From Brumimicrobium aurantiacum (GTDB lineage Bacteria; Bacteroidota; Bacteroidia; Flavobacteriales_D; Crocinitomicaceae): 64,000 bases of DNA. A program made the position numbers and the translations under genes. The stretch lies in NCBI RefSeq assembly GCF_003402975.1, contig NZ_QURB01000003.1:1-64000 (forward strand). Reading direction: 5' to 3'. Below the pieces are notes generated by a model that saw only the letters and a program-made list of their open reading frames with translations, made no database searches and was not told the origin of the DNA. Below, piece by piece: positions 1 to 64,000 of this stretch (the stretch's first letter is position 1; each line of letters opens with the position of its first letter).

Positions 1-77
1 GTACAATACAGAAAGATTACATTCATCTCTAGGGTATGTTTCCCCTCTAGAAATGGAAATTAAGTTAAGAGGGAAAA

Positions 78-2687
78 TTAATAAAGTGGCTTGATAAAAT
101 TTGTCACAAAATTAGTAGGAATTCCAGTTCCAACCGGTACCAATTGATTACCGTATGTTCCATCCCAACCAGTATTATGGTCGTTCGATTCAAATAGGAT
201 TTCACCCCATCTATTGTACACTTGGAATTTGTAATCATTTACGTCAAATCCAGCAACAAATACAGGTTTGAATGTTTGATTCAACTCATCATTGTCAGGA
301 GTAAACGCATTTGGAACAAAGTAAACCAACTCTTGGAATACATTAATCAGAATGTTCGCGCTATCTAAACAACCATATTGAGAAGAAGCAGTCAACCAAA
401 CTTTATAAGTTGTTGATTCACTAATATCAAACTGGTGTGTTGGATGAACAGTATTCACGATTGGAGAACCGTCTCCAAAATCCCATTCGTAAGAAACCGC
501 CCCAGTTGTGTAGTTACTGAAGTCAACTTCACCTGAGCTAAAGTTGTCCAATAAAGTTGGGTCTGATGAGAAATCAGCCTCTGGCGGCATATCACCAATT
601 GTGAATTTACGTGTTACGAAAGTAACGTTACCACAATCGTCAGTCACACTGTATGTACGAACTACGTTCTCAGGACAGAATCCTCCATCAGAAACATCAC
701 TAACCCATTCGACGATTGGTGTTCCACAGTTATCCGCAGCATCAGAAACTAGTGTAGAGTCTGGTGCAGGTAAAACAGCTAATTGTACACTTGGGAGGTT
801 ACTTGCTGTTGGAGGTGTATCATCGTTAACCACGATAACTTGTACCTCTGTTGATGTGTTACCACAGTCGTCAGTTATAGTCCATGTTCTTGTAATTGTT
901 TCTGGACATGTAAGACCGTCAGTTGTTTCTACACCTTGTAAGACACCTGAACCAAGACAATTGTCAGTATAGTTTAGGGAAACCATTGGTGGAATCTCTG
1001 ATGGACATTGTAGTGTTAAATCAGCCGGTGCTGGATCAATTACCGGAGCAAGTGTGTCATTCACAGTGATCACTTGAGTTCTTGTTACAGAATTACCACA
1101 AGAATCTGTAACCGTCCATGTTCTTGTTAATACTTCAGGACATGTTGTTCCACTCGAAGTTTCTGTCCCTAAAAGGGTTCCGCTTCCTAAGCAATTGTCA
1201 GACCAATTTAAACTTGCTATTGGCGGTATTTGTGATGGACAATCAACAAACAAGTCTGCAGGTGCGGGGTCCATTGTTGGAGTAGTTGTATCGTGGACCA
1301 CAATGATGTGTTCAATTTCTACATAATTACAAGAGTCAGAAACATGATAAGTTCTTGTTATTGTTTCTGGACAAGTATTTCCGTCTGTTGTTTCGTCAAA
1401 GAAAGTTACAGTTGGTGAAGCTGTATAATCATCAGTTACATTAGTGATAATTGATGGATCTGGTGCTGGAATATCAGCATAACACTGAACAAAAGTTGTG
1501 TCTGGAGTAGTTGCACTTGGCAATGAATCAATAGTTACAATTACTTCATGTGGACATGAAATGTTTGAAGAAATCCATCCACAGTTTAGTCCTGGATTAA
1601 CTACATTTAAAGATGTTGCTTGGCAAACAAAGTCAGCAGATGTATTTGTGTCGTTACTACCGTTTCTTGATAAACTATATGCTACTCCACCTACTGTAGA
1701 ACATACCGAGCTACAGCTGTTTCCAGTCCATTCTGTACCTAATGAAAGGGTATAACCATTAACTGTTGGACTAAACCCTGCTAGTTGTGCTTGCGTCCAT
1801 CCCCATGAAATGAAATCAACAATATCACCTACGTCATTTACTACAGCAACCCATCCTGGTTGATTTGGATTCCACTGAATATTGTTCCCCCAATAAGAGG
1901 TTATAGAAGATCCTGATACATCTGATTTAGATAGAATCGAGCATGGTGAAAAACTATTAGGTAAGTTCCAAGTAATTGAGTTAACCGAGTTAATACTTGA
2001 ATATGAAGCACTAATTGCAACAAACCAACCAGTGGTATTTACAGGATTACTGTAAAGGTTTGAGATCTCAATATAGTCTGCAGTTTGATCACCTGGAAAT
2101 CCATGTAACCCAGCCTCTGTAATTAGTATAGAACCTTGAGATCCGCCTGAAGTTACTGTACCCGTGACTTGCATATAAAGTGTATCATCTTGTGTCATTG
2201 GTGGTGATGTATATGCTGAGTCGGTAGAAAGTTGGTTACCTCCAACTTCACTGTCCCACCAAGCAAGATTTGTTGAGGTGTCTCCTGTTGCACTAAAGTT
2301 AGCTTGTGTTCCGTAACATACAAAAGTATTTGCAGTGATTATAGGATCTTCAATCACTTCTATCATAAAAGTGTCTGTAACAACAGTTGTAGGACAAGTT
2401 GAACATCTAGCTTCTACAGTATAAGTTTCTGTTGCAACTGGTGTAGAAATATACATTGTTGCAGTAGACCAAGCTTGAACAATTGCGTTAGCAGCATTTT
2501 TTACTTGATATTCGTAGTTCCCTGTACAGTTTCCTGGGGAAACAAAATGAATAGTGTCAGTTGTTCCTTCACAAAACCCAAGTATTTGTGGGTTCGGATC
2601 TACATGGGTTGGTCCACACTGGGAGGAAGCGTAATTTGCTACACCAAGTAGAAAGAAGGTTAATATTAGTTTATAAAGTGCCTTCAT
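78..2687 (-). CDS. Large secreted HYR/PKD/lamin-tail protein with incomplete gliding-type C-terminal domain
   Basis: Secreted surface protein of 869 residues, not a named family. Seen: signal peptide (residues 1-23, ending ASSQ); an Ig-like region; a lamin-tail-like domain at about 185-330 (starts GSILITEAG, has DYIEISN); four HYR-like repeats at about 385-695, each with a CPE-x-xxRTY/W and TDxCGN pattern; a PKD domain at about 700-785 (YEWDFGDGS); and from about 788 the start of the gliding-motility-associated C-terminal (CHU_C) domain (FVPNAFTPD, YNRWGEILFES, GWDGTYGN). That domain targets proteins to the type IX secretion system. Odd: after VPVGT the expected 20-25 residue end of the domain is missing and is replaced by an unrelated tail ending FIKPLY. 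No single frameshift within the visible bases restores it. The gene follows the 123-residue secreted protein with a 2-base gap, so the two are probably cotranscribed. Function is inferred as adhesion or matrix; substrate unknown. Confidence 0.85.
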   Translation of the reverse strand: MKALYKLILTFFLLGVANYASSQCGPTHVDPNPQILGFCEGTTDTIHFVSPGNCTGNYEYQVKNAANAIVQAWSTATMYISTPVATETYTVEARCSTCPTTVVTDTFMIEVIEDPIITANTFVCYGTQANFSATGDTSTNLAWWDSEVGGNQLSTDSAYTSPPMTQDDTLYMQVTGTVTSGGSQGSILITEAGLHGFPGDQTADYIEISNLYSNPVNTTGWFVAISASYSSINSVNSITWNLPNSFSPCSILSKSDVSGSSITSYWGNNIQWNPNQPGWVAVVNDVGDIVDFISWGWTQAQLAGFSPTVNGYTLSLGTEWTGNSCSSVCSTVGGVAYSLSRNGSNDTNTSADFVCQATSLNVVNPGLNCGWISSNISCPHEVIVTIDSLPSATTPDTTFVQCYADIPAPDPSIITNVTDDYTASPTVTFFDETTDGNTCPETITRTYHVSDSCNYVEIEHIIVVHDTTTPTMDPAPADLFVDCPSQIPPIASLNWSDNCLGSGTLLGTETSSGTTCPEVLTRTWTVTDSCGNSVTRTQVITVNDTLAPVIDPAPADLTLQCPSEIPPMVSLNYTDNCLGSGVLQGVETTDGLTCPETITRTWTITDDCGNTSTEVQVIVVNDDTPPTASNLPSVQLAVLPAPDSTLVSDAADNCGTPIVEWVSDVSDGGFCPENVVRTYSVTDDCGNVTFVTRKFTIGDMPPEADFSSDPTLLDNFSSGEVDFSNYTTGAVSYEWDFGDGSPIVNTVHPTHQFDISESTTYKVWLTASSQYGCLDSANILINVFQELVYFVPNAFTPDNDELNQTFKPVFVAGFDVNDYKFQVYNRWGEILFESNDHNTGWDGTYGNQLVPVGTGIPTNFVTNFIKPLY

Positions 2688-2689
2688 AA

Positions 2690-3061
2690 TTACTGTGTTA
2701 TTTTATTGATATTTTCAAAGTCTTCTTCAAACATTGTTAAGTTCAGTTGAAGCTTCTCTGCCTTAAGAAGTGTCTCCTTAAAATTGGCATAAAGCTCATC
2801 TGTACTTGTACCATTTTCGTCGGCAATGTAAATCTTATTCATATGTGAATATAAATCTTTTAGTACATAACCGGATGTTTCTGAAATTGGCTCGTCGATA
2901 TGAAACGATTGTTGTCGAAGAATATCTTCCACTGACATTTTACACTCAGTGTATTTTGTTGGTTCATTTTGACTAAATCCAAATGAGCAAATCATTAGAA
3001 AAGTAGATAAAACTGTTAGTTTTATTGTGTTTGTGCTGATTGTTGAGAAATTAAATTTCAT
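2690..3061 (-). CDS. Small secreted protein of unknown function
   Basis: A 123-residue protein I do not recognise. Seen: an N-terminal signal sequence (hydrophobic about residues 14-30, cleavage likely after FGFSQ) and a mature part of about 92 mostly charged, probably helical residues with a single cysteine in TECKMS. There is no lipobox. It is transcribed just ahead of the 869-residue surface protein with only two bases between stop and start, so the pair is very likely one transcript and the products may act together at the cell surface. The start ATG at 3061 gives a normal signal peptide. Function cannot be stated. Confidence 0.75.
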   Translation of the reverse strand: MKFNFSTISTNTIKLTVLSTFLMICSFGFSQNEPTKYTECKMSVEDILRQQSFHIDEPISETSGYVLKDLYSHMNKIYIADENGTSTDELYANFKETLLKAEKLQLNLTMFEEDFENINKITQ

Positions 3062-3159
3062 ATAGTTAATTGTTTAGTTTTTATCTTAACGCTCATTTTA
3101 TGATTAGGGTTGCTTATTTTTATTACAATTATTTTTATTAGTGAACTGAAATATTACCT

Positions 3160-4059
3160 CTAATGTTTAGGTTTTTTGGTTTTTCTAAAAGGAGCTATTA
3201 ATTGTTGGAAAAATCCTTTTGCATAATGTTCATCATCCTCAAATCCCAACTCTATGTCTCTTCCATCATAGGGAATGTAATTGGTTTTAAATAAATAATC
3301 CCAAATACTTAATGAAATTCCATAATTCATTCCGTAAGGATGAGATTTAGGTAATTCTTTTGCATGATGCCAAATATGCATTTTTGGATTATTGAAAATG
3401 TATTTCAAAGGACCGTAATCCCATCCAATATTTGCGTGATTTAAATGGCCAATTGCAACTGCAGATGTGTACACAATAAATGCGAGATGTAACTCAAAAC
3501 CAAAGAGCATAGAGAGAGAAATGTATTTAACAGAATTGTAAACTAATGTTTCTCCGAAATGATACCTCATGTGAGCTGCAAATCCCATTTCTTTAACTGA
3601 GTGGTGAACTTTATGGATATTCCACAAAAAAGGAACACGATGTAACATAACATGAACACACCATTGAATAAAATCAGCAATAATGAAGAACAAAAACAGC
3701 TGCCATGCCCAGTGTAATTTTGATAAATCGATTAAATTTCCTCCTTCATAGCCTAAAGGTTTTAGGGCATCATTTAGGAATTGAACAGTAACCGAAGATA
3801 AAGCTGTGTAAAGTAAAAGGTTGAAAAGAAAAAAATTGAAGAACATATAAAAAGTATCCAAGAAGAAATCTTTTCGGAAAGCTTTCTGGTATTTTCGCCA
3901 TGGATTAATTAATTCTAAAATCCATACCAATAGGGAGATAAAAATTACAAAATAGAAAAAATTCACACCATTTTCAGGAAATGGATTCTTTAGCGTATTC
4001 AAAAAATAAGATGCATAATTCTTATACGTTTTGGTGAATAAATCTATGTAATCAATCAT
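3160..4059 (-). CDS. Fatty acid hydroxylase / sterol desaturase superfamily membrane protein
   Basis: Integral membrane di-iron oxygenase of the fatty acid hydroxylase superfamily, 299 residues. Seen: hydrophobic segments at about 33-52, 70-95, 118-135 and 175-205, and the histidine clusters that bind the di-iron centre: H136-x3-H140, H149-x2-H152-H153, H205-x2-H208 and H228-x2-H231-H232. Members hydroxylate or desaturate lipids, sterols or carotenoids using O2 at the membrane; the substrate here is unknown. It stands as a single gene, followed on the same strand after 98 bases by the small secreted protein gene. Start ATG at 4059. Length and motifs are complete, with no sign of damage. Confidence 0.88.
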   Translation of the reverse strand: MIDYIDLFTKTYKNYASYFLNTLKNPFPENGVNFFYFVIFISLLVWILELINPWRKYQKAFRKDFFLDTFYMFFNFFLFNLLLYTALSSVTVQFLNDALKPLGYEGGNLIDLSKLHWAWQLFLFFIIADFIQWCVHVMLHRVPFLWNIHKVHHSVKEMGFAAHMRYHFGETLVYNSVKYISLSMLFGFELHLAFIVYTSAVAIGHLNHANIGWDYGPLKYIFNNPKMHIWHHAKELPKSHPYGMNYGISLSIWDYLFKTNYIPYDGRDIELGFEDDEHYAKGFFQQLIAPFRKTKKPKH

Positions 4060-4146
4060 AATTCAAAAGGGTTTATGAAAAGCAAAGTTGTTGAAAATAC
4101 CTTCGATTATCTGTAACATATATTACCTTAAATAGTTTAAAAAAGA

Positions 4147-4173
4147 AAAGCCCCGAATTTTATTCGAGGCTTT
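4147..4173 (-). terminator. Intrinsic terminator behind the SPFH gene
   Basis: Hairpin with 12-base arms at 4147-4158 and 4162-4173 (core GCC-x-CGAAT) with one mismatch and a 3-base loop. On the minus strand it is followed by a T-rich run (4133-4146), and it lies 20 bases after the stop of the SPFH gene. Confidence 0.75.
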
Positions 4174-4192
4174 AACTAAATTAATTCTTTAA

Positions 4193-5032
4193 TTAGTTGG
4201 ATTTCAAAATGCTTAATGATTTATCACCAAATACGTTGTTTGAACCATAAGGTGATCCACCACCGTCCCATTTTTCCCACTTTTTCAACTCAATGTATTG
4301 TGGGTTTTTCGCAATTTGTTCGGCCTCCAATCTAATTGCTTCTGCTTTAAATTTTGCAGAAATAATTAAAGATGAATCTCCACGTGCTTTTTCAATTCGA
4401 GCATTCGCTAAATATTCTTGTTCTTTTTGCTTCTCTTTAGCGGTAAGGTTTCTCTGCTTTTGAGTTTCCTTTTCTTCAATTTGATCTGCAATGTTGGTTG
4501 GTAGATTAACGTCAGCAATCTCAACATAATTTAGATTTAGGAAGTTTCCATCAAAATCCTTTTCTAAAATAGCTTCGATTTCGCCTTCTAAAGCTTCTCT
4601 TTTTGATGCATATACTTGCTCGTAAGTATAACGTCCAATAACATCTTTAATCGCACCTTTAGATTTGTCATCAATGAAAATCGTATAATTTTCACGATGT
4701 TTCATGTGTAAATTCGCAACCTTTGAAGGGATAATGTTGTAGTTAACAGATATTTCAACAGTTACATCTGTACCATTGATATCCATTACTTTTTGAACAT
4801 ATTGCTTTGATTTGTTAACCACTTCGTAATTAATCATTTTATTCCATGGAAGAATGAAATATGTACCTTCTACATAAACTTCTTCTTCAGTAATACTTGG
4901 AGAGTTGAATGGTTTAAATACAAATCCTTGTTCTCCTGGTTTTACATCTACCCACGAATTAAAAAATATTACAAATGCAATTAATGCAACCACTCCGATT
5001 GCTACATACCTCACCATGTGTTTAGTTTCCAT
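4193..5032 (-). CDS. SPFH / band 7 (prohibitin-like) membrane protein
   Basis: Member of the stomatin/prohibitin/flotillin/HflKC family, 279 residues. Seen: one N-terminal transmembrane helix at about 8-25, then the SPFH domain at about 28-200 (WVDVKPGEQGFVFKP start, YEQVYASKREALEGEI in the middle) and a charged coiled-coil segment at about 185-245 rich in E, K, Q and A, with a short glycine-rich end. These proteins form large ring-like membrane assemblies that organise lipids and often regulate proteases such as FtsH. The gene overlaps the end of the upstream small membrane protein by 11 bases, so the two are translationally linked and probably work together. A terminator follows the stop. 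Confidence 0.85.
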   Translation of the reverse strand: METKHMVRYVAIGVVALIAFVIFFNSWVDVKPGEQGFVFKPFNSPSITEEEVYVEGTYFILPWNKMINYEVVNKSKQYVQKVMDINGTDVTVEISVNYNIIPSKVANLHMKHRENYTIFIDDKSKGAIKDVIGRYTYEQVYASKREALEGEIEAILEKDFDGNFLNLNYVEIADVNLPTNIADQIEEKETQKQRNLTAKEKQKEQEYLANARIEKARGDSSLIISAKFKAEAIRLEAEQIAKNPQYIELKKWEKWDGGGSPYGSNNVFGDKSLSILKSN

Positions 5033-5222
5033 ACCTGTCTTTTTTTCCTTTTCTAACGATATAATCGATTGTTAAATAAATTATTGCAATTAATGCGATC
5101 AACACCAAAATCTTGATGAAAGGTGGTGATTTAAACAAATATCGAATAGAAATGTAAATGGAACCTCCGATAATCACGGAACCAAATATTATTCTAAAAA
5201 TCTGTCTGTTTCTAACACTCAT
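5022..5222 (-). CDS. Small two-helix membrane protein coupled to the SPFH gene
   Basis: A 66-residue membrane protein without a recognised family. Seen: two hydrophobic segments at about 9-27 and 34-52 and a positively charged tail (RKGKKDRYGN). I chose the ATG at 5222 over an in-frame TTG nine bases upstream. Its 3' end overlaps the SPFH gene start by 11 bases. The shared promoter and the overlap suggest it is a partner or assembly factor of the SPFH protein; this is inferred from position only. Confidence 0.72.
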   Translation of the reverse strand: MSVRNRQIFRIIFGSVIIGGSIYISIRYLFKSPPFIKILVLIALIAIIYLTIDYIVRKGKKDRYGN

Positions 5223-5241
5223 ATACTGCAATTCTAATCGT

Positions 5242-5271
5242 CAAATATAGTATATTCTAAATTCTTACCAA
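5242..5271 (-). promoter_or_regulatory. Flavobacterial-type promoter for the SPFH operon
   Basis: Read on the minus strand, TTG at 5271-5269 and TATATTTG at 5249-5242 are separated by 19 bases, a full match to the flavobacterial TTG-N(17-23)-TAnnTTTG consensus. The ATG of the small membrane protein follows 19 bases after the -7 element. Confidence 0.7.
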
Positions 5272-5354
5272 TGTAAGATAATGAATTAAAGTCGCTTTTA
5301 TTTTAAAGCAATAGCAAATTTGATGTGTTAGCTTTTCAAAATCGAAAAATGAAA

Positions 5355-6266
5355 TTATTTTTTAGATTTGAATTTTCTGTAAATAGAAAATAAAATTCTA
5401 AACCAAAACGGAGAGTGGTCCCAAGAATAGTTATAATATTCTATGTCTTGTCCGTTAAATCTTTGATTGAAAAATTGAATTCCTTTGACGCGTGATCCGC
5501 CAAAATCAATTGTACAGTTTTGACTAAATCCAAATTCAATAAAATGATTCATTAAAGCGTACATAGCACCATTGGACTGAAGGTCTTCATATGCTGTTCC
5601 TTTTAAATATAGGAGAGAGCCATTAAATTTTAATCCAATTAAACCTCCTTTGAGTTTATTGCCTTCGAAAACACCAACTTTATATAAATATCCTATTTTT
5701 TCGGCTTTTTCAACAATATCAAATAAGTATTTAACCTCTTTAGTGGCGTAAAGTGGTAATTTCTTAGAGAGTTCCTTTGCAATTAGTTGTGAAAGTTCGG
5801 TAGTATTAATATTGTCTTCGCGAATTTCATAATTGTTTTGACTAAAACGCTTAATCATTCTTTTGGCTTGTGTTTTTAATTTAAAACTGTCCTGATCAAT
5901 ACTTTGAAAAACTCTTGTTTTAAAGGTTGTATTAGGCAGAATTGCCAACTTTGATTGTAAATCACCTTTTTTATACCGTTGGTGAAGTGATTGCTCAAAT
6001 TTATGCCAATCAATTTTTGAAATATTTCCTATGGGTTCGATATATCGTTGGAAAAGTGGAGGATAAACTCTTGTGACTCCTCCTTTGCGTACTACACCGA
6101 CTGGAATTGCAAATGAGTAATCTTCAGCGATGTAAGCTTCCCAATCAATAGCTGTTGCGTCAAGGTAGAAAGAGCAAACATAAACACTTGAATGTGGAGT
6201 TTCAGAAACAAGCTGATCCCACCTTTCTCGATCTATTCTCTTTTGATTTATCCAATTTCCTGCCAT
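5355..6266 (-). CDS. FemAB/GNAT-like acyltransferase family protein
   Basis: A 303-residue protein whose layout resembles FemAB-like or GNAT acyltransferases. Seen: N-terminal WDQLV and a SSVYVCSFYLDA stretch of the type that opens such proteins, a region KGGLIGLKFNGSLLYLKGTAY at about 205-225 that fits the acceptor part of a GNAT fold, followed by NGAMYALMNHFIEFGF and DFGGSRVKGIQFFNQRF. Soluble, no signal peptide. In this phylum relatives are often linked to polysaccharide or peptidoglycan modification, but the substrate is not evident here. Start: ATG at 6266; a GTG two codons upstream is also possible. It stands alone and is divergent from the giant adhesin gene. Confidence 0.7.
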   Translation of the reverse strand: MAGNWINQKRIDRERWDQLVSETPHSSVYVCSFYLDATAIDWEAYIAEDYSFAIPVGVVRKGGVTRVYPPLFQRYIEPIGNISKIDWHKFEQSLHQRYKKGDLQSKLAILPNTTFKTRVFQSIDQDSFKLKTQAKRMIKRFSQNNYEIREDNINTTELSQLIAKELSKKLPLYATKEVKYLFDIVEKAEKIGYLYKVGVFEGNKLKGGLIGLKFNGSLLYLKGTAYEDLQSNGAMYALMNHFIEFGFSQNCTIDFGGSRVKGIQFFNQRFNGQDIEYYNYSWDHSPFWFRILFSIYRKFKSKK

Positions 6267-6654
6267 CTCCACTTGGAGCGAAGTTAATTATTTTCTCGAT
6301 TTAAAAATGACATAGGTTTATTTCTTTTCTGATTGTTCAAAGAATTTGTGCTGTTGTGAAGTATGGTTAATATTTCTGTTAAGGTAATGTGAAGTGTTAA
6401 TCGTAATTTTTTTTGGTTTATTCAGTGTATTGAATCGATTTCTCGATGCAGTATATTTAAGAATAAAGGTTTTAGTGAATTTTGGGCTGTTTTGTCTATA
6501 TGTTGATAGGTATTAAATTTTTATTATGATTCATTTTACCTTAATAAGCCTCCTTTATTCATTTTAAATTTGTTCAAAACTGAGTAGTAATTTCCTGTAG
6601 TTAACACGACTTTTAACTAACTACTATTCAGTATTTAGACAAATCAATTTTGAA
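6267..6654. other. Gene-free divergent region (388 bases) upstream of the giant adhesin
   Basis: No ORF of note on either strand. The stretch is very AT-rich. It contains a small inverted repeat ATCGA-TTTC-TCGAT at 6434-6447 and a candidate promoter for the adhesin gene: TTA at 6541-6543, 21 bases, then TAAATTTG at 6565-6572, which would give a 5' leader of roughly 75 bases. The small palindrome could be an operator, but nothing else supports this. Confidence 0.45.
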
Positions 6655-9600
6655 ATGTTTTTTAATGTAAAAAAGAGCAAATTTGCTAATGTATTATTGG
6701 TGTTATTGACCGTTGTTTTTGGTTGGTCAAATGCGTGGGGGCAAACGACGATTGCTAAAAATAGTTTTGAAACTTCAGGTGATACTTGGACTCCAATTAC
6801 CTTTTCTGTGTCTCCTTGTACCAATGGGTCGGATAGATGGGATTACTCAACTAATTTAAGCAGTATTAGTCCTAGTGATGGTTCACAATTTTGGGGAATT
6901 CAAGATCTAAATGGAAATTGTGGTGGAAGTGGATTCGAAACAATTACATTTCCATCTTTGAATGTAAGTGCATATACAAATGTTGAAATATCATTTGATT
7001 ATTATACAATTGGTTTCGACGGAACTGATGAGGTGGGTTATGAAATATGGGAAGATGGAGTAAGGGTTGTTAATTCAACGAGTCTCAATAAAAATACTGG
7101 CAGCTGGATTACTGAAACTCATAATGTAACAAATGGAGTTTCAGATGCTTATTTGGTTTTGAAAGTACAACAAGACGGTGGTTCTGATTATGCAGGTTTT
7201 GATAATGTTGAAGTAATAGGTACTTCCGCTGGTCCAACGTTAATAACCACTCCAACTTCACTTACAGATTTAAACTACGTAGTTGGAAATGGCCCTTCGG
7301 CGGTTCAATCTTTTGATTTGACAGGAGCTAATTTAGATGGAACGACAGATGTGGAATTATTGGCAGGTACAGGTTTTGAAATATCGACCAATAATTCAAC
7401 TTTTTCAGGATCTTTGAATTTAGGAGCTAGTACTTCACTTTCACAAACAATATACGTTCGATTGGAAAGTGGTTTAGGGGTAGGGAGTTATTCCGATATC
7501 GTTTGGATTTATGGTGGTGGAGCGACTGATGTTGAAGTTGATCTTGAAGGAGAAGTTTGGTTAACTGCACCGCCGTTGGTTTATTGTACTTCAAGCGCTT
7601 CGAATAATTGGAGTCAACACATTTCAAATGTAGAATTTGGTACAATAGATTTTGGCGCAGGCTCAAATGGATATGAAAATAATACTTCAATTTCGACGAA
7701 TGTTACAGTTGGACAAATTTACACTTTAACAGTTGAAAACGGCGCTCCATATAACAATGAAGAGATAAGTGTTTGGATCGACTGGAATCAAAATGGAGAT
7801 TTTACTGATGCCGGAGAAAAAGTTGTTAATCAATTGTATGCCGGTAATTTCTTAACAAATACAGATATCAATATCCCACTAACCGCTGGCATAGGTTCAA
7901 CGCGAATGAGGATTTCTATGCATAATTCTGGATCAATAACCTCTTGTGAGTCATATAACTACGGAGAAGTAGAAGATTACACAGTAAATGTAGTTCCTGC
8001 ATCTCCAACCCTTGATGTGAGCCCAACTTCACTTTCGGGACTTGATTATACTTTTGGTTCAGGACCCTCAACTGTACAATCATTTGAACTAACGGGAAGT
8101 AATTTAGATGGAACAGATGTAGAATTAATTACTATCATAGATGACTGTGAAATTTCACTATCCAACAATAGCGGTTTTGGTCATTATCTTAACCTACCTG
8201 CATACAATGGAAATGCAACAACAATTTATGTGAGATTAAAAGCAGGCTTGATGGTAGATAGTTATATAGATCAAGTATTAATTTCTGGTGGAGGGGTAGC
8301 AGCTGCCAATGAGCCTGAAGTTGATCTTGAGGGAGAAGTAACGCCCACTCCTTATGATGTGATTTTTGATGCAAATGGAGGGGCGGGAACAATGGCTAAT
8401 CAAACTATTATCTCAGGAGCGACAGAGAATTTAGACGCAAATACTTTTACAAGGTCAGGATATGTTTTTGATGGTTGGTCAACTACATCTAGTGGTACAG
8501 TTGATTATATGGATGGTGCTGCATATACAATGGGAAATAATGATGTTACATTATATGCTCTTTGGTCAGTTTATACTGGACCTTGTTTTGCTATGAATAC
8601 GCCTGATTTTACTGGTTCTTCAGGTTATACAGGAAGTGGTGATCCCGATTCTGGAGGTTCTCCAACATCAACGGTTAGATTAGCTTCGGGAAGTAATCCT
8701 GGTTCAATTTCTACAACTGCAACAGGAGTTACCTCAGGAGATATTTCAGTTGAGTTTAGAGCCAAAGGTTGGGATAGTAATGAATTACAAGTTACAGTTA
8801 CAGTTGATGGGACTTCTCAATTTATTTCTAATCTAAATTATAATGCTTTTGAAACGAGGACACTCTCATTTACTGGTGTTTCTGCAAATCCTGTAATTGA
8901 GTTTAGCACTGTTTCGGGTAAGAGGGTTCATATAGGAAATGTGGAAATATATTGTTTGGTGGCATCCCCAACCCTCACAACTTCCCCAGCATCGCTCACA
9001 GGCCTTAACTATGTCGTAGGAAATGGACCATCAACTGTGCAAAGTTTTGATTTAACAGGGAGTAATTTAGATGGAACGACAGATGTAGAATTATTGGCAG
9101 GAACAGGTTTTGAAATATCGACCAATAATTCAAATTTTTCAGGATCTTTGAATTTAGGAGCTAGTACTTCACTTTCACAAACAATATACGTTCGATTGGA
9201 AAGTGGTTTAGGAGTAGGGAGTTATTCCGATATCGTTTGGATTTATGGAGGTGGTGCAACTGATGTTGAAGTTGATCTTGAGGGAGAAGTAACGCCCACT
9301 CCTTATGATGTGATTTTTGATGCCAATGGTGGAACGGGAACAATGGCTAATCAAACAATTACCTCAGGAGCGACGGAGAATTTAGACGCAAATACTTTTA
9401 CAAGGTCAGGATATGTGTTTGATGGTTGGTCAACTACTTCTAGTGGTACAGTAGACTTTACAGATGGTGCTGCATATACAATGGGAAATAGCGATGTTAC
9501 ATTATATGCTGTTTGGTCAGTTTATACTGGGCCGTGTTTGGAAGATGATTTTAATAGTGGATATGGAAACTGGACAGAAGGAAGCGGTACTTACAATAAT

Positions 9601-12600
9601 AATAATGCTGGATATTCTGGAAATGGAATAGGTTTTAACGATAATAATGATGATATCATTACAGCTTCTACGATGACTAACCCACAATCCATTAGCTTTA
9701 ATTGTAGTGCAACTAGTAGTGCAAATTATACAATATTGATTCAATATTCAACTTCAGTCTCTGGACCATGGACGACTTCAGCTTCATTAAGTGCTAATGG
9801 TTCAAATACTGGAGATATAACGACAAGTAATTCTTTCAAAAACATTTCTTTAAATTTAAATGGAGATTATTATTTGCGAATTATTCAGACACCTAGGTCG
9901 GGGGGAAGCTTCTATTTAGATGATGTAGAAGTATATTGTGGACCAACAACGCCATCCTGTACTTCTACAGCTTCAATTACTTCTTTTATGCCAACATCTG
10001 GGCCAGCGGAAAGCTTGGTTACAATTTCAGGTTCTGGTTTTACAGGAGCAAGTGCTGTGAAATTTGGTAGTGCAAGTGCGTTGAGTTTTACAATCATTGA
10101 TGACAATACCATTGTTGCTGAAGTACCTTCAGGATTAAGTCCTACTGTAGATGTTTTTGTATCGGATGCTTCAAGTTGTGATGCTCAAGGCTCAAGTAGT
10201 TTTACATTTATAGAATATGACGGTACTTGTGGAAATTATCCAGGATATACAGATTTGTTTATCTCAGAGGTATATGATTCTGATAGTAATAATGAATGGC
10301 TGGTGGAGTTATTTAACCCAACCCCAAATGCAATTACTTTAAATGGAGTTTATGAGGTTAAACGAGCAGGAGATATTTCTTCATCACCTTCTTATTCAAG
10401 AACGATAACCCTTACAGGAACTGTGGCAGCGAATAGCACTTATACACTAAACATCGGAACTAGTAGTTCTTGTAGTGGGAGCTATGATTTTAGTGAGTCA
10501 GGGGCGGGTATAAATGAAGAGGATATGATTACCCTATTTAAAAATGGTACACTTGTAGATGTAGTTCATGCACCAGACGATATAGGTTATTCTTTGCTAA
10601 GAAATGTTGGAACTAGTGTTGTGGCTCCTTCAGATACGTATATTGCTTCTGATTGGACAGCGAATAACTCAGAAAGTTGTAGTGATCTAGGCACATATAA
10701 TTTAACAATAACTCCTGCAATAAGCTTGACTTCAGGTCCAACAGATGTTACCAGTTGTTCTGTTTCAATGTCGGTTGTTTCTTCTACTTCAGGAGTGAGT
10801 TATAAATGGATGTACAATGATCCGTCGAATATGGCAGGCTGGTCTGAAGTGAATGCCTCTAATATTAACGTTGGAACCATTTCAGGAGAAACTTCTGCAA
10901 ATTTGACTATTTCAGGTGATGTTTCTTCATTAATTGATTTTCAATTTTATTGTGAAGTATCAAATGGAACCTGTGATTTAGCTTCAAACTCCGCGCAATT
11001 CGATGTTGATTCAAAACCTATTTATCGTTCTGTGGTTTCTGCCAATGGAAATTGGTCTGATTACACCAATTGGGAAATGTCTACTAATTACACAACATAC
11101 ACTGCAGCTTGTACTTATCCACGAGATTTTAACTCCGATGAGGTAATTATTCAAGATGGTACAACGATTGTTTATGATTTAACAGGTGCTGATGAGATCA
11201 CAATTAACAAAGTGACAATTGAGGCAGGCGGAACACTAGAGTTGTCAGCAAGTAGTCATTTAACTATTGAAGGAAATACTGCAAACGCAGATTTAATTGT
11301 TAAAGGAACATTGTTTGACCGAACAAATAGTTCTCATTCATTAAGTTTAACATCAGGAACTACTTGGGAAATTAATTCCTCAGGAACATTTATTAAAAGT
11401 AATGCGGGTGCTATTGCATTTTATCGAGACCAATATGAGGGAGGGATGTCTTCAATACCAGCAGGAGCAACTTGGATTTATCGATACAATGGAGATGGAA
11501 ACCCAAGTGTTGGAGCAGTGAATTTCTTTTATCCAAATTTGATTTTCGAGAATACAACAGGATCTACATATTCTTGGAATACGGTGGGGAACTTATTCGA
11601 TGGCAGTACTGGCGGGTATACCACAGTTAAAGGAAATTTTGATATTGGCGTAAGCGGTAATGCTGGTTGTGAAGTGGCAATAGTGAATTTTAATTCACAG
11701 CCCATGCTCATTCATGGAGATCTATTCATAGAGGCAGGTTCTAAGCTTATAAATAAAAATAGTAGTGCATCCACATTTGGTACTGGAGTAGAATTGAAAG
11801 GGAATTTAACCGTGAATGGAGAGCTTAATATATTAAATGGTTCAACTGAACGAGTTTTAAAATTTTCTGGTAGTGCAGATCAAAGTGTTTCAGGTTCTGG
11901 AGTGTTGAATCTTTATAAAGTAGATGTGAATAAATCAGGAGGTAGTATGATGATTCATAAAGATTTCCATGTTCAAAACGAACTTGTAATGAACAATAGT
12001 AATATTTATTTGAATGGGAACTTAATAGAACTTGGCCTTTCTACTACTCAAAAAGGAACTTTAACCTATACAACTGGATATGTTGTGGGGAAAATGCGTC
12101 GTTGGTTTGACGGAACAAATGCTGGAAATGCATCTAGTTTATTCCCAATTGGAAGTAATGATTCTGGATTAAAAAATAGAAATGCAAAAATAGAGTTTAC
12201 GAATGCACCTTCAAATGGAGGATACTTGACAGTAGAGTTTATTAATTCACCAATGACATATGACGGACTTCCAATTTCATCCACTAATTCTGGCGGAGCA
12301 GGCTTTGATATAACCACTGCTGAAGATCAAGGCTTTTGGAAGATGGAAAATGAATCAGGAAAGTTAGATGATGGACAATATACGATAACCTTAAATGGAG
12401 AAGGGTTTACAACTGTAAATAATTTAAATCAGTTAACCTTATTGAAACGTGTAGTAACAAATAGTCCGGATTGGTTTTGTCCTGGGAATCATGTTTCTCC
12501 TACTGGTTCAGTTTCAAATCCTATAGTTGCACGTTCGGGAGTAACAGGTTGGTCGAATTTTGGATTTGGTGGGGGAGTAGTCAACCCATTGCCGATAACT

Positions 12601-13143
12601 TTAAGTAGTTTCAATGTAATCTGTAATGAAATGAATGAAATTACCGAAATTCAATGGACAACAGCAAGTGAATCAAATTCTTCTCATTTCATTGTCGAAA
12701 AAAGTACTGATTTTATCAATTGGAATAAAGTTGAAACCATCGCAGCAGCTGGAAATAGCGATCAATTTAACCATTATAATGTTTTAGATAGATCAGGAGT
12801 TGGTGGAATTAATTATTATCAACTTATACAATATGATTTTGATGGAGAATATGAGGTGTTTTCTCCAATAAGTAGTGAATGTAATTTTAATTCAAATAGT
12901 ATAAATATTTATCCAAACCCTACAGATGGTGTTGTAATTATTCAGGTAGATTGGAAAAGCAAATCAAAATATAGCTTGTATGAATTGACTGATGCTACGG
13001 GTAGGATTATTGCGTTAAATGAGACAATGTTGAAGCAAGGGAAAAATGAAATTAATCTTGATTGTTCACTATACTCAGCAGGAGTTTATACCATTACTTT
13101 TCCTCAATCGAATTTAAAACCTCAGAAATTAATTGTAAAATAG
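6655..13143 (+). CDS. Giant T9SS-exported mosaic adhesin with InlB-type B-repeats
   Basis: Secreted protein of 2162 residues assembled from surface modules. Seen in order: signal peptide to about 30 (NAWGQ); a jelly-roll-like region (31-195); a Bacteroidota repeat module of about 100 residues at 198-301; a GEVED domain at about 362-447 (WIDWNQNGDF, YGEVEDY); the same module at 452-562; a Listeria-Bacteroides (InlB B) repeat at 563-642 (DANGGAGTM, GYVFDGWST); a beta-rich domain; the module again at 773-879; a second InlB B-repeat at 880-959; a further beta domain; an IPT/TIG domain at about 1103-1187; a lamin-tail-like domain at about 1196-1345; a long beta-rich segment; and a T9SS type A sorting domain at about 2085-2162 (IYPNPTDG, YSAGVYTI, KLIVK end). 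This domain order points to T9SS export and anchoring and a role in adhesion or gliding. The modules are near-identical in DNA, see the repeat entries. Confidence 0.92.
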   Translation: MFFNVKKSKFANVLLVLLTVVFGWSNAWGQTTIAKNSFETSGDTWTPITFSVSPCTNGSDRWDYSTNLSSISPSDGSQFWGIQDLNGNCGGSGFETITFPSLNVSAYTNVEISFDYYTIGFDGTDEVGYEIWEDGVRVVNSTSLNKNTGSWITETHNVTNGVSDAYLVLKVQQDGGSDYAGFDNVEVIGTSAGPTLITTPTSLTDLNYVVGNGPSAVQSFDLTGANLDGTTDVELLAGTGFEISTNNSTFSGSLNLGASTSLSQTIYVRLESGLGVGSYSDIVWIYGGGATDVEVDLEGEVWLTAPPLVYCTSSASNNWSQHISNVEFGTIDFGAGSNGYENNTSISTNVTVGQIYTLTVENGAPYNNEEISVWIDWNQNGDFTDAGEKVVNQLYAGNFLTNTDINIPLTAGIGSTRMRISMHNSGSITSCESYNYGEVEDYTVNVVPASPTLDVSPTSLSGLDYTFGSGPSTVQSFELTGSNLDGTDVELITIIDDCEISLSNNSGFGHYLNLPAYNGNATTIYVRLKAGLMVDSYIDQVLISGGGVAAANEPEVDLEGEVTPTPYDVIFDANGGAGTMANQTIISGATENLDANTFTRSGYVFDGWSTTSSGTVDYMDGAAYTMGNNDVTLYALWSVYTGPCFAMNTPDFTGSSGYTGSGDPDSGGSPTSTVRLASGSNPGSISTTATGVTSGDISVEFRAKGWDSNELQVTVTVDGTSQFISNLNYNAFETRTLSFTGVSANPVIEFSTVSGKRVHIGNVEIYCLVASPTLTTSPASLTGLNYVVGNGPSTVQSFDLTGSNLDGTTDVELLAGTGFEISTNNSNFSGSLNLGASTSLSQTIYVRLESGLGVGSYSDIVWIYGGGATDVEVDLEGEVTPTPYDVIFDANGGTGTMANQTITSGATENLDANTFTRSGYVFDGWSTTSSGTVDFTDGAAYTMGNSDVTLYAVWSVYTGPCLEDDFNSGYGNWTEGSGTYNNNNAGYSGNGIGFNDNNDDIITASTMTNPQSISFNCSATSSANYTILIQYSTSVSGPWTTSASLSANGSNTGDITTSNSFKNISLNLNGDYYLRIIQTPRSGGSFYLDDVEVYCGPTTPSCTSTASITSFMPTSGPAESLVTISGSGFTGASAVKFGSASALSFTIIDDNTIVAEVPSGLSPTVDVFVSDASSCDAQGSSSFTFIEYDGTCGNYPGYTDLFISEVYDSDSNNEWLVELFNPTPNAITLNGVYEVKRAGDISSSPSYSRTITLTGTVAANSTYTLNIGTSSSCSGSYDFSESGAGINEEDMITLFKNGTLVDVVHAPDDIGYSLLRNVGTSVVAPSDTYIASDWTANNSESCSDLGTYNLTITPAISLTSGPTDVTSCSVSMSVVSSTSGVSYKWMYNDPSNMAGWSEVNASNINVGTISGETSANLTISGDVSSLIDFQFYCEVSNGTCDLASNSAQFDVDSKPIYRSVVSANGNWSDYTNWEMSTNYTTYTAACTYPRDFNSDEVIIQDGTTIVYDLTGADEITINKVTIEAGGTLELSASSHLTIEGNTANADLIVKGTLFDRTNSSHSLSLTSGTTWEINSSGTFIKSNAGAIAFYRDQYEGGMSSIPAGATWIYRYNGDGNPSVGAVNFFYPNLIFENTTGSTYSWNTVGNLFDGSTGGYTTVKGNFDIGVSGNAGCEVAIVNFNSQPMLIHGDLFIEAGSKLINKNSSASTFGTGVELKGNLTVNGELNILNGSTERVLKFSGSADQSVSGSGVLNLYKVDVNKSGGSMMIHKDFHVQNELVMNNSNIYLNGNLIELGLSTTQKGTLTYTTGYVVGKMRRWFDGTNAGNASSLFPIGSNDSGLKNRNAKIEFTNAPSNGGYLTVEFINSPMTYDGLPISSTNSGGAGFDITTAEDQGFWKMENESGKLDDGQYTITLNGEGFTTVNNLNQLTLLKRVVTNSPDWFCPGNHVSPTGSVSNPIVARSGVTGWSNFGFGGGVVNPLPITLSSFNVICNEMNEITEIQWTTASESNSSHFIVEKSTDFINWNKVETIAAAGNSDQFNHYNVLDRSGVGGINYYQLIQYDFDGEYEVFSPISSECNFNSNSINIYPNPTDGVVIIQVDWKSKSKYSLYELTDATGRIIALNETMLKQGKNEINLDCSLYSAGVYTITFPQSNLKPQKLIVK
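7275..7556 (+). repeat. Intragenic repeat A, copy 1 (second copy at 9009-9290)
   Basis: The module copy at 7275-7556 is nearly identical in DNA to 9009-9290, spaced exactly 1734 bases (578 codons). From 7336 on, only scattered single-base changes are seen over about 220 bases. A third, clearly diverged copy lies at about 8008-8340. Confidence 0.85.
8341..8580 (+). repeat. Intragenic repeat B (InlB B-repeat), copy 1 (second copy at 9292-9531)
   Basis: The 240-base block encoding the first InlB-type repeat is nearly identical to 9292-9531, spaced 951 bases (317 codons), including most third-codon positions. Copy 2 directly follows the second copy of repeat A, so 9009-9531 looks like a fusion of both earlier units. 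Confidence 0.85.
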
Positions 13144-13149
13144 AGAAGT

Positions 13150-15288
13150 TTACTGAATATACAAACGTTGAGTTTCTCTAGTTTCTAAATTATGAATAAA
13201 GAAGATACCATGACCATCAAAAGTGGTTGAAGATTGGTTGTCTACATTTTTTATTGTTCGGCCTGTGATGGAATAAATACGGTAATTTCCTTTCTCTGGA
13301 AAATGAATAATTCTTGTTTGTCGGTCATAGTATATTCTATTAAACTTAATATTTATTGAAATAATTTGATTGTGTTTTTTTATTCCTTCAAAATTTTCAG
13401 ACGTTAACTTATAATATTGTATCCCATTGTTATGTATAGCATGTTTTATAGAATACTCCGTCGAATTATTGTTTTTACCTAAGGCCTTGACTTTGGTGAC
13501 TTCTTTAAAATTGATACCATCGTTTGAATGATAAATTGTATAAAAATCAGTATCGATCTCCATGCTTGAAATCCATTTGAGAAGAACTTGTTTTTTATTT
13601 CTTTCTGCAGTAAAAGATGTTGATTTATTTTGTAATGCAATTAAGCCACAGTTTCCCGTTGTCGATCGAAGCATTTTGATCCATTTTTCATTTTCAACAC
13701 TGTTACTAGAACCAGGTGTTTCTTCAGCGGAAGCGTTTCCTATATTCCAGTTATTAATATTTCTAAAATCGCCATTGTTAAAATATCCATTCATAAATTG
13801 CATATTGTCATCACTTAGTTTTGTACCATCAATTCCTCCATTATTTAGCTCTCCATAAGATAACCCAAAGAAATAATCACCATTTGGTTTTCTTGTTTGT
13901 ACTGCATCATTATCATTATTTAACCCAATAGTGGCAGGCCAACTGGTAAGCGTTGGAGCGGGAGCGGTATTAGGACTATAGGTAGAGTCCGAAGCGTTAG
14001 GGAACTCGTGAAGCGGTTCTAAGAATGTTGTATTGTTGTAAGGGATTATGTAAACCGAATCAGAATTTGAATCTGTTGGATCATCTGCTGGAATTAATGG
14101 ATTTCTTGCTCCAGAAGAGCTATTGTAAATCACAATTATAGAACCTACAGCGATGCCACTCCATTGTATGTCATTGGTTAGTTTTAAATGTCCATCAGAA
14201 ATTCCCTCATTCCCATATTCACCATTATTATCATCTATGATATACTCACGAATATCAGTTGTGGATCCACATTCTCCTAGGACAACCAGTTCGAAATATT
14301 CTTGTGCTCCTTCTGGACCATTAGAAAATTCATTAATAACAATTCCACCAAAATCTGGAATTACTGGTAAACAAGGATAGGTATTGTCAATTTCTATGTC
14401 GTGTCCATTATTACTTCCGTAAATAGTAGGAGAATTACTTTCCACTCTTATTCTATAATTAGAACCAGCATTGTAATTTGATGGTATCGTTATTGGAATA
14501 TTTCCAGAGATGTTTGTTCCAGATAATGAAATACTTCCAATTTGATCACTATTAAGGAAGGATCCATTCATGTCTGAAATGTAGGCATTGAATTCATTAC
14601 CAGAGTTAAAACTTCCTGTTGTTGAAAAAGAAACTGAACTGTTGTATTCTGTACTACAATTAACAGCAATGTAATTTAGGGAAAATGTGGTTGAAATGGT
14701 GTTTGAATTACATGCTGGAGCCTCTCCAAACCCTGTCATTGTACTTCCATTACTAATAAATTCAAAGCGAATACTAGGATCAGTCCAATACGTAGTGGTT
14801 CCAGTACATATACCCGGTTTTATAGCAATGTTTTGATTTGCTGTGCTCACTCCACTTCCATCCCAACTTGAACCAGGATCATTACTACATTCTCCGATGA
14901 CATCCATCAACACACCGTCTAAATATAATTCTAATGCATCGTCTCCATTAAAGATAAAGCCATAATCAGTAACTCCAGCAATATCGTTTCCATTGATAGC
15001 AAAATTGACAAGGTCTGTAGACCCAACAACCCAAACCTGATTTGGGCCAATAACACCAGAGTTAATTGTCACTTTTGTTGAACATGGATCTCCATTTGTT
15101 CCTTGAGAAATGCTTATGTTTTGACTTGATAGATCAATGGAATTTGAAGAATGATTATATATTTCAATTCCTTTAGGTATACTACCAGAATTAGTTTCAA
15201 TATATTGACTAATCATAATTTGTGAAATAGCCGAATTACCTAAGCCGAATAGTATACATATAGCGAATAGAAGATTAAATGGTTTCAT
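13150..15288 (-). CDS. Secreted lamin-tail-domain protein with sorting-like C-terminus
   Basis: Secreted protein of 712 residues from the ATG at 15288, chosen because it starts a clean signal peptide (MKPFNLLFAICILFGLG, cleavage near SAIS); an upstream in-frame TTG at 15318 would place extra polar residues before it. Seen: a first lamin-tail-like domain right after the signal peptide (KGIEIYNHSSNSIDLSS, DDALELYLDGV), a beta-sandwich middle, a second lamin-tail-like domain from about 315 (GIVINEFSNGPEGAQEYFELVV), and a C-terminal region resembling a T9SS type A sorting domain (YRIYSITGR, FFIHN) but without the usual YPNP motif. Convergent with the adhesin gene, 6 bases between the stops. Function inferred as a T9SS-exported surface protein, possibly of the same system as its neighbour. 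Confidence 0.82.
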   Translation of the reverse strand: MKPFNLLFAICILFGLGNSAISQIMISQYIETNSGSIPKGIEIYNHSSNSIDLSSQNISISQGTNGDPCSTKVTINSGVIGPNQVWVVGSTDLVNFAINGNDIAGVTDYGFIFNGDDALELYLDGVLMDVIGECSNDPGSSWDGSGVSTANQNIAIKPGICTGTTTYWTDPSIRFEFISNGSTMTGFGEAPACNSNTISTTFSLNYIAVNCSTEYNSSVSFSTTGSFNSGNEFNAYISDMNGSFLNSDQIGSISLSGTNISGNIPITIPSNYNAGSNYRIRVESNSPTIYGSNNGHDIEIDNTYPCLPVIPDFGGIVINEFSNGPEGAQEYFELVVLGECGSTTDIREYIIDDNNGEYGNEGISDGHLKLTNDIQWSGIAVGSIIVIYNSSSGARNPLIPADDPTDSNSDSVYIIPYNNTTFLEPLHEFPNASDSTYSPNTAPAPTLTSWPATIGLNNDNDAVQTRKPNGDYFFGLSYGELNNGGIDGTKLSDDNMQFMNGYFNNGDFRNINNWNIGNASAEETPGSSNSVENEKWIKMLRSTTGNCGLIALQNKSTSFTAERNKKQVLLKWISSMEIDTDFYTIYHSNDGINFKEVTKVKALGKNNNSTEYSIKHAIHNNGIQYYKLTSENFEGIKKHNQIISINIKFNRIYYDRQTRIIHFPEKGNYRIYSITGRTIKNVDNQSSTTFDGHGIFFIHNLETRETQRLYIQ

Positions 15289-15320
15289 CAGTAAGTTGCG
15301 GTTTTCTAAACAGTGCAACT

Positions 15321-15351
15321 CAAATTTAAAAAAAAAATAATTGTATTTTAA
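15321..15351 (-). promoter_or_regulatory. Candidate promoter for the 712-residue secreted protein
   Basis: Minus strand: TTA at 15351-15349, 20 bases, then TAAATTTG at 15328-15321. The -7 box is a full match, the -33 box is off by one base. Transcription would start near 15314, which agrees with the chosen start at 15288 and argues against the upstream TTG. Confidence 0.45.
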
Positions 15352-15386
15352 AATTATGTCAAATTATTTATAATCAGTCTGTAATG

Positions 15387-15434
15387 AAAAAAACACTCAA
15401 AGTTTATGTTAATTTCATAAACCTTGAGTGTTTT
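15387..15434 (-). terminator. Strong intrinsic terminator behind the GATase-like gene
   Basis: Long hairpin with arms 15390-15408 and 15416-15434 (core ACACTCAA / TTGAGTGT). The single non-Watson-Crick pair is a G-U wobble on the minus-strand RNA, and 7 Ts follow on that strand. It lies 31 bases after the stop of the gene at 15466. Confidence 0.85.
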
Positions 15435-15465
15435 ATTGTTTTACGATATATAAAGATTAATCAAT

Positions 15466-16368
15466 CTATTTTTTAGCGATTACTTCGTCACCGAATCGTT
15501 CGTAATTAACCAACCATGCTGCGGCATTTTTTACATATCTTCCAGTACCTGCTGTGTCCCATTTTAGAAATAATCTTGTAAATCCTCCATCAACAAGTAA
15601 ACGTTTTCCATCTTTCTCATAAGCTGCTGTTACAAGATTTCCACTTGATCCATAAATAATTGGTGTTAAATCCTTATGTTCAGCTATTGTGGCAATTGTA
15701 ATTCCTTCATATATATTTTGTAAACCAGTTGTAATCAAATGATTTGGCATAATTCCAGATTTTTTCTCATTTTCTAATAATCCAACAGTTTGATCTCCCA
15801 TTACATTTCCTGTCATACTATTTCCAATTAAATAATCAGCAATGTAATTGGCGTCAGCATAGTAAGGTTGATTGTCTCCCCATATATAAACACCTTTACC
15901 GCTATCAAAATATTTCTTAATCACCTTAGCGTGATCTTCATTTAGTTTACGTCGGTTCGAAGAAACAATCCAAAGCTGACAAGATTTATCAAGTGCTTTT
16001 TCTAATTCTTCAGCAGATGGAGGGTTGTTAATCCAGCGGTACACTGAAAATCCTTTTTCTTTTAGAGATGCAGTAGGATAGCTAAAATCAAATCCTTCTC
16101 CTGTATACAAGTGTAGTACAGCAATCGTTTGACCTTCAAAAGCACCATCTACTGCAAGGTCGTATTGATTTCCTTCTGCATTTCCATAACTGTCAGCCTG
16201 AACTTCTCTAACTTCTGTAATAATTTCTACTTCTTGTGTGGCTTGATTAACCCTTTCTACTTGAACCTCTTCGGTAATCACATTTTGTTTTGCAATAGAA
16301 TTATATTGTGCATGTGCACTTCCGATAAGTAATACCGATGCTAGGCAAGATAAAAATAACTTTTTCAT
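15466..16368 (-). CDS. Secreted protein with GATase/ThuA-like domain, function unknown
   Basis: A 300-residue exported protein that I cannot name. Seen: signal peptide (1-20, ending SAHAQ), a linker rich in V, E and T (25-58), then an alpha/beta domain from about 80 onward (GQTIAVLHLYTGEGFDF, QLWIVSSNRRKL, GKGVYIWGDNQPYY, RLLVDGGFTRLF) that reads like the class I glutamine amidotransferase-like fold used by ThuA and DUF4350-type proteins. No clear nucleophilic cysteine is placed as in true amidotransferases, so it is probably a binding or structural member. Single gene with its own strong terminator. Periplasmic or extracellular; role not known. Confidence 0.75.
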   Translation of the reverse strand: MKKLFLSCLASVLLIGSAHAQYNSIAKQNVITEEVQVERVNQATQEVEIITEVREVQADSYGNAEGNQYDLAVDGAFEGQTIAVLHLYTGEGFDFSYPTASLKEKGFSVYRWINNPPSAEELEKALDKSCQLWIVSSNRRKLNEDHAKVIKKYFDSGKGVYIWGDNQPYYADANYIADYLIGNSMTGNVMGDQTVGLLENEKKSGIMPNHLITTGLQNIYEGITIATIAEHKDLTPIIYGSSGNLVTAAYEKDGKRLLVDGGFTRLFLKWDTAGTGRYVKNAAAWLVNYERFGDEVIAKK

Positions 16369-16506
16369 AATTTTTCGTTTTAGATTTCCCTTCTGTACAA
16401 CTTACTTTCGAAAGCGTTCAAATTAAATTATGAATTGTTGGGCAAAAAGTGAGTGTTGTAGGAAATACTCCAACCTGTAACTCGTATTTGAAATAAACGT
16501 AATTCT

Positions 16507-18045
16507 CTATTTCGCCCAATCTTCACGGTCCAAGCTTCTAAATTGTATTGCTTCAGAAATATGAGTGGTATTAATACTCTTATCTTTGTTTAAGTCAGCA
16601 ATTGTACGCGCAACTTTTAAAATTCGATCATAGGCTCGAGCAGAAAGCCCAAGTCGATCCATTGCTTGTTTCAAAATAGTATTACACGCTTCGTCAATAG
16701 GACAATATTTTCGTAATTCTTTACTTGACATTTGTGCATTACAATGTGTTTCTTGGGAGTTTTTGAATCGATCTTCTTGAATTAATCTTGCTTCAACAAC
16801 CCTATCCCGAATGTTTTCACTTCCTTCCTCTGGCTGATGATAAGCTAATTCATCAAAACTAACGGGGGTAACCTCAACGTGTAAATCAATTCTGTCGAGT
16901 AGTGGACCACTAATTTTATTGAGGTAGTTTTGTACGATACCTGGAGCGCAAACACAATCTTTATCAGGGTGGTTGAAATAACCACAAGGACAAGGGTTCA
17001 TGGCTGCAACCAACATAAATCCGGCGGGATATTCGACTGTGAACTTGGCTCTAGAAATAGTTACAAATCTATCTTCTATTGGTTGTCTCATCACCTCTAA
17101 AACGGACCTTTTATATTCAGGAAGTTCATCCAGAAACAATACCCCATTATGAGCTAATGAAATTTCTCCAGGTTGTGGATAACTTCCTCCACCAACCAGT
17201 GCAACATCGGATATGGTGTGATGAGGTTTTCTAAATGGTCTTTCTGTAATTAAGCCAGCTCCAGCGTTTACTTTTCCAGCGACAGAATGAATTTTTGTAG
17301 TTTCTAATGATTCATTGATACTCATTGGAGGAAGTATGGTTGGTAATCGCTTTGCGAGCATTGATTTTCCTGCTCCTGGTGGACCAATTAAAACCACATT
17401 ATGACCTCCTGAAGCTGCAATTTCAAATGCACGTTTTATGTTTTGCTGTCCTTTAACATCTCTAAAATCAACAGCAAAATCGTTTAGTTTATTGTAAAAC
17501 TCTTGTCGAATATCAATTTTTGTTGCTGTTAAACCTGTTCCATTATTCAGAAAACTAACGACTTCATTAATTGATTTGGCACCATATACTTCTAGTCCAT
17601 CAACTATTGCTGCTTCTCGAACATTTTCTTCTGGTAAGATAATTCCTTTGAATCCTTCTTCTTTGGCTTTTAGGGCGATGGGAAGAATTCCTTTTAAAGG
17701 TTTTAGACTTCCATCAAGTGATAGTTCTCCAAGTAGAATGTAGTCGGCCAGTGCATCTGTATTCACTTGTTCGCTTGCTGCCATGATTGCAATTCCAATG
17801 GGCAAATCAAAGGTCGAACCTTCTTTTCTAATGTCGGCAGGAGCCATGTTTACAGTAATTTCTTTCATTGGATATTTATATCCATTATTGGAAAGTGCTG
17901 CTTTTATTCTTTGTTGACTTTCTTTTACCGCGCTATCGGGTAAACCAACCAGAATAAAACTGATTCCTTTATCTATATTTACTTCAATTGTGATTGTGGT
18001 GGCTTCAATGCCGAATACGGCGCTGCCAAATGATTTTACTAACAT
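16507..18045 (-). CDS. comM: YifB/ComM family Mg-chelatase-like AAA+ ATPase
   Basis: 512 residues, full length for the family. ComM is a hexameric helicase that drives branch migration during integration of taken-up DNA in natural transformation. Seen: an N-terminal Lon-protease-like (ChlI) domain ([15 protein letters not shown] start, about 1-180), a Mg-chelatase AAA+ core with Walker A GPPGAGKS at about 220-227 and Walker [10 protein letters not shown] at about 290, a CPCG-containing zinc-like cluster ([17 protein letters not shown], about 345-362), and a C-terminal helical domain ([18 protein letters not shown]). Single gene. The organism may therefore retain DNA uptake or use the protein in general recombination. 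Confidence 0.9.
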
Positions 18046-18304
18046 ATTGATTTAGGTTTTTAACGTTACTCTAAATTAAGTTAGTGAAAAAAATGAGTTT
18101 GCCGTAATCTTTATAGAAATATTTTTTCGTTCCTAAAATCTATATTGAACTTGTATTGCGTTGTTTATGAGCTTACGAAATGAAAATCATACGAGGCGAG
18201 TAATTATACAAAAGGCCTAACAATGATAGGCCTTGAAACAGATGTGTCATTAAATTAAAAACAGTTGCCACCAAATGAATTTTTAGGTAGCATTAGCCGA
18301 CAAT
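18046..18304. other. 259-base spacer between gmhA and comM
   Basis: No coding potential seen. It holds the gmhA terminator hairpin and AT-rich sequence upstream of comM without a clear TAnnTTTG promoter box. Confidence 0.4.
18212..18234 (-). terminator. Intrinsic terminator behind gmhA
   Basis: Perfect 8-base stem AAGGCCTA (18212-18219) with TAGGCCTT (18227-18234) and a 7-base loop. On the minus strand it runs into TTTTGTATAATT. It lies 70 bases beyond the gmhA stop. Confidence 0.75.
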
Positions 18305-18868
18305 CTACAAGTTCGTCTCAATATAATCTATAAGATTATGAATTACTTTAATATGAATTTCTTGTGCTCTATCAGCATAGTTTGAACGTGGAGCACGGAT
18401 TTCTACATCACACAACTCAGCCATTTTACCACCATCTTTTCCTGTTAGTCCAATAACCTTCATTCCTTTATCTTTAGCAGCATGAATTGCATTAACAACA
18501 TTTGAAGAGTTTCCACTGGTTGAAATTGCAAGTAAAACATCTTCTTTACGACCAACTCCTTCAACGAATCGTGAAAATATATAGTCAAAACCATAGTCGT
18601 TAGCAACACAAGAAATGTGAGATGGGTCTGAAATTGAGATAGCACCAATGGAAGGCCTATCATTTCTGTATCTTCCTGTTAATTCTTCTGCGAAATGCAT
18701 GGCATCACACATAGAACCTCCGTTTCCACAGCTAATTATTTTTCCTTCATTTTTTAAACTTTCAACGAGAATGTTTCCTGCGTTAGCTATCTTTTTAAAG
18801 TTGTCTTCAGTACTGAATTGTTGAAGAATTTCTAATGCCTCGCTAAATTGGTCTGCTATTTGTTTCAT
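18305..18868 (-). CDS. gmhA: D-sedoheptulose-7-phosphate isomerase (phosphoheptose isomerase)
   Basis: 187-residue SIS-domain enzyme. It converts sedoheptulose 7-phosphate to D-glycero-manno-heptose 7-phosphate, the first step of heptose synthesis for LPS core or S-layer sugars. Seen: SIS motifs [18 protein letters not shown] at about 47-63, [11 protein letters not shown] at about 112-122, GLTGKDGG, and the C-terminal QEIHIKVIH with the catalytic-type Glu and His pair. Length matches the family (about 190). No gmhB or hldE next to it, so the rest of the pathway must lie elsewhere. A TAnnTTTG box lies 18 bases upstream of the start; a terminator follows. Confidence 0.92.
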
Positions 18869-18885
18869 GTTCTTGAATTAATGCT

Positions 18886-18944
18886 CAAATTTAGAAAAAA
18901 TAAAATATAAACATTCATGGTATTGATGCATTTTATTATATTTG
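18886..18944. promoter_or_regulatory. Divergent promoter pair for gmhA and the 18981 gene
   Basis: Two back-to-back -7 boxes: TAAATTTG on the minus strand (18893-18886) for gmhA, and TATATTTG on the plus strand (18937-18944) for the small secreted protein. No exact -33 TTG at the right spacing for either. Confidence 0.5.
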
Positions 18945-18980
18945 AAATCCGTGAAAATAAACTTTGTTAAACTATACAAA

Positions 18981-19430
18981 ATGAAAAAAACGTTATTACT
19001 CGCAATCACTTCTATTTTTCTATTTAGTGCAAATTCAACTTTTGCTCAAGATGAAGAATCAAAAGATTTGAATTGCTTTGAAAGATATGAAGAAGCATTT
19101 AAGGAACGAGGATCTTATACGATTTCAGATAATATATATAGAAATGTTATGATCTCTTTTTTCGAAGGAGATGAGGTGTTTTGTGTGCGTGGTAAGGTGC
19201 GTGTAGAAAATGGTTACATCAGTACAATTTTCTATTACTATGATGATAATACAGAAGAGCTTTACGGTAAAAAATTCCATAATTTAAAAAGTGAACCGCC
19301 TTCAATTAATAACGGTATTTCAGAAATGATTGTTAATGCTGATAGAGAAAAGTTAAAAGTTGTGTTCGTCGATAAGTTGAAACCAAAAAGAAAGAAATTA
19401 CAGCAAATGACAATTCCAGATAATTTGTAA
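18981..19430 (+). CDS. Small secreted protein of unknown function
   Basis: 149 residues from the ATG at 18981, which begins a typical signal peptide (MKKTLLLAITSIFLFSAN, ending FAQ); an upstream TTG at 18942 is rejected because it lies inside the promoter box. The mature part is acidic then basic, with two cysteines (LNCFERYEEAF, EVFCVRGK) that could form a disulphide, and a lysine-rich end. I do not recognise a family. Single gene with its own promoter box and terminator, divergent from gmhA. Confidence 0.72.
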   Translation: MKKTLLLAITSIFLFSANSTFAQDEESKDLNCFERYEEAFKERGSYTISDNIYRNVMISFFEGDEVFCVRGKVRVENGYISTIFYYYDDNTEELYGKKFHNLKSEPPSINNGISEMIVNADREKLKVVFVDKLKPKRKKLQQMTIPDNL

Positions 19431-19449
19431 TTGTTTATTTCTATAAATT

Positions 19450-19490
19450 AAAATGAGGCTGTTTTTTAAGACATCCTCATTTTTTTTGTT
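19450..19490 (+). terminator. Intrinsic terminator after the 149-residue secreted protein
   Basis: Arms AAAATGAGG (19450-19458) and CCTCATTTT (19475-19483) with a 16-base loop, followed by a run of Ts to 19488. Confidence 0.75.
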
Positions 19491-19529
19491 CAATACTTTG
19501 GTTTACAAATTTCTTAGTTCTTTATATAA

Positions 19530-20153
19530 TTAATATAATTGAACGTAAACTATTTTTTTCGTTTCAAAAAACTCCTCTTCATAATAAGTAGGAATTTCAT
19601 AATACTCATGGAAGGTCTTTAAAGTGCTCATTTCCTCTGTTAAATCTCCACCTTTTAAATATAAAATTCCGTTAGGAAGTGCGTTTTTGTGTTTTTTCTG
19701 TAGCTTGTTTCTAACCCATGTAATAAAGGTTGGCATTTTTGTTACAGCTCTACTCACAATAAAATCATATTTATCTTTCAACTGTTCAGCTCTTTTATGG
19801 CTAGCACGAACATTTGTAAGTCCTAAAGCTTCTACAACAGCCTCAACAACTTTAATCTTTTTCCCAATTGAATCTACTAAGTGAAATTCACATTCTGGAA
19901 ACAAAATCGCCAATGGAATTCCTGGAAAACCTCCTCCTGTTCCAACATCTAAGATCTTTGTTCCAGGATTAAAACGAATCACTTTTGCAATCGCAAGTGA
20001 ATGTAGTACATGACGTTCATAGAACTGGTCCATGTCTTTTCTACTGATTACGTTGATTTGCTGATTCCACTCTTCATAAAGTGGAGCCAATTTTTCAAAT
20101 TTTGAAACTTGATCCTCGGTTAAATTCGGGAAGTATTTTTTAATCATTTCCAT
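19530..20153 (-). CDS. rsmG: 16S rRNA (guanine-527 N7)-methyltransferase
   Basis: 207 residues, the usual size of RsmG (GidB), which uses S-adenosylmethionine to methylate G527 in the 16S rRNA 530 loop. Seen: the N-terminal helix with WNQQINVISRKD, the SAM motif ILDVGTGGGFPGIPLA at about 67-82, the acidic ribose-binding residue in FHLVDSIGKK at about 93, and SRAVTKMP later. A TATTTTTG promoter box lies on the minus strand at 20165-20158, directly upstream of the start. Single gene. Confidence 0.95.
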   Translation of the reverse strand: MEMIKKYFPNLTEDQVSKFEKLAPLYEEWNQQINVISRKDMDQFYERHVLHSLAIAKVIRFNPGTKILDVGTGGGFPGIPLAILFPECEFHLVDSIGKKIKVVEAVVEALGLTNVRASHKRAEQLKDKYDFIVSRAVTKMPTFITWVRNKLQKKHKNALPNGILYLKGGDLTEEMSTLKTFHEYYEIPTYYEEEFFETKKIVYVQLY

Positions 20154-20263
20154 GTTGCAAAAATAGCATAATCCATTGTATTGATTACCGTATTTTTAAT
20201 AAGAAATGGGATAAAATAGAAGAGGAATGAGCGTGTCAACAAATTAGTGCGTTGCTTTCTAAA

Positions 20264-20869
20264 CTAAATTGTATCTTTTGTTTTCTCCATTATATTGGCC
20301 AAAAATTCTCTCGCTCTAAATAATTGAGCTTTTACCGTTCCTAGCGGCAAATCAAGTTCATCCGCTATTTCATCATAGGTGAGTTCTTCAAAATAACGTT
20401 TAATAATAAGCTCTTTATAGCGCGGTTTGAGCTTGTCCACAATTTTTCGCATTGTTTTCACCTTCTCCTGCTTCATAAATGTTTCTTCAGGATCCAATAA
20501 GCCACCATCGACTTGCATTCCTACAGCCTCACCATTTTCGTTGGTGTATGCGTGGTCCATTGAGGTAAGCGAAACCCTCTTTTTTCGAATAAAATCAATA
20601 CAGTTATTGGATGCAATTTTAAATAACCATGTACTAAATGCGTAATTTGGAGTGTATTGATTGATGCGATTAAAAGCTTTTCCAAATGCTTCAATGGTTA
20701 GATCTTCAGCATCATCTGTGTTTTTAATCATTTTGAGGAGCATAAAATAAACAGGTTCTCTGTAGCGATTCATCAGTTCAGCAAACGCAGCTTGATCACC
20801 ACCTTTAGCACGGTCCACGATAATTAAATCCTTCTTTCCTTTATCTGATAAATTCTTTCCTACTTCCAT
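20264..20869 (-). CDS. ECF-type RNA polymerase sigma factor
   Basis: 201-residue sigma-70 family factor. Seen: region 2 at about 20-100 (YRDP-like YREPVYFMLLKMIKN, DDAEDLTIEAFGKAF, FSTWLFKIASNNCIDFIRKKR) and region 4 at about 140-195 (LKPRYKELIIKRYFEELTYDEIA, LGTVKAQLFRARE), separated by an acidic linker; no regions 1 or 3. No anti-sigma gene is adjacent. Its start overlaps the end of the upstream glycosyltransferase gene by 10 bases, so both are in one transcript and the sigma gene may be translationally coupled. This general type is common in the phylum; the regulon cannot be deduced here. Confidence 0.88.
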   Translation of the reverse strand: MEVGKNLSDKGKKDLIIVDRAKGGDQAAFAELMNRYREPVYFMLLKMIKNTDDAEDLTIEAFGKAFNRINQYTPNYAFSTWLFKIASNNCIDFIRKKRVSLTSMDHAYTNENGEAVGMQVDGGLLDPEETFMKQEKVKTMRKIVDKLKPRYKELIIKRYFEELTYDEIADELDLPLGTVKAQLFRAREFLANIMEKTKDTI

Positions 20870-21996
20870 TTTGACCCTGTTGATTTTTCAGAGGTATAAA
20901 AAATAATCGGAGTAATTATAACATAAATAAGATCCCAAAGAAGTACACTCCAGATAAATGATTTTTGTGCTAATTTATTAAAGGATAATCCAAGAATTAA
21001 CCATTTTGAAATCATTAATAAGACCAAGATACCTATCGAAATCCATGTCATTGCTCCAATATTTATCAAAGTAACTAAAGATATGATTAGCAAGAGCAGT
21101 GACAATGGATATATTCCTAACAATAGCTTTTTGAAAAGTGGATAGCGCTCAGAAGTAGTGTAGTGTCTTGATTTTTGTTCAATAAGTTTTTTCCATGTAT
21201 TTTGTCCATCAGAATAACAGAAACCATCATTGTTAAGCGAAATTGCATAGTTTTTATTTTTGGCCACTTCTTGAATAAATAAATCATCGTCTCCAGAGGA
21301 AATAGAATAATGACTTTTAAATCCTTTATTATCCAAAAACACTTTTCGTGTGTATGCTAAGTTTCTTCCTACTCCCATATAAGGAACTCCTGACTTAGCA
21401 TAAGACAAATAGTTTAATGCGATAAAGGTAGTGTCAACCCTTATAAAACGATTAAGTAATCCTGGAACGGTGGTGTGAGGACCATAACCTAATACAATTT
21501 CTTTTTTTTCTGTAAATCTCCCTGCCATTGTTCTTAACCAATTTGAAGAACTAGGTTTACAATCTGCATCAGTCATTATTAAGTGCTCATATTTGGCGCC
21601 TTTAATTCCAATAGAAAGTGGTAGTTTTTTTCCTTTTGATAGATGATTGTTTTTCTCGATATTGATAATTTTAAGATGAGAATATTGCTTTTCAAATGCT
21701 TTTAAAATACCAAATGTATTATCAATGGATTGATGGTTCACTACGATGACTTCAAATGCTGGGTAATTTTGTTCCAAAATGTTTGGAAGCAATTCAAATA
21801 GATTATCTTCTTCGTTTCGTGCGCATATAATCACACTCACTGGTGGAAGAGTTTCTTCAATGATTGGTTTTTCCGTGTGAAAAGCAATTCTGCTGTAAAA
21901 GAAAAATACCCAAAATAATTGTAAGCCTGTAAAGCTCCAAAAGGCAATAGAGACAAAGCTTTGAAATAAGTTAGAAAAATCAGGAAGCAAATCCAT
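20860..21996 (-). CDS. Membrane-bound family 2 glycosyltransferase
   Basis: 378 residues. Seen: an N-terminal transmembrane helix (about 12-33), a GT-A domain with VSVIICARNEEDNL (about 50-63), DADC metal-binding motif at about 140, SGDDDLF at about 240, and three C-terminal membrane helices (about 290-375). It transfers sugars from nucleotide-sugar donors onto a lipid or polysaccharide acceptor at the inner membrane. A QxxRW motif is replaced by QKSRHY. It is paralogous to the glycosyltransferase at 47924 (shared SGDD motif and layout). It leads the transcript that also carries the sigma factor gene. Acceptor unknown. Confidence 0.85.
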   Translation of the reverse strand: MDLLPDFSNLFQSFVSIAFWSFTGLQLFWVFFFYSRIAFHTEKPIIEETLPPVSVIICARNEEDNLFELLPNILEQNYPAFEVIVVNHQSIDNTFGILKAFEKQYSHLKIINIEKNNHLSKGKKLPLSIGIKGAKYEHLIMTDADCKPSSSNWLRTMAGRFTEKKEIVLGYGPHTTVPGLLNRFIRVDTTFIALNYLSYAKSGVPYMGVGRNLAYTRKVFLDNKGFKSHYSISSGDDDLFIQEVAKNKNYAISLNNDGFCYSDGQNTWKKLIEQKSRHYTTSERYPLFKKLLLGIYPLSLLLLIISLVTLINIGAMTWISIGILVLLMISKWLILGLSFNKLAQKSFIWSVLLWDLIYVIITPIIFYTSEKSTGSKWK

Positions 21997-22040
21997 TTTT
22001 ATAGTTTTTTACAAATATGGCACACTTGTTTAAATACCGT

Positions 22041-22048
22041 TATCTTTG
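22041..22048 (+). promoter_or_regulatory. Promoter -7 box for tgt
   Basis: TATCTTTG matches the TAnnTTTG box, 23 bases before the chosen tgt start. The in-frame GTG/ATG candidates before 22072 lie at or before the expected transcription start, supporting the start at 22072. Confidence 0.5.
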
Positions 22049-22071
22049 TGCTTTTATTTTTCAACATTTTT

Positions 22072-23202
22072 ATGCACTTCGAATTAAAACATCAAGATAA
22101 AAACTCTCAAGCACGCGCTGGAAAGTTAGTTACAGATCATGGAGAAATTGAAACTCCGATTTTTATGCCGGTAGGTACTGTGGGGTCTGTTAAAGGAATT
22201 CATCAACACGAAATAGAGAATGAGATCAATGCTCAAATTATTTTAGGAAATACCTATCACTTATTTCTTCGCCCTGGAACAGAAGTTCTTGAAGCTGCAG
22301 GTGGTTTGCATAAGTTTATCGATTATAAACGTCCTATTTTAACAGATAGTGGAGGATACCAAGTGTATTCAATGTCTGGTTCTCGTAAAATTACAGAGGA
22401 AGGAGTGAAGTTTCAATCTCATGTTGATGGTTCATATCATTTCTTTACGCCAGAAAGAGCTATCGATATTCAACGCTCAATTGGTGCTGATATCATTATG
22501 GCTTTTGACGAATGTACGCCTTATCCTTGTGATTATCAATATGCCAAAAGGTCAATGAAAATGACTCATCGTTGGTTGGATCGTTGTTTTACTCAAATGA
22601 ACAATACGCAACCTAAGTATGGTTACGATCAAGCGTTATTCCCTATTGTACAAGGAAGTGTGTATACAGATTTAAGACAAGAATCTGCAAAATATATTGC
22701 AGATACAGATTCTTTGGGAAATGCCATTGGAGGTTTGTCAGTTGGTGAACCTGCCGAAGAACTATATGCAATGACGGAAGTTGTTACAGATATTTTACCG
22801 AAAGAAAAACCACGTTATTTAATGGGGGTGGGTACGCCTATGAATTTATTGGAATGTATCGCTTTAGGTGTTGATATGTTTGATTGTGTTATGCCAACAC
22901 GAAATGCACGTCATGGAATGTTGTTTACGAGCGAAGGGATAATCAACATTAAAAATAAGAAATGGGAAAAAGATTTTACACCCATTGATCCTAATGGAAC
23001 TTCTTCTGTCGATACTGTATATACAAAGGCTTACCTTAGGCATTTGATAAAAACGAAAGAAAGTTTAGGTTTGCAAATTGCATCAATACATAATTTAGCG
23101 TTTTATTTAGCGTTGATGAAAGAGGCAAGAAAAAGAATTATTGACGGAAGCTTTAAAGAATGGAAAAATGTAATGGTGAAAAAAATGGCACAAAGACTGT
23201 AA
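22072..23202 (+). CDS. tgt: tRNA-guanine transglycosylase, variant without the cysteine zinc site
   Basis: 376 residues from the ATG at 22072 (MHFELKHQ). Tgt exchanges the wobble guanine for preQ1 (queuosine pathway) in tRNAs with GUN anticodons. Seen: PIFMPVGTVG at the start, catalytic region DSGGYQVYSM at about 92, DECTPYP with GGLSVGEP in the middle and CVMPTRNARHG near 285. Odd: the usual zinc ligands Cys-x-Cys-x2-Cys are absent; the aligned positions are G309, S311 and D314 in PIDPNGTSSVD, while the fourth ligand, His340 (SIHNLAFY), remains. The rest of the protein is intact, so this looks like a functional lineage variant, not decay. It is followed after 7 bases by an LptF/LptG gene, so the two are cotranscribed. 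Confidence 0.95.
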   Translation: MHFELKHQDKNSQARAGKLVTDHGEIETPIFMPVGTVGSVKGIHQHEIENEINAQIILGNTYHLFLRPGTEVLEAAGGLHKFIDYKRPILTDSGGYQVYSMSGSRKITEEGVKFQSHVDGSYHFFTPERAIDIQRSIGADIIMAFDECTPYPCDYQYAKRSMKMTHRWLDRCFTQMNNTQPKYGYDQALFPIVQGSVYTDLRQESAKYIADTDSLGNAIGGLSVGEPAEELYAMTEVVTDILPKEKPRYLMGVGTPMNLLECIALGVDMFDCVMPTRNARHGMLFTSEGIINIKNKKWEKDFTPIDPNGTSSVDTVYTKAYLRHLIKTKESLGLQIASIHNLAFYLALMKEARKRIIDGSFKEWKNVMVKKMAQRL

Positions 23203-23209
23203 TCGAATT

Positions 23210-24298
23210 ATGCTGAAAATACTTGATCGATATATCATTAAAAAATATCTAATTACTTTCTTCTTTATGTTGGGAGTAATAATGATTTTGGCCATGGTGT
23301 TCGACTTGGCTGAACGTGTGGGTGATTTTATTGAAAAAGAAGCGCCTATTCGTGCAATCATTTTTGATTATTACCTCAATTTTTTGGTGTATTTCGGGAA
23401 TCTTTTTTCTCCGCTAATCGTATTTGTTTCTGTGATTTGGTTTACTGCTAAAATGGCTCAAAACACTGAAATTATTCCTATGCTGAATAGTGGAAGACCG
23501 TTTAGAAGAATCCTAAGACCTTATATGATAGGGGCAACAATTTTAATGTTGATTTCTTTAGTGTTGAACCATGTAGTGCTACCTGAGTCGAATAAGGTTA
23601 GACTTCAATTTGAAGAGAATTACTATAGAAATGTTAGAACTGTCACAGATTATTTTGCGGAATATCCGGGTAAAAAAGTGGTGTATTTTGATTCTTATCG
23701 ATCTGATAAAAGTAGAGCACTTGGGTTTGTGATGGAAAATAGAGATGAAAACGATAATCTAGTTTCTGTTTTAAAAGCCAATCAAGTTGTTAATCCTGAC
23801 AGTACTGATGTTTGGCGATTAAATGATTATCATATTCGATATATCGGAAATCCAAATGATGAATTGGTTTACCCTCCGAATAGCGGAGAGTATTTAGATA
23901 CAATATTGCCTTTTAAACTGAGTGAAATGGCCCAACGAGGAACGGTGGTTCAGACAATGGGGTTTAACGAAATCAATGATTTTATTGACTTAGAAAGACA
24001 AAAAGGTTCTCCAGATATTGCTTTCTATGAAATAGAACTCCATCAAAGAACTTCGTTTCCTTTTGCAACTTATGTTTTGACTTTAATCGGACTTTCTGTT
24101 TCTTCACGAAAAACCAGGGGAGGTATAGGTGCCAATATTGCCATTGGTTTGTTTTTGGCGTTTCTTTACATTTTTGCGATGAAAGTAACTTCGGTTGCCG
24201 CAGAAAATGTAGGGTTTCCAGCAATTATTGCAGTATGGATACCCAACATAATCTTTGCGGTGTTGGGGCTAATACTTTATCGATACGCCCCAAAATAA
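23210..24298 (+). CDS. LptF/LptG family lipopolysaccharide export permease
   Basis: 362-residue inner-membrane permease of the YjgP/YjgQ (LptF/LptG) family. With an ABC ATPase LptB it extracts LPS from the inner membrane and passes it to the periplasmic bridge. Seen: starts MLKILDRYIIKKYL, typical of the family, three N-terminal membrane helices (about 14-35, 50-80, 95-120), a large periplasmic beta domain (about 130-265) and three C-terminal helices (about 275-360). The start is 7 bases behind tgt. Which of LptF or LptG it corresponds to cannot be settled from sequence reading; LptG-like is my guess. Convergent with the Nfu gene, 13 bases apart. Confidence 0.9.
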   Translation: MLKILDRYIIKKYLITFFFMLGVIMILAMVFDLAERVGDFIEKEAPIRAIIFDYYLNFLVYFGNLFSPLIVFVSVIWFTAKMAQNTEIIPMLNSGRPFRRILRPYMIGATILMLISLVLNHVVLPESNKVRLQFEENYYRNVRTVTDYFAEYPGKKVVYFDSYRSDKSRALGFVMENRDENDNLVSVLKANQVVNPDSTDVWRLNDYHIRYIGNPNDELVYPPNSGEYLDTILPFKLSEMAQRGTVVQTMGFNEINDFIDLERQKGSPDIAFYEIELHQRTSFPFATYVLTLIGLSVSSRKTRGGIGANIAIGLFLAFLYIFAMKVTSVAAENVGFPAIIAVWIPNIIFAVLGLILYRYAPK

Positions 24299-24311
24299 AG
24301 CTTGGTAAAAG

Positions 24312-24914
24312 TTATGATTCTGCAACCACTTCCTTTACTTCAGGAATGTGTTGTTTAAGAATCTGCTCAATTCCTCCTTTCAATGTGTTTGTTGATGAAG
24401 GACATCCTGAACAAGCTCCTTTCAAAACAACTTTAACTACACCATTGTCAAAGTTTCTGAATTCAATCGCTCCTCCATCTCCTTCTACAGCTGGCTTAAC
24501 ATATTGATCTAATAAACCAATAATTGCATCATCAAATTCTGAAGGTGAATAATTTGAAGTATCAATTGTTTTGTCTTCAACTTCTGGTGCCGGCTTTTCT
24601 TCTGGAATCGCAGTAACAACTTGTTTTCCTTCTGAAATATAATTACGAATGTAATCACGTAATTCAGTTGTTACAAAATCCCATGCAAGCGTATCATCTT
24701 TGGTAATTGAAACGAAATTGTTTGCAATATATACCTCTTTTACAAATGGGAAGTTGAACAATTCATCTGCCATTGGAGAAAAACCTTTTGTTTCTTGTTG
24801 GTTTTTAAATTCTGCAGTTGCTGAAGGATCAATTAAATAATTGTTGGCAACGAATTTCATTGTATTCGGATTCGGTGTCATTTCAGCATATATTGTAACT
24901 GGTATTTTTGACAT
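24312..24914 (-). CDS. Nfu-type iron-sulfur cluster carrier protein
   Basis: 200 residues. Seen: an N-terminal Nfu_N domain (MTPNPNTMKFVANN, about 9-95) and a C-terminal NifU-like domain with the cluster-binding Cys pair in GACSGCPSSTNTLK at about 168-180. Two monomers hold a 4Fe-4S cluster between their CxxC motifs and deliver it to apo-enzymes. A linker rich in P and E joins the domains. A TAACTTTG promoter box sits on the minus strand at 24940-24933, just upstream of the start. Single gene. Confidence 0.92.
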   Translation of the reverse strand: MSKIPVTIYAEMTPNPNTMKFVANNYLIDPSATAEFKNQQETKGFSPMADELFNFPFVKEVYIANNFVSITKDDTLAWDFVTTELRDYIRNYISEGKQVVTAIPEEKPAPEVEDKTIDTSNYSPSEFDDAIIGLLDQYVKPAVEGDGGAIEFRNFDNGVVKVVLKGACSGCPSSTNTLKGGIEQILKQHIPEVKEVVAES

Positions 24915-25067
24915 ATTCTATGTTTTAAGTTGCAAAGTTAACAAGGAAAAAATGATTTTTGTTTAAATCCAATGAAGAATTCTATTTCTAAAAATGAGGA
25001 AGTTTCCTTCATAAGTTAAACAAGTGTACTGCTTTGATATATAGTTTGTTTTGTTAAATCATAGTTA

Positions 25068-25103
25068 TTTGTTTTTTTTAAACTTTTATATTTCTTAAAT
25101 TTG
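25068..25103 (+). promoter_or_regulatory. Promoter of the HYC_CC_PP-TonB-HMA module
   Basis: TTTG at 25068-25071 and TAAATTTG at 25096-25103, 24 bases apart. The -7 box is perfect; the spacing is one base beyond the usual range. The GTG start at 25109 lies only 5 bases further on, so the transcript may be nearly leaderless. Confidence 0.5.
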
Positions 25104-25108
25104 AAAAC

Positions 25109-25546
25109 GTGAAACAAAGCAAAAACATATTTCTTTTACTCTTTGTTGGGATATTCCTTATCAGTACAACTGGAGTGACGGTTTATAAACATTACTGTAA
25201 TCATGGCGGTATGTTGTATGGTGTTTTTATGGATGTTGAACATGGATGTGACACCAATGATTTACCAGAAGTGAAATCTGGTCATGACTGTTGTAATCCC
25301 TCTTCGGACGATGAAGTTAAGATTGATGTTGATTGCTGTACAAGTAAAGTTGAAGTCTATCAAATTGATTCAGATCTAGCAACCAACGATATTCATATAG
25401 AGTTCGCTAAAAATTTCGATTGTGACTTTGTTCATGATAACCCTTCTTATGCTATTGAACGACAAAAGTTCAGTATATTCAACAAGGCACCACCAGTCTT
25501 AACAACACTCAAAAGACTTTCCCTCTTTCAAATGTATTTGATTTAG
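25109..25546 (+). CDS. HYC_CC_PP family exported protein
   Basis: 145 residues, GTG start. It matches the small Bacteroidota family known by its landmark motifs: HYC at about 30 (KHYCNHGG), a CC pair (HDCCNPSS, and again VDCCTSK) and a PP pair near the C-terminus (KAPPVL). Seen: N-terminal membrane or signal segment at about 7-27, at least seven cysteines and several acidic residues in the exported part, and an amphipathic end. The cysteine-histidine pattern suggests metal binding outside the cytoplasm. It heads a three-gene unit with a TonB receptor and an HMA lipoprotein; this setting is the best functional clue. Molecular role unproven. Confidence 0.82.
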   Translation: MKQSKNIFLLLFVGIFLISTTGVTVYKHYCNHGGMLYGVFMDVEHGCDTNDLPEVKSGHDCCNPSSDDEVKIDVDCCTSKVEVYQIDSDLATNDIHIEFAKNFDCDFVHDNPSYAIERQKFSIFNKAPPVLTTLKRLSLFQMYLI

Positions 25547-25622
25547 TATTAAAAGATTTCGATTAATACGCTCTTTTAGCGTTGACAATTAATTTTTAGT
25601 TTATAAATCAAATAAAATCAAA

Positions 25623-27863
25623 ATGAAAAATATATTAGTTTTATTTGCTGTGTTCCTAGGAGCATTAGCATTTGGACAGAAAATAAGCATTCAGGGAACT
25701 GTAGAAAGCTATATTGACGGAAAAACAACTGAACCGTTATTTGGCGCGGAAGTGTTTTTGAAAAATGCTAAAGAAGGTGATATCACTGGAGAAAAAGGTT
25801 CTTTTTCAATAAAAGCTGAAGCGAATCTTCCGGATACTTTAATTATTCGTGCTTCAGGTTATTATGCTGATACAGCAATCATTGCTAAACCAGAATCAGT
25901 TAACTTTAAAATTACCCTTTATCCAGAATTTGTAACTGAGGAGGTAATTATTAAAGCAAAACGAGATAATTCAAATGTCTTAAGACTTGATCCTCGAAAT
26001 GTAGAGAATTTAACACAAGGCGAATTGCGAAAAGCAGCGTGTTGCAATTTATCTGAATCTTTTGAGACCAACGCAACAGTAGATGTAAGTCTAGCAGACG
26101 GAGTGTCGGGTTCTAAAAGGATTCAAATGATGGGGTTGAATGGTAGGTATACCCAACTTCAATTTGAAAATATTCCTTTTATGCATAATCTAGATCAAGC
26201 TTTTGGTCTAACGTCAGTTCCGGGAACCTGGATTTCTTCCATTCAAATTACTAAAGGAGCTGGTTCCGTAACGAATGGTTATGAATCAATGGCGGGTCTA
26301 ATCAATCTCGAATATATGAAGCCAGACAATATGGAACGTATGTTTGTGAATGGGTATGGAAGTATTCAAGGACGGGCCGAGTTAAATGTTCATGGAAGTA
26401 AAAAAATCAATGATAAATTAAGTACAGCATATTTTGTGCATGGAAATACCATTCAGGCAGAATCAGACCGTAACAATGATGGATTTAGAGATATTCCATT
26501 GAGTGAGAATATAATCGTGATGAATCGATGGAAATACGCGACTGAACTTTTTAGGGGGCAGATTGGTGTGAAAGCAAGTCATTTAGACCAAAAAGGAGGT
26601 GAGTTAGGATATGAAAGATATACCAATCAAAATGAGCAAGGATTATATGGTGTTGGAATACGTAATACAAATGTTGAGTTGTTTGGTAAGACTGGATTCT
26701 TATTTAAAGAAGACCTTTTTAGTTCAATTGGAATCGTGTATTACATGAAATACAATGAGCTGAACACTGTTTTTGGAAATAGAAAGTTAGATGCAACGGA
26801 AAAACGTGGTTACGTTAATGCGATGTATGAAACAATTTTAGGGAATACCAACCATAAACTGAAATCAGGGCTAAGTTTTGTATATGACGATTTAGAACAA
26901 TTGATGGATGATCAATTACCGAATGATACCACATTAAGACAATTCAATAGAACGGAAATTGTTCCAGGGATTTTTTCAGAATATACTTATACAGGGACGC
27001 GTTCTATTCTAGTGCTTGGTGCTAGAGCTGATTACCATAATCTATATGATTTCCAGTTTACACCTAGAGCGAATTATAAATATGATCTTACAGAGCGTAT
27101 GGATGTTCGTTTAACTGCTGGTAGAGGATTTAGAGTTTCTAACTATGTAACTGATAACTTATCATTGATGGCTACAAATTTGCCATGGATTGTGGATGAT
27201 AATATAAATCCAGAAGTTTCATGGAACTTTGGTGCTAGTTGGTTGTGGGATTTCAAATTGTTTGATCGAAAGGCGACTTGGACGGCTGATTTTTATCATA
27301 CAATGTTTGAAAATCAATTGGTTGTAGATAGAGATGAATCAAGTGATTATATTCGAATGAGAAATCTTGATGGTGAGTCATTTTCTAATGTTTTTCAAAC
27401 TGATATTAAGTTCGAACCATTGCAACGTTTTGAAGTTAAAGCTGCATATAAGTGGTTGGATGTTAAATCAACGATGGGGGGTGAGTTAAAAACTGTTTTA
27501 ATGGTACCAACTCACCGAGGTTTTGTTAATCTAGCATATGAATCTAGGAATAGTAGATGGATGTATGATTTGACTTTGTCAGTTTTTGGAGCTCAAAGAT
27601 TGGCGCAAGTAACGCGACCTGATGGAACTTTAACAGAAAATAATATGAGTGAAGTTGTGCCAATGTTGTCGGGGCAAATTACACATAAATTTAAGCGCTT
27701 TGAAGTGTATGTCGGAGGGGAAAATCTTCTTGATTATCGATTGGAAAATCCAATTATTGATGCAGAGAACCCATTTGGGGAGAGATTTGATGCAACAAGA
27801 GTTTACGCCTCAATTTTTGGAGTAAATGTATATGGAGGATTTAGAATAAGTATTGGTGAATAA
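25623..27863 (+). CDS. TonB-dependent outer-membrane receptor, likely metal-linked
   Basis: 746 residues. Seen: signal peptide (1-19, ALAFGQ), a carboxypeptidase-regulatory-like domain (about 22-110), a TonB plug domain (about 125-225: IQMMGLNGRYTQLQFENIPF, ITKGAGSVTNGYESMAGLINLE) and a 22-strand-type barrel to the end. Such receptors import metal complexes or other ligands using the proton-motive force through TonB. Notable is the KAACCNLSESF segment at about 136 with a vicinal cysteine pair just before the plug. Placed between a cysteine-rich HYC_CC_PP protein and an HMA-domain lipoprotein, which points to copper or another soft metal as the ligand; this is inference. Confidence 0.9.
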   Translation: MKNILVLFAVFLGALAFGQKISIQGTVESYIDGKTTEPLFGAEVFLKNAKEGDITGEKGSFSIKAEANLPDTLIIRASGYYADTAIIAKPESVNFKITLYPEFVTEEVIIKAKRDNSNVLRLDPRNVENLTQGELRKAACCNLSESFETNATVDVSLADGVSGSKRIQMMGLNGRYTQLQFENIPFMHNLDQAFGLTSVPGTWISSIQITKGAGSVTNGYESMAGLINLEYMKPDNMERMFVNGYGSIQGRAELNVHGSKKINDKLSTAYFVHGNTIQAESDRNNDGFRDIPLSENIIVMNRWKYATELFRGQIGVKASHLDQKGGELGYERYTNQNEQGLYGVGIRNTNVELFGKTGFLFKEDLFSSIGIVYYMKYNELNTVFGNRKLDATEKRGYVNAMYETILGNTNHKLKSGLSFVYDDLEQLMDDQLPNDTTLRQFNRTEIVPGIFSEYTYTGTRSILVLGARADYHNLYDFQFTPRANYKYDLTERMDVRLTAGRGFRVSNYVTDNLSLMATNLPWIVDDNINPEVSWNFGASWLWDFKLFDRKATWTADFYHTMFENQLVVDRDESSDYIRMRNLDGESFSNVFQTDIKFEPLQRFEVKAAYKWLDVKSTMGGELKTVLMVPTHRGFVNLAYESRNSRWMYDLTLSVFGAQRLAQVTRPDGTLTENNMSEVVPMLSGQITHKFKRFEVYVGGENLLDYRLENPIIDAENPFGERFDATRVYASIFGVNVYGGFRISIGE

Positions 27864-27885
27864 ATTAATTTAAATATATAGAAAG

Positions 27886-28233
27886 ATGAAAAATGGAATT
27901 TTAATGATCGTAATGTTGCTTGGTTTGTTTGTAAGTTGTTCAAATACGAAAGGTACTGAAGCAAAACCTGTAGCGTATATCCAAACAAATGCCCAATGTG
28001 GAGAATGTAAGGAAAGAATAGAGGAGGCTCTTAATTACTCAAAAGGAGTAGTATATTCAAATATGGATTTGGAGACGAAAATTGTTGAAGTAAAATACAA
28101 TACAAATAAAACATCACTTGCAGAGGTGAAAACGATTATCTCAAACTTAGGCTATGATGCTGATGATGTTACAGCAAATAAAAAAGCACAAGCTGCCTTG
28201 CCAGCATGTTGTCAGCCGGGTGGTCATGACTAG
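27886..28233 (+). CDS. Heavy-metal-associated (HMA) domain lipoprotein
   Basis: 115 residues. Seen: lipoprotein signal with lipobox LFVSC (Cys18), then an HMA fold with the metal-binding motif C38-x2-C41 (NAQCGECKERIE), the DMNL-type strands and NLGYDADDV end. After the fold comes ACCQPGGHD, an extra Cys-Cys and His. It binds Cu(I) or similar ions at the periplasmic or surface side of a membrane. It follows the TonB receptor after 22 bases and is the last gene of the unit, so it is probably a metal chaperone or acceptor for the receptor's cargo. Confidence 0.88.
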   Translation: MKNGILMIVMLLGLFVSCSNTKGTEAKPVAYIQTNAQCGECKERIEEALNYSKGVVYSNMDLETKIVEVKYNTNKTSLAEVKTIISNLGYDADDVTANKKAQAALPACCQPGGHD

Positions 28234-28314
28234 TGTTAGCTGATTGAAAAGTAACTTTAAAATAATTTAATTAACAAACTTAGTTCAATTGTGGAAAAAA
28301 AAGATTTTTATTCT

Positions 28315-29879
<1,565 letters not shown>

Positions 29880-29892
29880 ATCTTATTAAAAT

Positions 29893-30183
29893 ATGTGGTT
29901 AGAAGTTATAACACCAGAAAAAAAAGTGTTTGAAGGTGAAGTTGATGCTGTTCGTTTTCCAGGTATTGATGGAGCGTTTCAAGTATTGAAAAATCACGCA
30001 CCAATTATCTCTTCACTTACTGAAGGTATAGTCAAAGTTGATCTGTCAAATCACGAAACAGATTTTGATGAATTCTCAGGGTCTTTTGAACCAGATTCAT
30101 CAAACTCAAGAGTTATTCGTATGACAATCAAAGGTGGGGTAATGGAGATGCAAAATGATAAAATTATTGTTCTTGCAGACTAA
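29893..30183 (+). CDS. atpC: F-type ATP synthase subunit epsilon, short form
   Basis: 96 residues. Seen: the N-terminal beta-sandwich of subunit epsilon (MWLEVITPEKKVFEGEVDAV, FPGIDGAFQVLKNHAPIISSL). The acidic stretch NHETDFDEFSGSFEPDSSNS sits between two sandwich strands. The C-terminal two-helix domain found in the 130-140 residue proteins of many bacteria, which blocks ATP hydrolysis, is absent. Short forms of this kind are usual in the phylum. It is 13 bases behind atpD and is followed by a terminator. Confidence 0.93.
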   Translation: MWLEVITPEKKVFEGEVDAVRFPGIDGAFQVLKNHAPIISSLTEGIVKVDLSNHETDFDEFSGSFEPDSSNSRVIRMTIKGGVMEMQNDKIIVLAD

Positions 30184-30201
30184 ACGTATAATAAATTAGG
30201 A

Positions 30202-30236
30202 AAAAGGGAGTTGTATAAAGCAATTCCCTTTTCTTG
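30202..30236 (+). terminator. Intrinsic terminator of atpDC
   Basis: Arms AAAAGGGAGTTG (30202-30213) and CAATTCCCTTTT (30221-30232), 12 pairs with one G-U, 7-base loop, ending in TTTTCTTG. Confidence 0.8.
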
Positions 30237-30401
30237 TTATTATAACTTGGGTTTTGCTTCTGTCGTTATGAATAGTCAAATTTGCTATTTTAAAAAAGGT
30301 TGGCGATATATAGCATTCAGTTGTTAAACTACGTTAAGGTTGTTTTGGTTTTTATGTAGAAATTCCAATTGTTATTGTAAATTCGTCGTCTTATTATAAT
30401 T

Positions 30402-31145
30402 ATGAGTTTGTTAAATAAAATAAATCTTGAAAAATGTCCTCAACACATTGCAATCATTATGGATGGTAATGGGAGATGGGCAAAGCAACAAGGTGAGGTT
30501 CGCTTATTCGGACATTCATATGGTGTAGAAGCTGTTCGAGAAGTACTAAAGGCTTGTGTAGATGCTGGTGTGCGTCACCTGACCCTCTATGCTTTTTCTA
30601 CTGAAAATTGGAATAGACCCCAGGAAGAAGTAGATGGACTCATGAATTTGATGGTAGAAACCATAGCAAATGAAGTGGAAGAGTTAGACGATAATAATAT
30701 TCGACTACGCAGCATAGGTGATAAAAATAGATTGCCAAACGCTTGTAGAAATGAGCTTAACGCCGCAATGGAAGCTACTAAAACTAATGATTCACTTGAT
30801 TTAATTTTGGCCCTTAATTATAGTGCCCGTTGGGAAATTGTTGATGCGGTTAAGAAAATTGCAAATAAAGTAAAAGAGGGAAAAATTAATCCCGAAGAAA
30901 TCGATGATGATACCTTTTCAAATGAATTGTGTATTAATGATGTCCCAGATCCAGAATTATTAATACGTACTTCAGGAGAATGTAGAATAAGTAACTTTAT
31001 GTTATGGCAAATTGCATACTCAGAATTATACTTTACAGATATTTTATGGCCTGATTTTAAAAGAGAAAATCTTTTTGAAGCCATAATTGCTTATCAAAAT
31101 AGAGAAAGACGTTTCGGTCAAGTATCTGAACAACTGAAAAATTAA
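30402..31145 (+). CDS. uppS: Isoprenyl transferase (undecaprenyl diphosphate synthase)
   Basis: 247 residues, normal length. It extends farnesyl diphosphate with isopentenyl diphosphate in cis to make the C55 carrier for peptidoglycan and surface glycans. Seen: catalytic Asp21 in IAIIMDGNGRWA, GHSYG, FSTENWNRP at about 67-75 and RTSGECRISNFMLWQ near residue 194. It is the first gene of the envelope block; bamA follows after one base, which implies cotranscription. Confidence 0.96.
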   Translation: MSLLNKINLEKCPQHIAIIMDGNGRWAKQQGEVRLFGHSYGVEAVREVLKACVDAGVRHLTLYAFSTENWNRPQEEVDGLMNLMVETIANEVEELDDNNIRLRSIGDKNRLPNACRNELNAAMEATKTNDSLDLILALNYSARWEIVDAVKKIANKVKEGKINPEEIDDDTFSNELCINDVPDPELLIRTSGECRISNFMLWQIAYSELYFTDILWPDFKRENLFEAIIAYQNRERRFGQVSEQLKN

Positions 31146-31146
31146 T

Positions 31147-33654
31147 ATGAGATATTTAACGATCGCATTAGTAGTACATCTTTTTAGTCAATTTGCATTT
31201 GGTCAACAAGTAAATTACGAAAACCCTAAAACCTATGAAATTGGACCCATTTCAATTAATGGAGCTGATAATTTTGACCATCAAGCGATTAAACTAATTG
31301 CTGGTCTAAGACAAGGAGAAGAAATTGTGATTCCTGGTGATGATATCTCTAAAGCAATTCGTAACCTTTGGGAGGAAAAACTTTTCTCTGATGTTCAAAT
31401 AAAATTAGATAAAGCTGTAGGAGATATCGCTTATCTATCTATTAATCTAAAACCAAGACCAAAGCTTTCACGTTTTAAATTTGTAGGAGCGAAGAAAAAA
31501 GATGCCGATAATATCAGAGAAGAAATTAATTTATTCTCAGGAAAAAACATCACAGAAAATTTAATTTTTAATACACGAGCGAAAGTAGTAGGATATTACA
31601 GAGAAAAAGGATTTTATAATGTTGATGTAAATATTCAACGTGTAAATGATTCCTTAATGAATAACTCTGAAATATTTATCATAAATATTGATAGAGGAGA
31701 GCCTGTTCGAATAGCAGAAATAAATTTTTATGGAGTGGAATCTGTTAAAGAAGGGAAGCTACGCCGTAAAATGAAAGATACCAAACAAAAAGCTTTTTGG
31801 AGATTCTTCAAGCGTTCTAAATTTACAGAATCAGCGTATGCACGTGATAAAAATTTGCTGTTGCAAGAATTTAAAAAAATAGGACTACGTGATGCTAAAA
31901 TTGTACACGACACTGTTTATGCCTTAGATGAAAAAAATCTAATTATTGATATTACAATTGATGAGGGTGAAAAGTATTACTTTGGTAATATCACATGGGT
32001 TGGAAATTCAAAGTATACTTCTGGTTATTTAGATACTGTTCTTGGTTTGAGTTACGGCGATTTATACAATAAAGAATTGCTAGATACTCGTTTGCACCAA
32101 AGTATGGATGGTCGTGACATTACCTCTTTATATATGGATAAAGGTCATTTGTTCTTCCAAGTTTTTGCTGTAGAAACTAATGTTGAAGACCATCATATAG
32201 ATTATGAAATCAGAATGACGGAAGGTAAAGAAGCGCGTATTAAGGATATCATTATTAAAGGGAATTATAAAACCAATGATTATGTAATACGACGAGAAAT
32301 TCGTACAAAACCAGGTGATTTGTTTAATCGAAATGACATTATTCGAACGCAACGTGAATTGGCGCAATTAGGATATTTTGATGAACAAGCTTTTGAAATT
32401 AATCCTTTACCAAATCCAGCCGATGGAACGGTTGATATAGAGTATGTTGTAACTGAAAAATCATCCGACCAAATAGAACTTTCTGGTGGTTATGGAGCAG
32501 GTACAATTATTGGAACTTTAGGGTTGACATTTAATAATTTTTCTATTCAAAATACATTCAATAAAGAAGCTTGGGCACCTTTACCTACAGGTGATGGTCA
32601 GACGCTATCTTTAAGAGGTCAAACCAATGGACCGTACTATCAGTCTTATAATTTTTCTTTTACTGAGCCATGGTTGGGTGGGAAAAAACCGAATGCATTA
32701 ACAACATGGGTAAATCATCAAACTTACAGTAGTTATTTGGATGAAGACGATGATTTATATAATAAGGTTTCAATCTCTGGAGCAGGTATTGGTTTACAAA
32801 GAAGAAAGAAAATTCCAGACGATTACTTTAGTGCATATTACGAATTGTCTTACAGTTACTATGATATCACAAATTATTCTTCATTTGCATTCGATGATGG
32901 TTTTTCAAATGACATTGCATTTAAATATGTGCTAGCAAGAAACTCTATTGATGCACCGATTTATCCAAAAAGTGGATCACGTATATCTTTTACAGCTAAA
33001 ACAACTTTACCTTATTCTCGTTTTGATGGAATTTCTGATTATTCTTCTCTTTCAGAACAAGAAAAATATAAGTATGCGGAATATTACAAAATGAAATTAA
33101 CGGGTGAATGGTATTTGCCATTGACAGCGGATAAAAAATTAATATTGTCTCCTAAAGTAGGATTTGGATTCCTTGGTGGCTTTAGTTCAGAAAAAGGATT
33201 AACTCCATTTGAGCGATTCTATTTAGGAGGAAATGGTTTAACAGGAGTTAACCAGTTGGATGGTCGTGAACTAATTTCATTGCGTGGTTATGAGAGTGAA
33301 GCTTTATCTTCAGAGACTGGTGATCCATTAATTGCACGTTACTCTTTAGAATTAAGATACCCAATTTCATTGAATCCTTCTGCAACATTCTTTGTGTTAG
33401 CATTTGCTGAGGCAGGAAATACTTATACAGGTTTTGATACTTTCAATCCTTTTAATGTCAAAAGAAGTTTTGGAGGTGGTGTAAGAATCTACCTACCAAT
33501 GTTTGGTCTTCTAGGATTTGATTATGGATGGGGTATTGATCCATTTGACCCACATAGTAACGGGTATGCTGGTGGTAATGATTTAATCAGAAGATCAGGT
33601 AAACCTGTTGGGACTTTCCAATTTATTATTGGTAAAAACTTAGGAGATTTATAA
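31147..33654 (+). CDS. bamA: Outer-membrane protein assembly factor BamA
   Basis: 835 residues. BamA inserts beta-barrel proteins into the outer membrane. Seen: signal peptide (1-20, FAFGQ), five POTRA-like repeats (about 28-455) and an Omp85 barrel (about 470-835) with GGYGAGTIIGTLGLTF and RFYLGGNGLTG, the latter the conserved region of the surrogate lid loop. The chain ends in KNLGDL instead of the aromatic residue common in Proteobacteria. Located between uppS and two Skp-like chaperone genes, an order conserved in the phylum. Confidence 0.95.
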   Translation: MRYLTIALVVHLFSQFAFGQQVNYENPKTYEIGPISINGADNFDHQAIKLIAGLRQGEEIVIPGDDISKAIRNLWEEKLFSDVQIKLDKAVGDIAYLSINLKPRPKLSRFKFVGAKKKDADNIREEINLFSGKNITENLIFNTRAKVVGYYREKGFYNVDVNIQRVNDSLMNNSEIFIINIDRGEPVRIAEINFYGVESVKEGKLRRKMKDTKQKAFWRFFKRSKFTESAYARDKNLLLQEFKKIGLRDAKIVHDTVYALDEKNLIIDITIDEGEKYYFGNITWVGNSKYTSGYLDTVLGLSYGDLYNKELLDTRLHQSMDGRDITSLYMDKGHLFFQVFAVETNVEDHHIDYEIRMTEGKEARIKDIIIKGNYKTNDYVIRREIRTKPGDLFNRNDIIRTQRELAQLGYFDEQAFEINPLPNPADGTVDIEYVVTEKSSDQIELSGGYGAGTIIGTLGLTFNNFSIQNTFNKEAWAPLPTGDGQTLSLRGQTNGPYYQSYNFSFTEPWLGGKKPNALTTWVNHQTYSSYLDEDDDLYNKVSISGAGIGLQRRKKIPDDYFSAYYELSYSYYDITNYSSFAFDDGFSNDIAFKYVLARNSIDAPIYPKSGSRISFTAKTTLPYSRFDGISDYSSLSEQEKYKYAEYYKMKLTGEWYLPLTADKKLILSPKVGFGFLGGFSSEKGLTPFERFYLGGNGLTGVNQLDGRELISLRGYESEALSSETGDPLIARYSLELRYPISLNPSATFFVLAFAEAGNTYTGFDTFNPFNVKRSFGGGVRIYLPMFGLLGFDYGWGIDPFDPHSNGYAGGNDLIRRSGKPVGTFQFIIGKNLGDL

Positions 33655-33689
33655 TGGCACTTTTGCTTTAATTCAAAAATAAAACTACG

Positions 33690-34208
33690 ATGAGAAACTT
33701 ATTTTTAATATTGACAATTGTTTTTGGTACATCTTTTGCTTCTATCGGTCAGAAGTATGGTTATATTGACTCTGACTATATTCTAGAAAGTATGCCAGAG
33801 TATAATCAAGCACAAGAAGAATTGAATACCTATGCAACAAGATGGCAAAATGAAATTGATGAACGTTACAAACAGATCAAAAAGAGAAAAGAAGAATTCT
33901 TAAGAGTCGAAGCAATTCTACCTAAAGAAGAAAGGTTAAAAAGAGAGGAAGAAATTGAAAAAATGGAATCTGAAGCTTTAGAAATGCAACAACAAAGATT
34001 TGGAGTAAGTGGAGAACTATTTTCAAAAAGAAAAGAGTTAATCGAACCAATTCAAGATCGTGTTTTTGAAGCATTAGGAAAAGTTGCTTCAGATAGAAAT
34101 TTTGCCTTCGTTTTTGATAAAGCAAACCAATCAAATCTTATCTTTGCAGATCCAAAGTACGATATCAGTAAAATGGTGTTACGTGAAATGGGAATTCAAG
34201 GAAAGTAA
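33690..34208 (+). CDS. OmpH/Skp family periplasmic chaperone (first copy)
   Basis: 172 residues. Seen: signal peptide (about 1-20), then KYGYIDSDYILESMPEY, the family opening, a long coiled coil at about 45-120 rich in E, K, R and Q, and a C-terminal strand (FVFDKANQSNLIFADP). Skp trimers hold unfolded outer-membrane proteins in their tentacles on the way to BamA. It is 35 bases after bamA and 32 bases before a paralogous copy. Confidence 0.92.
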   Translation: MRNLFLILTIVFGTSFASIGQKYGYIDSDYILESMPEYNQAQEELNTYATRWQNEIDERYKQIKKRKEEFLRVEAILPKEERLKREEEIEKMESEALEMQQQRFGVSGELFSKRKELIEPIQDRVFEALGKVASDRNFAFVFDKANQSNLIFADPKYDISKMVLREMGIQGK

Positions 34209-34240
34209 TTTATAAATAGAATAAAATCAAGATCAGAATC

Positions 34241-34771
34241 ATGAAAAAATTAATGTTATTATTTTTAATGGCGGTTACCACTTTTGGTGCTGCATTTAGT
34301 CAATCTTCAATGGCACATGTTAATACGCAGAAAGTATTAGATACTATGCCTTCACGTAAAAGCGCAATGAAGGAATTGGCAAATTTTGAAGAACGTGCAG
34401 TAAAAGAATTACAAGAAACACAGCAAAAATTGCAAGCTGATTATCAAAAGCTTACTCAGGAACAAGGTTCAATGAGTCCTACAGCTTTTAAATTTCAGGA
34501 AGAAAGATTGATGAAGAAATCTCAAGAATTTCAAACACGTCAACAAGAATTAGATGAGCAAATTCAAATTTTAAGTCAAGAGCTTAATGCGCCAATTCTT
34601 GAAAGAGTTCAGAAAGCGGTTGAGACTGTTTGTAAAGCAGAGAAAATTGACTATGTTGTAGATGAGTCTTCACTTCTATATAGTGGTGGTAGAAACCTTA
34701 CTCCACTTGTAGTGAAAGAAGTGCTAAAGATGGAAAAAGAAGCTACATCAACTTCTACAGAAGGAAAGTAA
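34241..34771 (+). CDS. OmpH/Skp family periplasmic chaperone (second copy)
   Basis: 176 residues, clearly a paralogue of the gene before it. Seen: signal peptide (about 1-20, GAAFSQ), SMAHVNTQKVLDTMPSR start, coiled coil at about 45-125 rich in Q and E, and a C-terminal strand (YVVDESSLLYSGG). Same role as its neighbour; the differences in the tentacle region could mean hetero-oligomers or division of clients. Last gene of the envelope transcript, ended by a strong terminator. Confidence 0.92.
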   Translation: MKKLMLLFLMAVTTFGAAFSQSSMAHVNTQKVLDTMPSRKSAMKELANFEERAVKELQETQQKLQADYQKLTQEQGSMSPTAFKFQEERLMKKSQEFQTRQQELDEQIQILSQELNAPILERVQKAVETVCKAEKIDYVVDESSLLYSGGRNLTPLVVKEVLKMEKEATSTSTEGK

Positions 34772-34791
34772 AACTTTTATGAGAATGCTTT

Positions 34792-34821
34792 AAGCCGTTA
34801 TGTTTTCATAACGGCTTTTTT
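34792..34821 (+). terminator. Intrinsic terminator after ompH copies
   Basis: Perfect 11-base stem AAGCCGTTATG (34792-34802) with CATAACGGCTT (34807-34817), TTTT loop, followed by Ts. It lies 20 bases past the second ompH stop and 15 bases before murI. Confidence 0.9.
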
Positions 34822-34835
34822 GCGTATTTTTGAGT

Positions 34836-35669
34836 ATGCTCGATTATAGTCCAATTGGTTTTTTTGATTCAGGTTATGGTGGTTTAACTGTCCTTAAAGA
34901 AGTTCAGAAACTAATGCCTGAATATGATTATTTATACCTAGGTGACAATGCACGAGCTCCTTATGGAACTCGTTCTTCTGAAGTTGTTTTTGAATACACT
35001 TGGGAAGCAGTACAAACCTTGTTTAATAAAGGTTGTGACTTGGTTGTTTTGGCATGTAATACAGCTTCAGCCAAAGCCTTAAGAAGGATTCAACAAGAAA
35101 AGCTAATTGATTATCCAGAAAAACGAGTTTTAGGAGTGGTCAGACCAAGTGCTGAAATTGTTGGTGATTTTAGTCTGAACAATAACATTGTTATCTTAGG
35201 GACAAACGGAACAATTGCTTCCAATGCTTATATAGAGGAGTTTAGTTTGCTGAGTCCAAAAACACTTGTAAATCAGTACGCTTGTCCATTATGGGTTCCT
35301 TTGATAGAAAACAATGAATACCGCACTCCCGAAGGAATAGCATTTATTAAAAATGATATTGATAAAGTACTTCGTTTTTATCCTAATTCTGATGTAATTC
35401 TCTTGGGATGTACTCATTATCCAATTCTCCAAAATATTATAGAAGATCTTGTTCCTAATCACATAAAGGTGGTTAGTCAAGGAGATATCGTAGCCAAATC
35501 ATTGATGTCGTATTTAGAAAGGCATAAATGGTTAGCTGACCTACTATCTCGAAAAGGAAGAACAAGTTATTTAACCACTGAAAATCCTGGTACTTTTGAA
35601 GAGCTAGCTTCTTTAATTTTAGATATCAACGTTAAAGCAAAACATATTAAATTAAATTCATGGCATTAA
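34836..35669 (+). CDS. murI: Glutamate racemase
   Basis: 277 residues from the ATG at 34836 (MLDYSPIGFFDSGYGG); an in-frame TTG two codons upstream is less likely. MurI makes D-glutamate for peptidoglycan. Seen: the first catalytic cysteine at about 74 in VLACNTASA and the second at about 192 in LLGCTHYP, plus FDSGYGGLTVL at the start and GDNARAPYG. Its end overlaps the next gene by 10 bases. It lies behind the terminator, with a TATTTTTG sequence at 34825-34832 only 3 bases before the ATG, so its own transcript could be leaderless. Confidence 0.96.
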   Translation: MLDYSPIGFFDSGYGGLTVLKEVQKLMPEYDYLYLGDNARAPYGTRSSEVVFEYTWEAVQTLFNKGCDLVVLACNTASAKALRRIQQEKLIDYPEKRVLGVVRPSAEIVGDFSLNNNIVILGTNGTIASNAYIEEFSLLSPKTLVNQYACPLWVPLIENNEYRTPEGIAFIKNDIDKVLRFYPNSDVILLGCTHYPILQNIIEDLVPNHIKVVSQGDIVAKSLMSYLERHKWLADLLSRKGRTSYLTTENPGTFEELASLILDINVKAKHIKLNSWH

Positions 35670-36184
35670 TAAAAGAATGTAGAGGGTATTCCCCTCAAAT
35701 CGCTGAAGATTGTTGGATAGCAGAAAATGCTACAATAGTTGGTGATGTTAAATTAGGTAAAGGGACTTCTGTATGGTTTTCAGCTGTTGTGAGGGGAGAT
35801 GTGAATACCATTCAATTTGGAGAAAATTGTAATATTCAGGATGGAGCAGTAATTCATTGTACTTATGAAAAGTCCAAAACCATCGCAGGAAACAATGTAT
35901 CTATTGGTCATAATGCCATTGTACACGGATGTAAAATCGGAAATAATGTTTTAATTGGTATGGGCGCTATTGTAATGGATAACGCAGTGGTTAATGATAA
36001 TGTACTAATTGCAGCAGGAGCAGTTGTACTTGAAAATACAGTACTAGAATCAAATTCTGTTTACGCTGGAACTCCTGCTAAACGTATTAAGTCTTTAAGT
36101 GAAAAAACATTTGAAGGAGAGGTGAAGCGTATTGCCAATAATTATGGAATGTATGCAAGTTGGTTTTCGGAGAAGAACCAATAG
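35660..36184 (+). CDS. Gamma carbonic anhydrase-like hexapeptide protein
   Basis: 174 residues of left-handed beta-helix, the YrdA/CaiE/gamma carbonic anhydrase family. Seen: repeated hexapeptides from about 20 to 145 (NATIVGDVKLGKGTSVW, GNNVSIGHNAIVHGCKIGNNVLIGMGA) and three histidines in AVIHCTY and GHNAIVHG, matching the metal ligands of gamma carbonic anhydrases. Trimers bind a metal at subunit interfaces; catalytic activity is unproven for most YrdA-like members. Overlaps murI by 10 bases, so it is translated from the same transcript. Confidence 0.9.
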   Translation: MALIKECRGYSPQIAEDCWIAENATIVGDVKLGKGTSVWFSAVVRGDVNTIQFGENCNIQDGAVIHCTYEKSKTIAGNNVSIGHNAIVHGCKIGNNVLIGMGAIVMDNAVVNDNVLIAAGAVVLENTVLESNSVYAGTPAKRIKSLSEKTFEGEVKRIANNYGMYASWFSEKNQ

Positions 36185-36244
36185 ACTTGTATATTTACGA
36201 TTTACTTTGTGAATTAACAAATATTTAATTTTAATAAATTGACT

Positions 36245-36252
36245 TAACTTTG
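36245..36252 (+). promoter_or_regulatory. Candidate -7 box of the surface operon
   Basis: TAACTTTG lies 118 bases before the TonB receptor start, with only a weak TTT/TTA at the -33 position. The leader of roughly 110 bases between it and the gene is AT-rich without clear structure. Confidence 0.4.
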
Positions 36253-36370
36253 TTTCGGACAAATGTGTATTTGTAAACAGAATTTTTCTTAGATGTTAAA
36301 TTTTCTAAATGAATTTTTTCTATATTTACACTTTTCGAATAATTTGAGTAAGAATAAATAATAAAAACTT

Positions 36371-39300
36371 ATGATACGTAAATTCTACTTTTTGTTTTTA
36401 AGTGTTTTGTTGTCAGTAGGTTCTGTTTTTGGGCAGGCTGGTAATGGAACAATCAAAGGATCGGTTCTTGATAGTGAATCAAATGAGCCAATACCTTTTG
36501 TGAAGGTTGTTTTATATCAAGGTGGTATAATTAAGGGGGGTACAGAGTCTGATTTTGATGGGAAATTCCAATTTCCATCGATTTCTTCAGGATCTTACGA
36601 TGTTGAGTTCCGTTCTCAGGAATACAAACCTATTAAAATTGAGAACGTTTCTGTTTCTGCAGAGAAGATTACTTTCTTAGATAAAACAAAATTAACTAAG
36701 CCAGAGGATGTTCAAGAAATGGAAGAGGTGCAAATTGTTGCCTATAAAGTTCCTTTGATTAATAAAGATGGTGGAGCTCAAGGTTCTACTGTTACACGTG
36801 AGGATATTTCTAAACTTCCTGTACGTTCGGCGAGTGGAGTTGCTTCTACTGTTGGAGGTGTAAATGAATCAGAAAGTTCTGGAGGTATTAGTGTAAGGGG
36901 ATCTCGTGAAGGAGCTTCTTACTATTATATTGATGGTATTAAAGTTCGTGGTTCTTCTAACTTACCGAAATCTGCGCTTGAAGAGGTGCAGGTTATTACA
37001 GGTGGTGTTCCTGCCAACTATGGGGATGCAACTGGTGGTATTATCTCGGTTACAACAAGAGGGCCATCAGCACAATACTTCGGTAGTTTAGAAGCTGTAT
37101 CATCTGGTTTTTACTTTCATGGAGAAAACGAATTAGGTTATGATGGAAAGGTGATTGGATTAGATCAATTTGGATATAACCTTGTAGAAGGAATGGTTTC
37201 AGGGCCTTTATTAATGAGAAAAGATTCTACTGGAAAGAAAACAGAACCAATCTTAGGATTCTTGATTTCAGCGTCGTTTAATGATCAAATTGATTCTCGA
37301 CCTTTCGCTGATGGTTCTTATAGAATTAAAGAGGATGTAAGAGAAGAATTGATTGCGAATCCTTTAAGACCTTCTGCAGATGGTCAAGGTTATTTTAATA
37401 ACTCAGACTTCCTACGTGAAGATGCTTTCGAAAAAACACCTTATAGAATGAATGCCCGTCGTAGAACAATCTCTGCTTCTGGTAAAATTGATGTTAATAC
37501 GGGACCAACTGTGAATTTAACATTTGGTGGTTCTATGAATTATAATGGAGGTAAAGCATATAGTTATGATAATTCTTTATATAACTTTGATAATTTTGGT
37601 AATTCAAGTCAGTTTGACTGGAGAGTTTATGGACGTTTAACACAACGTTTTAGAAATGACACTGAAGGATCAAGTTCAAAAGTTAAAAGTTTCTACTATA
37701 ATTTAATGGTAGATTATTCTAAATCTTCTTCAGAGGTTTATGATGAAGATCATAAATATAATATCTTTAACTATGGTCATGTAGGTTACTTTAATTCAAC
37801 TTACCGACCAACATACTCATTTAATGATGCAGAAGATAGTTTAATTCATGATGATTTTGAGTCAGTGATTGTTGACTTTTCACCATCAGATATTAATCCA
37901 ACTTTATCTGCTATAACAAGTCAATATTATGCATTGAATCCTAATCCACAAGGTAGTTACCAAAATATTGAGCAAATCAATAATGGTGGAGGTTTAAGAA
38001 ATGGAGATTCTCCAATTAGTGTTTACGGAATTTGGAGTAACATTGGTACACCTTATAATAGCTTCTTTAAAGGAGAAAATGAGCAGTTAAGAATTACAGG
38101 TTCTGCTTCTGTAGTTATTGGTGGACATAATATCTCTTTAGGTGTTGAGTACGAACAACGTTGGGACCGTGGATGGGGTTCTGGTAATTACTTCTCAAGA
38201 GCAGGTGCAGGACCAATTGGAATCTGGGAAATTTCTCGTCAATACATGAACAGTCACATTGAAGAGTTAGATTTAAATAACCCTAATTATGATTTTTACG
38301 GTACTTACCCTCGTGTAACTTATGACCGTTTAAACAGTGGATATGCTGCTAACGCTGGAAATGGTGAGTATGGAGGTGTAGCACAAAACGATGACCAATA
38401 TTTCTTCGATTATAACTTTAGAAAAGCATTAGGTCTTGATCCAGCTGGTGATGACTATATTGATATCGACCGTTATGATCCAAACATGTTCACTTTAGAT
38501 ATGTTCTCTCCAGATGAATTGTTTAATTCAGGACGTAACTTTATTTCTTACTATGGTTATGACCACACAGGAGAAAAAGTTTCTGGAAATACTGATATCA
38601 ATGACTACTTTACAGAAACAGATGAAAATGGAAACTATGAACGTTTCATCGGAGCTTTCCAACCAACTTATGTTTCAGGTTACATTATGGATAAGTTCTC
38701 CTTCGATGATATCGTATTTAACGTTGGGGTTCGTGTTGATGTTTTTGATGCTAACCAACCAGTATTGAAAGATCCTTATTTGTTCTATAATGCAAGATCA
38801 GCTTCTGAAGCGAGTTCATTAAAAGATCAAGACCCAAATACTTATGGATGGATTGATATTCCAGAAAGTATTGGTGATGATTATGTAGTTTACGTAAACG
38901 ATGTAGAGAACCCAACTCAAATTAACGGATTTAGAAATGGAGAAACTTGGTATGATCAAGATGGTACAGTAACGCAAGACCCTTCTACAATTAGAGGTGC
39001 TTCAGGTATTGCTCCTTGGTTGTTGAACCCATCTCAATCAACTCCATCTGCTGATGCATTTGAAGATTATAAAGTTGCAATTAACGTAATGCCACGTATT
39101 GCATTCTCTTTCCCAATCTCAGATGAGGCAAACTTCTTTGCAAACTACGATATCTTAACAAGTAGACCATCAACAGGTCTACGTTTTAATCCAATCGATT
39201 ATCAATACATTACAGCAAGAAACATTGTTATTAACAATTCAAACTTGCGTCCAGATAAAACAATTGACTACTCTTTCGGATTCCAACAAGTTTTAACACG

Positions 39301-40138
39301 TACTTCTTCTTTAAAAATTAGTGCTTTCTACCGTGAGTTGAGAGATCAAATTCAAGTAAGAAACGTATTTGAAGCATACCCTGTAACATACAGAACTTAT
39401 GATAACCGTGACTTCGGTACTGTTAAAGGTTTAACTTTAGAATATGACTTAAGAAGAACAGGAAATTTAAGAATGACTGCTAACTATACTTTACAGTTTG
39501 CTGAAGGTACAGGTTCTGACGCAAGTTCATCTTTATCATTTGTTAACTCAAATCAACCAGATTTACGTGTTGTTTATCCTTTCTCTTATGACCAAAGACA
39601 CGCTTTCTCTTTCACTGTTGATTACCGTTACGGTTCAGGAAAAGATTACAATGGTCCAGTAATTAAGGATAAAAATATTTTAGAGAACACTGGATTAAAC
39701 ATTATTACATTAGTTAATTCAGGAACTCCTTATTCAGATCAGAAAAACATTACTCCAGCTGCGATTAATTCTGGTACTCCACAGTTAACTGGTACTTTGA
39801 ATGGTTCTCGTAAGCCTTGGACTTACCGTTTAGATTTACAGTTAGACAGAACGTTTGACCTTGAGTTTGGTAAGGAAAATGAAAAGAAAAAACGAGCTTT
39901 CTTAAATGTTTATGTACGTGTTACCAACCTTTTGAATCAGTTTAACGTACTTAATGTATACAGAGCAACTGGTGTTGTTGATGACGATGGTTACTTAGCT
40001 GCTGCTGAATGGCAATCAACTATCCAAAGTAAAATGGATGAGCAGGCTTATAGAGATTTATACAGTATGTATATGAACAATCCTTATAACATTAGTCAAC
40101 CAAGAACAATAAGATTAGGTGTTAAATTTGATTTTTAA
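36371..40138 (+). CDS. Large TonB-dependent receptor of the surface operon
   Basis: 1255 residues. Seen: signal peptide (1-23, VFGQ), carboxypeptidase-regulatory-like domain (about 26-115: GTIKGSVLDSESNEPIPF), TonB plug (about 135-240: REDISKLPVRSASGVAST, GISVRGSREGASYYYIDG, ITGGVPANYGDATGG) and a very large beta-barrel with long inserted loops, ending in a terminal strand RTIRLGVKFDF. It is larger than a typical siderophore receptor (700-800). Third-position use shifts to TTC, AAC, GGT and CGT from about 38,100, as in highly expressed genes. It leads a tight unit (22 and 28 base gaps) with a 1402-residue exported protein and a PorV-like protein, so it probably forms one outer-membrane assembly with them. 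Ligand unknown. Confidence 0.9.
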   Translation: MIRKFYFLFLSVLLSVGSVFGQAGNGTIKGSVLDSESNEPIPFVKVVLYQGGIIKGGTESDFDGKFQFPSISSGSYDVEFRSQEYKPIKIENVSVSAEKITFLDKTKLTKPEDVQEMEEVQIVAYKVPLINKDGGAQGSTVTREDISKLPVRSASGVASTVGGVNESESSGGISVRGSREGASYYYIDGIKVRGSSNLPKSALEEVQVITGGVPANYGDATGGIISVTTRGPSAQYFGSLEAVSSGFYFHGENELGYDGKVIGLDQFGYNLVEGMVSGPLLMRKDSTGKKTEPILGFLISASFNDQIDSRPFADGSYRIKEDVREELIANPLRPSADGQGYFNNSDFLREDAFEKTPYRMNARRRTISASGKIDVNTGPTVNLTFGGSMNYNGGKAYSYDNSLYNFDNFGNSSQFDWRVYGRLTQRFRNDTEGSSSKVKSFYYNLMVDYSKSSSEVYDEDHKYNIFNYGHVGYFNSTYRPTYSFNDAEDSLIHDDFESVIVDFSPSDINPTLSAITSQYYALNPNPQGSYQNIEQINNGGGLRNGDSPISVYGIWSNIGTPYNSFFKGENEQLRITGSASVVIGGHNISLGVEYEQRWDRGWGSGNYFSRAGAGPIGIWEISRQYMNSHIEELDLNNPNYDFYGTYPRVTYDRLNSGYAANAGNGEYGGVAQNDDQYFFDYNFRKALGLDPAGDDYIDIDRYDPNMFTLDMFSPDELFNSGRNFISYYGYDHTGEKVSGNTDINDYFTETDENGNYERFIGAFQPTYVSGYIMDKFSFDDIVFNVGVRVDVFDANQPVLKDPYLFYNARSASEASSLKDQDPNTYGWIDIPESIGDDYVVYVNDVENPTQINGFRNGETWYDQDGTVTQDPSTIRGASGIAPWLLNPSQSTPSADAFEDYKVAINVMPRIAFSFPISDEANFFANYDILTSRPSTGLRFNPIDYQYITARNIVINNSNLRPDKTIDYSFGFQQVLTRTSSLKISAFYRELRDQIQVRNVFEAYPVTYRTYDNRDFGTVKGLTLEYDLRRTGNLRMTANYTLQFAEGTGSDASSSLSFVNSNQPDLRVVYPFSYDQRHAFSFTVDYRYGSGKDYNGPVIKDKNILENTGLNIITLVNSGTPYSDQKNITPAAINSGTPQLTGTLNGSRKPWTYRLDLQLDRTFDLEFGKENEKKKRAFLNVYVRVTNLLNQFNVLNVYRATGVVDDDGYLAAAEWQSTIQSKMDEQAYRDLYSMYMNNPYNISQPRTIRLGVKFDF

Positions 40139-40159
40139 TAGAGTAAAAACAGTAAGATT

Positions 40160-43100
40160 ATGAGATTATTATTATTAGTATTAATTGGTGTTAGTTTCAC
40201 ATTTGGAACGAATGCCGCACTAGATCCGACTGCTGATTACGGCAAGTCAAAGCCTTTAGGTGGAGGTCAGGATTACAATAAAGCTAATTGTCCCCCATCA
40301 GATGGACTTTTATATATGGACTTTAACGACGTTGAAGCCCTCGTTGAGGTTGGTGGGTCGTTATGGCAAGATCGTCAAGCTGGAGCTGCTTCTTACGAAG
40401 TACCAGTTGGAGGTGGAAACCATGTTCTTTTCTCTGGTTCTATTTGGATGGGGGGAGTTGACGTAAATGGTCAATTGAAACTAGCCGCTGTGTTGTTTAG
40501 AACAAGTGGAAATGATTTCTGGGGTGGACCTTTATCTGTTGTACCTGGAAGTGGAAACTATGACCCAAGTCAACCTGTAGGAGATAATTCAATTCGTCCT
40601 TTTGGTTTAGGTACGATTGATCCAGAAACTTGTATTGAGTATGATAAGTTTTTCCCTATAGCAAAATCAGAGGTAATTAATTTTACACTTAGACATGAGT
40701 GTAGTATTGATCCAAATTGTACTGATCCTTCTCAATATCCTTTAACAAATGACGCTATTGAAAGAATTAATAACTGGCCAGCTCATGGTGATGATGTTGT
40801 TAAAAAGCAAGATTATTATTTAGCTCCTTTCTATGATTACCCTTCTCAAGGTGGTTCAGGAGATGGTACATATGATCCATCTCAAGGTGATGTTCCTTGG
40901 TTCGATGATATTCTTGGTAGAGATGATGTTAATTGTGGTATCGATAGACGTGTTACTTTATTCGGTGATAAAACTAACTGGTGGGTATTTAATGATAAAG
41001 GAAACATTCACACAGAAACAGGTGGTGATCCGATTGGTATGGAAATTCGTGCTCAAGCATTCTCTTTCGCTACGAATGATGAAGTGAATAGAATGACATT
41101 CTACAACTATGAAATGATTAATCGTAGTTCTACAACACTTGAAGACACTTACTTCTCTCAATATGCAGATGCAGATATAGGTTTTGCTGAAGATGATTAT
41201 GTAGGTTGTGATGTTTCTAGAGGTTTAGGTTATGCTTATAATGGTGATAACACTGATGAAGGTGGAAATGGTGCACCTGGATATGGTGATAATCCACCTG
41301 CAGTAGGTATTGACTTCTTTGAAGGACCGTATCAAGATGCTGATAATATTGATAACGTTGGTCCAAGATTGGTGACTGCACCTGATGGAACAACTGAATA
41401 TGTTACGCCAACTGTGAATGAAGCGATTGCCGGTAAAGGTATTGTATACGAAGGTATTGGTATTGGTTATTCTGATGGTATCATCGATAATGAGCGTTTC
41501 GGAATGCGTAGATTTAACTATTTCGATAGAGGAGACCTTGGTACTCCTTCTACTGATGACCCTAGTAGTCCTTCTGATTTTTATAATTATATGACAGGAT
41601 TCTGGAAAGATAATTCAGCATTTATCTATGGTGGTAAAGGGTACACTGGTACTCCTGGTGCTGTAGAAGGTGTTCCTGCTGATTACTGTTACCCTGGAGA
41701 TACAGATCCATTACACTTCGGAACTCGAGGTCAAGATATGGGATGGGATTGGTCAGAGTTAGACGTTGATGGTAACGGTACTTCAAATCCTATTGGAGAT
41801 AGACGTTTCTTACAATCTGCTGGACCATTTACATTAACTCCTGGTGCAGTAAATAACTTAACTGTTGGTGTTGTTTATGGACGTTCTTATGATGGAAATT
41901 CTTTCGCATCAGTTGAGGCGTTAAGAAAAAATGATACTAAAGCACAAGCTTTATTTGATAACTGTTTCGAAATACTTGATCCACCATCTGCTCCGATTTT
42001 AGAAATCGTTGAATTAGAGAATGAATTAGTATTGATGATTGATAATCCATTCGGAAATAATGTAAATGAAGAGTATGCAGAAGAAGATAATATTAATATC
42101 GTTGACCCATTAGATGGTTCGGAAATTGATAAAGTGTACAACTTTGAAGGTTATCAAATTTATCAAATGGTAGATGACGAAGCAGGTGTTTCTGATATTG
42201 GTCTAACAGATAAAGCACGTTTAGTTGCACAATGTGATATTGAAAATGATATTGATCGTATTATTAACTTTGAATTTGATGAAGAATTAGGTTTCTCTAA
42301 ACCAGAGTTGAAAGTAGATGGTCAGAATCAAGGTATTCGTCACTCATTCCAAATTACGGAAGATCAGTTTACAGGTAACGCACTTGTAAACCACAAGACA
42401 TACTATTATATTGCAATTGCCTATGCTCACAATGAGTTTAAAAAGTATGATCCAACAGACCCACAACTATTAGATGGTCAAACAATGCCTTATATTAGTT
42501 CTCGTTTGTCAGCTGATGGAAGTGCAATTAAGGCTACAGTTGGTATTCCTCACTCTCCACAACCTCGTTTTGATGGAACAATAGTGAACCTACCTTATGG
42601 TTCTTCTCCAGAAATTACAACTTTAGATGGTAAAGGAAATGGTAACAGAGTTATTGACTTAACTCAAGCGACCGAAGACTTTATCGTAGCAAATGGTTCA
42701 GTAGATACTCCTACTTACCAACAAGGTAAGGGACCAATCGATGTTAAAGTTGTTGATCCATTAAATTTAGTAGATGGTTACTTTATGTTGGAGTTTGTTG
42801 ATTACAACTCAAACTTGATTGATACAGCTAGTTGGACAATTAAGAGATACGATTCAAAAGGAGGTAATTTGATTGAAGAAGTATCATCAAATAGAACAAT
42901 TGAGTTTAAGAATGAACAATTAATTCCTGAATGGGGACTTTCTGTAGCGATCTACCAAGATAATTACCCTTGTGCTCAAGGAACAGAAAACTGTAACTTT
43001 AGAGATCGAATTGCGAAGCCAATAGAAACAACTCTTGAATTTGCAGATAGTTCGAAGAGATGGTTATCAGGTGTTTCTGATGTTGATACATACACACCTT

Positions 43101-44368
43101 TTAACTGGATAGCTTCAGGTGATTACACAACAACAGATTGTAATGAAGCCCTTGGTTTAAATAATCCATGTTGTTATTTAGATTTAGTAGGGGTAGATCC
43201 TGATAAAGAATTTGCTTCTATCTTTAGTGGTACTGTTACATTAGGACAATTGGCTAGAAGAAACGATTGTGGATTTATGCCTATCGGTATTCCAAATGTA
43301 AATGGAATCGACGAAGGTTCATTTAGTTCTATTGAAAAGACACAAATGCCTTCAGTGTATCAAACAAGTGTTGATATTGTGATTACACAAGATAAATCTA
43401 AATGGACTAGATGTCCAGTAATTGAGTTAGGTAGTGATGAAAATCTAAATATCAATGGTGGTTTAGCTGGTTTATTACGTCAGAGTCCATCTATAGATAA
43501 GAATGGAAATCAAGTTGGTGACCCTGGATACAATGCTTCTGAGGCGAATCCAAATGGAACAACTGCTGTAGGAATGGGATGGTTCCCTGGTTATGCAATC
43601 GATGTTGAAACAGGTCGTAGATTAAATATGGCTTATGGGGAGAATTCATTCTTAGTTGGTGAGAACGGTGCAGATATGATTTGGAATCCAACATCAAATC
43701 TTGTAAACTCAACAGGAAGCCCATTATTTGGTGGTCAACATGTTGTTTACGTATTTGGAAACGAAGATCAAGAGATTCCTAACTATGATGAAGGTGAGTT
43801 TATTTATAATAAATTAGCTTCAGAAGATGAAGATGATTATAAAGATGTATATGGTGGATTATCATGGGTAATAAACCCAACCCTTGCTGAAGATGCTGAA
43901 TTATTATCTACAGATGTACGAATGAGAATCAGAATCAACAAAGAGTACGCTGAATATGCACAATCTAATGCATTTGGCGGAAGACCAACTTACGAATGGA
44001 ACATGGATGGATTTAGAACAATTAAGAATGACGAAGAAACTCTTGCAGATGCTTTAGATATGATTAATGTTGTTCCTAACCCATACTATGCTTATTCAGA
44101 TTACGAATTAGGTAGACTTGATACACGTGTTAAGATTACAAACTTACCAGAGCGTTGTAAAGTTAGAATTTACAATACTTCAGGTAAATTAATCAGAGCT
44201 TATGATAAAGATAGTCCGATTACTTCTATTGATTGGGACTTGAAAAATGATGATAATATCTCAGTTGCTGGTGGAGTTTATTTAATTCATGTTGATGTTG
44301 AAGGAATTGGAGAGAGAGTAGTTAAATTCTTCGGTGGTCTAAGACAAACAGATTTAGAGAACTTATAA
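40160..44368 (+). CDS. Very large exported protein with sorting-like C-terminus
   Basis: 1402 residues, a Bacteroidota family I recognise by pattern but cannot name. Seen: signal peptide (about 1-19), an N-terminal conserved block at about 45-130 (YMDFNDVEALVEVGGSLW, GSIWMGGVDVNGQLKLAAVLFR, NDFWGGPLS), an aspartate- and glycine-rich middle (about 180-620) with many DG/DN turns that could bind calcium, a mixed region, and a C-terminal domain at about 1305-1402 (NVVPNPYYAYSDYELG, RVKITNLPERCKVRIYN, GERVVKFFGG) that looks like a variant of the T9SS C-terminal sorting domain. Probably secreted or displayed at the surface and bound by the PorV-like product of the next gene. Function not known; it is expressed from the same transcript as the TonB receptor. 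Confidence 0.88.
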   Translation: MRLLLLVLIGVSFTFGTNAALDPTADYGKSKPLGGGQDYNKANCPPSDGLLYMDFNDVEALVEVGGSLWQDRQAGAASYEVPVGGGNHVLFSGSIWMGGVDVNGQLKLAAVLFRTSGNDFWGGPLSVVPGSGNYDPSQPVGDNSIRPFGLGTIDPETCIEYDKFFPIAKSEVINFTLRHECSIDPNCTDPSQYPLTNDAIERINNWPAHGDDVVKKQDYYLAPFYDYPSQGGSGDGTYDPSQGDVPWFDDILGRDDVNCGIDRRVTLFGDKTNWWVFNDKGNIHTETGGDPIGMEIRAQAFSFATNDEVNRMTFYNYEMINRSSTTLEDTYFSQYADADIGFAEDDYVGCDVSRGLGYAYNGDNTDEGGNGAPGYGDNPPAVGIDFFEGPYQDADNIDNVGPRLVTAPDGTTEYVTPTVNEAIAGKGIVYEGIGIGYSDGIIDNERFGMRRFNYFDRGDLGTPSTDDPSSPSDFYNYMTGFWKDNSAFIYGGKGYTGTPGAVEGVPADYCYPGDTDPLHFGTRGQDMGWDWSELDVDGNGTSNPIGDRRFLQSAGPFTLTPGAVNNLTVGVVYGRSYDGNSFASVEALRKNDTKAQALFDNCFEILDPPSAPILEIVELENELVLMIDNPFGNNVNEEYAEEDNINIVDPLDGSEIDKVYNFEGYQIYQMVDDEAGVSDIGLTDKARLVAQCDIENDIDRIINFEFDEELGFSKPELKVDGQNQGIRHSFQITEDQFTGNALVNHKTYYYIAIAYAHNEFKKYDPTDPQLLDGQTMPYISSRLSADGSAIKATVGIPHSPQPRFDGTIVNLPYGSSPEITTLDGKGNGNRVIDLTQATEDFIVANGSVDTPTYQQGKGPIDVKVVDPLNLVDGYFMLEFVDYNSNLIDTASWTIKRYDSKGGNLIEEVSSNRTIEFKNEQLIPEWGLSVAIYQDNYPCAQGTENCNFRDRIAKPIETTLEFADSSKRWLSGVSDVDTYTPFNWIASGDYTTTDCNEALGLNNPCCYLDLVGVDPDKEFASIFSGTVTLGQLARRNDCGFMPIGIPNVNGIDEGSFSSIEKTQMPSVYQTSVDIVITQDKSKWTRCPVIELGSDENLNINGGLAGLLRQSPSIDKNGNQVGDPGYNASEANPNGTTAVGMGWFPGYAIDVETGRRLNMAYGENSFLVGENGADMIWNPTSNLVNSTGSPLFGGQHVVYVFGNEDQEIPNYDEGEFIYNKLASEDEDDYKDVYGGLSWVINPTLAEDAELLSTDVRMRIRINKEYAEYAQSNAFGGRPTYEWNMDGFRTIKNDEETLADALDMINVVPNPYYAYSDYELGRLDTRVKITNLPERCKVRIYNTSGKLIRAYDKDSPITSIDWDLKNDDNISVAGGVYLIHVDVEGIGERVVKFFGGLRQTDLENL

Positions 44369-44395
44369 GTAATAGAAACTTAACTTTAGTAAACA

Positions 44396-45460
44396 ATGAA
44401 TATGTTAAAAACGATAATAAAAGGTTCAATGATTGTGGGAGCTCTGGCTATGAGCTTCCCAACATTAGCCGGAAACGAAGATCGAATCGGTTCAGCAGGT
44501 GCTAGTGAAATGTTAGTTAATCCATGGGCTCGTTCTACTGCTTTCGGAAGTGCAGGAGTAGCATCTACGGATGGTTTAGAAGCGCAATTTGCTAATATTG
44601 CTGGTTTAGCCTTTACTGATCAAACACAAATTAAATTTAACTATACTAACTGGTTAGGTGATGCCGGAATTTCTTTAAATTCTGCTGGTATTGCTCAGCG
44701 TGTGGGAGATCAAACAGTTATTGCATTGTCTCTTCAAGCTTATGGATATGGTGATATTGATATTACAACGGTTGATCTTCCAGAAGGAGGTATAGGTCAA
44801 TTTAGTCCAAGGAAAAATATTATTAATATTGGTTTTGCTAGAGAATTTTCGAATTCTATTTATGCAGGATTAAATGTTAAAGTATTGAATGAAAACATTG
44901 CAAACCTTAAAGCCACAGGAGTTGCATTTGATGCCGGTATCCGTTATGTTACAGGTGAACAAGACCAAATTAAATTTGGTATTACGTTGAAAAATGTTGG
45001 TACACCAATGAGTTTCACAGGAGATGGACTTTCTAAGGAAATTCTTTACCAAACAACTGGTGGAGTAGCTACAATGGTGCAACGTTCAGCTTCTTTTGAA
45101 ATGCCTTCTTTATTAGCTATGGGGTTCTCTTATGACTTTATCTTTGATGAGTCAAGTAAGTTGACTGCAGCCGCAGCATTTCACGCTAATTCATTTACAA
45201 ATGACCAATTTAATATTGGTTTAGATTATGGTATGGCTTATGATAAAGCAGCATTTAATATAAGAGCTGGATTTGTTGGTGAAAAAGCAATTTTTAACCG
45301 TGAAGAATCTACAAACAGTTTAACTGGTTTAACAGCAGGTGTATCTGTTGATGCTTTATTAGGTGAAAATGCTATTCCACTTGGTTTTGAATATGCAATG
45401 CGTACTTCTAACCCATTTGGAATTATTAATACTTTTGGTGTTACTCTTAGTTTGAAGTAA
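44396..45460 (+). CDS. PorV/PorQ family outer-membrane protein
   Basis: 354 residues. Seen: signal peptide (about 1-25, TLAG), then NPWARSTAFGSAGVAST and LEAQFANIAGLAF, the family opening seen in PorV, PorQ and FadL-like barrels, and repeated amphipathic strands to the C-terminal LSLK. PorV is the T9SS shuttle that receives cargo with C-terminal domains at the translocon; PorQ and other members have related roles. It is shorter than classic PorV (about 390) and sits behind its likely client, so I call the family only. The 3' end contains the -33 and -7 region of the greA promoter. Confidence 0.87.
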   Translation: MNMLKTIIKGSMIVGALAMSFPTLAGNEDRIGSAGASEMLVNPWARSTAFGSAGVASTDGLEAQFANIAGLAFTDQTQIKFNYTNWLGDAGISLNSAGIAQRVGDQTVIALSLQAYGYGDIDITTVDLPEGGIGQFSPRKNIINIGFAREFSNSIYAGLNVKVLNENIANLKATGVAFDAGIRYVTGEQDQIKFGITLKNVGTPMSFTGDGLSKEILYQTTGGVATMVQRSASFEMPSLLAMGFSYDFIFDESSKLTAAAAFHANSFTNDQFNIGLDYGMAYDKAAFNIRAGFVGEKAIFNREESTNSLTGLTAGVSVDALLGENAIPLGFEYAMRTSNPFGIINTFGVTLSLK

Positions 45461-45481
45461 ACTAAAATTTCATTATATTTG
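45452..45481 (+). promoter_or_regulatory. greA promoter, inside the end of the PorV-like gene
   Basis: TTG at 45452-45454, 19 bases, TATATTTG at 45474-45481: a full match to the flavobacterial consensus. It overlaps the last codons of the PorV-like gene and directly precedes the terminator hairpin. No other TAnnTTTG lies between it and greA. Confidence 0.65.
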
Positions 45482-45489
45482 TATAAGCG

Positions 45490-45517
45490 AGAGGGTCTTT
45501 TGGCCCTCTTGTTTTTT
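45490..45517 (+). terminator. Intrinsic terminator of the surface operon, lying in the greA leader
   Basis: Stem AGAGGGTC (45490-45497) with GGCCCTCT (45502-45509), 8 pairs including one G-U, TTTT loop, followed by TGTTTTTTG. It ends transcripts from the PorV-like gene and would also be the first structure in a transcript from the promoter at 45474. Confidence 0.85.
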
Positions 45518-45536
45518 GTTTATCAATTATTTTATT

Positions 45537-46010
45537 ATGTCAAAGATTAATTATTATACTGAAGAAGGGCTGAAAAAGCTGAAGGATCAATTGTACGATA
45601 TGGAAACAGTACAACGTCCTAAAATCTCAGAACAAATATCAGAAGCAAGAGATAAAGGTGATTTATCTGAAAATGCAGAATACGATGCTGCAAAAGAAGC
45701 TCAAGGACTTTTGGAAATGCGAATTTCTAAATTGAAAGACGTAATTTCTAATGCTAGATTGATTGATGAGTCAGAAATGGATTCTTCCAAAGCATTAATT
45801 CTTTCTAATGTTAAGATAAAAAACTTAGGAAATAATGCTGAAGTAACTTATACCTTGGTAGCAGAAAACGAAGCAAACTTAAAAGAAAAGAAAATTTCAG
45901 TAGACTCTCCAATTGGAAAAGGTCTACTTGGAAAATCTTTAGGTGATATCGCTGACATAGAAACACCACGTGGAATTATTCAATTTGAAATATTAGAAAT
46001 CACAAGATAA
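45537..46010 (+). CDS. greA: Transcription elongation factor GreA
   Basis: 157 residues from the ATG at 45537 (MSKINYYTEEG); an upstream TTG is rejected because it lies in the terminator tail. GreA binds the RNA polymerase secondary channel and stimulates cleavage of backtracked RNA. Seen: N-terminal antiparallel coiled coil (about 8-75) with the acidic tip DLSENAEYDAAKE at about 41-53, and the C-terminal FKBP-like domain (about 80-157: SPIGKGLLGKSLGD). The stop overlaps the start of the HIT gene by one base, so both are translated together. Confidence 0.96.
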   Translation: MSKINYYTEEGLKKLKDQLYDMETVQRPKISEQISEARDKGDLSENAEYDAAKEAQGLLEMRISKLKDVISNARLIDESEMDSSKALILSNVKIKNLGNNAEVTYTLVAENEANLKEKKISVDSPIGKGLLGKSLGDIADIETPRGIIQFEILEITR

Positions 46011-46402
46011 TGAGTACAGTATTTAGTAAAATCGTAAACGGTGAAATTCCAGCATTCAAAGTAGCAGAAAACGATGAGTTTCTTGCGTTTTTAGATGTTC
46101 AACCTATTGTTAAAGGTCATGTTCTAGTTATTCCTAAAAAGACGGTCGATTATATTTTTGATATAGAAGACGATTTGTTAGGGCGCTTCATTAATTTTGC
46201 TAAATCAGTTTCAAAGAAAATGGACCTGGCTTTTGATTGTAAAAGAATCGGAATGTCCGTGATTGGACTTGAAGTACCTCACGCTCATATCCACCTAATG
46301 CCGATTAATGGTATTGGCGATATGGATTTCAATAAAGATAAACTACATTTAGAAAAAGAAGAAATGGAAGCAATCGCTCAAAAGATTGTAGAAGCTAAAT
46401 AG
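46010..46402 (+). CDS. HIT family nucleotide-binding protein
   Basis: 130 residues of the histidine triad superfamily (Hint-like), which hydrolyses nucleoside phosphoramidates or related nucleotides. Seen: SKIVNGEIPAFKV start, GHVLVIPKK at about 36-44 and the triad H91-x-H93-x-H95 in PHAHIHLMP. One base overlap with greA. The 3' end lies 3 bases from the convergent ruvC stop. Confidence 0.93.
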   Translation: MSTVFSKIVNGEIPAFKVAENDEFLAFLDVQPIVKGHVLVIPKKTVDYIFDIEDDLLGRFINFAKSVSKKMDLAFDCKRIGMSVIGLEVPHAHIHLMPINGIGDMDFNKDKLHLEKEEMEAIAQKIVEAK

Positions 46403-46405
46403 AAT

Positions 46406-46975
46406 TTATTTCTTTTTAGGACTTTTATTCCTTTCCGTATTTTGATTAATGAAAGCCTTCCAATTGGAGGCTTTTGTTTTATTATGTTCTCCTACGCCTT
46501 TAGAATAGTGATGACATATTGCGGCTGCTAAACCGTCCGTTGCATCTAATTGTTTTGGAATTTCCTTTAGCCCCAACAAACTTTGTATCATTAAAGCCAC
46601 TTGCTCCTTACTGGCAGAACCTTTTCCAGTAATTGCTTGCTTGATTCTTCTCGGGGCATATTCTTCAAATGGAACATCTCTCGATAAGGATGCTGCTATA
46701 CAAACACCTTGTGCACGTCCTAATTTTAACATCGATTGAACATTTTTCCCAAAGAATGGAGCCTCAATGGCCATTTCATCAGGTCTATATTCCTGAATCA
46801 ATCCATCAACACGGTCAAAAATCCTTTTTAGTTTATCTGGGTGTGTCGCCAATTTTGCCAATTGAATAACACCATAAGTAACCAAAGTCATTTTATTTCT
46901 TTTAATATGAATGATTCCATATCCCATTACCGTTGTTCCAGGATCAATTCCAAGAATTATTTTATCTTCAACCAT
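46406..46975 (-). CDS. ruvC: Holliday junction resolvase RuvC
   Basis: 189 residues. RuvC cleaves four-way junctions in recombination. Seen: the RNase H-like fold with the catalytic acids D11 (LGIDPGTTVMGYG), E71 (MAIEAPFFGKNVQSMLKLG), D144 and D147 (DATDGLAAAICHH), matching the D-E-D-D set of the family, and a lysine-rich tail of about 25 residues. Convergent with the HIT gene and divergent from the membrane protein gene at 46990. Confidence 0.96.
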   Translation of the reverse strand: MVEDKIILGIDPGTTVMGYGIIHIKRNKMTLVTYGVIQLAKLATHPDKLKRIFDRVDGLIQEYRPDEMAIEAPFFGKNVQSMLKLGRAQGVCIAASLSRDVPFEEYAPRRIKQAITGKGSASKEQVALMIQSLLGLKEIPKQLDATDGLAAAICHHYSKGVGEHNKTKASNWKAFINQNTERNKSPKKK

Positions 46976-46989
46976 TATTAATTGTAAGT

Positions 46990-47931
46990 GTGATTAAAAA
47001 TATAAAGGTACAAAAGTCTTTGGTGTGGTTGTTAAAACTTCTACTCTTTATGCTTGTGTTGTATTTCTTTGTTCAACAAGTATTGAAGATTGACGAAATA
47101 GATTTAACTAGACTCAAAATAAGTTCATTTGTATCACTATTCATTGTGGTTTGCTTAATGCCTTTAAATTGGGGATTAGAACTCCTTAAATGGAAGAAAA
47201 TATTAGATGTTAATTTATTAAAGTATTCTTTTCTAAAACTGATTAGATCTTTGTTTTCTGGGGTCGCAACTGGACTTGTTACTCCAAATAGATTGGGTAA
47301 TTTTATTGGAAGAGTTTTGTTCTTCAAGGGGAAGTCCCGTGGTATGCTTGTCATGGGAACATTATATAGTAATTTTTCACAGTTCCTTGTTACCTTATCA
47401 TTTGGAACAATTGGTTTTATTATGATTAAACCAATGCTTAACGATGTCTTTCTTCGATATGCAACTTATTCCTTGATCAGTGTTTTGTTTTTTTCAATGT
47501 TACTTTACCACATTTTTCCAATTCTTCCAGGTACAAGTTTTAAATTGATTGATAAAAAGTTGAATTTACTGAGTACATTCCAACAACAAGCAAAGCTAAT
47601 TTCATTACAATTAATAGGATTGAGTATTTTTAGATTTATAGTGTTCACTTTGCAATATGTTTTGTTACTTGTTGCATTTGGCACCCCTTTTTCATTGGAT
47701 ATTGTTTTTGCTATTCTTTTGGTTTACTTGATTAGCACAATTACGCCCAGTTTGCTATTTGGTAAGTTATTCATTCGTGAATCTGCATCTCTACTTATTT
47801 TAGGTCTGTATATTGAAAATGAATTAAAAATTATAGTTGTTTCTCTTTTACTATGGTTAATTAATATTGGTTTACCTTCATTAACGGGGTTGGTATTCTT
47901 ATTAAAAGAAAAATACTTGCGACATGATTGA
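46990..47931 (+). CDS. LPG-synthase-like (UPF0104/YbhN) membrane protein
   Basis: 313 residues from the GTG at 46990, chosen because an earlier in-frame start at 46933 would run back into the opposite-strand ruvC coding region. Seen: eight or so hydrophobic helices across the chain with family-like features in VTPNRLGNFIGRVLFF and ISTITPSLLFGKLFIRESAS. Members of this superfamily include the membrane part of lysylphosphatidylglycerol synthase and putative lipid or glycan flippases. Its end overlaps the following glycosyltransferase by 8 bases; the coupling suggests that both handle the same lipid-linked glycan. Substrate unknown. Confidence 0.8.
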   Translation: MIKNIKVQKSLVWLLKLLLFMLVLYFFVQQVLKIDEIDLTRLKISSFVSLFIVVCLMPLNWGLELLKWKKILDVNLLKYSFLKLIRSLFSGVATGLVTPNRLGNFIGRVLFFKGKSRGMLVMGTLYSNFSQFLVTLSFGTIGFIMIKPMLNDVFLRYATYSLISVLFFSMLLYHIFPILPGTSFKLIDKKLNLLSTFQQQAKLISLQLIGLSIFRFIVFTLQYVLLLVAFGTPFSLDIVFAILLVYLISTITPSLLFGKLFIRESASLLILGLYIENELKIIVVSLLLWLINIGLPSLTGLVFLLKEKYLRHD

Positions 47932-49006
47932 GTTCTATATCATTTTTCTTGTTTCTAGTCTTTTTGTATTTGGTGTTATTAAGATATATGGATTTCTTAC
48001 AAATGACAAAACGAAACCATTGATTAAACTTGAAGAGCTAACAGTAGTTATACCAGTTCGTAATGAGAGTAATCATTTGAATAGACTTTTTTCTTCAATT
48101 TTAGCCCAAAACAATCGTCCTGAAGAAATCATTTTTGTAAATGATCATTCTACAGACCAATCGGTTGAACTCATCAATTCATTCATCCAGGAAAATAATA
48201 TAGGGAAATTAATTGAATTAAATTCAAAGGTTTTTGGAAAGAAAGAAGCAATTGCTCTTGCCATTCAAGAATCTAAATCGCGATTTGTTTTAACACTTGA
48301 TGCAGATGTTTATTTCTCACAGCATTACTTTTATACATTAGAATATTTGCCACAAAACACCTTGATAGGTCTTCCTGTAGTGATGAAAGGAAACACATTC
48401 TTGAGTAAAATATTCTCAGTAGAATACAACTTCTTTAATGGGTTTAATTATTGGATATCGAAAGTTCACCCTATTTCAATTAGTGGAGCCAATTTATTAT
48501 TTGATACGACAAAAGTAAATTATGCACAGCAATTAGAACACCACAAAAGTATAGCTTCAGGTGATGATTATTTTTTACTTAAAGAGGTGAAGAAAAATAT
48601 TGCTGATGTTTATTTTAGTCAACAAGATTCTCTTTCAGTGTATACGGATTCACCTAAATCAATAAAAGATTATGTGGCGCAACGTGTTCGGTGGCTAAGT
48701 AAAACGAAGTCTCAATTGAATATTCCTGAGTTTATAATTGGAATTTTTATTCTTGTTTATTTACTAGGAGGAATATGTGCACTTTTCATTTCGGTCACAA
48801 ATGGACAATGGGGGCTTTTGCTTGCGATCCTTATTTTACGATTTCTATTCGATACTATAATCACTTTAAATTATAGAACAATTAAAGCATCTAGAACAAC
48901 TCTACTTTTATTGCCATTTTTTCAATTGATTTACCCTTTTCTTTTCTTACTTGTGACAATCTCTTCATTCATTTATCAGCCAAAATGGAAAGGACGTAAA
49001 GTATGA
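47924..49006 (+). CDS. Membrane-anchored family 2 glycosyltransferase
   Basis: 360 residues. Seen: an N-terminal helix (about 4-26), GT-A domain with TVVIPVRNESNHL (about 40-52), the DADV metal-binding motif at about 125, SGDDYFLLKE at about 212 and the QRVRW motif at about 248, the signature of processive synthases, followed by three C-terminal helices. Paralogue of the protein at 20860 but with the QxxRW motif intact. It overlaps the upstream membrane protein by 8 bases. Its stop abuts the stop of the convergent cytochrome c gene. Product unknown. Confidence 0.87.
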   Translation: MIEFYIIFLVSSLFVFGVIKIYGFLTNDKTKPLIKLEELTVVIPVRNESNHLNRLFSSILAQNNRPEEIIFVNDHSTDQSVELINSFIQENNIGKLIELNSKVFGKKEAIALAIQESKSRFVLTLDADVYFSQHYFYTLEYLPQNTLIGLPVVMKGNTFLSKIFSVEYNFFNGFNYWISKVHPISISGANLLFDTTKVNYAQQLEHHKSIASGDDYFLLKEVKKNIADVYFSQQDSLSVYTDSPKSIKDYVAQRVRWLSKTKSQLNIPEFIIGIFILVYLLGGICALFISVTNGQWGLLLAILILRFLFDTIITLNYRTIKASRTTLLLLPFFQLIYPFLFLLVTISSFIYQPKWKGRKV

Positions 49007-49501
49007 TTACAACGATCGAATATACTCTAAGATAGCGCGTGCTTCCTCTTTATTTATGCCTTGATTGGTCATTTGAGAACCACTATATTCAATGTAAAGG
49101 TCTTTTGCCAGCGGATCTTTTTCAACCATAACATCAGGATTCATGATCATATTCATTGTCCACTCAGGAGTTCTACGATCTAAAATGCCTTTCAACGCTG
49201 GTCCAATAAATCTGCGGTCTACTTTATGGCAAGCTGTACAGTTGTTTTCAAATAATTCGGCTCCTTCTTTCACCATTTTGTCATCAATTGTTTCAGCCAG
49301 TACAACTTCTTTCACTGGTCCAATACCTTTATTCTCTAGATCTACACGTTGGGAAGCAGGAGTAACTTCATCTTTTTTTGATACCTCTTTTGTTGCATGA
49401 TTTGGATTAACAGCCTCTACTTTTTCAGGATTTGAATCTCCATTACAACTTGAGAAAGTTAATGACAAAGCTGTGGCTGCGAGAATGAATTGACTTTTCA
49501 T
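49007..49501 (-). CDS. Cytochrome c family lipoprotein
   Basis: 164 residues. Seen: lipoprotein signal with LTFSSC (Cys19), a flexible 60-residue acidic linker, and a class I cytochrome c domain with haem-binding C88-TA-C91-H92 and a distal methionine candidate in GSQMTNQGI near 148. It carries single electrons on the outer face of a membrane. Promoter box upstream at 49532-49561. No oxidase or other redox partner is adjacent. Convergent with the glycosyltransferase gene. Confidence 0.9.
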   Translation of the reverse strand: MKSQFILAATALSLTFSSCNGDSNPEKVEAVNPNHATKEVSKKDEVTPASQRVDLENKGIGPVKEVVLAETIDDKMVKEGAELFENNCTACHKVDRRFIGPALKGILDRRTPEWTMNMIMNPDVMVEKDPLAKDLYIEYSGSQMTNQGINKEEARAILEYIRSL

Positions 49502-49531
49502 GGTATTTTATATTAAGATTTAAATATGCTT

Positions 49532-49561
49532 CAAATTTAATGATAGCTCCTGTGTTTATAA
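49532..49561 (-). promoter_or_regulatory. Promoter of the cytochrome c lipoprotein gene
   Basis: Minus strand: TTA at 49561-49559, 19 bases, TAAATTTG at 49539-49532. The -33 box is off by one base; the same TTA form is seen at atpD. Confidence 0.5.
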
Positions 49562-49721
49562 CTATGTATGAATGTTTTTTTACTCATATTTTTGTCTCTT
49601 TAACACTTCTAGAAATATTTAATAAATTTAAGGTCAGGATTAGATATGATAGATTTATTGATTTAAATATGTATCTTAGTTAATATTACTAATTTATTTT
49701 GTCTAAATTTAAGAGTATTTT

Positions 49722-50159
49722 ATGTTTTCAAAAGCTAGTGAATACGGAATAAAAGCCGCTATTTTAATTTCAAATAATTCATTGGTGAGTGAAGAAAAGA
49801 TTGGTGTTAAGCAAATTGCTGAAGAAATTGATTCTCCTGAAGCTTTTACTGCAAAGATACTTCAAACACTTACCAAAAGTAACATTATCAACTCATCCAA
49901 AGGGCCTTACGGGGGATTCTATATTCCAAAAGATAGGCTAAATGAAATCAAGCTTTCTCAAATCGTAAGCGCGATTGATGGCGATAGAATTTTTACAGGT
50001 TGCGCCCTAGGCTTAACGCAATGTAACGCCAATAAGCCTTGTCCTTTGCATAATGACTTTATAGATATACGCAATCAACTTTCTGAAATGATGATTAAAA
50101 CCTCACTTTTAGATTTGGCAAATGGTCTTGATTCTGGACTCACATTTCTCAAAAGATAA
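49722..50159 (+). CDS. Rrf2 family Fe-S transcriptional regulator
   Basis: 145 residues. Seen: winged helix-turn-helix of the Rrf2 type (about 1-80: FSKASEYGIKAAILI, KGPYGGFYI wing) and the three cysteines C94, C101 and C107 with spacing x6 and x5, close to the Fe-S ligands of IscR, NsrR and RsrR. It therefore probably senses iron-sulfur status, NO or redox state. It stands alone upstream of a spacer; nearest neighbours are a cytochrome c lipoprotein (divergent) and a tryptophan dioxygenase gene. Target genes unknown. Confidence 0.88.
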   Translation: MFSKASEYGIKAAILISNNSLVSEEKIGVKQIAEEIDSPEAFTAKILQTLTKSNIINSSKGPYGGFYIPKDRLNEIKLSQIVSAIDGDRIFTGCALGLTQCNANKPCPLHNDFIDIRNQLSEMMIKTSLLDLANGLDSGLTFLKR

Positions 50160-50427
50160 ATTGAACCCCATAATTTTTAAGTGATAAAGTTTTTAATTTT
50201 AAACATTTCGAAATTTGGTCGTCATTTATATAGTCTCCTAAAGATAGTACGCCAAGTTTTGCATCATCATTTTAAGGTAGTGAAGATCAAATTAGTTTGG
50301 AGAAATAAAAAAAAGAGATCTTTTCCAACAAATTCTAAATTCATTTTTACTACCTTATTAAAGGATTGATTAAAGTTGTTATTTTAGCATATTCAGGAAA
50401 TATGTTATCTAAATTGTTAGTAGGATC
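50160..50427. other. 268-base spacer between the Rrf2 and TDO genes
   Basis: A weak 62-codon frame with a GTG start exists at 50181-50369, rich in Lys, Leu and Ile with no domain signal. I treat the stretch as non-coding. It contains no clear promoter box. Confidence 0.4.
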
Positions 50428-51324
50428 ATGAGTGAAGAGAATAAAACAAAAGACTTAATTGAAAAGCTTGTCAAAAAGTATGAAGATTTAGGAGAAAACC
50501 CTAATACATATTTGGAAGGACTATTGCAAGCTACGCCAATCTCTTATTGGGATTATATTGAGGTTGACACCCTTTTCTCTTTGCAAAAACCGCGAACAAA
50601 TTTTAAAGATGAGAAGATTTTCATAATGTATCATCAAGTAACCGAATTGGTCTTAGGAATGATGCTTCATGAACTTGAACAATTAGTAGAAGAAGATTTG
50701 AGTGATAAGATTTGGATTGATAAAGTTAACCGACTAAACAGATATACTTCAATGCTTATTACTTCTTTTAGTGTAATGAGTCATGGTATGAATTATGATG
50801 ATTACAACATTTTCCGTAAAACTCTAGCTCCTGCAAGTGGATTCCAAAGTGTTTCTTTTAGGTATATCGAATTGTATTGTACCCAATTGAAGAATCTCCT
50901 AAATGAAAAAGGGAGAGAGCGAATCAATGATAATCCAAAAACTGAAGATTATTTCGAACATTTATATTGGAAAGACGCAGGGTATAATAGGAAAACCGGA
51001 AAAAAGACATTGACATTACGCATGTTTGAGGAAAAATATGAAGCTGAGTTAATCGATAAAGCAAACGAAATGAAAGGAAGAACCCTGCAAGAAAAGTTTG
51101 CTAAAATGGATAATCCTTCGGCTGAATTGGTTGCAATTCTAAAAGAGTTTGATCAATTGTATAACGTAAAGTGGCCAATGGTTCACCTAGAAACGGCTCA
51201 ACACTATTTAGATAAAAAAGGAGAGAATAAAGCCGCTACTGGTGGAAGTGAATGGAAGAAATACCTACATCCTAAGTTTCAACAACGAAAGTTCTTTCCA
51301 GAGATTTGGGAAGAGGAAGAATAA
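50428..51324 (+). CDS. Tryptophan 2,3-dioxygenase family protein
   Basis: 298 residues, haem enzyme family that opens the indole ring of tryptophan to N-formylkynurenine. Seen, aligned by eye with the Xanthomonas enzyme: F65 and H69 (IFIMYHQ) for the distal pocket, Y126 and R130 (DDYNIFRK) for substrate carboxylate contact, PASGFQS at about 135-141, and the axial haem histidine at about 253 (WPMVHLETA), then TGGS at about 271. The ELWFK stretch of classic enzymes is changed to ELVLGM, so specificity may differ. Soluble, no signal peptide. Single gene. Confidence 0.88.
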   Translation: MSEENKTKDLIEKLVKKYEDLGENPNTYLEGLLQATPISYWDYIEVDTLFSLQKPRTNFKDEKIFIMYHQVTELVLGMMLHELEQLVEEDLSDKIWIDKVNRLNRYTSMLITSFSVMSHGMNYDDYNIFRKTLAPASGFQSVSFRYIELYCTQLKNLLNEKGRERINDNPKTEDYFEHLYWKDAGYNRKTGKKTLTLRMFEEKYEAELIDKANEMKGRTLQEKFAKMDNPSAELVAILKEFDQLYNVKWPMVHLETAQHYLDKKGENKAATGGSEWKKYLHPKFQQRKFFPEIWEEEE

Positions 51325-51339
51325 TCTTTTTTCAACTAT

Positions 51340-52749
51340 TTAAAAAAGCATTAATCCTACACTAAATATAATTACTCCGACAATGAATAGGAGAAATGTA
51401 TAGGGTAGCAATTGATGTGGCTTGAGTTGTGTAATCCCCAATAAAGGCAAAGCCCAAAAAGGTTGTAACATGTTGGTGAGTTGATCTCCGTATGCCATCG
51501 CCATTATCGTTTTAGGTAAATCTGCTCCAATTTGCTGTGCTGTTTCCAAAATGATAGGTCCTTGAATGGCCCATTGACCGCCACCACTAGGTACAAAAAA
51601 GTTGATTACTCCAGCACTGATGAATGTAAATATTGGTAAGGTGAATTCGTTAGCAATTGATGTAATAGACTCCGAAAATAAAATAATTAAACCACTACTT
51701 TTCATTAAGGCCAAGATTCCGAAATAAAAAGGAAATTGTATAAGGATCCCAGATATATCTCCAATTGCATTCTGAAGTGCTTTGGTGAAATTTTGTATCG
51801 TTTGGTGTAGGGTTAAGGATAATCCTAAGAAAATGAGATTAATAAAGTTTAGCTGAATAAATCCTAAACTACTGTTTCCTTCATAGGATATAGCTTTATA
51901 AAAACCAACCATCAAAATGCTAATTCCTAAGCCTATGCCGAGTATTTTACTGTAATCTAATTTTTCTGCGCCTTTAACATTTGATATTATTTCAGAAGTT
52001 GTTTCATTAATTGGTGTCTTGAATTTTGGAACTGATTCTAAGTTTGTTTTTTTAGCCAACCAATACAAAAATAGAGGTACAATAATTAGACAAGCTAAGG
52101 TTAACACGATATTCATTGTTGAACCTATCGTACTTTCGAATGGAATAGCGTTGGGGAATTCACCAACAATATTCATTTGTTGCGTCATTTCAGGAATGTA
52201 GCCTGCTTCCATGGATTTTGTAGTAGCACTTCCAGAAAGACCGCCATGCCAAATCATCATGGTAACATAACCTGAAGCTGCAATTAATCCATAATTGAGC
52301 GCTTTGTTTTCAAGGGCAAATTTCTCACCTATTTTTCGTGCGATGATGGCACCAAAAATAAGACCCAAGCCCCAATTGATGAGTCCTAACGCAATTGCAC
52401 CAAAAGAAACTATAAAAGCACTTGAGGCTGTAGAGTTACAATATTTTAATAGTGATTGTATTAGTCGGTCAATAATTGGAGTTAAAGCCAAAATGTGACC
52501 CAAAACGAGAATGAGCATCATTTGAAAGGCAAAATACAAACCGCCTCCTGAGTGGTCCCAAAGGCCAGCTTCCCAATCTCCAATGAGTTTTAAGAAATAA
52601 TCACCATGAGTAATTGTTGAAGGCTTAGTGAAAAATTGAGCAATCAATAAAGTAATTAGGGTGAGAATAATAGCAATGGTAAAAGGACTTGGAAGTATTT
52701 TTTTAAATAGCTCAATAACCTTACTTGAATATTTTTCAGATTTGTTCAT
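51340..52749 (-). CDS. Short-chain fatty acid transporter, AtoE family
   Basis: 469-residue inner-membrane permease. Seen: 10-12 hydrophobic helices, FQMMLILVLGHILALTP near 75, the WGLGLIFGAIIARKIG stretch at about 125 and the signature FFVPSGGGQWAIQGP at about 385, followed by QLTNMLQPFWALPLLGI. Members carry butyrate, acetoacetate or other short acids. Convergent with the dioxygenase gene, 15 bases apart, so not its operon partner. Actual substrate is inferred from the family. Confidence 0.9.
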   Translation of the reverse strand: MNKSEKYSSKVIELFKKILPSPFTIAIILTLITLLIAQFFTKPSTITHGDYFLKLIGDWEAGLWDHSGGGLYFAFQMMLILVLGHILALTPIIDRLIQSLLKYCNSTASSAFIVSFGAIALGLINWGLGLIFGAIIARKIGEKFALENKALNYGLIAASGYVTMMIWHGGLSGSATTKSMEAGYIPEMTQQMNIVGEFPNAIPFESTIGSTMNIVLTLACLIIVPLFLYWLAKKTNLESVPKFKTPINETTSEIISNVKGAEKLDYSKILGIGLGISILMVGFYKAISYEGNSSLGFIQLNFINLIFLGLSLTLHQTIQNFTKALQNAIGDISGILIQFPFYFGILALMKSSGLIILFSESITSIANEFTLPIFTFISAGVINFFVPSGGGQWAIQGPIILETAQQIGADLPKTIMAMAYGDQLTNMLQPFWALPLLGITQLKPHQLLPYTFLLFIVGVIIFSVGLMLF

Positions 52750-52894
52750 GATTTCATTTTCGAAGTCTGCTCGACGCTCAAAACTAATGAAAAATTACAT
52801 TTACTTCAATAAGAATCAACCTTTCCTATTGTCTCTTGGTGTTAATTAATGTTTGACTTTAGACATTTAGATTTCTAGGCATTCACATTTTTGT

Positions 52895-52902
52895 TACTTT
52901 TG
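52895..52902 (+). promoter_or_regulatory. Promoter -7 box for lhgO
   Basis: TACTTTTG matches TAnnTTTG, 16 bases before the GTG start. No exact -33 TTG at the right spacing. Confidence 0.5.
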
Positions 52903-52918
52903 CAGAAAATTATTTCAC

Positions 52919-54139
52919 GTGGAAAATCAAGTATACGACATCGCAATTATCGGAGGAGGAATCGTTGGAGCAGCAACGTTTTACAAGCTTCAAAAACGTA
53001 ACCCAGAATTAAATATTATTTTAATTGAAAAGGAGAATCGTTTTGCGGATCACCAAACTGGTAATAATTCTGGTGTAATTCACTCAGGATTGTACTATAA
53101 ACCAGGATCCTTAAAAGCTGAAAATTGTGTAAAAGGTCGTCATGAATTGGTTCAATTTGCAAAGGACAACAAAGTACCTCATGATGTTTGTGGTAAAGTT
53201 GTAGTGGCAACAAAAGAAAGTGAATTGCCATTTATGAACAAGATTTTCGATAACGGAATTGCCAATAACACTGAAGGGATTGAAAAAATTTCTGCTGAAG
53301 AAGTAAAAGACCACGAACCTTATGTTGAGGGTATTGGTGGGATTTGGGTTCCTTGTACTGGAATTATCGATTACAGAAACGCCACTGAAAAAATGGTTGC
53401 CAATGCAGAAGGTTTAAACACCAATTCAAAAACTGTCCTTGGTGAAGAGGTGATCGGTGTTGAAAAACACGATGATTACTCAACTGTTGTTGGCGCAACT
53501 CAAAAGTTTAACGCTAAACATTTGATTTTCTGTGCTGGATTGCAAGCAGACCGTTTAGCAAGAAAAGATGGAGTTGACTTAAAAGAACAAGTGGTTGGTT
53601 TTAGAGGAGACTATTATGAGTTGACTGACCAAGCAAAACATAAAGTAAAGAATTTAATTTACCCTGTTCCAAATCCAGATTTTCCATTCTTAGGTGTACA
53701 TTTTACGCGTATGACAGATGGAGAAACAGAATGTGGACCAAATGCTGTTTTTACATTCAAACGTGAAGGTTATGGTAAAACAGATTTCAATATGAAAGAT
53801 ACTTTTGATGCTTTGTCTTACGGAGGAACGTGGAAGTTATTCTTCAATAATATGAAGTTTGGAATTGATGAATACCGTAGAGCATTCTCGAAAAAATTAT
53901 TCCTAAAAACACTACAAGGTTTAATTCCTTCTTTGGAAATGGATGATTTGCGTGTTGGTCGATCAGGAGTTAGGGCTTTGCTTTTAGGTCAAGATGGAGA
54001 CACCCGAGATGATTTTAGAATAGAATACCACGGACATTCAATTCACGTGTTAAACGCTCCTTCACCAGCTGCCACAGCATCTTTGGCTATTGGTGGACAA
54101 ATCGCTGAAAAAGCTGAACAACATTTTGCGTTGAAATAG
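52919..54139 (+). CDS. lhgO: L-2-hydroxyglutarate oxidase
   Basis: 406 residues, GTG start. FAD enzyme that oxidises L-2-hydroxyglutarate to 2-oxoglutarate and feeds electrons to quinone. Seen: dinucleotide-binding motif GGGIVGAATFYKL at about 12-24, then EKENRFADHQTGNNSGVIHSGLYY at about 38-61, the family hallmark, and DLRVGRSGVRALLL near 345. Length is as expected (400-420). Single gene; followed by the repeat-filled spacer. Confidence 0.93.
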   Translation: MENQVYDIAIIGGGIVGAATFYKLQKRNPELNIILIEKENRFADHQTGNNSGVIHSGLYYKPGSLKAENCVKGRHELVQFAKDNKVPHDVCGKVVVATKESELPFMNKIFDNGIANNTEGIEKISAEEVKDHEPYVEGIGGIWVPCTGIIDYRNATEKMVANAEGLNTNSKTVLGEEVIGVEKHDDYSTVVGATQKFNAKHLIFCAGLQADRLARKDGVDLKEQVVGFRGDYYELTDQAKHKVKNLIYPVPNPDFPFLGVHFTRMTDGETECGPNAVFTFKREGYGKTDFNMKDTFDALSYGGTWKLFFNNMKFGIDEYRRAFSKKLFLKTLQGLIPSLEMDDLRVGRSGVRALLLGQDGDTRDDFRIEYHGHSIHVLNAPSPAATASLAIGGQIAEKAEQHFALK

Positions 54140-54237
54140 GATTGGTAATTTAAAAATGTAGAACTAAAAATGAAAAATTGTGTTCGACTATTTTTCATTT
54201 AATTCGTAATTCATCAATTCGTACATCGTAATTATTC

Positions 54238-54339
54238 AGATTTCTCTAGTATTGTTGCTATTCGAAATGATTTCGTTTTGGGAACGATACAAACCAAACA
54301 AGCCCGTAATTTCGATAGAACGCAGTGACTGAGAAATCT
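54238..54339. repeat. Short inverted repeat AGATTTCTC / GAGAAATCT
   Basis: Nine-base inverted repeats at 54238-54246 and 54331-54339 bracket 84 bases. A third copy in direct orientation lies at 54586-54594. Motifs of this type are frequent in Bacteroidota intergenic regions. Confidence 0.5.
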
Positions 54340-54438
54340 TTTATTTAATAATATAAAACGAATATTACCCAAAACATTCAACGCTATTTAAGGAAGTACA
54401 TTCCTCAATACTTATTACCTTGTTCAATACTGCTTTTC

Positions 54439-54521
54439 CGCCCTGAAGGGGCAGCTCTTGACAAACTGAGGCATCGCCTCAGTTAGCAAGAGGAATAAGT
54501 TCAACCTCGCCCTAAAAGGGC
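54439..54521. repeat. REP-like cluster of palindromes
   Basis: Three hairpins in a row. Left: GCCCT-GAA-GGGGC (54440-54452). Centre: outer stem CTCTTG (54455-54460) with CAAGAG (54487-54492) enclosing inner stem ACTGAGGC (54465-54472) with GCCTCAGT (54476-54483), loop ATC. Right: GCCCT-AAA-AGGGC (54509-54521). Left and right units are also direct repeats, each followed by AGCT. The GC content is far above the surroundings. The layout resembles REP/BIME elements spread by REP-associated tyrosine transposases; no such gene is in the window. Confidence 0.7.
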
Positions 54522-54712
54522 AGCTAAAAAATAACACAAACGCATACCGCTTTTCACAAAGAGAATCATCAGCATTTGACTAACCAGATTTCTCCAACAT
54601 AGAGGGATAATGAATTGACTGAGGGTGTTCTATTTACTTTTTTCCATTCTTCATTCTTCATTTTTAAGTTAATGGCAAAATATTTGCTTACCTTATAACG
54701 TTAAGAAAAAAG

Positions 54713-55411
54713 ATGAATGCAATGAGAACTATTCAGATCTTAAAATCGAAGTTTTACATGCTTTTGCTGCTTGTATTGTTTTCAATACCACAGACCTTTG
54801 CGCAAACCAATGAAGTCGACAGCAGTTATGCAGATTCTGTGATTCGTAGACTCCAAGTTTATGATTCTTTTGATGTGCCACATGATTTTAATCAACAATA
54901 TCGATACTATTTGAGAAGAGCCAAAAGGGTTTATCCTTTAGCTTTAGAAGCAGCTAGGGTGATTGATTCCTTAGATCAAGCCTTGGAAGACGTGACGAAA
55001 AACAGAAAGGAAAGACGTATGATGCGCAAAGCACATAAATCTCTTAAAGATGATTTTAAATTTCTATTAAAGGACCTTTATGTTTCCGAAGGAATTGTTT
55101 TGACAAAGTTGATTTATCGTGAAACAGGAATGACAGTTACAGAAATCATTTCCAAATATAAAAGTGGAATGCAAGCTTCTCTTTATACCGGCTTGGCAAC
55201 ACTTTTTGATCAAGATCTAGATGCAAGCTATAAACCAAACACAGAAGATTTTGTGTTAGAATGTGTCATTCAAGATTTTAAAAGTGGAAAAGTTGATTTT
55301 GATCCTAACTTTGAAACGATGAGTAAGGAAGAGTATAAAAAGGAGAAAAAAGAATATAAAAAACGTAAAAAGAGAAATAAAAAGAAAATCAAAGCAAAGA
55401 GAGAAAAATAA
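54713..55411 (+). CDS. DUF4294 family secreted protein
   Basis: 232 residues. Seen: signal peptide (to about 30, TFAQ), a conserved helical domain at about 60-190 (RYYLRRAKRVYPLALEAA, KLIYRETGMTVTEI, ASLYTGLATLFDQDLDASY) that I recognise as DUF4294, and an extremely basic C-terminus of about 35 residues, mostly K, E and R. The tail could bind acidic polymers or membranes. A bidirectional terminator follows. Function of the family is unknown. Confidence 0.85.
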   Translation: MNAMRTIQILKSKFYMLLLLVLFSIPQTFAQTNEVDSSYADSVIRRLQVYDSFDVPHDFNQQYRYYLRRAKRVYPLALEAARVIDSLDQALEDVTKNRKERRMMRKAHKSLKDDFKFLLKDLYVSEGIVLTKLIYRETGMTVTEIISKYKSGMQASLYTGLATLFDQDLDASYKPNTEDFVLECVIQDFKSGKVDFDPNFETMSKEEYKKEKKEYKKRKKRNKKKIKAKREK

Positions 55412-55435
55412 TCCCTATTAAAATTTTGACACCAA

Positions 55436-55472
55436 AAAAAGCCTGATCTTATTCATAAGACCAGGCTTTTTT
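55436..55472. terminator. Bidirectional terminator between the DUF4294 gene and yajC
   Basis: Arms AAAAAGCCTGATCTTAT (55436-55452) and ATAAGACCAGGCTTTTT (55455-55471), 17 positions with one mismatch that becomes a G-U pair on the minus strand, and a 2-base loop. T runs follow on both strands. Serves the convergent genes on both sides. Confidence 0.85.
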
Positions 55473-55514
55473 ATTCATTTTGAATCCGAAAATCTTCAGA
55501 TATAAAATATAAGT

Positions 55515-55802
55515 TTATTTGTTTACTTGTGCCAATTGTTGTTCGTCAGCACCTGTAGAAACAGCAGATTTTTCAACACGGATTTTTGAACTACCTTCAC
55601 AGCTCAATAAAATGTTTGTATCTCCAATCTCTAATACTTTTCCATGAATTCCACCGATTGTAACTACTTTGTCACCAACAGCTAAACTCTCACGGAATTT
55701 TTTCAACTCTTTTTGTTTTTTCATTTGTGGACGTATCATAAACAAATAAAATACTCCCAAAATAAGTAGTAACATCACTAATTGCATTCCACCTTCACCC
55801 AT
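55515..55802 (-). CDS. yajC: Preprotein translocase accessory subunit YajC
   Basis: 95 residues. Seen: one transmembrane helix (about 6-22: [19 protein letters not shown]) followed by the [10 protein letters not shown] pattern and a small beta domain ([17 protein letters not shown]). YajC joins SecDF in the holotranslocon. Last gene of the leucine dehydrogenase-nusB-DUF1573-yajC run, 39 bases after DUF1573. Confidence 0.95.
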
Positions 55803-55841
55803 AACTTAATTGTTTAATTATTGTTTTTATTCAAATTTGAT

Positions 55842-56246
55842 TTAATCTAAAACTGTTGCTTGAATAGAAATTACAGTTCTAGATGGTCGCGTATTTGCAG
55901 AAATAGAAATTGGCTTATTAATACGTCCTTTTCCTGTTTTATCAGTATCAACAGTTGCAACTACAGTAGTAGTTTCACCTGGCTGAATAGCATCTTCATC
56001 AAATTCAGACACTGTACATGCACACGATGCTGAAACATTGGCAATCATTAAGGGATAGTCTCCAGTATTTTTTACCTCAATTTTAGCTTCTATGATTTCT
56101 CCTTTCGCAACAGACCCTGCATTGTAAACTTCCTCAACTTCGATAGTTGTATATTGTCCAACTTGAGCTTCTGTTTTTTCTTCACCACATGCGAAAAGAA
56201 CAAAAGAAAGAACTGATATTAAAAAAGCGTTTTTCATCATTCTCAT
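55842..56246 (-). CDS. DUF1573 family lipoprotein
   Basis: 134 residues. Seen: lipoprotein signal with LFAC (Cys20), then a single Ig-like DUF1573 domain (about 40-134) with KNTGDYPLMIANVSASCAC and PGETTTVVATVDT. Such domains are abundant in periplasmic and surface proteins of the phylum and are thought to bind or scaffold other proteins. It follows nusB after 2 bases, so it is cotranscribed. Function not known. Confidence 0.9.
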   Translation of the reverse strand: MRMMKNAFLISVLSFVLFACGEEKTEAQVGQYTTIEVEEVYNAGSVAKGEIIEAKIEVKNTGDYPLMIANVSASCACTVSEFDEDAIQPGETTTVVATVDTDKTGKGRINKPISISANTRPSRTVISIQATVLD

Positions 56247-56248
56247 TT

Positions 56249-57199
56249 TTACTTCATTAGTCCACGACCCATTTTCTTAATTTCACCTTGACTTTCAAGT
56301 TTTGAAATTGCTTTGTCTAATACTCCATTAATAAATAAATTACTTTTTGGAGTACTATAGAATTTTGATATTTCTATATATTCATTCAACGTAACCTTTG
56401 TTGGAATATTGCTAAATGTTTTCAATTCTGTAATGGCTAATTCCATCAATAGAACATCCATCTTTGCAATACGATCAAGTTCCCAGTTTTGTGTTAAACT
56501 GTCAATTAATTCTAGATTTTCAGGTCTAGTTTTAATCGCTTGTCTCAACAAATCTGTAATGAAGTCTTCTTCATCATCATTTGGCTTGTACAACGGAAGA
56601 ATCGCATTGTCATCACTGTCCTCTTTAAAACTTTTGATGGTTTTAATAACCATAGAACAGGCTAAATCGATGTCGTCAACCCAATACACACTTTTTTCCT
56701 CTAAAAAGTCAAAAAGGTGAGGGAAGTTAGCAATTTCATATTTAAACAATTGAACCAAAAACTGTTTGTCTTCTTCAAATCCTTCGTTTCCATTGTTCAT
56801 GTACTCGAAGTAAACCTCAGATTGACAGATGTTGATGTACATTTTACGCATCAACTCTTGTCTATCATCACCTATCCAGTTGGCCTTAAGGTCTTCCGAT
56901 TGATGACGTAACTCTGCGTTTTCTTCAAGAAATTGAATGATTTTGTTGTCAATGAATTTCATGTTTGGATTGATATCCTCATCCTTTGGCAACATTTTCT
57001 TTTTATTCTCTTCTACTCGGTGCTCTCCCTTTAATTTCAATTCTGGGAAAATCATAAGCAATGAAATGTACAGTTCATACATTTGATCCACTGCTTTGAG
57101 TAGTTCTTTTTTTGCCCACAAAAACTCCTTATCCTCATGTTGAGAAAAAGCGTAAAGTGTTTGTAGAACTTTAATTCTTAAGTGTCTTCTGTTTAACAT
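56249..57199 (-). CDS. nusB: Transcription antitermination protein NusB, long form
   Basis: 316 residues, about twice the size of the E. coli protein (139). Seen: MLNRRHLRIKVLQTLYAF at the start, typical of Bacteroidota NusB, and the NusB fold in the C-terminal part (about 200-310: DRIAKMDVLLMELAITEL, KVTLNEYIEISKFYSTPKS, FINGVLDKA). NusB binds boxA RNA with NusE (S10) in rRNA antitermination. The N-terminal half is a lineage extension with helical, charged content. It starts right after the stop of the dehydrogenase gene. Confidence 0.92.
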   Translation of the reverse strand: MLNRRHLRIKVLQTLYAFSQHEDKEFLWAKKELLKAVDQMYELYISLLMIFPELKLKGEHRVEENKKKMLPKDEDINPNMKFIDNKIIQFLEENAELRHQSEDLKANWIGDDRQELMRKMYINICQSEVYFEYMNNGNEGFEEDKQFLVQLFKYEIANFPHLFDFLEEKSVYWVDDIDLACSMVIKTIKSFKEDSDDNAILPLYKPNDDEEDFITDLLRQAIKTRPENLELIDSLTQNWELDRIAKMDVLLMELAITELKTFSNIPTKVTLNEYIEISKFYSTPKSNLFINGVLDKAISKLESQGEIKKMGRGLMK

Positions 57200-58297
57200 C
57201 TAGAAAGGTAATTTAACTTTACCAACTGCTTCAATTCTTTCTTCTGCTATTTTGTTTGCAATTGCATAAGCAGGAGTATTCTCATCTGAAGAACGTTGAA
57301 TAATTTGGTGAACAGTATCATAAATTCCTTCGGCTTTTTGTAATGCCCAAGCTGGAGTATTGTTCGTTACCTCAGCATAAACGTTAATTACACCTCCAGC
57401 ATTTACAACAAAGTCTGGCGCGTAAATCATACCTTTATCAAGTACAGCTTGACCATGCTTCACTTCGTCAGCCAATTGGTTGTTTGCAGAACCAGCAATG
57501 ATAGAACATTTCAAACGAGAAAGTGTGTCGTCATTTACTGTAGCGCCTAAAGCACAAGGAGCATAAATATCCATGTCGATGTCATAAATTTCATCTAATC
57601 CAACAACTTTAGCTCCGTGTTCGTTAGAAACACGTTTCAACAAGTCTTGGTCAATATCAGAAATATAAACTTCAGCATTCTCTTCACAAAGGTGTTTTAC
57701 AAGGTATTCACCTACGTGACCAACTCCCTGAACAGCAACTTTCTTTCCTGCTAAACTATCGTTTCCGAATTGTTTTTTAGCACAAGCTTTCATTCCTACA
57801 TAAGTTCCTAATGCAGTAATTGGTGATGGATCTCCACTTTTTCCAGGTAATCCTGCAACGTGATCAGTTTCCATATTTACCCATGTCATATCCAATGGTG
57901 AAATCCCAACATCTTCTGCAGTGATATATTTTCCTGCTAAGCTGTTTACGAATTTTCCAAATCTACGGAACAAAGCTTCAGATTTCATCGTTTTTGAATC
58001 TCCGATGATTACTGCTTTTCCTCCTCCTAGGTTTAATCCTGAGATAGAATTCTTATAGGTCATTCCACGAGACAAACGTAAAACGTCATTTAATGCCTCA
58101 ATTTCATTGTTGTACATCCACATTCTTGTTCCTCCTAATGCTGGTCCAAGTGTCGTGTTGTGTACAGCGATAATCGCCTTCAATCCAGTTGCATTGTCAT
58201 TACAAAACAATAGTTGCTCGTGATTGTATTCACTCATTGCTGCAATGACTGGATTTTCAACCAAATCTTCAGCGGTTATTTTTCTTGTTTCTATCAT
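57200..58297 (-). CDS. Leucine-type amino acid dehydrogenase (Glu/Leu/Phe/Val family)
   Basis: 365 residues. It reversibly deaminates branched-chain amino acids with NAD. Seen: GLNLGGGKAVIIGD at about 85-98 with the catalytic lysine, EDVGISPLDM, GDPSPITALGTYVGM, and an NAD domain with VQGVGHVGEYL at about 184-194. Length and pattern fit leucine dehydrogenase rather than the 450-residue glutamate enzymes; valine or phenylalanine as main substrate cannot be excluded. First gene of the nusB run, with one base or none between the genes; divergent from the ABC exporter gene. Confidence 0.9.
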   Translation of the reverse strand: MIETRKITAEDLVENPVIAAMSEYNHEQLLFCNDNATGLKAIIAVHNTTLGPALGGTRMWMYNNEIEALNDVLRLSRGMTYKNSISGLNLGGGKAVIIGDSKTMKSEALFRRFGKFVNSLAGKYITAEDVGISPLDMTWVNMETDHVAGLPGKSGDPSPITALGTYVGMKACAKKQFGNDSLAGKKVAVQGVGHVGEYLVKHLCEENAEVYISDIDQDLLKRVSNEHGAKVVGLDEIYDIDMDIYAPCALGATVNDDTLSRLKCSIIAGSANNQLADEVKHGQAVLDKGMIYAPDFVVNAGGVINVYAEVTNNTPAWALQKAEGIYDTVHQIIQRSSDENTPAYAIANKIAEERIEAVGKVKLPF

Positions 58298-58337
58298 TGT
58301 ATTATGCTTTTTTATACTTCATATAAAATCAAATGGC

Positions 58338-58345
58338 TACTTTTG
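58338..58345 (+). promoter_or_regulatory. Promoter -7 box for the ABC exporter gene
   Basis: TACTTTTG lies 47 bases upstream of the start. No good -33 box. The opposite gene (leucine dehydrogenase) shows no clear box. Confidence 0.4.
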
Positions 58346-58392
58346 TAAAACAAAAAATGCGCATTCGTTGTGCAAAAATAGGAAATTAATAG

Positions 58393-60150
58393 ATGAAGTC
58401 TCTAAGCTATCTCAACAAATATTTTTTTAAGTATAAATGGCGCCTTTTACTAGGTGTTTTGTTTATCATTGGTTCGCATTTTCTTTATGTTAATATGCCT
58501 TTGATTGTAGGTCATGCGGTAGAGCAATTTAAAGTGGGTATTGACCCTGATCACTGGTTTAAATTCGCATTCACTCTTGGAGGAACTTATATCTTATTGT
58601 CTATTGGAAAAGGAGTATTTCTTTTCTTTCAAAGACAAACAATTATTGTTGTCTCAAGGTTTATTGAATACGATTTGAAAAATGAGATTTATGAACAGTA
58701 TCAGCGTCTCTCTTACAACTTTTATAAGCAAAATAATACGGGTGATTTGATGAATCGAATTTCTGAAGACGTCTCTTATGTTCGACAATATCTAGGACCT
58801 GGTGTAATGTATACTTTGAGTACTTCGGTTTTATTTATTTTATGTTTGATTTTTATGCTTGATATTAGCCCCGAATTAACACTTTACGTGCTGATTCCGT
58901 TGCCAATTATGACTTTTATTATTTATAAAGTTTCAAGTATTGTCAATAAACAAAGTATTGAAGTCCAAAAACAACAGTCTAAAGTTTCTACTCATGTTCA
59001 AGAATCGTTTTCAGGGATAACAGTATTAAAAGCATATGGAGCAGAACAGAAATTTCAAGAAGAATTTAACGTCGATGTAAAGGAATATCTTCGTCGTCAT
59101 ATGGCTTTGGTGAAAACTAACGCATTCTTTATGCCAACCATTACTTTCTTAATCGGAATCAGTACTATTTTAACCATTTATTATGGTGGAATTCTATCAT
59201 TCGAAACGCAAAACAATCTAACTACAGGAAATATTGTAGAGTTTATCTTTTATGTCAACATGCTAACTTGGCCTTTTGCTAGTGTTGGTTGGGTAACTTC
59301 AATGATTCAGCGTGCTGCGGCTTCACAAGAAAGAATTAATGAGTTTTTGAGTCAAGAACCGGAAGTTAAAAACACCAGTCAAGCACCTTTCGATTTCAAA
59401 GGAAAGATTGAGTTTAAAAACGTAAGTTATACTTATCCTTCTTCTGGAATTCAGGCTGTGAAAGATCTAAGTTTTACCATAAACAAAGGTGAAACGTTGG
59501 CTATTTTGGGAAGAACTGGTTGTGGTAAATCAAGCGTCATAAATTTATTGATGCGCCAATTTGATCCGACTTCTGGAACTGTAGAAATAGATGGAGAAAA
59601 TATACAATCGATTAATGTGAATGATTATAGGAAACAGGCAGGAGTAGTGCCACAAGGTGTATTCTTGTTTTCTGATTCTATTCGCAATAATGTACGTTTT
59701 GGATTAGCAGCCAACCAAGAGGCAACGGAAGAAGATATTATTGATGTGCTCAAAACAACTTATGTTTGGCATAATATAAAAGACTTTAAACAAGGATTAG
59801 ATACTGTTTTAGGAGAACGTGGTGTTAATCTCAGTGGTGGACAAAAACAAAGAATTAGTATTGCCCGTGCATTGATTAGAAAACCAAAACTGCTGATTTT
59901 TGACGATTGTTTGTCTGCAGTAGATACTGAAACAGAAGAAATTATTCTCAATAATCTTGATGAAACACTCAAAGAATCGACGTCATTGATTGTAAGTCAT
60001 CGTGTGTCTTCCATTCGAAATGCAGATCGTATTCTTGTTATTGAAAATGGAGGTAAAATAGAAGAAGGTACTCACGATGAACTTTTAGCGCTTGATGGTG
60101 TTTACTCTGAAATTTACAATAAGCAATTGCTGGAAGAACAGGAAGAATAA
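58393..60150 (+). CDS. MsbA/MdlB-type ABC exporter
   Basis: 585-residue half-transporter with fused membrane and ATPase domains that works as a dimer. Seen: six transmembrane helices (about 15-330), Walker A GRTGCGKSS at about 372-380, signature LSGGQKQR at about 479-486, Walker B LLIFDDCLSAVDTE near 500 and the H-loop SHRVSS. Family members flip lipids, lipid A or drugs outward. The substrate is not indicated; the location next to leucine dehydrogenase is conserved in the phylum without explaining its cargo. Confidence 0.9.
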   Translation: MKSLSYLNKYFFKYKWRLLLGVLFIIGSHFLYVNMPLIVGHAVEQFKVGIDPDHWFKFAFTLGGTYILLSIGKGVFLFFQRQTIIVVSRFIEYDLKNEIYEQYQRLSYNFYKQNNTGDLMNRISEDVSYVRQYLGPGVMYTLSTSVLFILCLIFMLDISPELTLYVLIPLPIMTFIIYKVSSIVNKQSIEVQKQQSKVSTHVQESFSGITVLKAYGAEQKFQEEFNVDVKEYLRRHMALVKTNAFFMPTITFLIGISTILTIYYGGILSFETQNNLTTGNIVEFIFYVNMLTWPFASVGWVTSMIQRAAASQERINEFLSQEPEVKNTSQAPFDFKGKIEFKNVSYTYPSSGIQAVKDLSFTINKGETLAILGRTGCGKSSVINLLMRQFDPTSGTVEIDGENIQSINVNDYRKQAGVVPQGVFLFSDSIRNNVRFGLAANQEATEEDIIDVLKTTYVWHNIKDFKQGLDTVLGERGVNLSGGQKQRISIARALIRKPKLLIFDDCLSAVDTETEEIILNNLDETLKESTSLIVSHRVSSIRNADRILVIENGGKIEEGTHDELLALDGVYSEIYNKQLLEEQEE

Positions 60151-60178
60151 TTGATGGTCCGGTAGCAAACGGAAGATT

Positions 60179-60209
60179 ATTCGTAATTGACAATACGTAA
60201 TTCGTAATT
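60179..60209. repeat. ATTCGTAATT repeats before uvrA
   Basis: The 10-mer ATTCGTAATT occurs at 60179-60188 and 60200-60209, and once more at 54202-54211 in the other repeat-rich spacer. These AT-rich words are dispersed repeats of unknown role, placed just before the uvrA start. Confidence 0.5.
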
Positions 60210-60213
60210 AAAA

Positions 60214-62994
60214 ATGAGGATAGAATATATTCATATAAAAGGAGCAAAAGAACACAATCTTAAAGGTGTTGAAGTCAAAATTCCACATGGGAAAATGACG
60301 GTGATTACTGGTTTGTCTGGTTCTGGAAAATCTTCTTTGGCTTTTGATACTTTGTATGCAGAAGGTCAACGCCGATATATTGAAAGTTTATCTGCCTATG
60401 CCCGTCAATTTCTTGGGAAATTAGATAAACCAAGTGTTGATTTTATTAAAGGTGTAGCACCAGCAATAGCTATTCAACAAAAAGTGACTTCGACAAATCC
60501 CAGATCAACGGTAGGAACAGTTACGGAAATATATGATTACCTAAAAGTTCTTTTTGCCCGTGTTGGAAAAACTTATTCGCCAATAAGCGGTAATGAAGTA
60601 AAAAAACACGACGTTACTGATGTTGTGAATTTGATCAATTCGAGGGAAGAAGGAGAAAAGTTTATGGTACTTGCTCCTGTTGAAAATTATGAAAGATATG
60701 GCTTAGAGCGTCAATTCAATATTTTTAAAGAACAAGGTTTTTCACGTGTTCGAATTGATGATGAGGTAATGCGACTTGATCAAGCAATTGAAAACTTACC
60801 TAAGAAAATCAAAAAGTTAGAAATTGTAATTGACCGATTAGGAGTAAGACATGAGGATGAAGATCACCAATCAAGAATTGCCGATTCAGTTCAATTGAGT
60901 TTTGCAGAAGGAAATGGTTCTTGTTTAATTTTCTTCCCAAAGTCTAATGAAATCATTCCTTTTTCGAATCGATTTGAATTAGATGGGATGCAATTCGCAG
61001 AGCCCAATTTACACTTCTTTACATTCAATAATCCTTATGGTGCCTGTGATACTTGTGAAGGTTTTGGTTCCGTTATTGGAGTTGATGAAGATTTGGTGAT
61101 TCCTGATCGTTCTAAATCATTGTATGACTTTGCTGTTTTACCGTGGAAAGGAGAAAAGATGAGCCGCTATTTAGATCAATTTATCGCTCAATCAGCTTCA
61201 ATTAACTTTCCTATTCATCGTCCAATAAAAGACTTGACGGATAAAGAATACGATATTCTTTGGAATGGAAAAGGGAAAATCGAAGGAATCAATCACTTTT
61301 TTGAATATTTAAATACCAAGAAATATAAAATCCATGTACGTGTGATGTTGGCACGTTACAGAGGTAAAACGAAATGTCCAGATTGCCAGGGAACACGTTT
61401 AAGGAAAGATGCTAATTATGTAAAAGTAGGAGGGAAGAACATTTCTGAAATGATATTAACCTCCATTGAAGATAATTTAGAGTTCTTTCGAAATATAAAG
61501 TTGGATGCACAACAATTGGAAATCGGAAAGAGAGTTCTAGAAGAAATTCAAAGTCGCTTAAATTGGTTGAATGAAGTTGGATTAGGCTATTTGACCTTAA
61601 ATCGTCAGGCGAATACTTTGTCTGGAGGAGAGTCTCAACGTATTAATTTGGCAACATCGCTAGGAAGTAGTTTGGTAGGATCTATGTATATTTTAGATGA
61701 GCCAAGTATAGGGTTGCATCCCAAAGATATCGAGCGATTAGTAGGTGTTTTACAAGAATTAAAAGCCTTAGGAAACACGGTGATTATTGTTGAGCATGAG
61801 GAAGCAATTATGAAAGCTGCCGATGAAATCCTAGATATTGGACCTTTAGCGGGAATTAATGGTGGTGAATTGGTTTTTCAAGGAACACATAAGGAACTCA
61901 TCAATGCAAAAAGAAGTTTAACAGCAGATTATTTGACAGGAAGAAAAGAAATTCCTGTTCCAAAACAAAGAAGAAAACTTAAAGACGCCATTCATATAAT
62001 AGAAGCGTCGGAAAACAATTTAAAGAAGATTAGTGTCAAAGTTCCCTTGCATGGAATGGTTTGCGTAACTGGAGTCAGTGGTTCAGGTAAATCAACTTTG
62101 ATTAAGAATATACTTTATCCAGCACTGGCTAAAAAGTTAGGAATACACGGTAATCCAATAGGAAAACACACAGAAATAACTGGTGATTTTTCTCAAGTTG
62201 AAGCCATTGAGTTTATTGATCAAAATCCAATTGGAAGGTCTTCAAGAAGTAATCCTGTAACTTATGTCAAAGCTTTTGATGAAATCAGAACATTGTATTC
62301 TCGATTGAAACTAGCGAAGATGAGAAATTTGAAGCCTGGTTACTTTAGTTTTAACGTTCCTGGAGGGCGATGTGAAGTCTGTGAAGGAGAGGGTTTGATT
62401 ACTGTTTCTATGCAATTTATGGCCGACATTCAATTGACATGTGAAACTTGTAACGGTGGAAGATACAAAGATGATGCTTTAGAAATTAAATACGAAGGTA
62501 AGTCAATCGCTGATTTATTGGACATGGATATTGCTGAGGCACTTGACTTTTTTAAAGCACAAAATGGAACTTTAGAAAAGAAAATAGTTGATAAAATTCA
62601 GCCGCTTGTAGATGTAGGTTTGGGTTATTTAACGATGGGGCAATCTTCTTCAACTTTATCGGGAGGTGAAGCCCAAAGAATTAAGCTTGCTTCCTTTTTG
62701 GTGAAGGCAAAGAATCCAACGAAGACGCTATTTATTTTCGACGAACCTACCACAGGACTGCATTTTGATGATGTCAATAAGCTTTTGATTTCATTGAATC
62801 GATTAATTGAGATAGGTCATTCTGTTATCATAATCGAGCACGATATGGATGTAGTGAAAAATGCTGATTGGGTAATTGATTTAGGACCAGAAGGTGGTGT
62901 AAATGGCGGTCAATTAATGGGACAGGGAACTCCAGAGGATTTAGTGAAAATCAAAGAAAGTTTTACAGGGAAGTACCTTAGAGAAAAACTGTAG
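60214..62994 (+). CDS. uvrA: UvrABC excinuclease subunit A
   Basis: 926 residues, full length. UvrA scans DNA for damage and loads UvrB in nucleotide excision repair. Seen: Walker A GLSGSGKS at 33-40, first zinc finger CDTCEG and CPDCQG (about 278 and 388), signature LSGGESQR near 470, second Walker A GVSGSGKST at about 620, second zinc module CEVCEGEG and CETCNGGRY (about 720-750) and second signature LSGGEAQR near 815. Both ABC halves are complete. It follows the ABC exporter after 63 bases; those bases contain repeats. Confidence 0.97.
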   Translation: MRIEYIHIKGAKEHNLKGVEVKIPHGKMTVITGLSGSGKSSLAFDTLYAEGQRRYIESLSAYARQFLGKLDKPSVDFIKGVAPAIAIQQKVTSTNPRSTVGTVTEIYDYLKVLFARVGKTYSPISGNEVKKHDVTDVVNLINSREEGEKFMVLAPVENYERYGLERQFNIFKEQGFSRVRIDDEVMRLDQAIENLPKKIKKLEIVIDRLGVRHEDEDHQSRIADSVQLSFAEGNGSCLIFFPKSNEIIPFSNRFELDGMQFAEPNLHFFTFNNPYGACDTCEGFGSVIGVDEDLVIPDRSKSLYDFAVLPWKGEKMSRYLDQFIAQSASINFPIHRPIKDLTDKEYDILWNGKGKIEGINHFFEYLNTKKYKIHVRVMLARYRGKTKCPDCQGTRLRKDANYVKVGGKNISEMILTSIEDNLEFFRNIKLDAQQLEIGKRVLEEIQSRLNWLNEVGLGYLTLNRQANTLSGGESQRINLATSLGSSLVGSMYILDEPSIGLHPKDIERLVGVLQELKALGNTVIIVEHEEAIMKAADEILDIGPLAGINGGELVFQGTHKELINAKRSLTADYLTGRKEIPVPKQRRKLKDAIHIIEASENNLKKISVKVPLHGMVCVTGVSGSGKSTLIKNILYPALAKKLGIHGNPIGKHTEITGDFSQVEAIEFIDQNPIGRSSRSNPVTYVKAFDEIRTLYSRLKLAKMRNLKPGYFSFNVPGGRCEVCEGEGLITVSMQFMADIQLTCETCNGGRYKDDALEIKYEGKSIADLLDMDIAEALDFFKAQNGTLEKKIVDKIQPLVDVGLGYLTMGQSSSTLSGGEAQRIKLASFLVKAKNPTKTLFIFDEPTTGLHFDDVNKLLISLNRLIEIGHSVIIIEHDMDVVKNADWVIDLGPEGGVNGGQLMGQGTPEDLVKIKESFTGKYLREKL

Positions 62995-63121
62995 TTGATG
63001 ATTGCAATAATAATTCGACTCTAAAGGAAGCTTGTTGGAATTTTATTGCATTGATTTTAGATTAATTTTGTACATTGGTCACTCAGTAATATTTTAAAGT
63101 CCAAAATTGATAACAAACACA

Positions 63122-63550
63122 ATGAAAAATAAAATGAAATATATTTTACCAATTTTAAGTGTATTATTCGTTCTAACAGCATGTTCTAAATATGAAGAAG
63201 GTCCAGCCTTTTCTTTGTTAACTAAAAAATCTAGAATTACTGGAGATTGGAAAACAGAGCGAAAAATTGATAAAGAAGGTGATGAGGAATTCTATTATAC
63301 GGATCAAACGATTAGAATTTTAAAAACTGGAGAATATGAAGTTCACCAAAATAAAGACATTGTTATCGACGGTGAATGGGAGTTTGCAAATGATAACAAT
63401 GATTTCAGAATCACTTACGAACTTGATGAAAATGAAAATAGCGAAGAAGTTCTAAATATCGAGGAATTTGAAATTATCCGATTGAAAAGTACTGAACTGT
63501 GGTTGAAAGACATCTATGGAGTGACGATAAAATATGTTCCTGCAATGTAA
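63122..63550 (+). CDS. Lipocalin-like lipoprotein
   Basis: 142 residues from the ATG at 63122. Seen: lipoprotein signal with VLTAC (cysteine about residue 21), then a lipocalin-like beta-barrel: SRITGDWKTERKI is the family opening, followed by RILKTGEYEV, DGEWEFAND and LKSTELWLKD. Members of this group are small surface or periplasmic lipoproteins of unknown ligand. A TAATTTTG box lies upstream at 63063-63070. A hairpin follows. Confidence 0.82.
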   Translation: MKNKMKYILPILSVLFVLTACSKYEEGPAFSLLTKKSRITGDWKTERKIDKEGDEEFYYTDQTIRILKTGEYEVHQNKDIVIDGEWEFANDNNDFRITYELDENENSEEVLNIEEFEIIRLKSTELWLKDIYGVTIKYVPAM

Positions 63551-63576
63551 TTCTTTTTGCCAAAAAATTTTTTTTG

Positions 63577-63607
63577 AAAGAGCTGACTTAATTGTTTAGC
63601 TCTTTTA
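63577..63607. terminator. Terminator between the lipocalin-like and TlpA-like genes
   Basis: Stem AAAGAGCT (63577-63584) with AGCTCTTT (63598-63605), 13-base loop, followed on the plus strand by TATTTTTTTTA. It overlaps the last codons of the convergent TlpA-like gene. Confidence 0.65.
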
Positions 63608-64000
63608 TTTTTTTAAGTACATTCTCACTATACCAATCATGGGCGCCAACTTCTTCCATAATGATTTTTCCATTTTGGTCGAGCAGGTAAGTGGTTGGTA
63701 AACTATTTGAGTCAAATTCTTTAGGGTAATTGCTCAAGGGTACGTAAACCGGGAAGTCATATTGTTTTTCCTCTAAAAACTGATTTAACTTTTCTGGTTT
63801 TTCATTGCTGATAAAGAAAAATGCTAAATCATCACCGAAATGATTGTAGAGCTTTTGTAAAGATGGCATTTCGGCTACACAAGGAGGGCACCAAGTTGCC
63901 CAAAGATTTACAATCGTGACTTTCCCTTTAGCAGAGGAGAAATTACTTTGTTTTCCCTCCATATCTAAAAGTACCCAATCAAAAGAGTTAACTTCTATTT
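63588..64000 (-). CDS. TlpA-like thioredoxin-fold protein, 5' end outside the window
   Basis: Partial. The reading frame continues without a stop from the internal ATG at 63962 to the window edge, adding IEVNSFDWVLLDMEGKQSNF-type sequence that normally precedes the redox site in TlpA/ResA proteins, so the true start lies beyond 64000. Seen: NLWATWCPPCVAEMPSL with the CPPC-type active site, and DSNSLPTTYLLDQNG with the cis-proline. A membrane-bound or periplasmic thiol-disulphide reductase, often used in cytochrome c maturation or redox stress. Substrate unknown. Confidence 0.9.
   Translation of the reverse strand, partial: IEVNSFDWVLLDMEGKQSNFSSAKGKVTIVNLWATWCPPCVAEMPSLQKLYNHFGDDLAFFFISNEKPEKLNQFLEEKQYDFPVYVPLSNYPKEFDSNSLPTTYLLDQNGKIIMEEVGAHDWYSENVLKKIKELNN

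Follow-up and report, generated by a model that had tools for sequence, protein, structure and literature searches.

SusCD/RagAB and BtuBG are TonB transporters that have surface lipoprotein lids. Among the substrates of the T9SS, sorting domains (CTDs) of type A are all recognized by PorV (PMC12618676), and in cryo-EM structures a near-invariant lysine near the end of the type A CTD touches PorV (PMC10994853). For type B CTDs in F. johnsoniae, the cognate carriers are PorP/SprF proteins encoded next door. The CTD-carrier pair sets the final location of type B substrates, orphan substrates share a carrier, and reporter-CTD assays are already in use in this organism (PMC12618676). PorQ appears to anchor PorZ in the attachment complex of P. 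gingivalis (PMC5562754), and the CTDs of PorZ and PorU are among those reported as not removed (PMC11285876). A review has suggested that cognate PorV-like barrels shield CTDs from cleavage (PMC10202324).

Here, we describe a three-gene unit in the genome of Brumimicrobium aurantiacum. The window is the whole stretch of DNA analyzed, which is 64,000 nucleotides long (contig NZ_QURB01000003.1, positions 1 to 64,000), and it contains the following features.

36300 to 36345, + strand: upstream element with TATATTTAC, similar in the window and in 9/9 same-genus loci examined; a promoter by resemblance only
36371 to 40138, + strand: A, TonB-dependent receptor of 1255 aa (ORF; carboxypeptidase-regulatory-like domain 27-100, plug 139-224)
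40160 to 44368, + strand: B, exported protein of 1402 aa with a conserved body and a CTD (ORF; family without a Pfam or NCBIfam name)
44027 to 44365, + strand: CTD of B, residues 1290-1402 (PNP start, invariant W, G-x-Y, lysine 1389, conserved 13-residue tail)
44396 to 45460, + strand: C, PorV/PorQ-family (FadL-like) outer-membrane barrel of 354 aa in a clade of its own (ORF, family models, tree)
45485 to 45514, + strand: intrinsic-terminator-like hairpin 3' of C (13 pairs, then a T run)

This unit resembles each of the described systems in part. Like PorZ and PorQ, B and C would be a CTD-retaining protein and the PorV/PorQ-family barrel that anchors it (PMC5562754). However, PorZ is a beta-propeller of the secretion machine and B resembles it in the CTD only; furthermore, C scores below the PorQ cutoff (80 bits versus 220), and a TonB receptor belongs to the unit of the trio. 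As with type B substrates and PorP/SprF, a putative substrate gene is followed by the gene for what may be its own FadL-like carrier (PMC12618676), but B has no match to a type B CTD model and C is not PorP/SprF. The type A CTD and PorV share CTD landmarks and the barrel superfamily with B and C, and a structural search with C ranks PorV of 8gl6 first, whereas the clade of C is separate and the CTD of B is extended and falls under the TIGR04183 cutoff. A large surface protein is encoded beside a TonB receptor, as in SusCD/RagAB and BtuBG, although by eye B has no lipobox, a barrel would hold it at the surface, and A has no NCBIfam match. In BamG-BamH of the Bacteroidota BAM complex, a FadL-like barrel touches a surface protein, as C may do with B; unlike B, BamH is a surface lipoprotein and not a T9SS CTD protein, and the partner is BamA (PMC12578637).

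RESULTS

Three putatively exported proteins are encoded in one tight unit

The three ORFs lie on the + strand and end at the hairpin, forming the single tight unit described in the first-pass annotation, although the spaces between the genes are 21 bases (A-B) and 27 bases (B-C) rather than the 22 and 28 given there. The unit is set off by a 186-base gap 5' of A and by the hairpin and T run 3' of C. A sigma-70 promoter scan gave matches that were not above those of shuffled sequences, and an Rfam search over the whole window gave 0 matches. Downstream of C, many loci of the order and class have ORFs of about 157 and about 129 aa; in the window these are the ORFs at 45516 and 46010, which we take to be greA-like and HIT-like. 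The N termini of A, B, and C were judged by eye to be Sec-type leaders with no lipobox cysteine.

Codon adaptation was calculated against 27 ORFs of the genome's own ribosomal-protein cluster, picked by eye, with fusA and rpoA. Values for A, B, and C were 0.776, 0.779, and 0.765, which place them at percentiles 96, 97, and 95 among 138 ORFs of the genome, a set that includes the three themselves. The bias had been likened to that of atpD; it is indeed strong and exceeds that of the atpD-like ORF at 28353 (0.722, percentile 84 of the same 138 ORFs).

A is a TonB-dependent receptor by its Pfam matches, with a CarboxypepD_reg domain (49.5 bits, above the cutoff) and a TonB plug (37.1 bits versus a cutoff of 23.9). 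It had no match among NCBIfam models at E values up to 1, SusC/RagA included, and none in the PDB by sequence. Neither mark of a SusCD-like pair, a SusC/RagA model match and a lipoprotein partner, was found, as A has no such match and the leader of B, by eye, has no lipobox cysteine.

B is conserved throughout its order

B matched no Pfam family above that family's own cutoff and no PDB entry by sequence. The AlphaFold2 (AF2) model of residues 1-1200 had a mean pLDDT of 86 and a pTM of 0.77, and a Foldseek search with this body model returned nothing at an E value of 0.001 or better. We name no carbohydrate role for B because the matches to GH15, GH94, GH116, and similar carbohydrate-active enzymes were too weak, with a TM score (query) of at most 0.16 among the matches listed. 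In an alignment of 65 B proteins, with members chosen among the fetched B sequences, the acidic residues D337, D339, D346, D351, and D385 are invariant and could bind a metal or a ligand.

B was found in 57/59 relatives (52/52 of the good genomes) and in 144 of 150 genomes drawn evenly from the order (119/119 of the good ones). The order sample covers 13 families, and the sole family without a match, f12, is represented by one genome that is 78 percent complete. In a draw across the phylum, 53 of 296 genomes had B at an E value of 1e-20; outside the order, B occurred only in five genomes of the same class, all from family f18. SprA was present in all 53 B-bearing genomes of this draw and in 228/296 overall, and none of the 68 genomes lacking SprA had B (Fisher 3e-7, with kinship ignored).

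Some B-like sequences stand apart. The B. aurantiacum genome has two B-like paralogs of 1004 and 534 aa (C1, L126:8027-11038 and 12635-14236), which have type A ends above the TIGR04183 cutoff and no A or C adjoining; these apparently have a similar body sent by the general route. In one genome assembled as a single contig (G053 C1:2983126-2987177), the B homolog is broken by several stops, through either decay or sequencing error. Additionally, six metagenome-assembled contigs labeled Chryseobacterium gleum (L140, L141, L154, L164, L176, and L202) carry a Crocinitomicaceae-like B, and their labels look wrong.

The A-B-C order is deeply conserved

Gene order was assessed with a frame scan of loci L066-L125 and L135-L214, which hold 142 B ORFs of at least 900 aa (140 without duplicates); A had to lie within 400 bases of B, and C within 500. 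Because these loci were picked for holding B, the counts describe how often A and C accompany B and not the reverse. Long-CTD copies of B (n = 122) comprised 87 with A-B-C, 3 with A and B only, 1 with B and C only, 20 with B alone, and 11 in which the end of the contig cut off one side. Thus, among nonredundant long-CTD copies with both flanks resolved, the order A-B-C was found in 87/111, with C directly downstream in 88/111 and A upstream in 90/111. The co-occurrence of the three families that the first-pass annotation implied therefore holds in other genomes. The 20 lone copies and the 3 A-B copies without C mean that C may act in trans or may be dispensable in some cases. Two tandem A-B-C-B arrangements, in which a second B directly follows C, were seen (L232 and L234), and L020, L029, and L203 are likely further cases.

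B ORFs with a short or oddly placed end (n = 9) were alone in 5 cases and had a side cut in 4 (L171 and L180 are truncated ORFs), while the 9 copies without a readable C terminus comprised 1 A-B-C and 8 that were cut. C was present with 88/111 long CTDs versus 0/5 short ones (P = 6e-4), a test that carries little weight because two loci (L100 and L105) supplied four of the five short ends as copies, and the remaining one (L203) is a long type that is slightly shortened.

The CTD of B is PorZ-like with a conserved extension

In B, residues 1289-1378 align with the CTD portion of PorZ model NF052228 (E = 1.4e-7; 30.3 bits versus a cutoff of 260). Against the type A CTD model TIGR04183, B scored 15.7 bits, below the cutoff of 23, and was absent from the 134 own-genome matches at an E value of 1e-4. 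Neither type B CTD model, TIGR04131 or PF13585, matched at E values up to 1. The label of variant sorting domain that had been given to B is right, since the PorZ match is to the CTD part and the TIGR04183 score, like that match, is below cutoff. A PDB search with a CTD profile gave PorZ (E = 1.3e-4) and PorU (0.034) as its best matches.

Within the 65-protein alignment, P1306, N1307, P1308, W1359, and G1372 show no variation, and at least 90 percent of sequences have K1389; likewise, the P-N-P, W, G, and K columns are invariant across 28 CTDs. The modeled domain has seven predicted strands of at least 3 residues along with the G-x-Y and the lysine near the end, as in a type A sandwich. In the window, 13 residues follow K1389, the last being L, and the final residue in most relatives is F, L, I, or Y. 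The distance from G-x-Y to the C terminus is 30-32 residues in 79/85 A-B-C rows versus 21-22 residues in the type A tails of the B. aurantiacum genome (29 of the 30 best TIGR04183 matches). Judged from sequence, the CTD of B is PorZ-like with a conserved extension, a class distinct from type A. A 2162-aa ORF elsewhere in the window (6655-13143) ends in a type A sorting domain (C16:12907-13140).

C belongs to a fourth clade of the PorV/PorQ family

C is a member of the PorV/PorQ family, to which it had already been assigned, by both the PorV_fam model NF033709 (149.4 bits versus a cutoff of 90) and Pfam PorV (34.7 bits versus 27). It falls below the models for PorV (NF033710; 73.1 bits versus 250), PorQ (NF033711; 80.2 versus 220), and PorV2 (NF052325; 42.7 versus 325), for which the genome's own PorV, PorQ, and PorV2 score 410, 314, and 489 bits, respectively. 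Nor is it PorP/SprF (TIGR03519; 17.6 bits versus a cutoff of 90.55). In addition to C, the same genome encodes PorV with PorU, PorQ, PorV2 with PorU2, and a fifth member of the family that matches weakly.

A tree was built from 92 PorV-family proteins, leaving out the barrels L276, L268, and L272 from a GC-rich genome, which ORF calling had missed. The trio C proteins fall in one clade of 33 rows (support, 100/100) that is separate from the PorV, PorQ, and PorV2 clades (each 100/99), which were named through NCBIfam models above cutoff. This clade holds 31/31 of the trio C proteins used, one protein from the same order (G043_L285), and L337, from a further B-C pair in genome G228. In five class members without B, 11 of 13 PorV-family matches were placed in the tree, and 0 fell in the trio-C clade. 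The tree places C in a fourth clade, next to those of PorV, PorQ, and PorV2.

The CTD of B is predicted to dock on C

For AF2, the CTD of B was covalently joined to C through an in-frame read-through, and the matched pair only was modeled. The prediction had a mean pLDDT of 90.9 and a pTM of 0.87, with low confidence confined to the start, linker, and leader. By a rough calculation, an unplaced CTD would give a pTM of about 0.70, and 0.87 corresponds to an error of about 3 Å. Judged by pLDDT and pTM, the model confidently predicts that the CTD docks on the C barrel, in line with the pairing that had been proposed. In a Foldseek search with this model, PorV of 8gl6 (the RemA-CTD complex) ranked first and FadL proteins next.

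The evolutionary distances of A, the B body, the CTD, and C all correlate pairwise at 0.87-0.95. The partial correlation of CTD and C is 0.19 (0/999 permutations as high), lower than those of A and C (0.34) and of the B body and C (0.39), and thus co-variation does not single out the CTD-C pair.

DISCUSSION

These results led us to the view that C is probably the dedicated carrier and lasting anchor of B and that B would work with the transporter A; the three genes probably build one surface machine. B would be a T9SS substrate whose CTD class is reserved for its own carrier. Acting in PorV's place, C would take the CTD of B from the SprA translocon and would stay bound, so that B would be held noncovalently on the surface through its uncleaved CTD, as PorQ holds PorZ. 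B and C would then be a new pair that fits the CTD protection suggested in the review. A, from the same gene unit, would be the membrane partner of B, and B would most likely be a surface receptor or lid for it; we infer that B is perhaps the lid. The coupled genes, strong codon bias, and TonB receptor suggest nutrient capture by A with B. The role of C as a dedicated shuttle or anchor, raised in the first-pass annotation, is supported by the A-B-C order, the separate clade of C, the matching CTD class, and the CTD-C model.

B could instead be an ordinary type A substrate that PorV carries and whose CTD PorU cuts, leaving B linked to LPS or released while C acts otherwise beside A. We consider this unlikely, even though the genome encodes PorU and PorV, lone B copies exist, and the CTD keeps the PNP, G-x-Y, and lysine of type A; since this lysine is the one that contacts PorV, PorV might still carry B. 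TIGR04183 stays below cutoff on B yet has 134 other matches in the genome, the conserved tail adds about 10 residues to the CTD, and the nearest solved chains are PorZ and PorU. Moreover, a C of one clade adjoins B in most copies. That last observation also bears on a decidedly improbable reading in which A and C would be the working pair, the TonB receptor with a FadL-like channel serving a hydrophobic nutrient; B would then be an adhesin or layer protein that is linked to them but acts separately. The FadL-family structural matches of C would suit such a pair, as would two receptor-like genes directly 5' of a PorV-family gene without a CTD protein (G240_322 and G228_333, by C-terminal ends only), but AF2 sets the predicted CTD of B on C, and C is directly downstream of 88/111 resolved long-CTD copies.

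It had also been proposed that A powers or completes the assembly. We found no support for this, as nothing tested points to A in secretion, and we regard a role of A in energizing or completing the export of B as very improbable. A does precede B in 90/111 resolved long-CTD copies, but the GldLM/PorLM motor drives the T9SS (PMC12618676), 20 stand-alone copies of B have no A, and the portions of the literature surveyed offered no precedent. A more ordinary reading is that A would act in uptake and that B would sit on top of it.

The layout recurs around other PorV-family genes. In three distant genomes (G088, G240, and G228), 38 of 44 PorV-family matches were examined for a gene with a trio-type CTD (at least 38 bits) no more than 700 bases upstream of the barrel; ORF choice is unsure in the GC-rich G088. 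Such a gene lies upstream of 21/38, with a TonB receptor before it in 18 of these 21, and the layout is therefore recurrent and not a single operon. By score, 4 of the 21 upstream proteins belong to the B family of the window, and the remainder are other kinds of B. Ten of these other B proteins had no NCBIfam match above cutoff (5 matched the PorZ model weakly, 1 matched only the PorU model, and 4 matched nothing), and seven of them searched against Pfam gave no family. The 17 misses include PorU-PorV pairs, receptor-like genes directly 5' of the barrel, two without a long upstream ORF, and several without a recognizable partner; at L322 (G240) and L333 (G228), judged by C-terminal ends only, no CTD protein lies between receptor-like gene and barrel. 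The statement in the first-pass annotation that similar trios occur elsewhere in the phylum was right, and the pattern extends beyond what was stated there.

More tentatively, and with somewhat less than even confidence, the trio may represent a phylum-wide, unnamed class of outer-membrane machine, in which a TonB transporter works with a very large, T9SS-delivered, nonlipoprotein surface receptor; a PorV-family barrel dedicated to this receptor would both carry it and clamp it by way of an extended CTD that stays uncleaved. The trio of the window would be the member universal in the order, and some distant genomes would have several paralogous trios each. Among open-licence PMC papers, judged by title or the start of the abstract, none treats the trio or a PorV-family carrier besides PorV, PorQ, and PorP/SprF. 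Our findings suggest a further substrate-carrier pairing of the T9SS beside type A-PorV, type B-PorP/SprF, and PorZ-PorQ. They also draw attention to B, a 1402-residue, order-wide putative surface protein with strong codon bias and no named family or close solved fold in the libraries searched. PorV/PorQ-family proteins that are otherwise unexplained would gain a role. The B. aurantiacum genome also has a second sortase-barrel pair (C20, L129:9294-15570), in which PorV2 adjoins PorU2 (1718 aa) and both score above their NCBIfam cutoffs.
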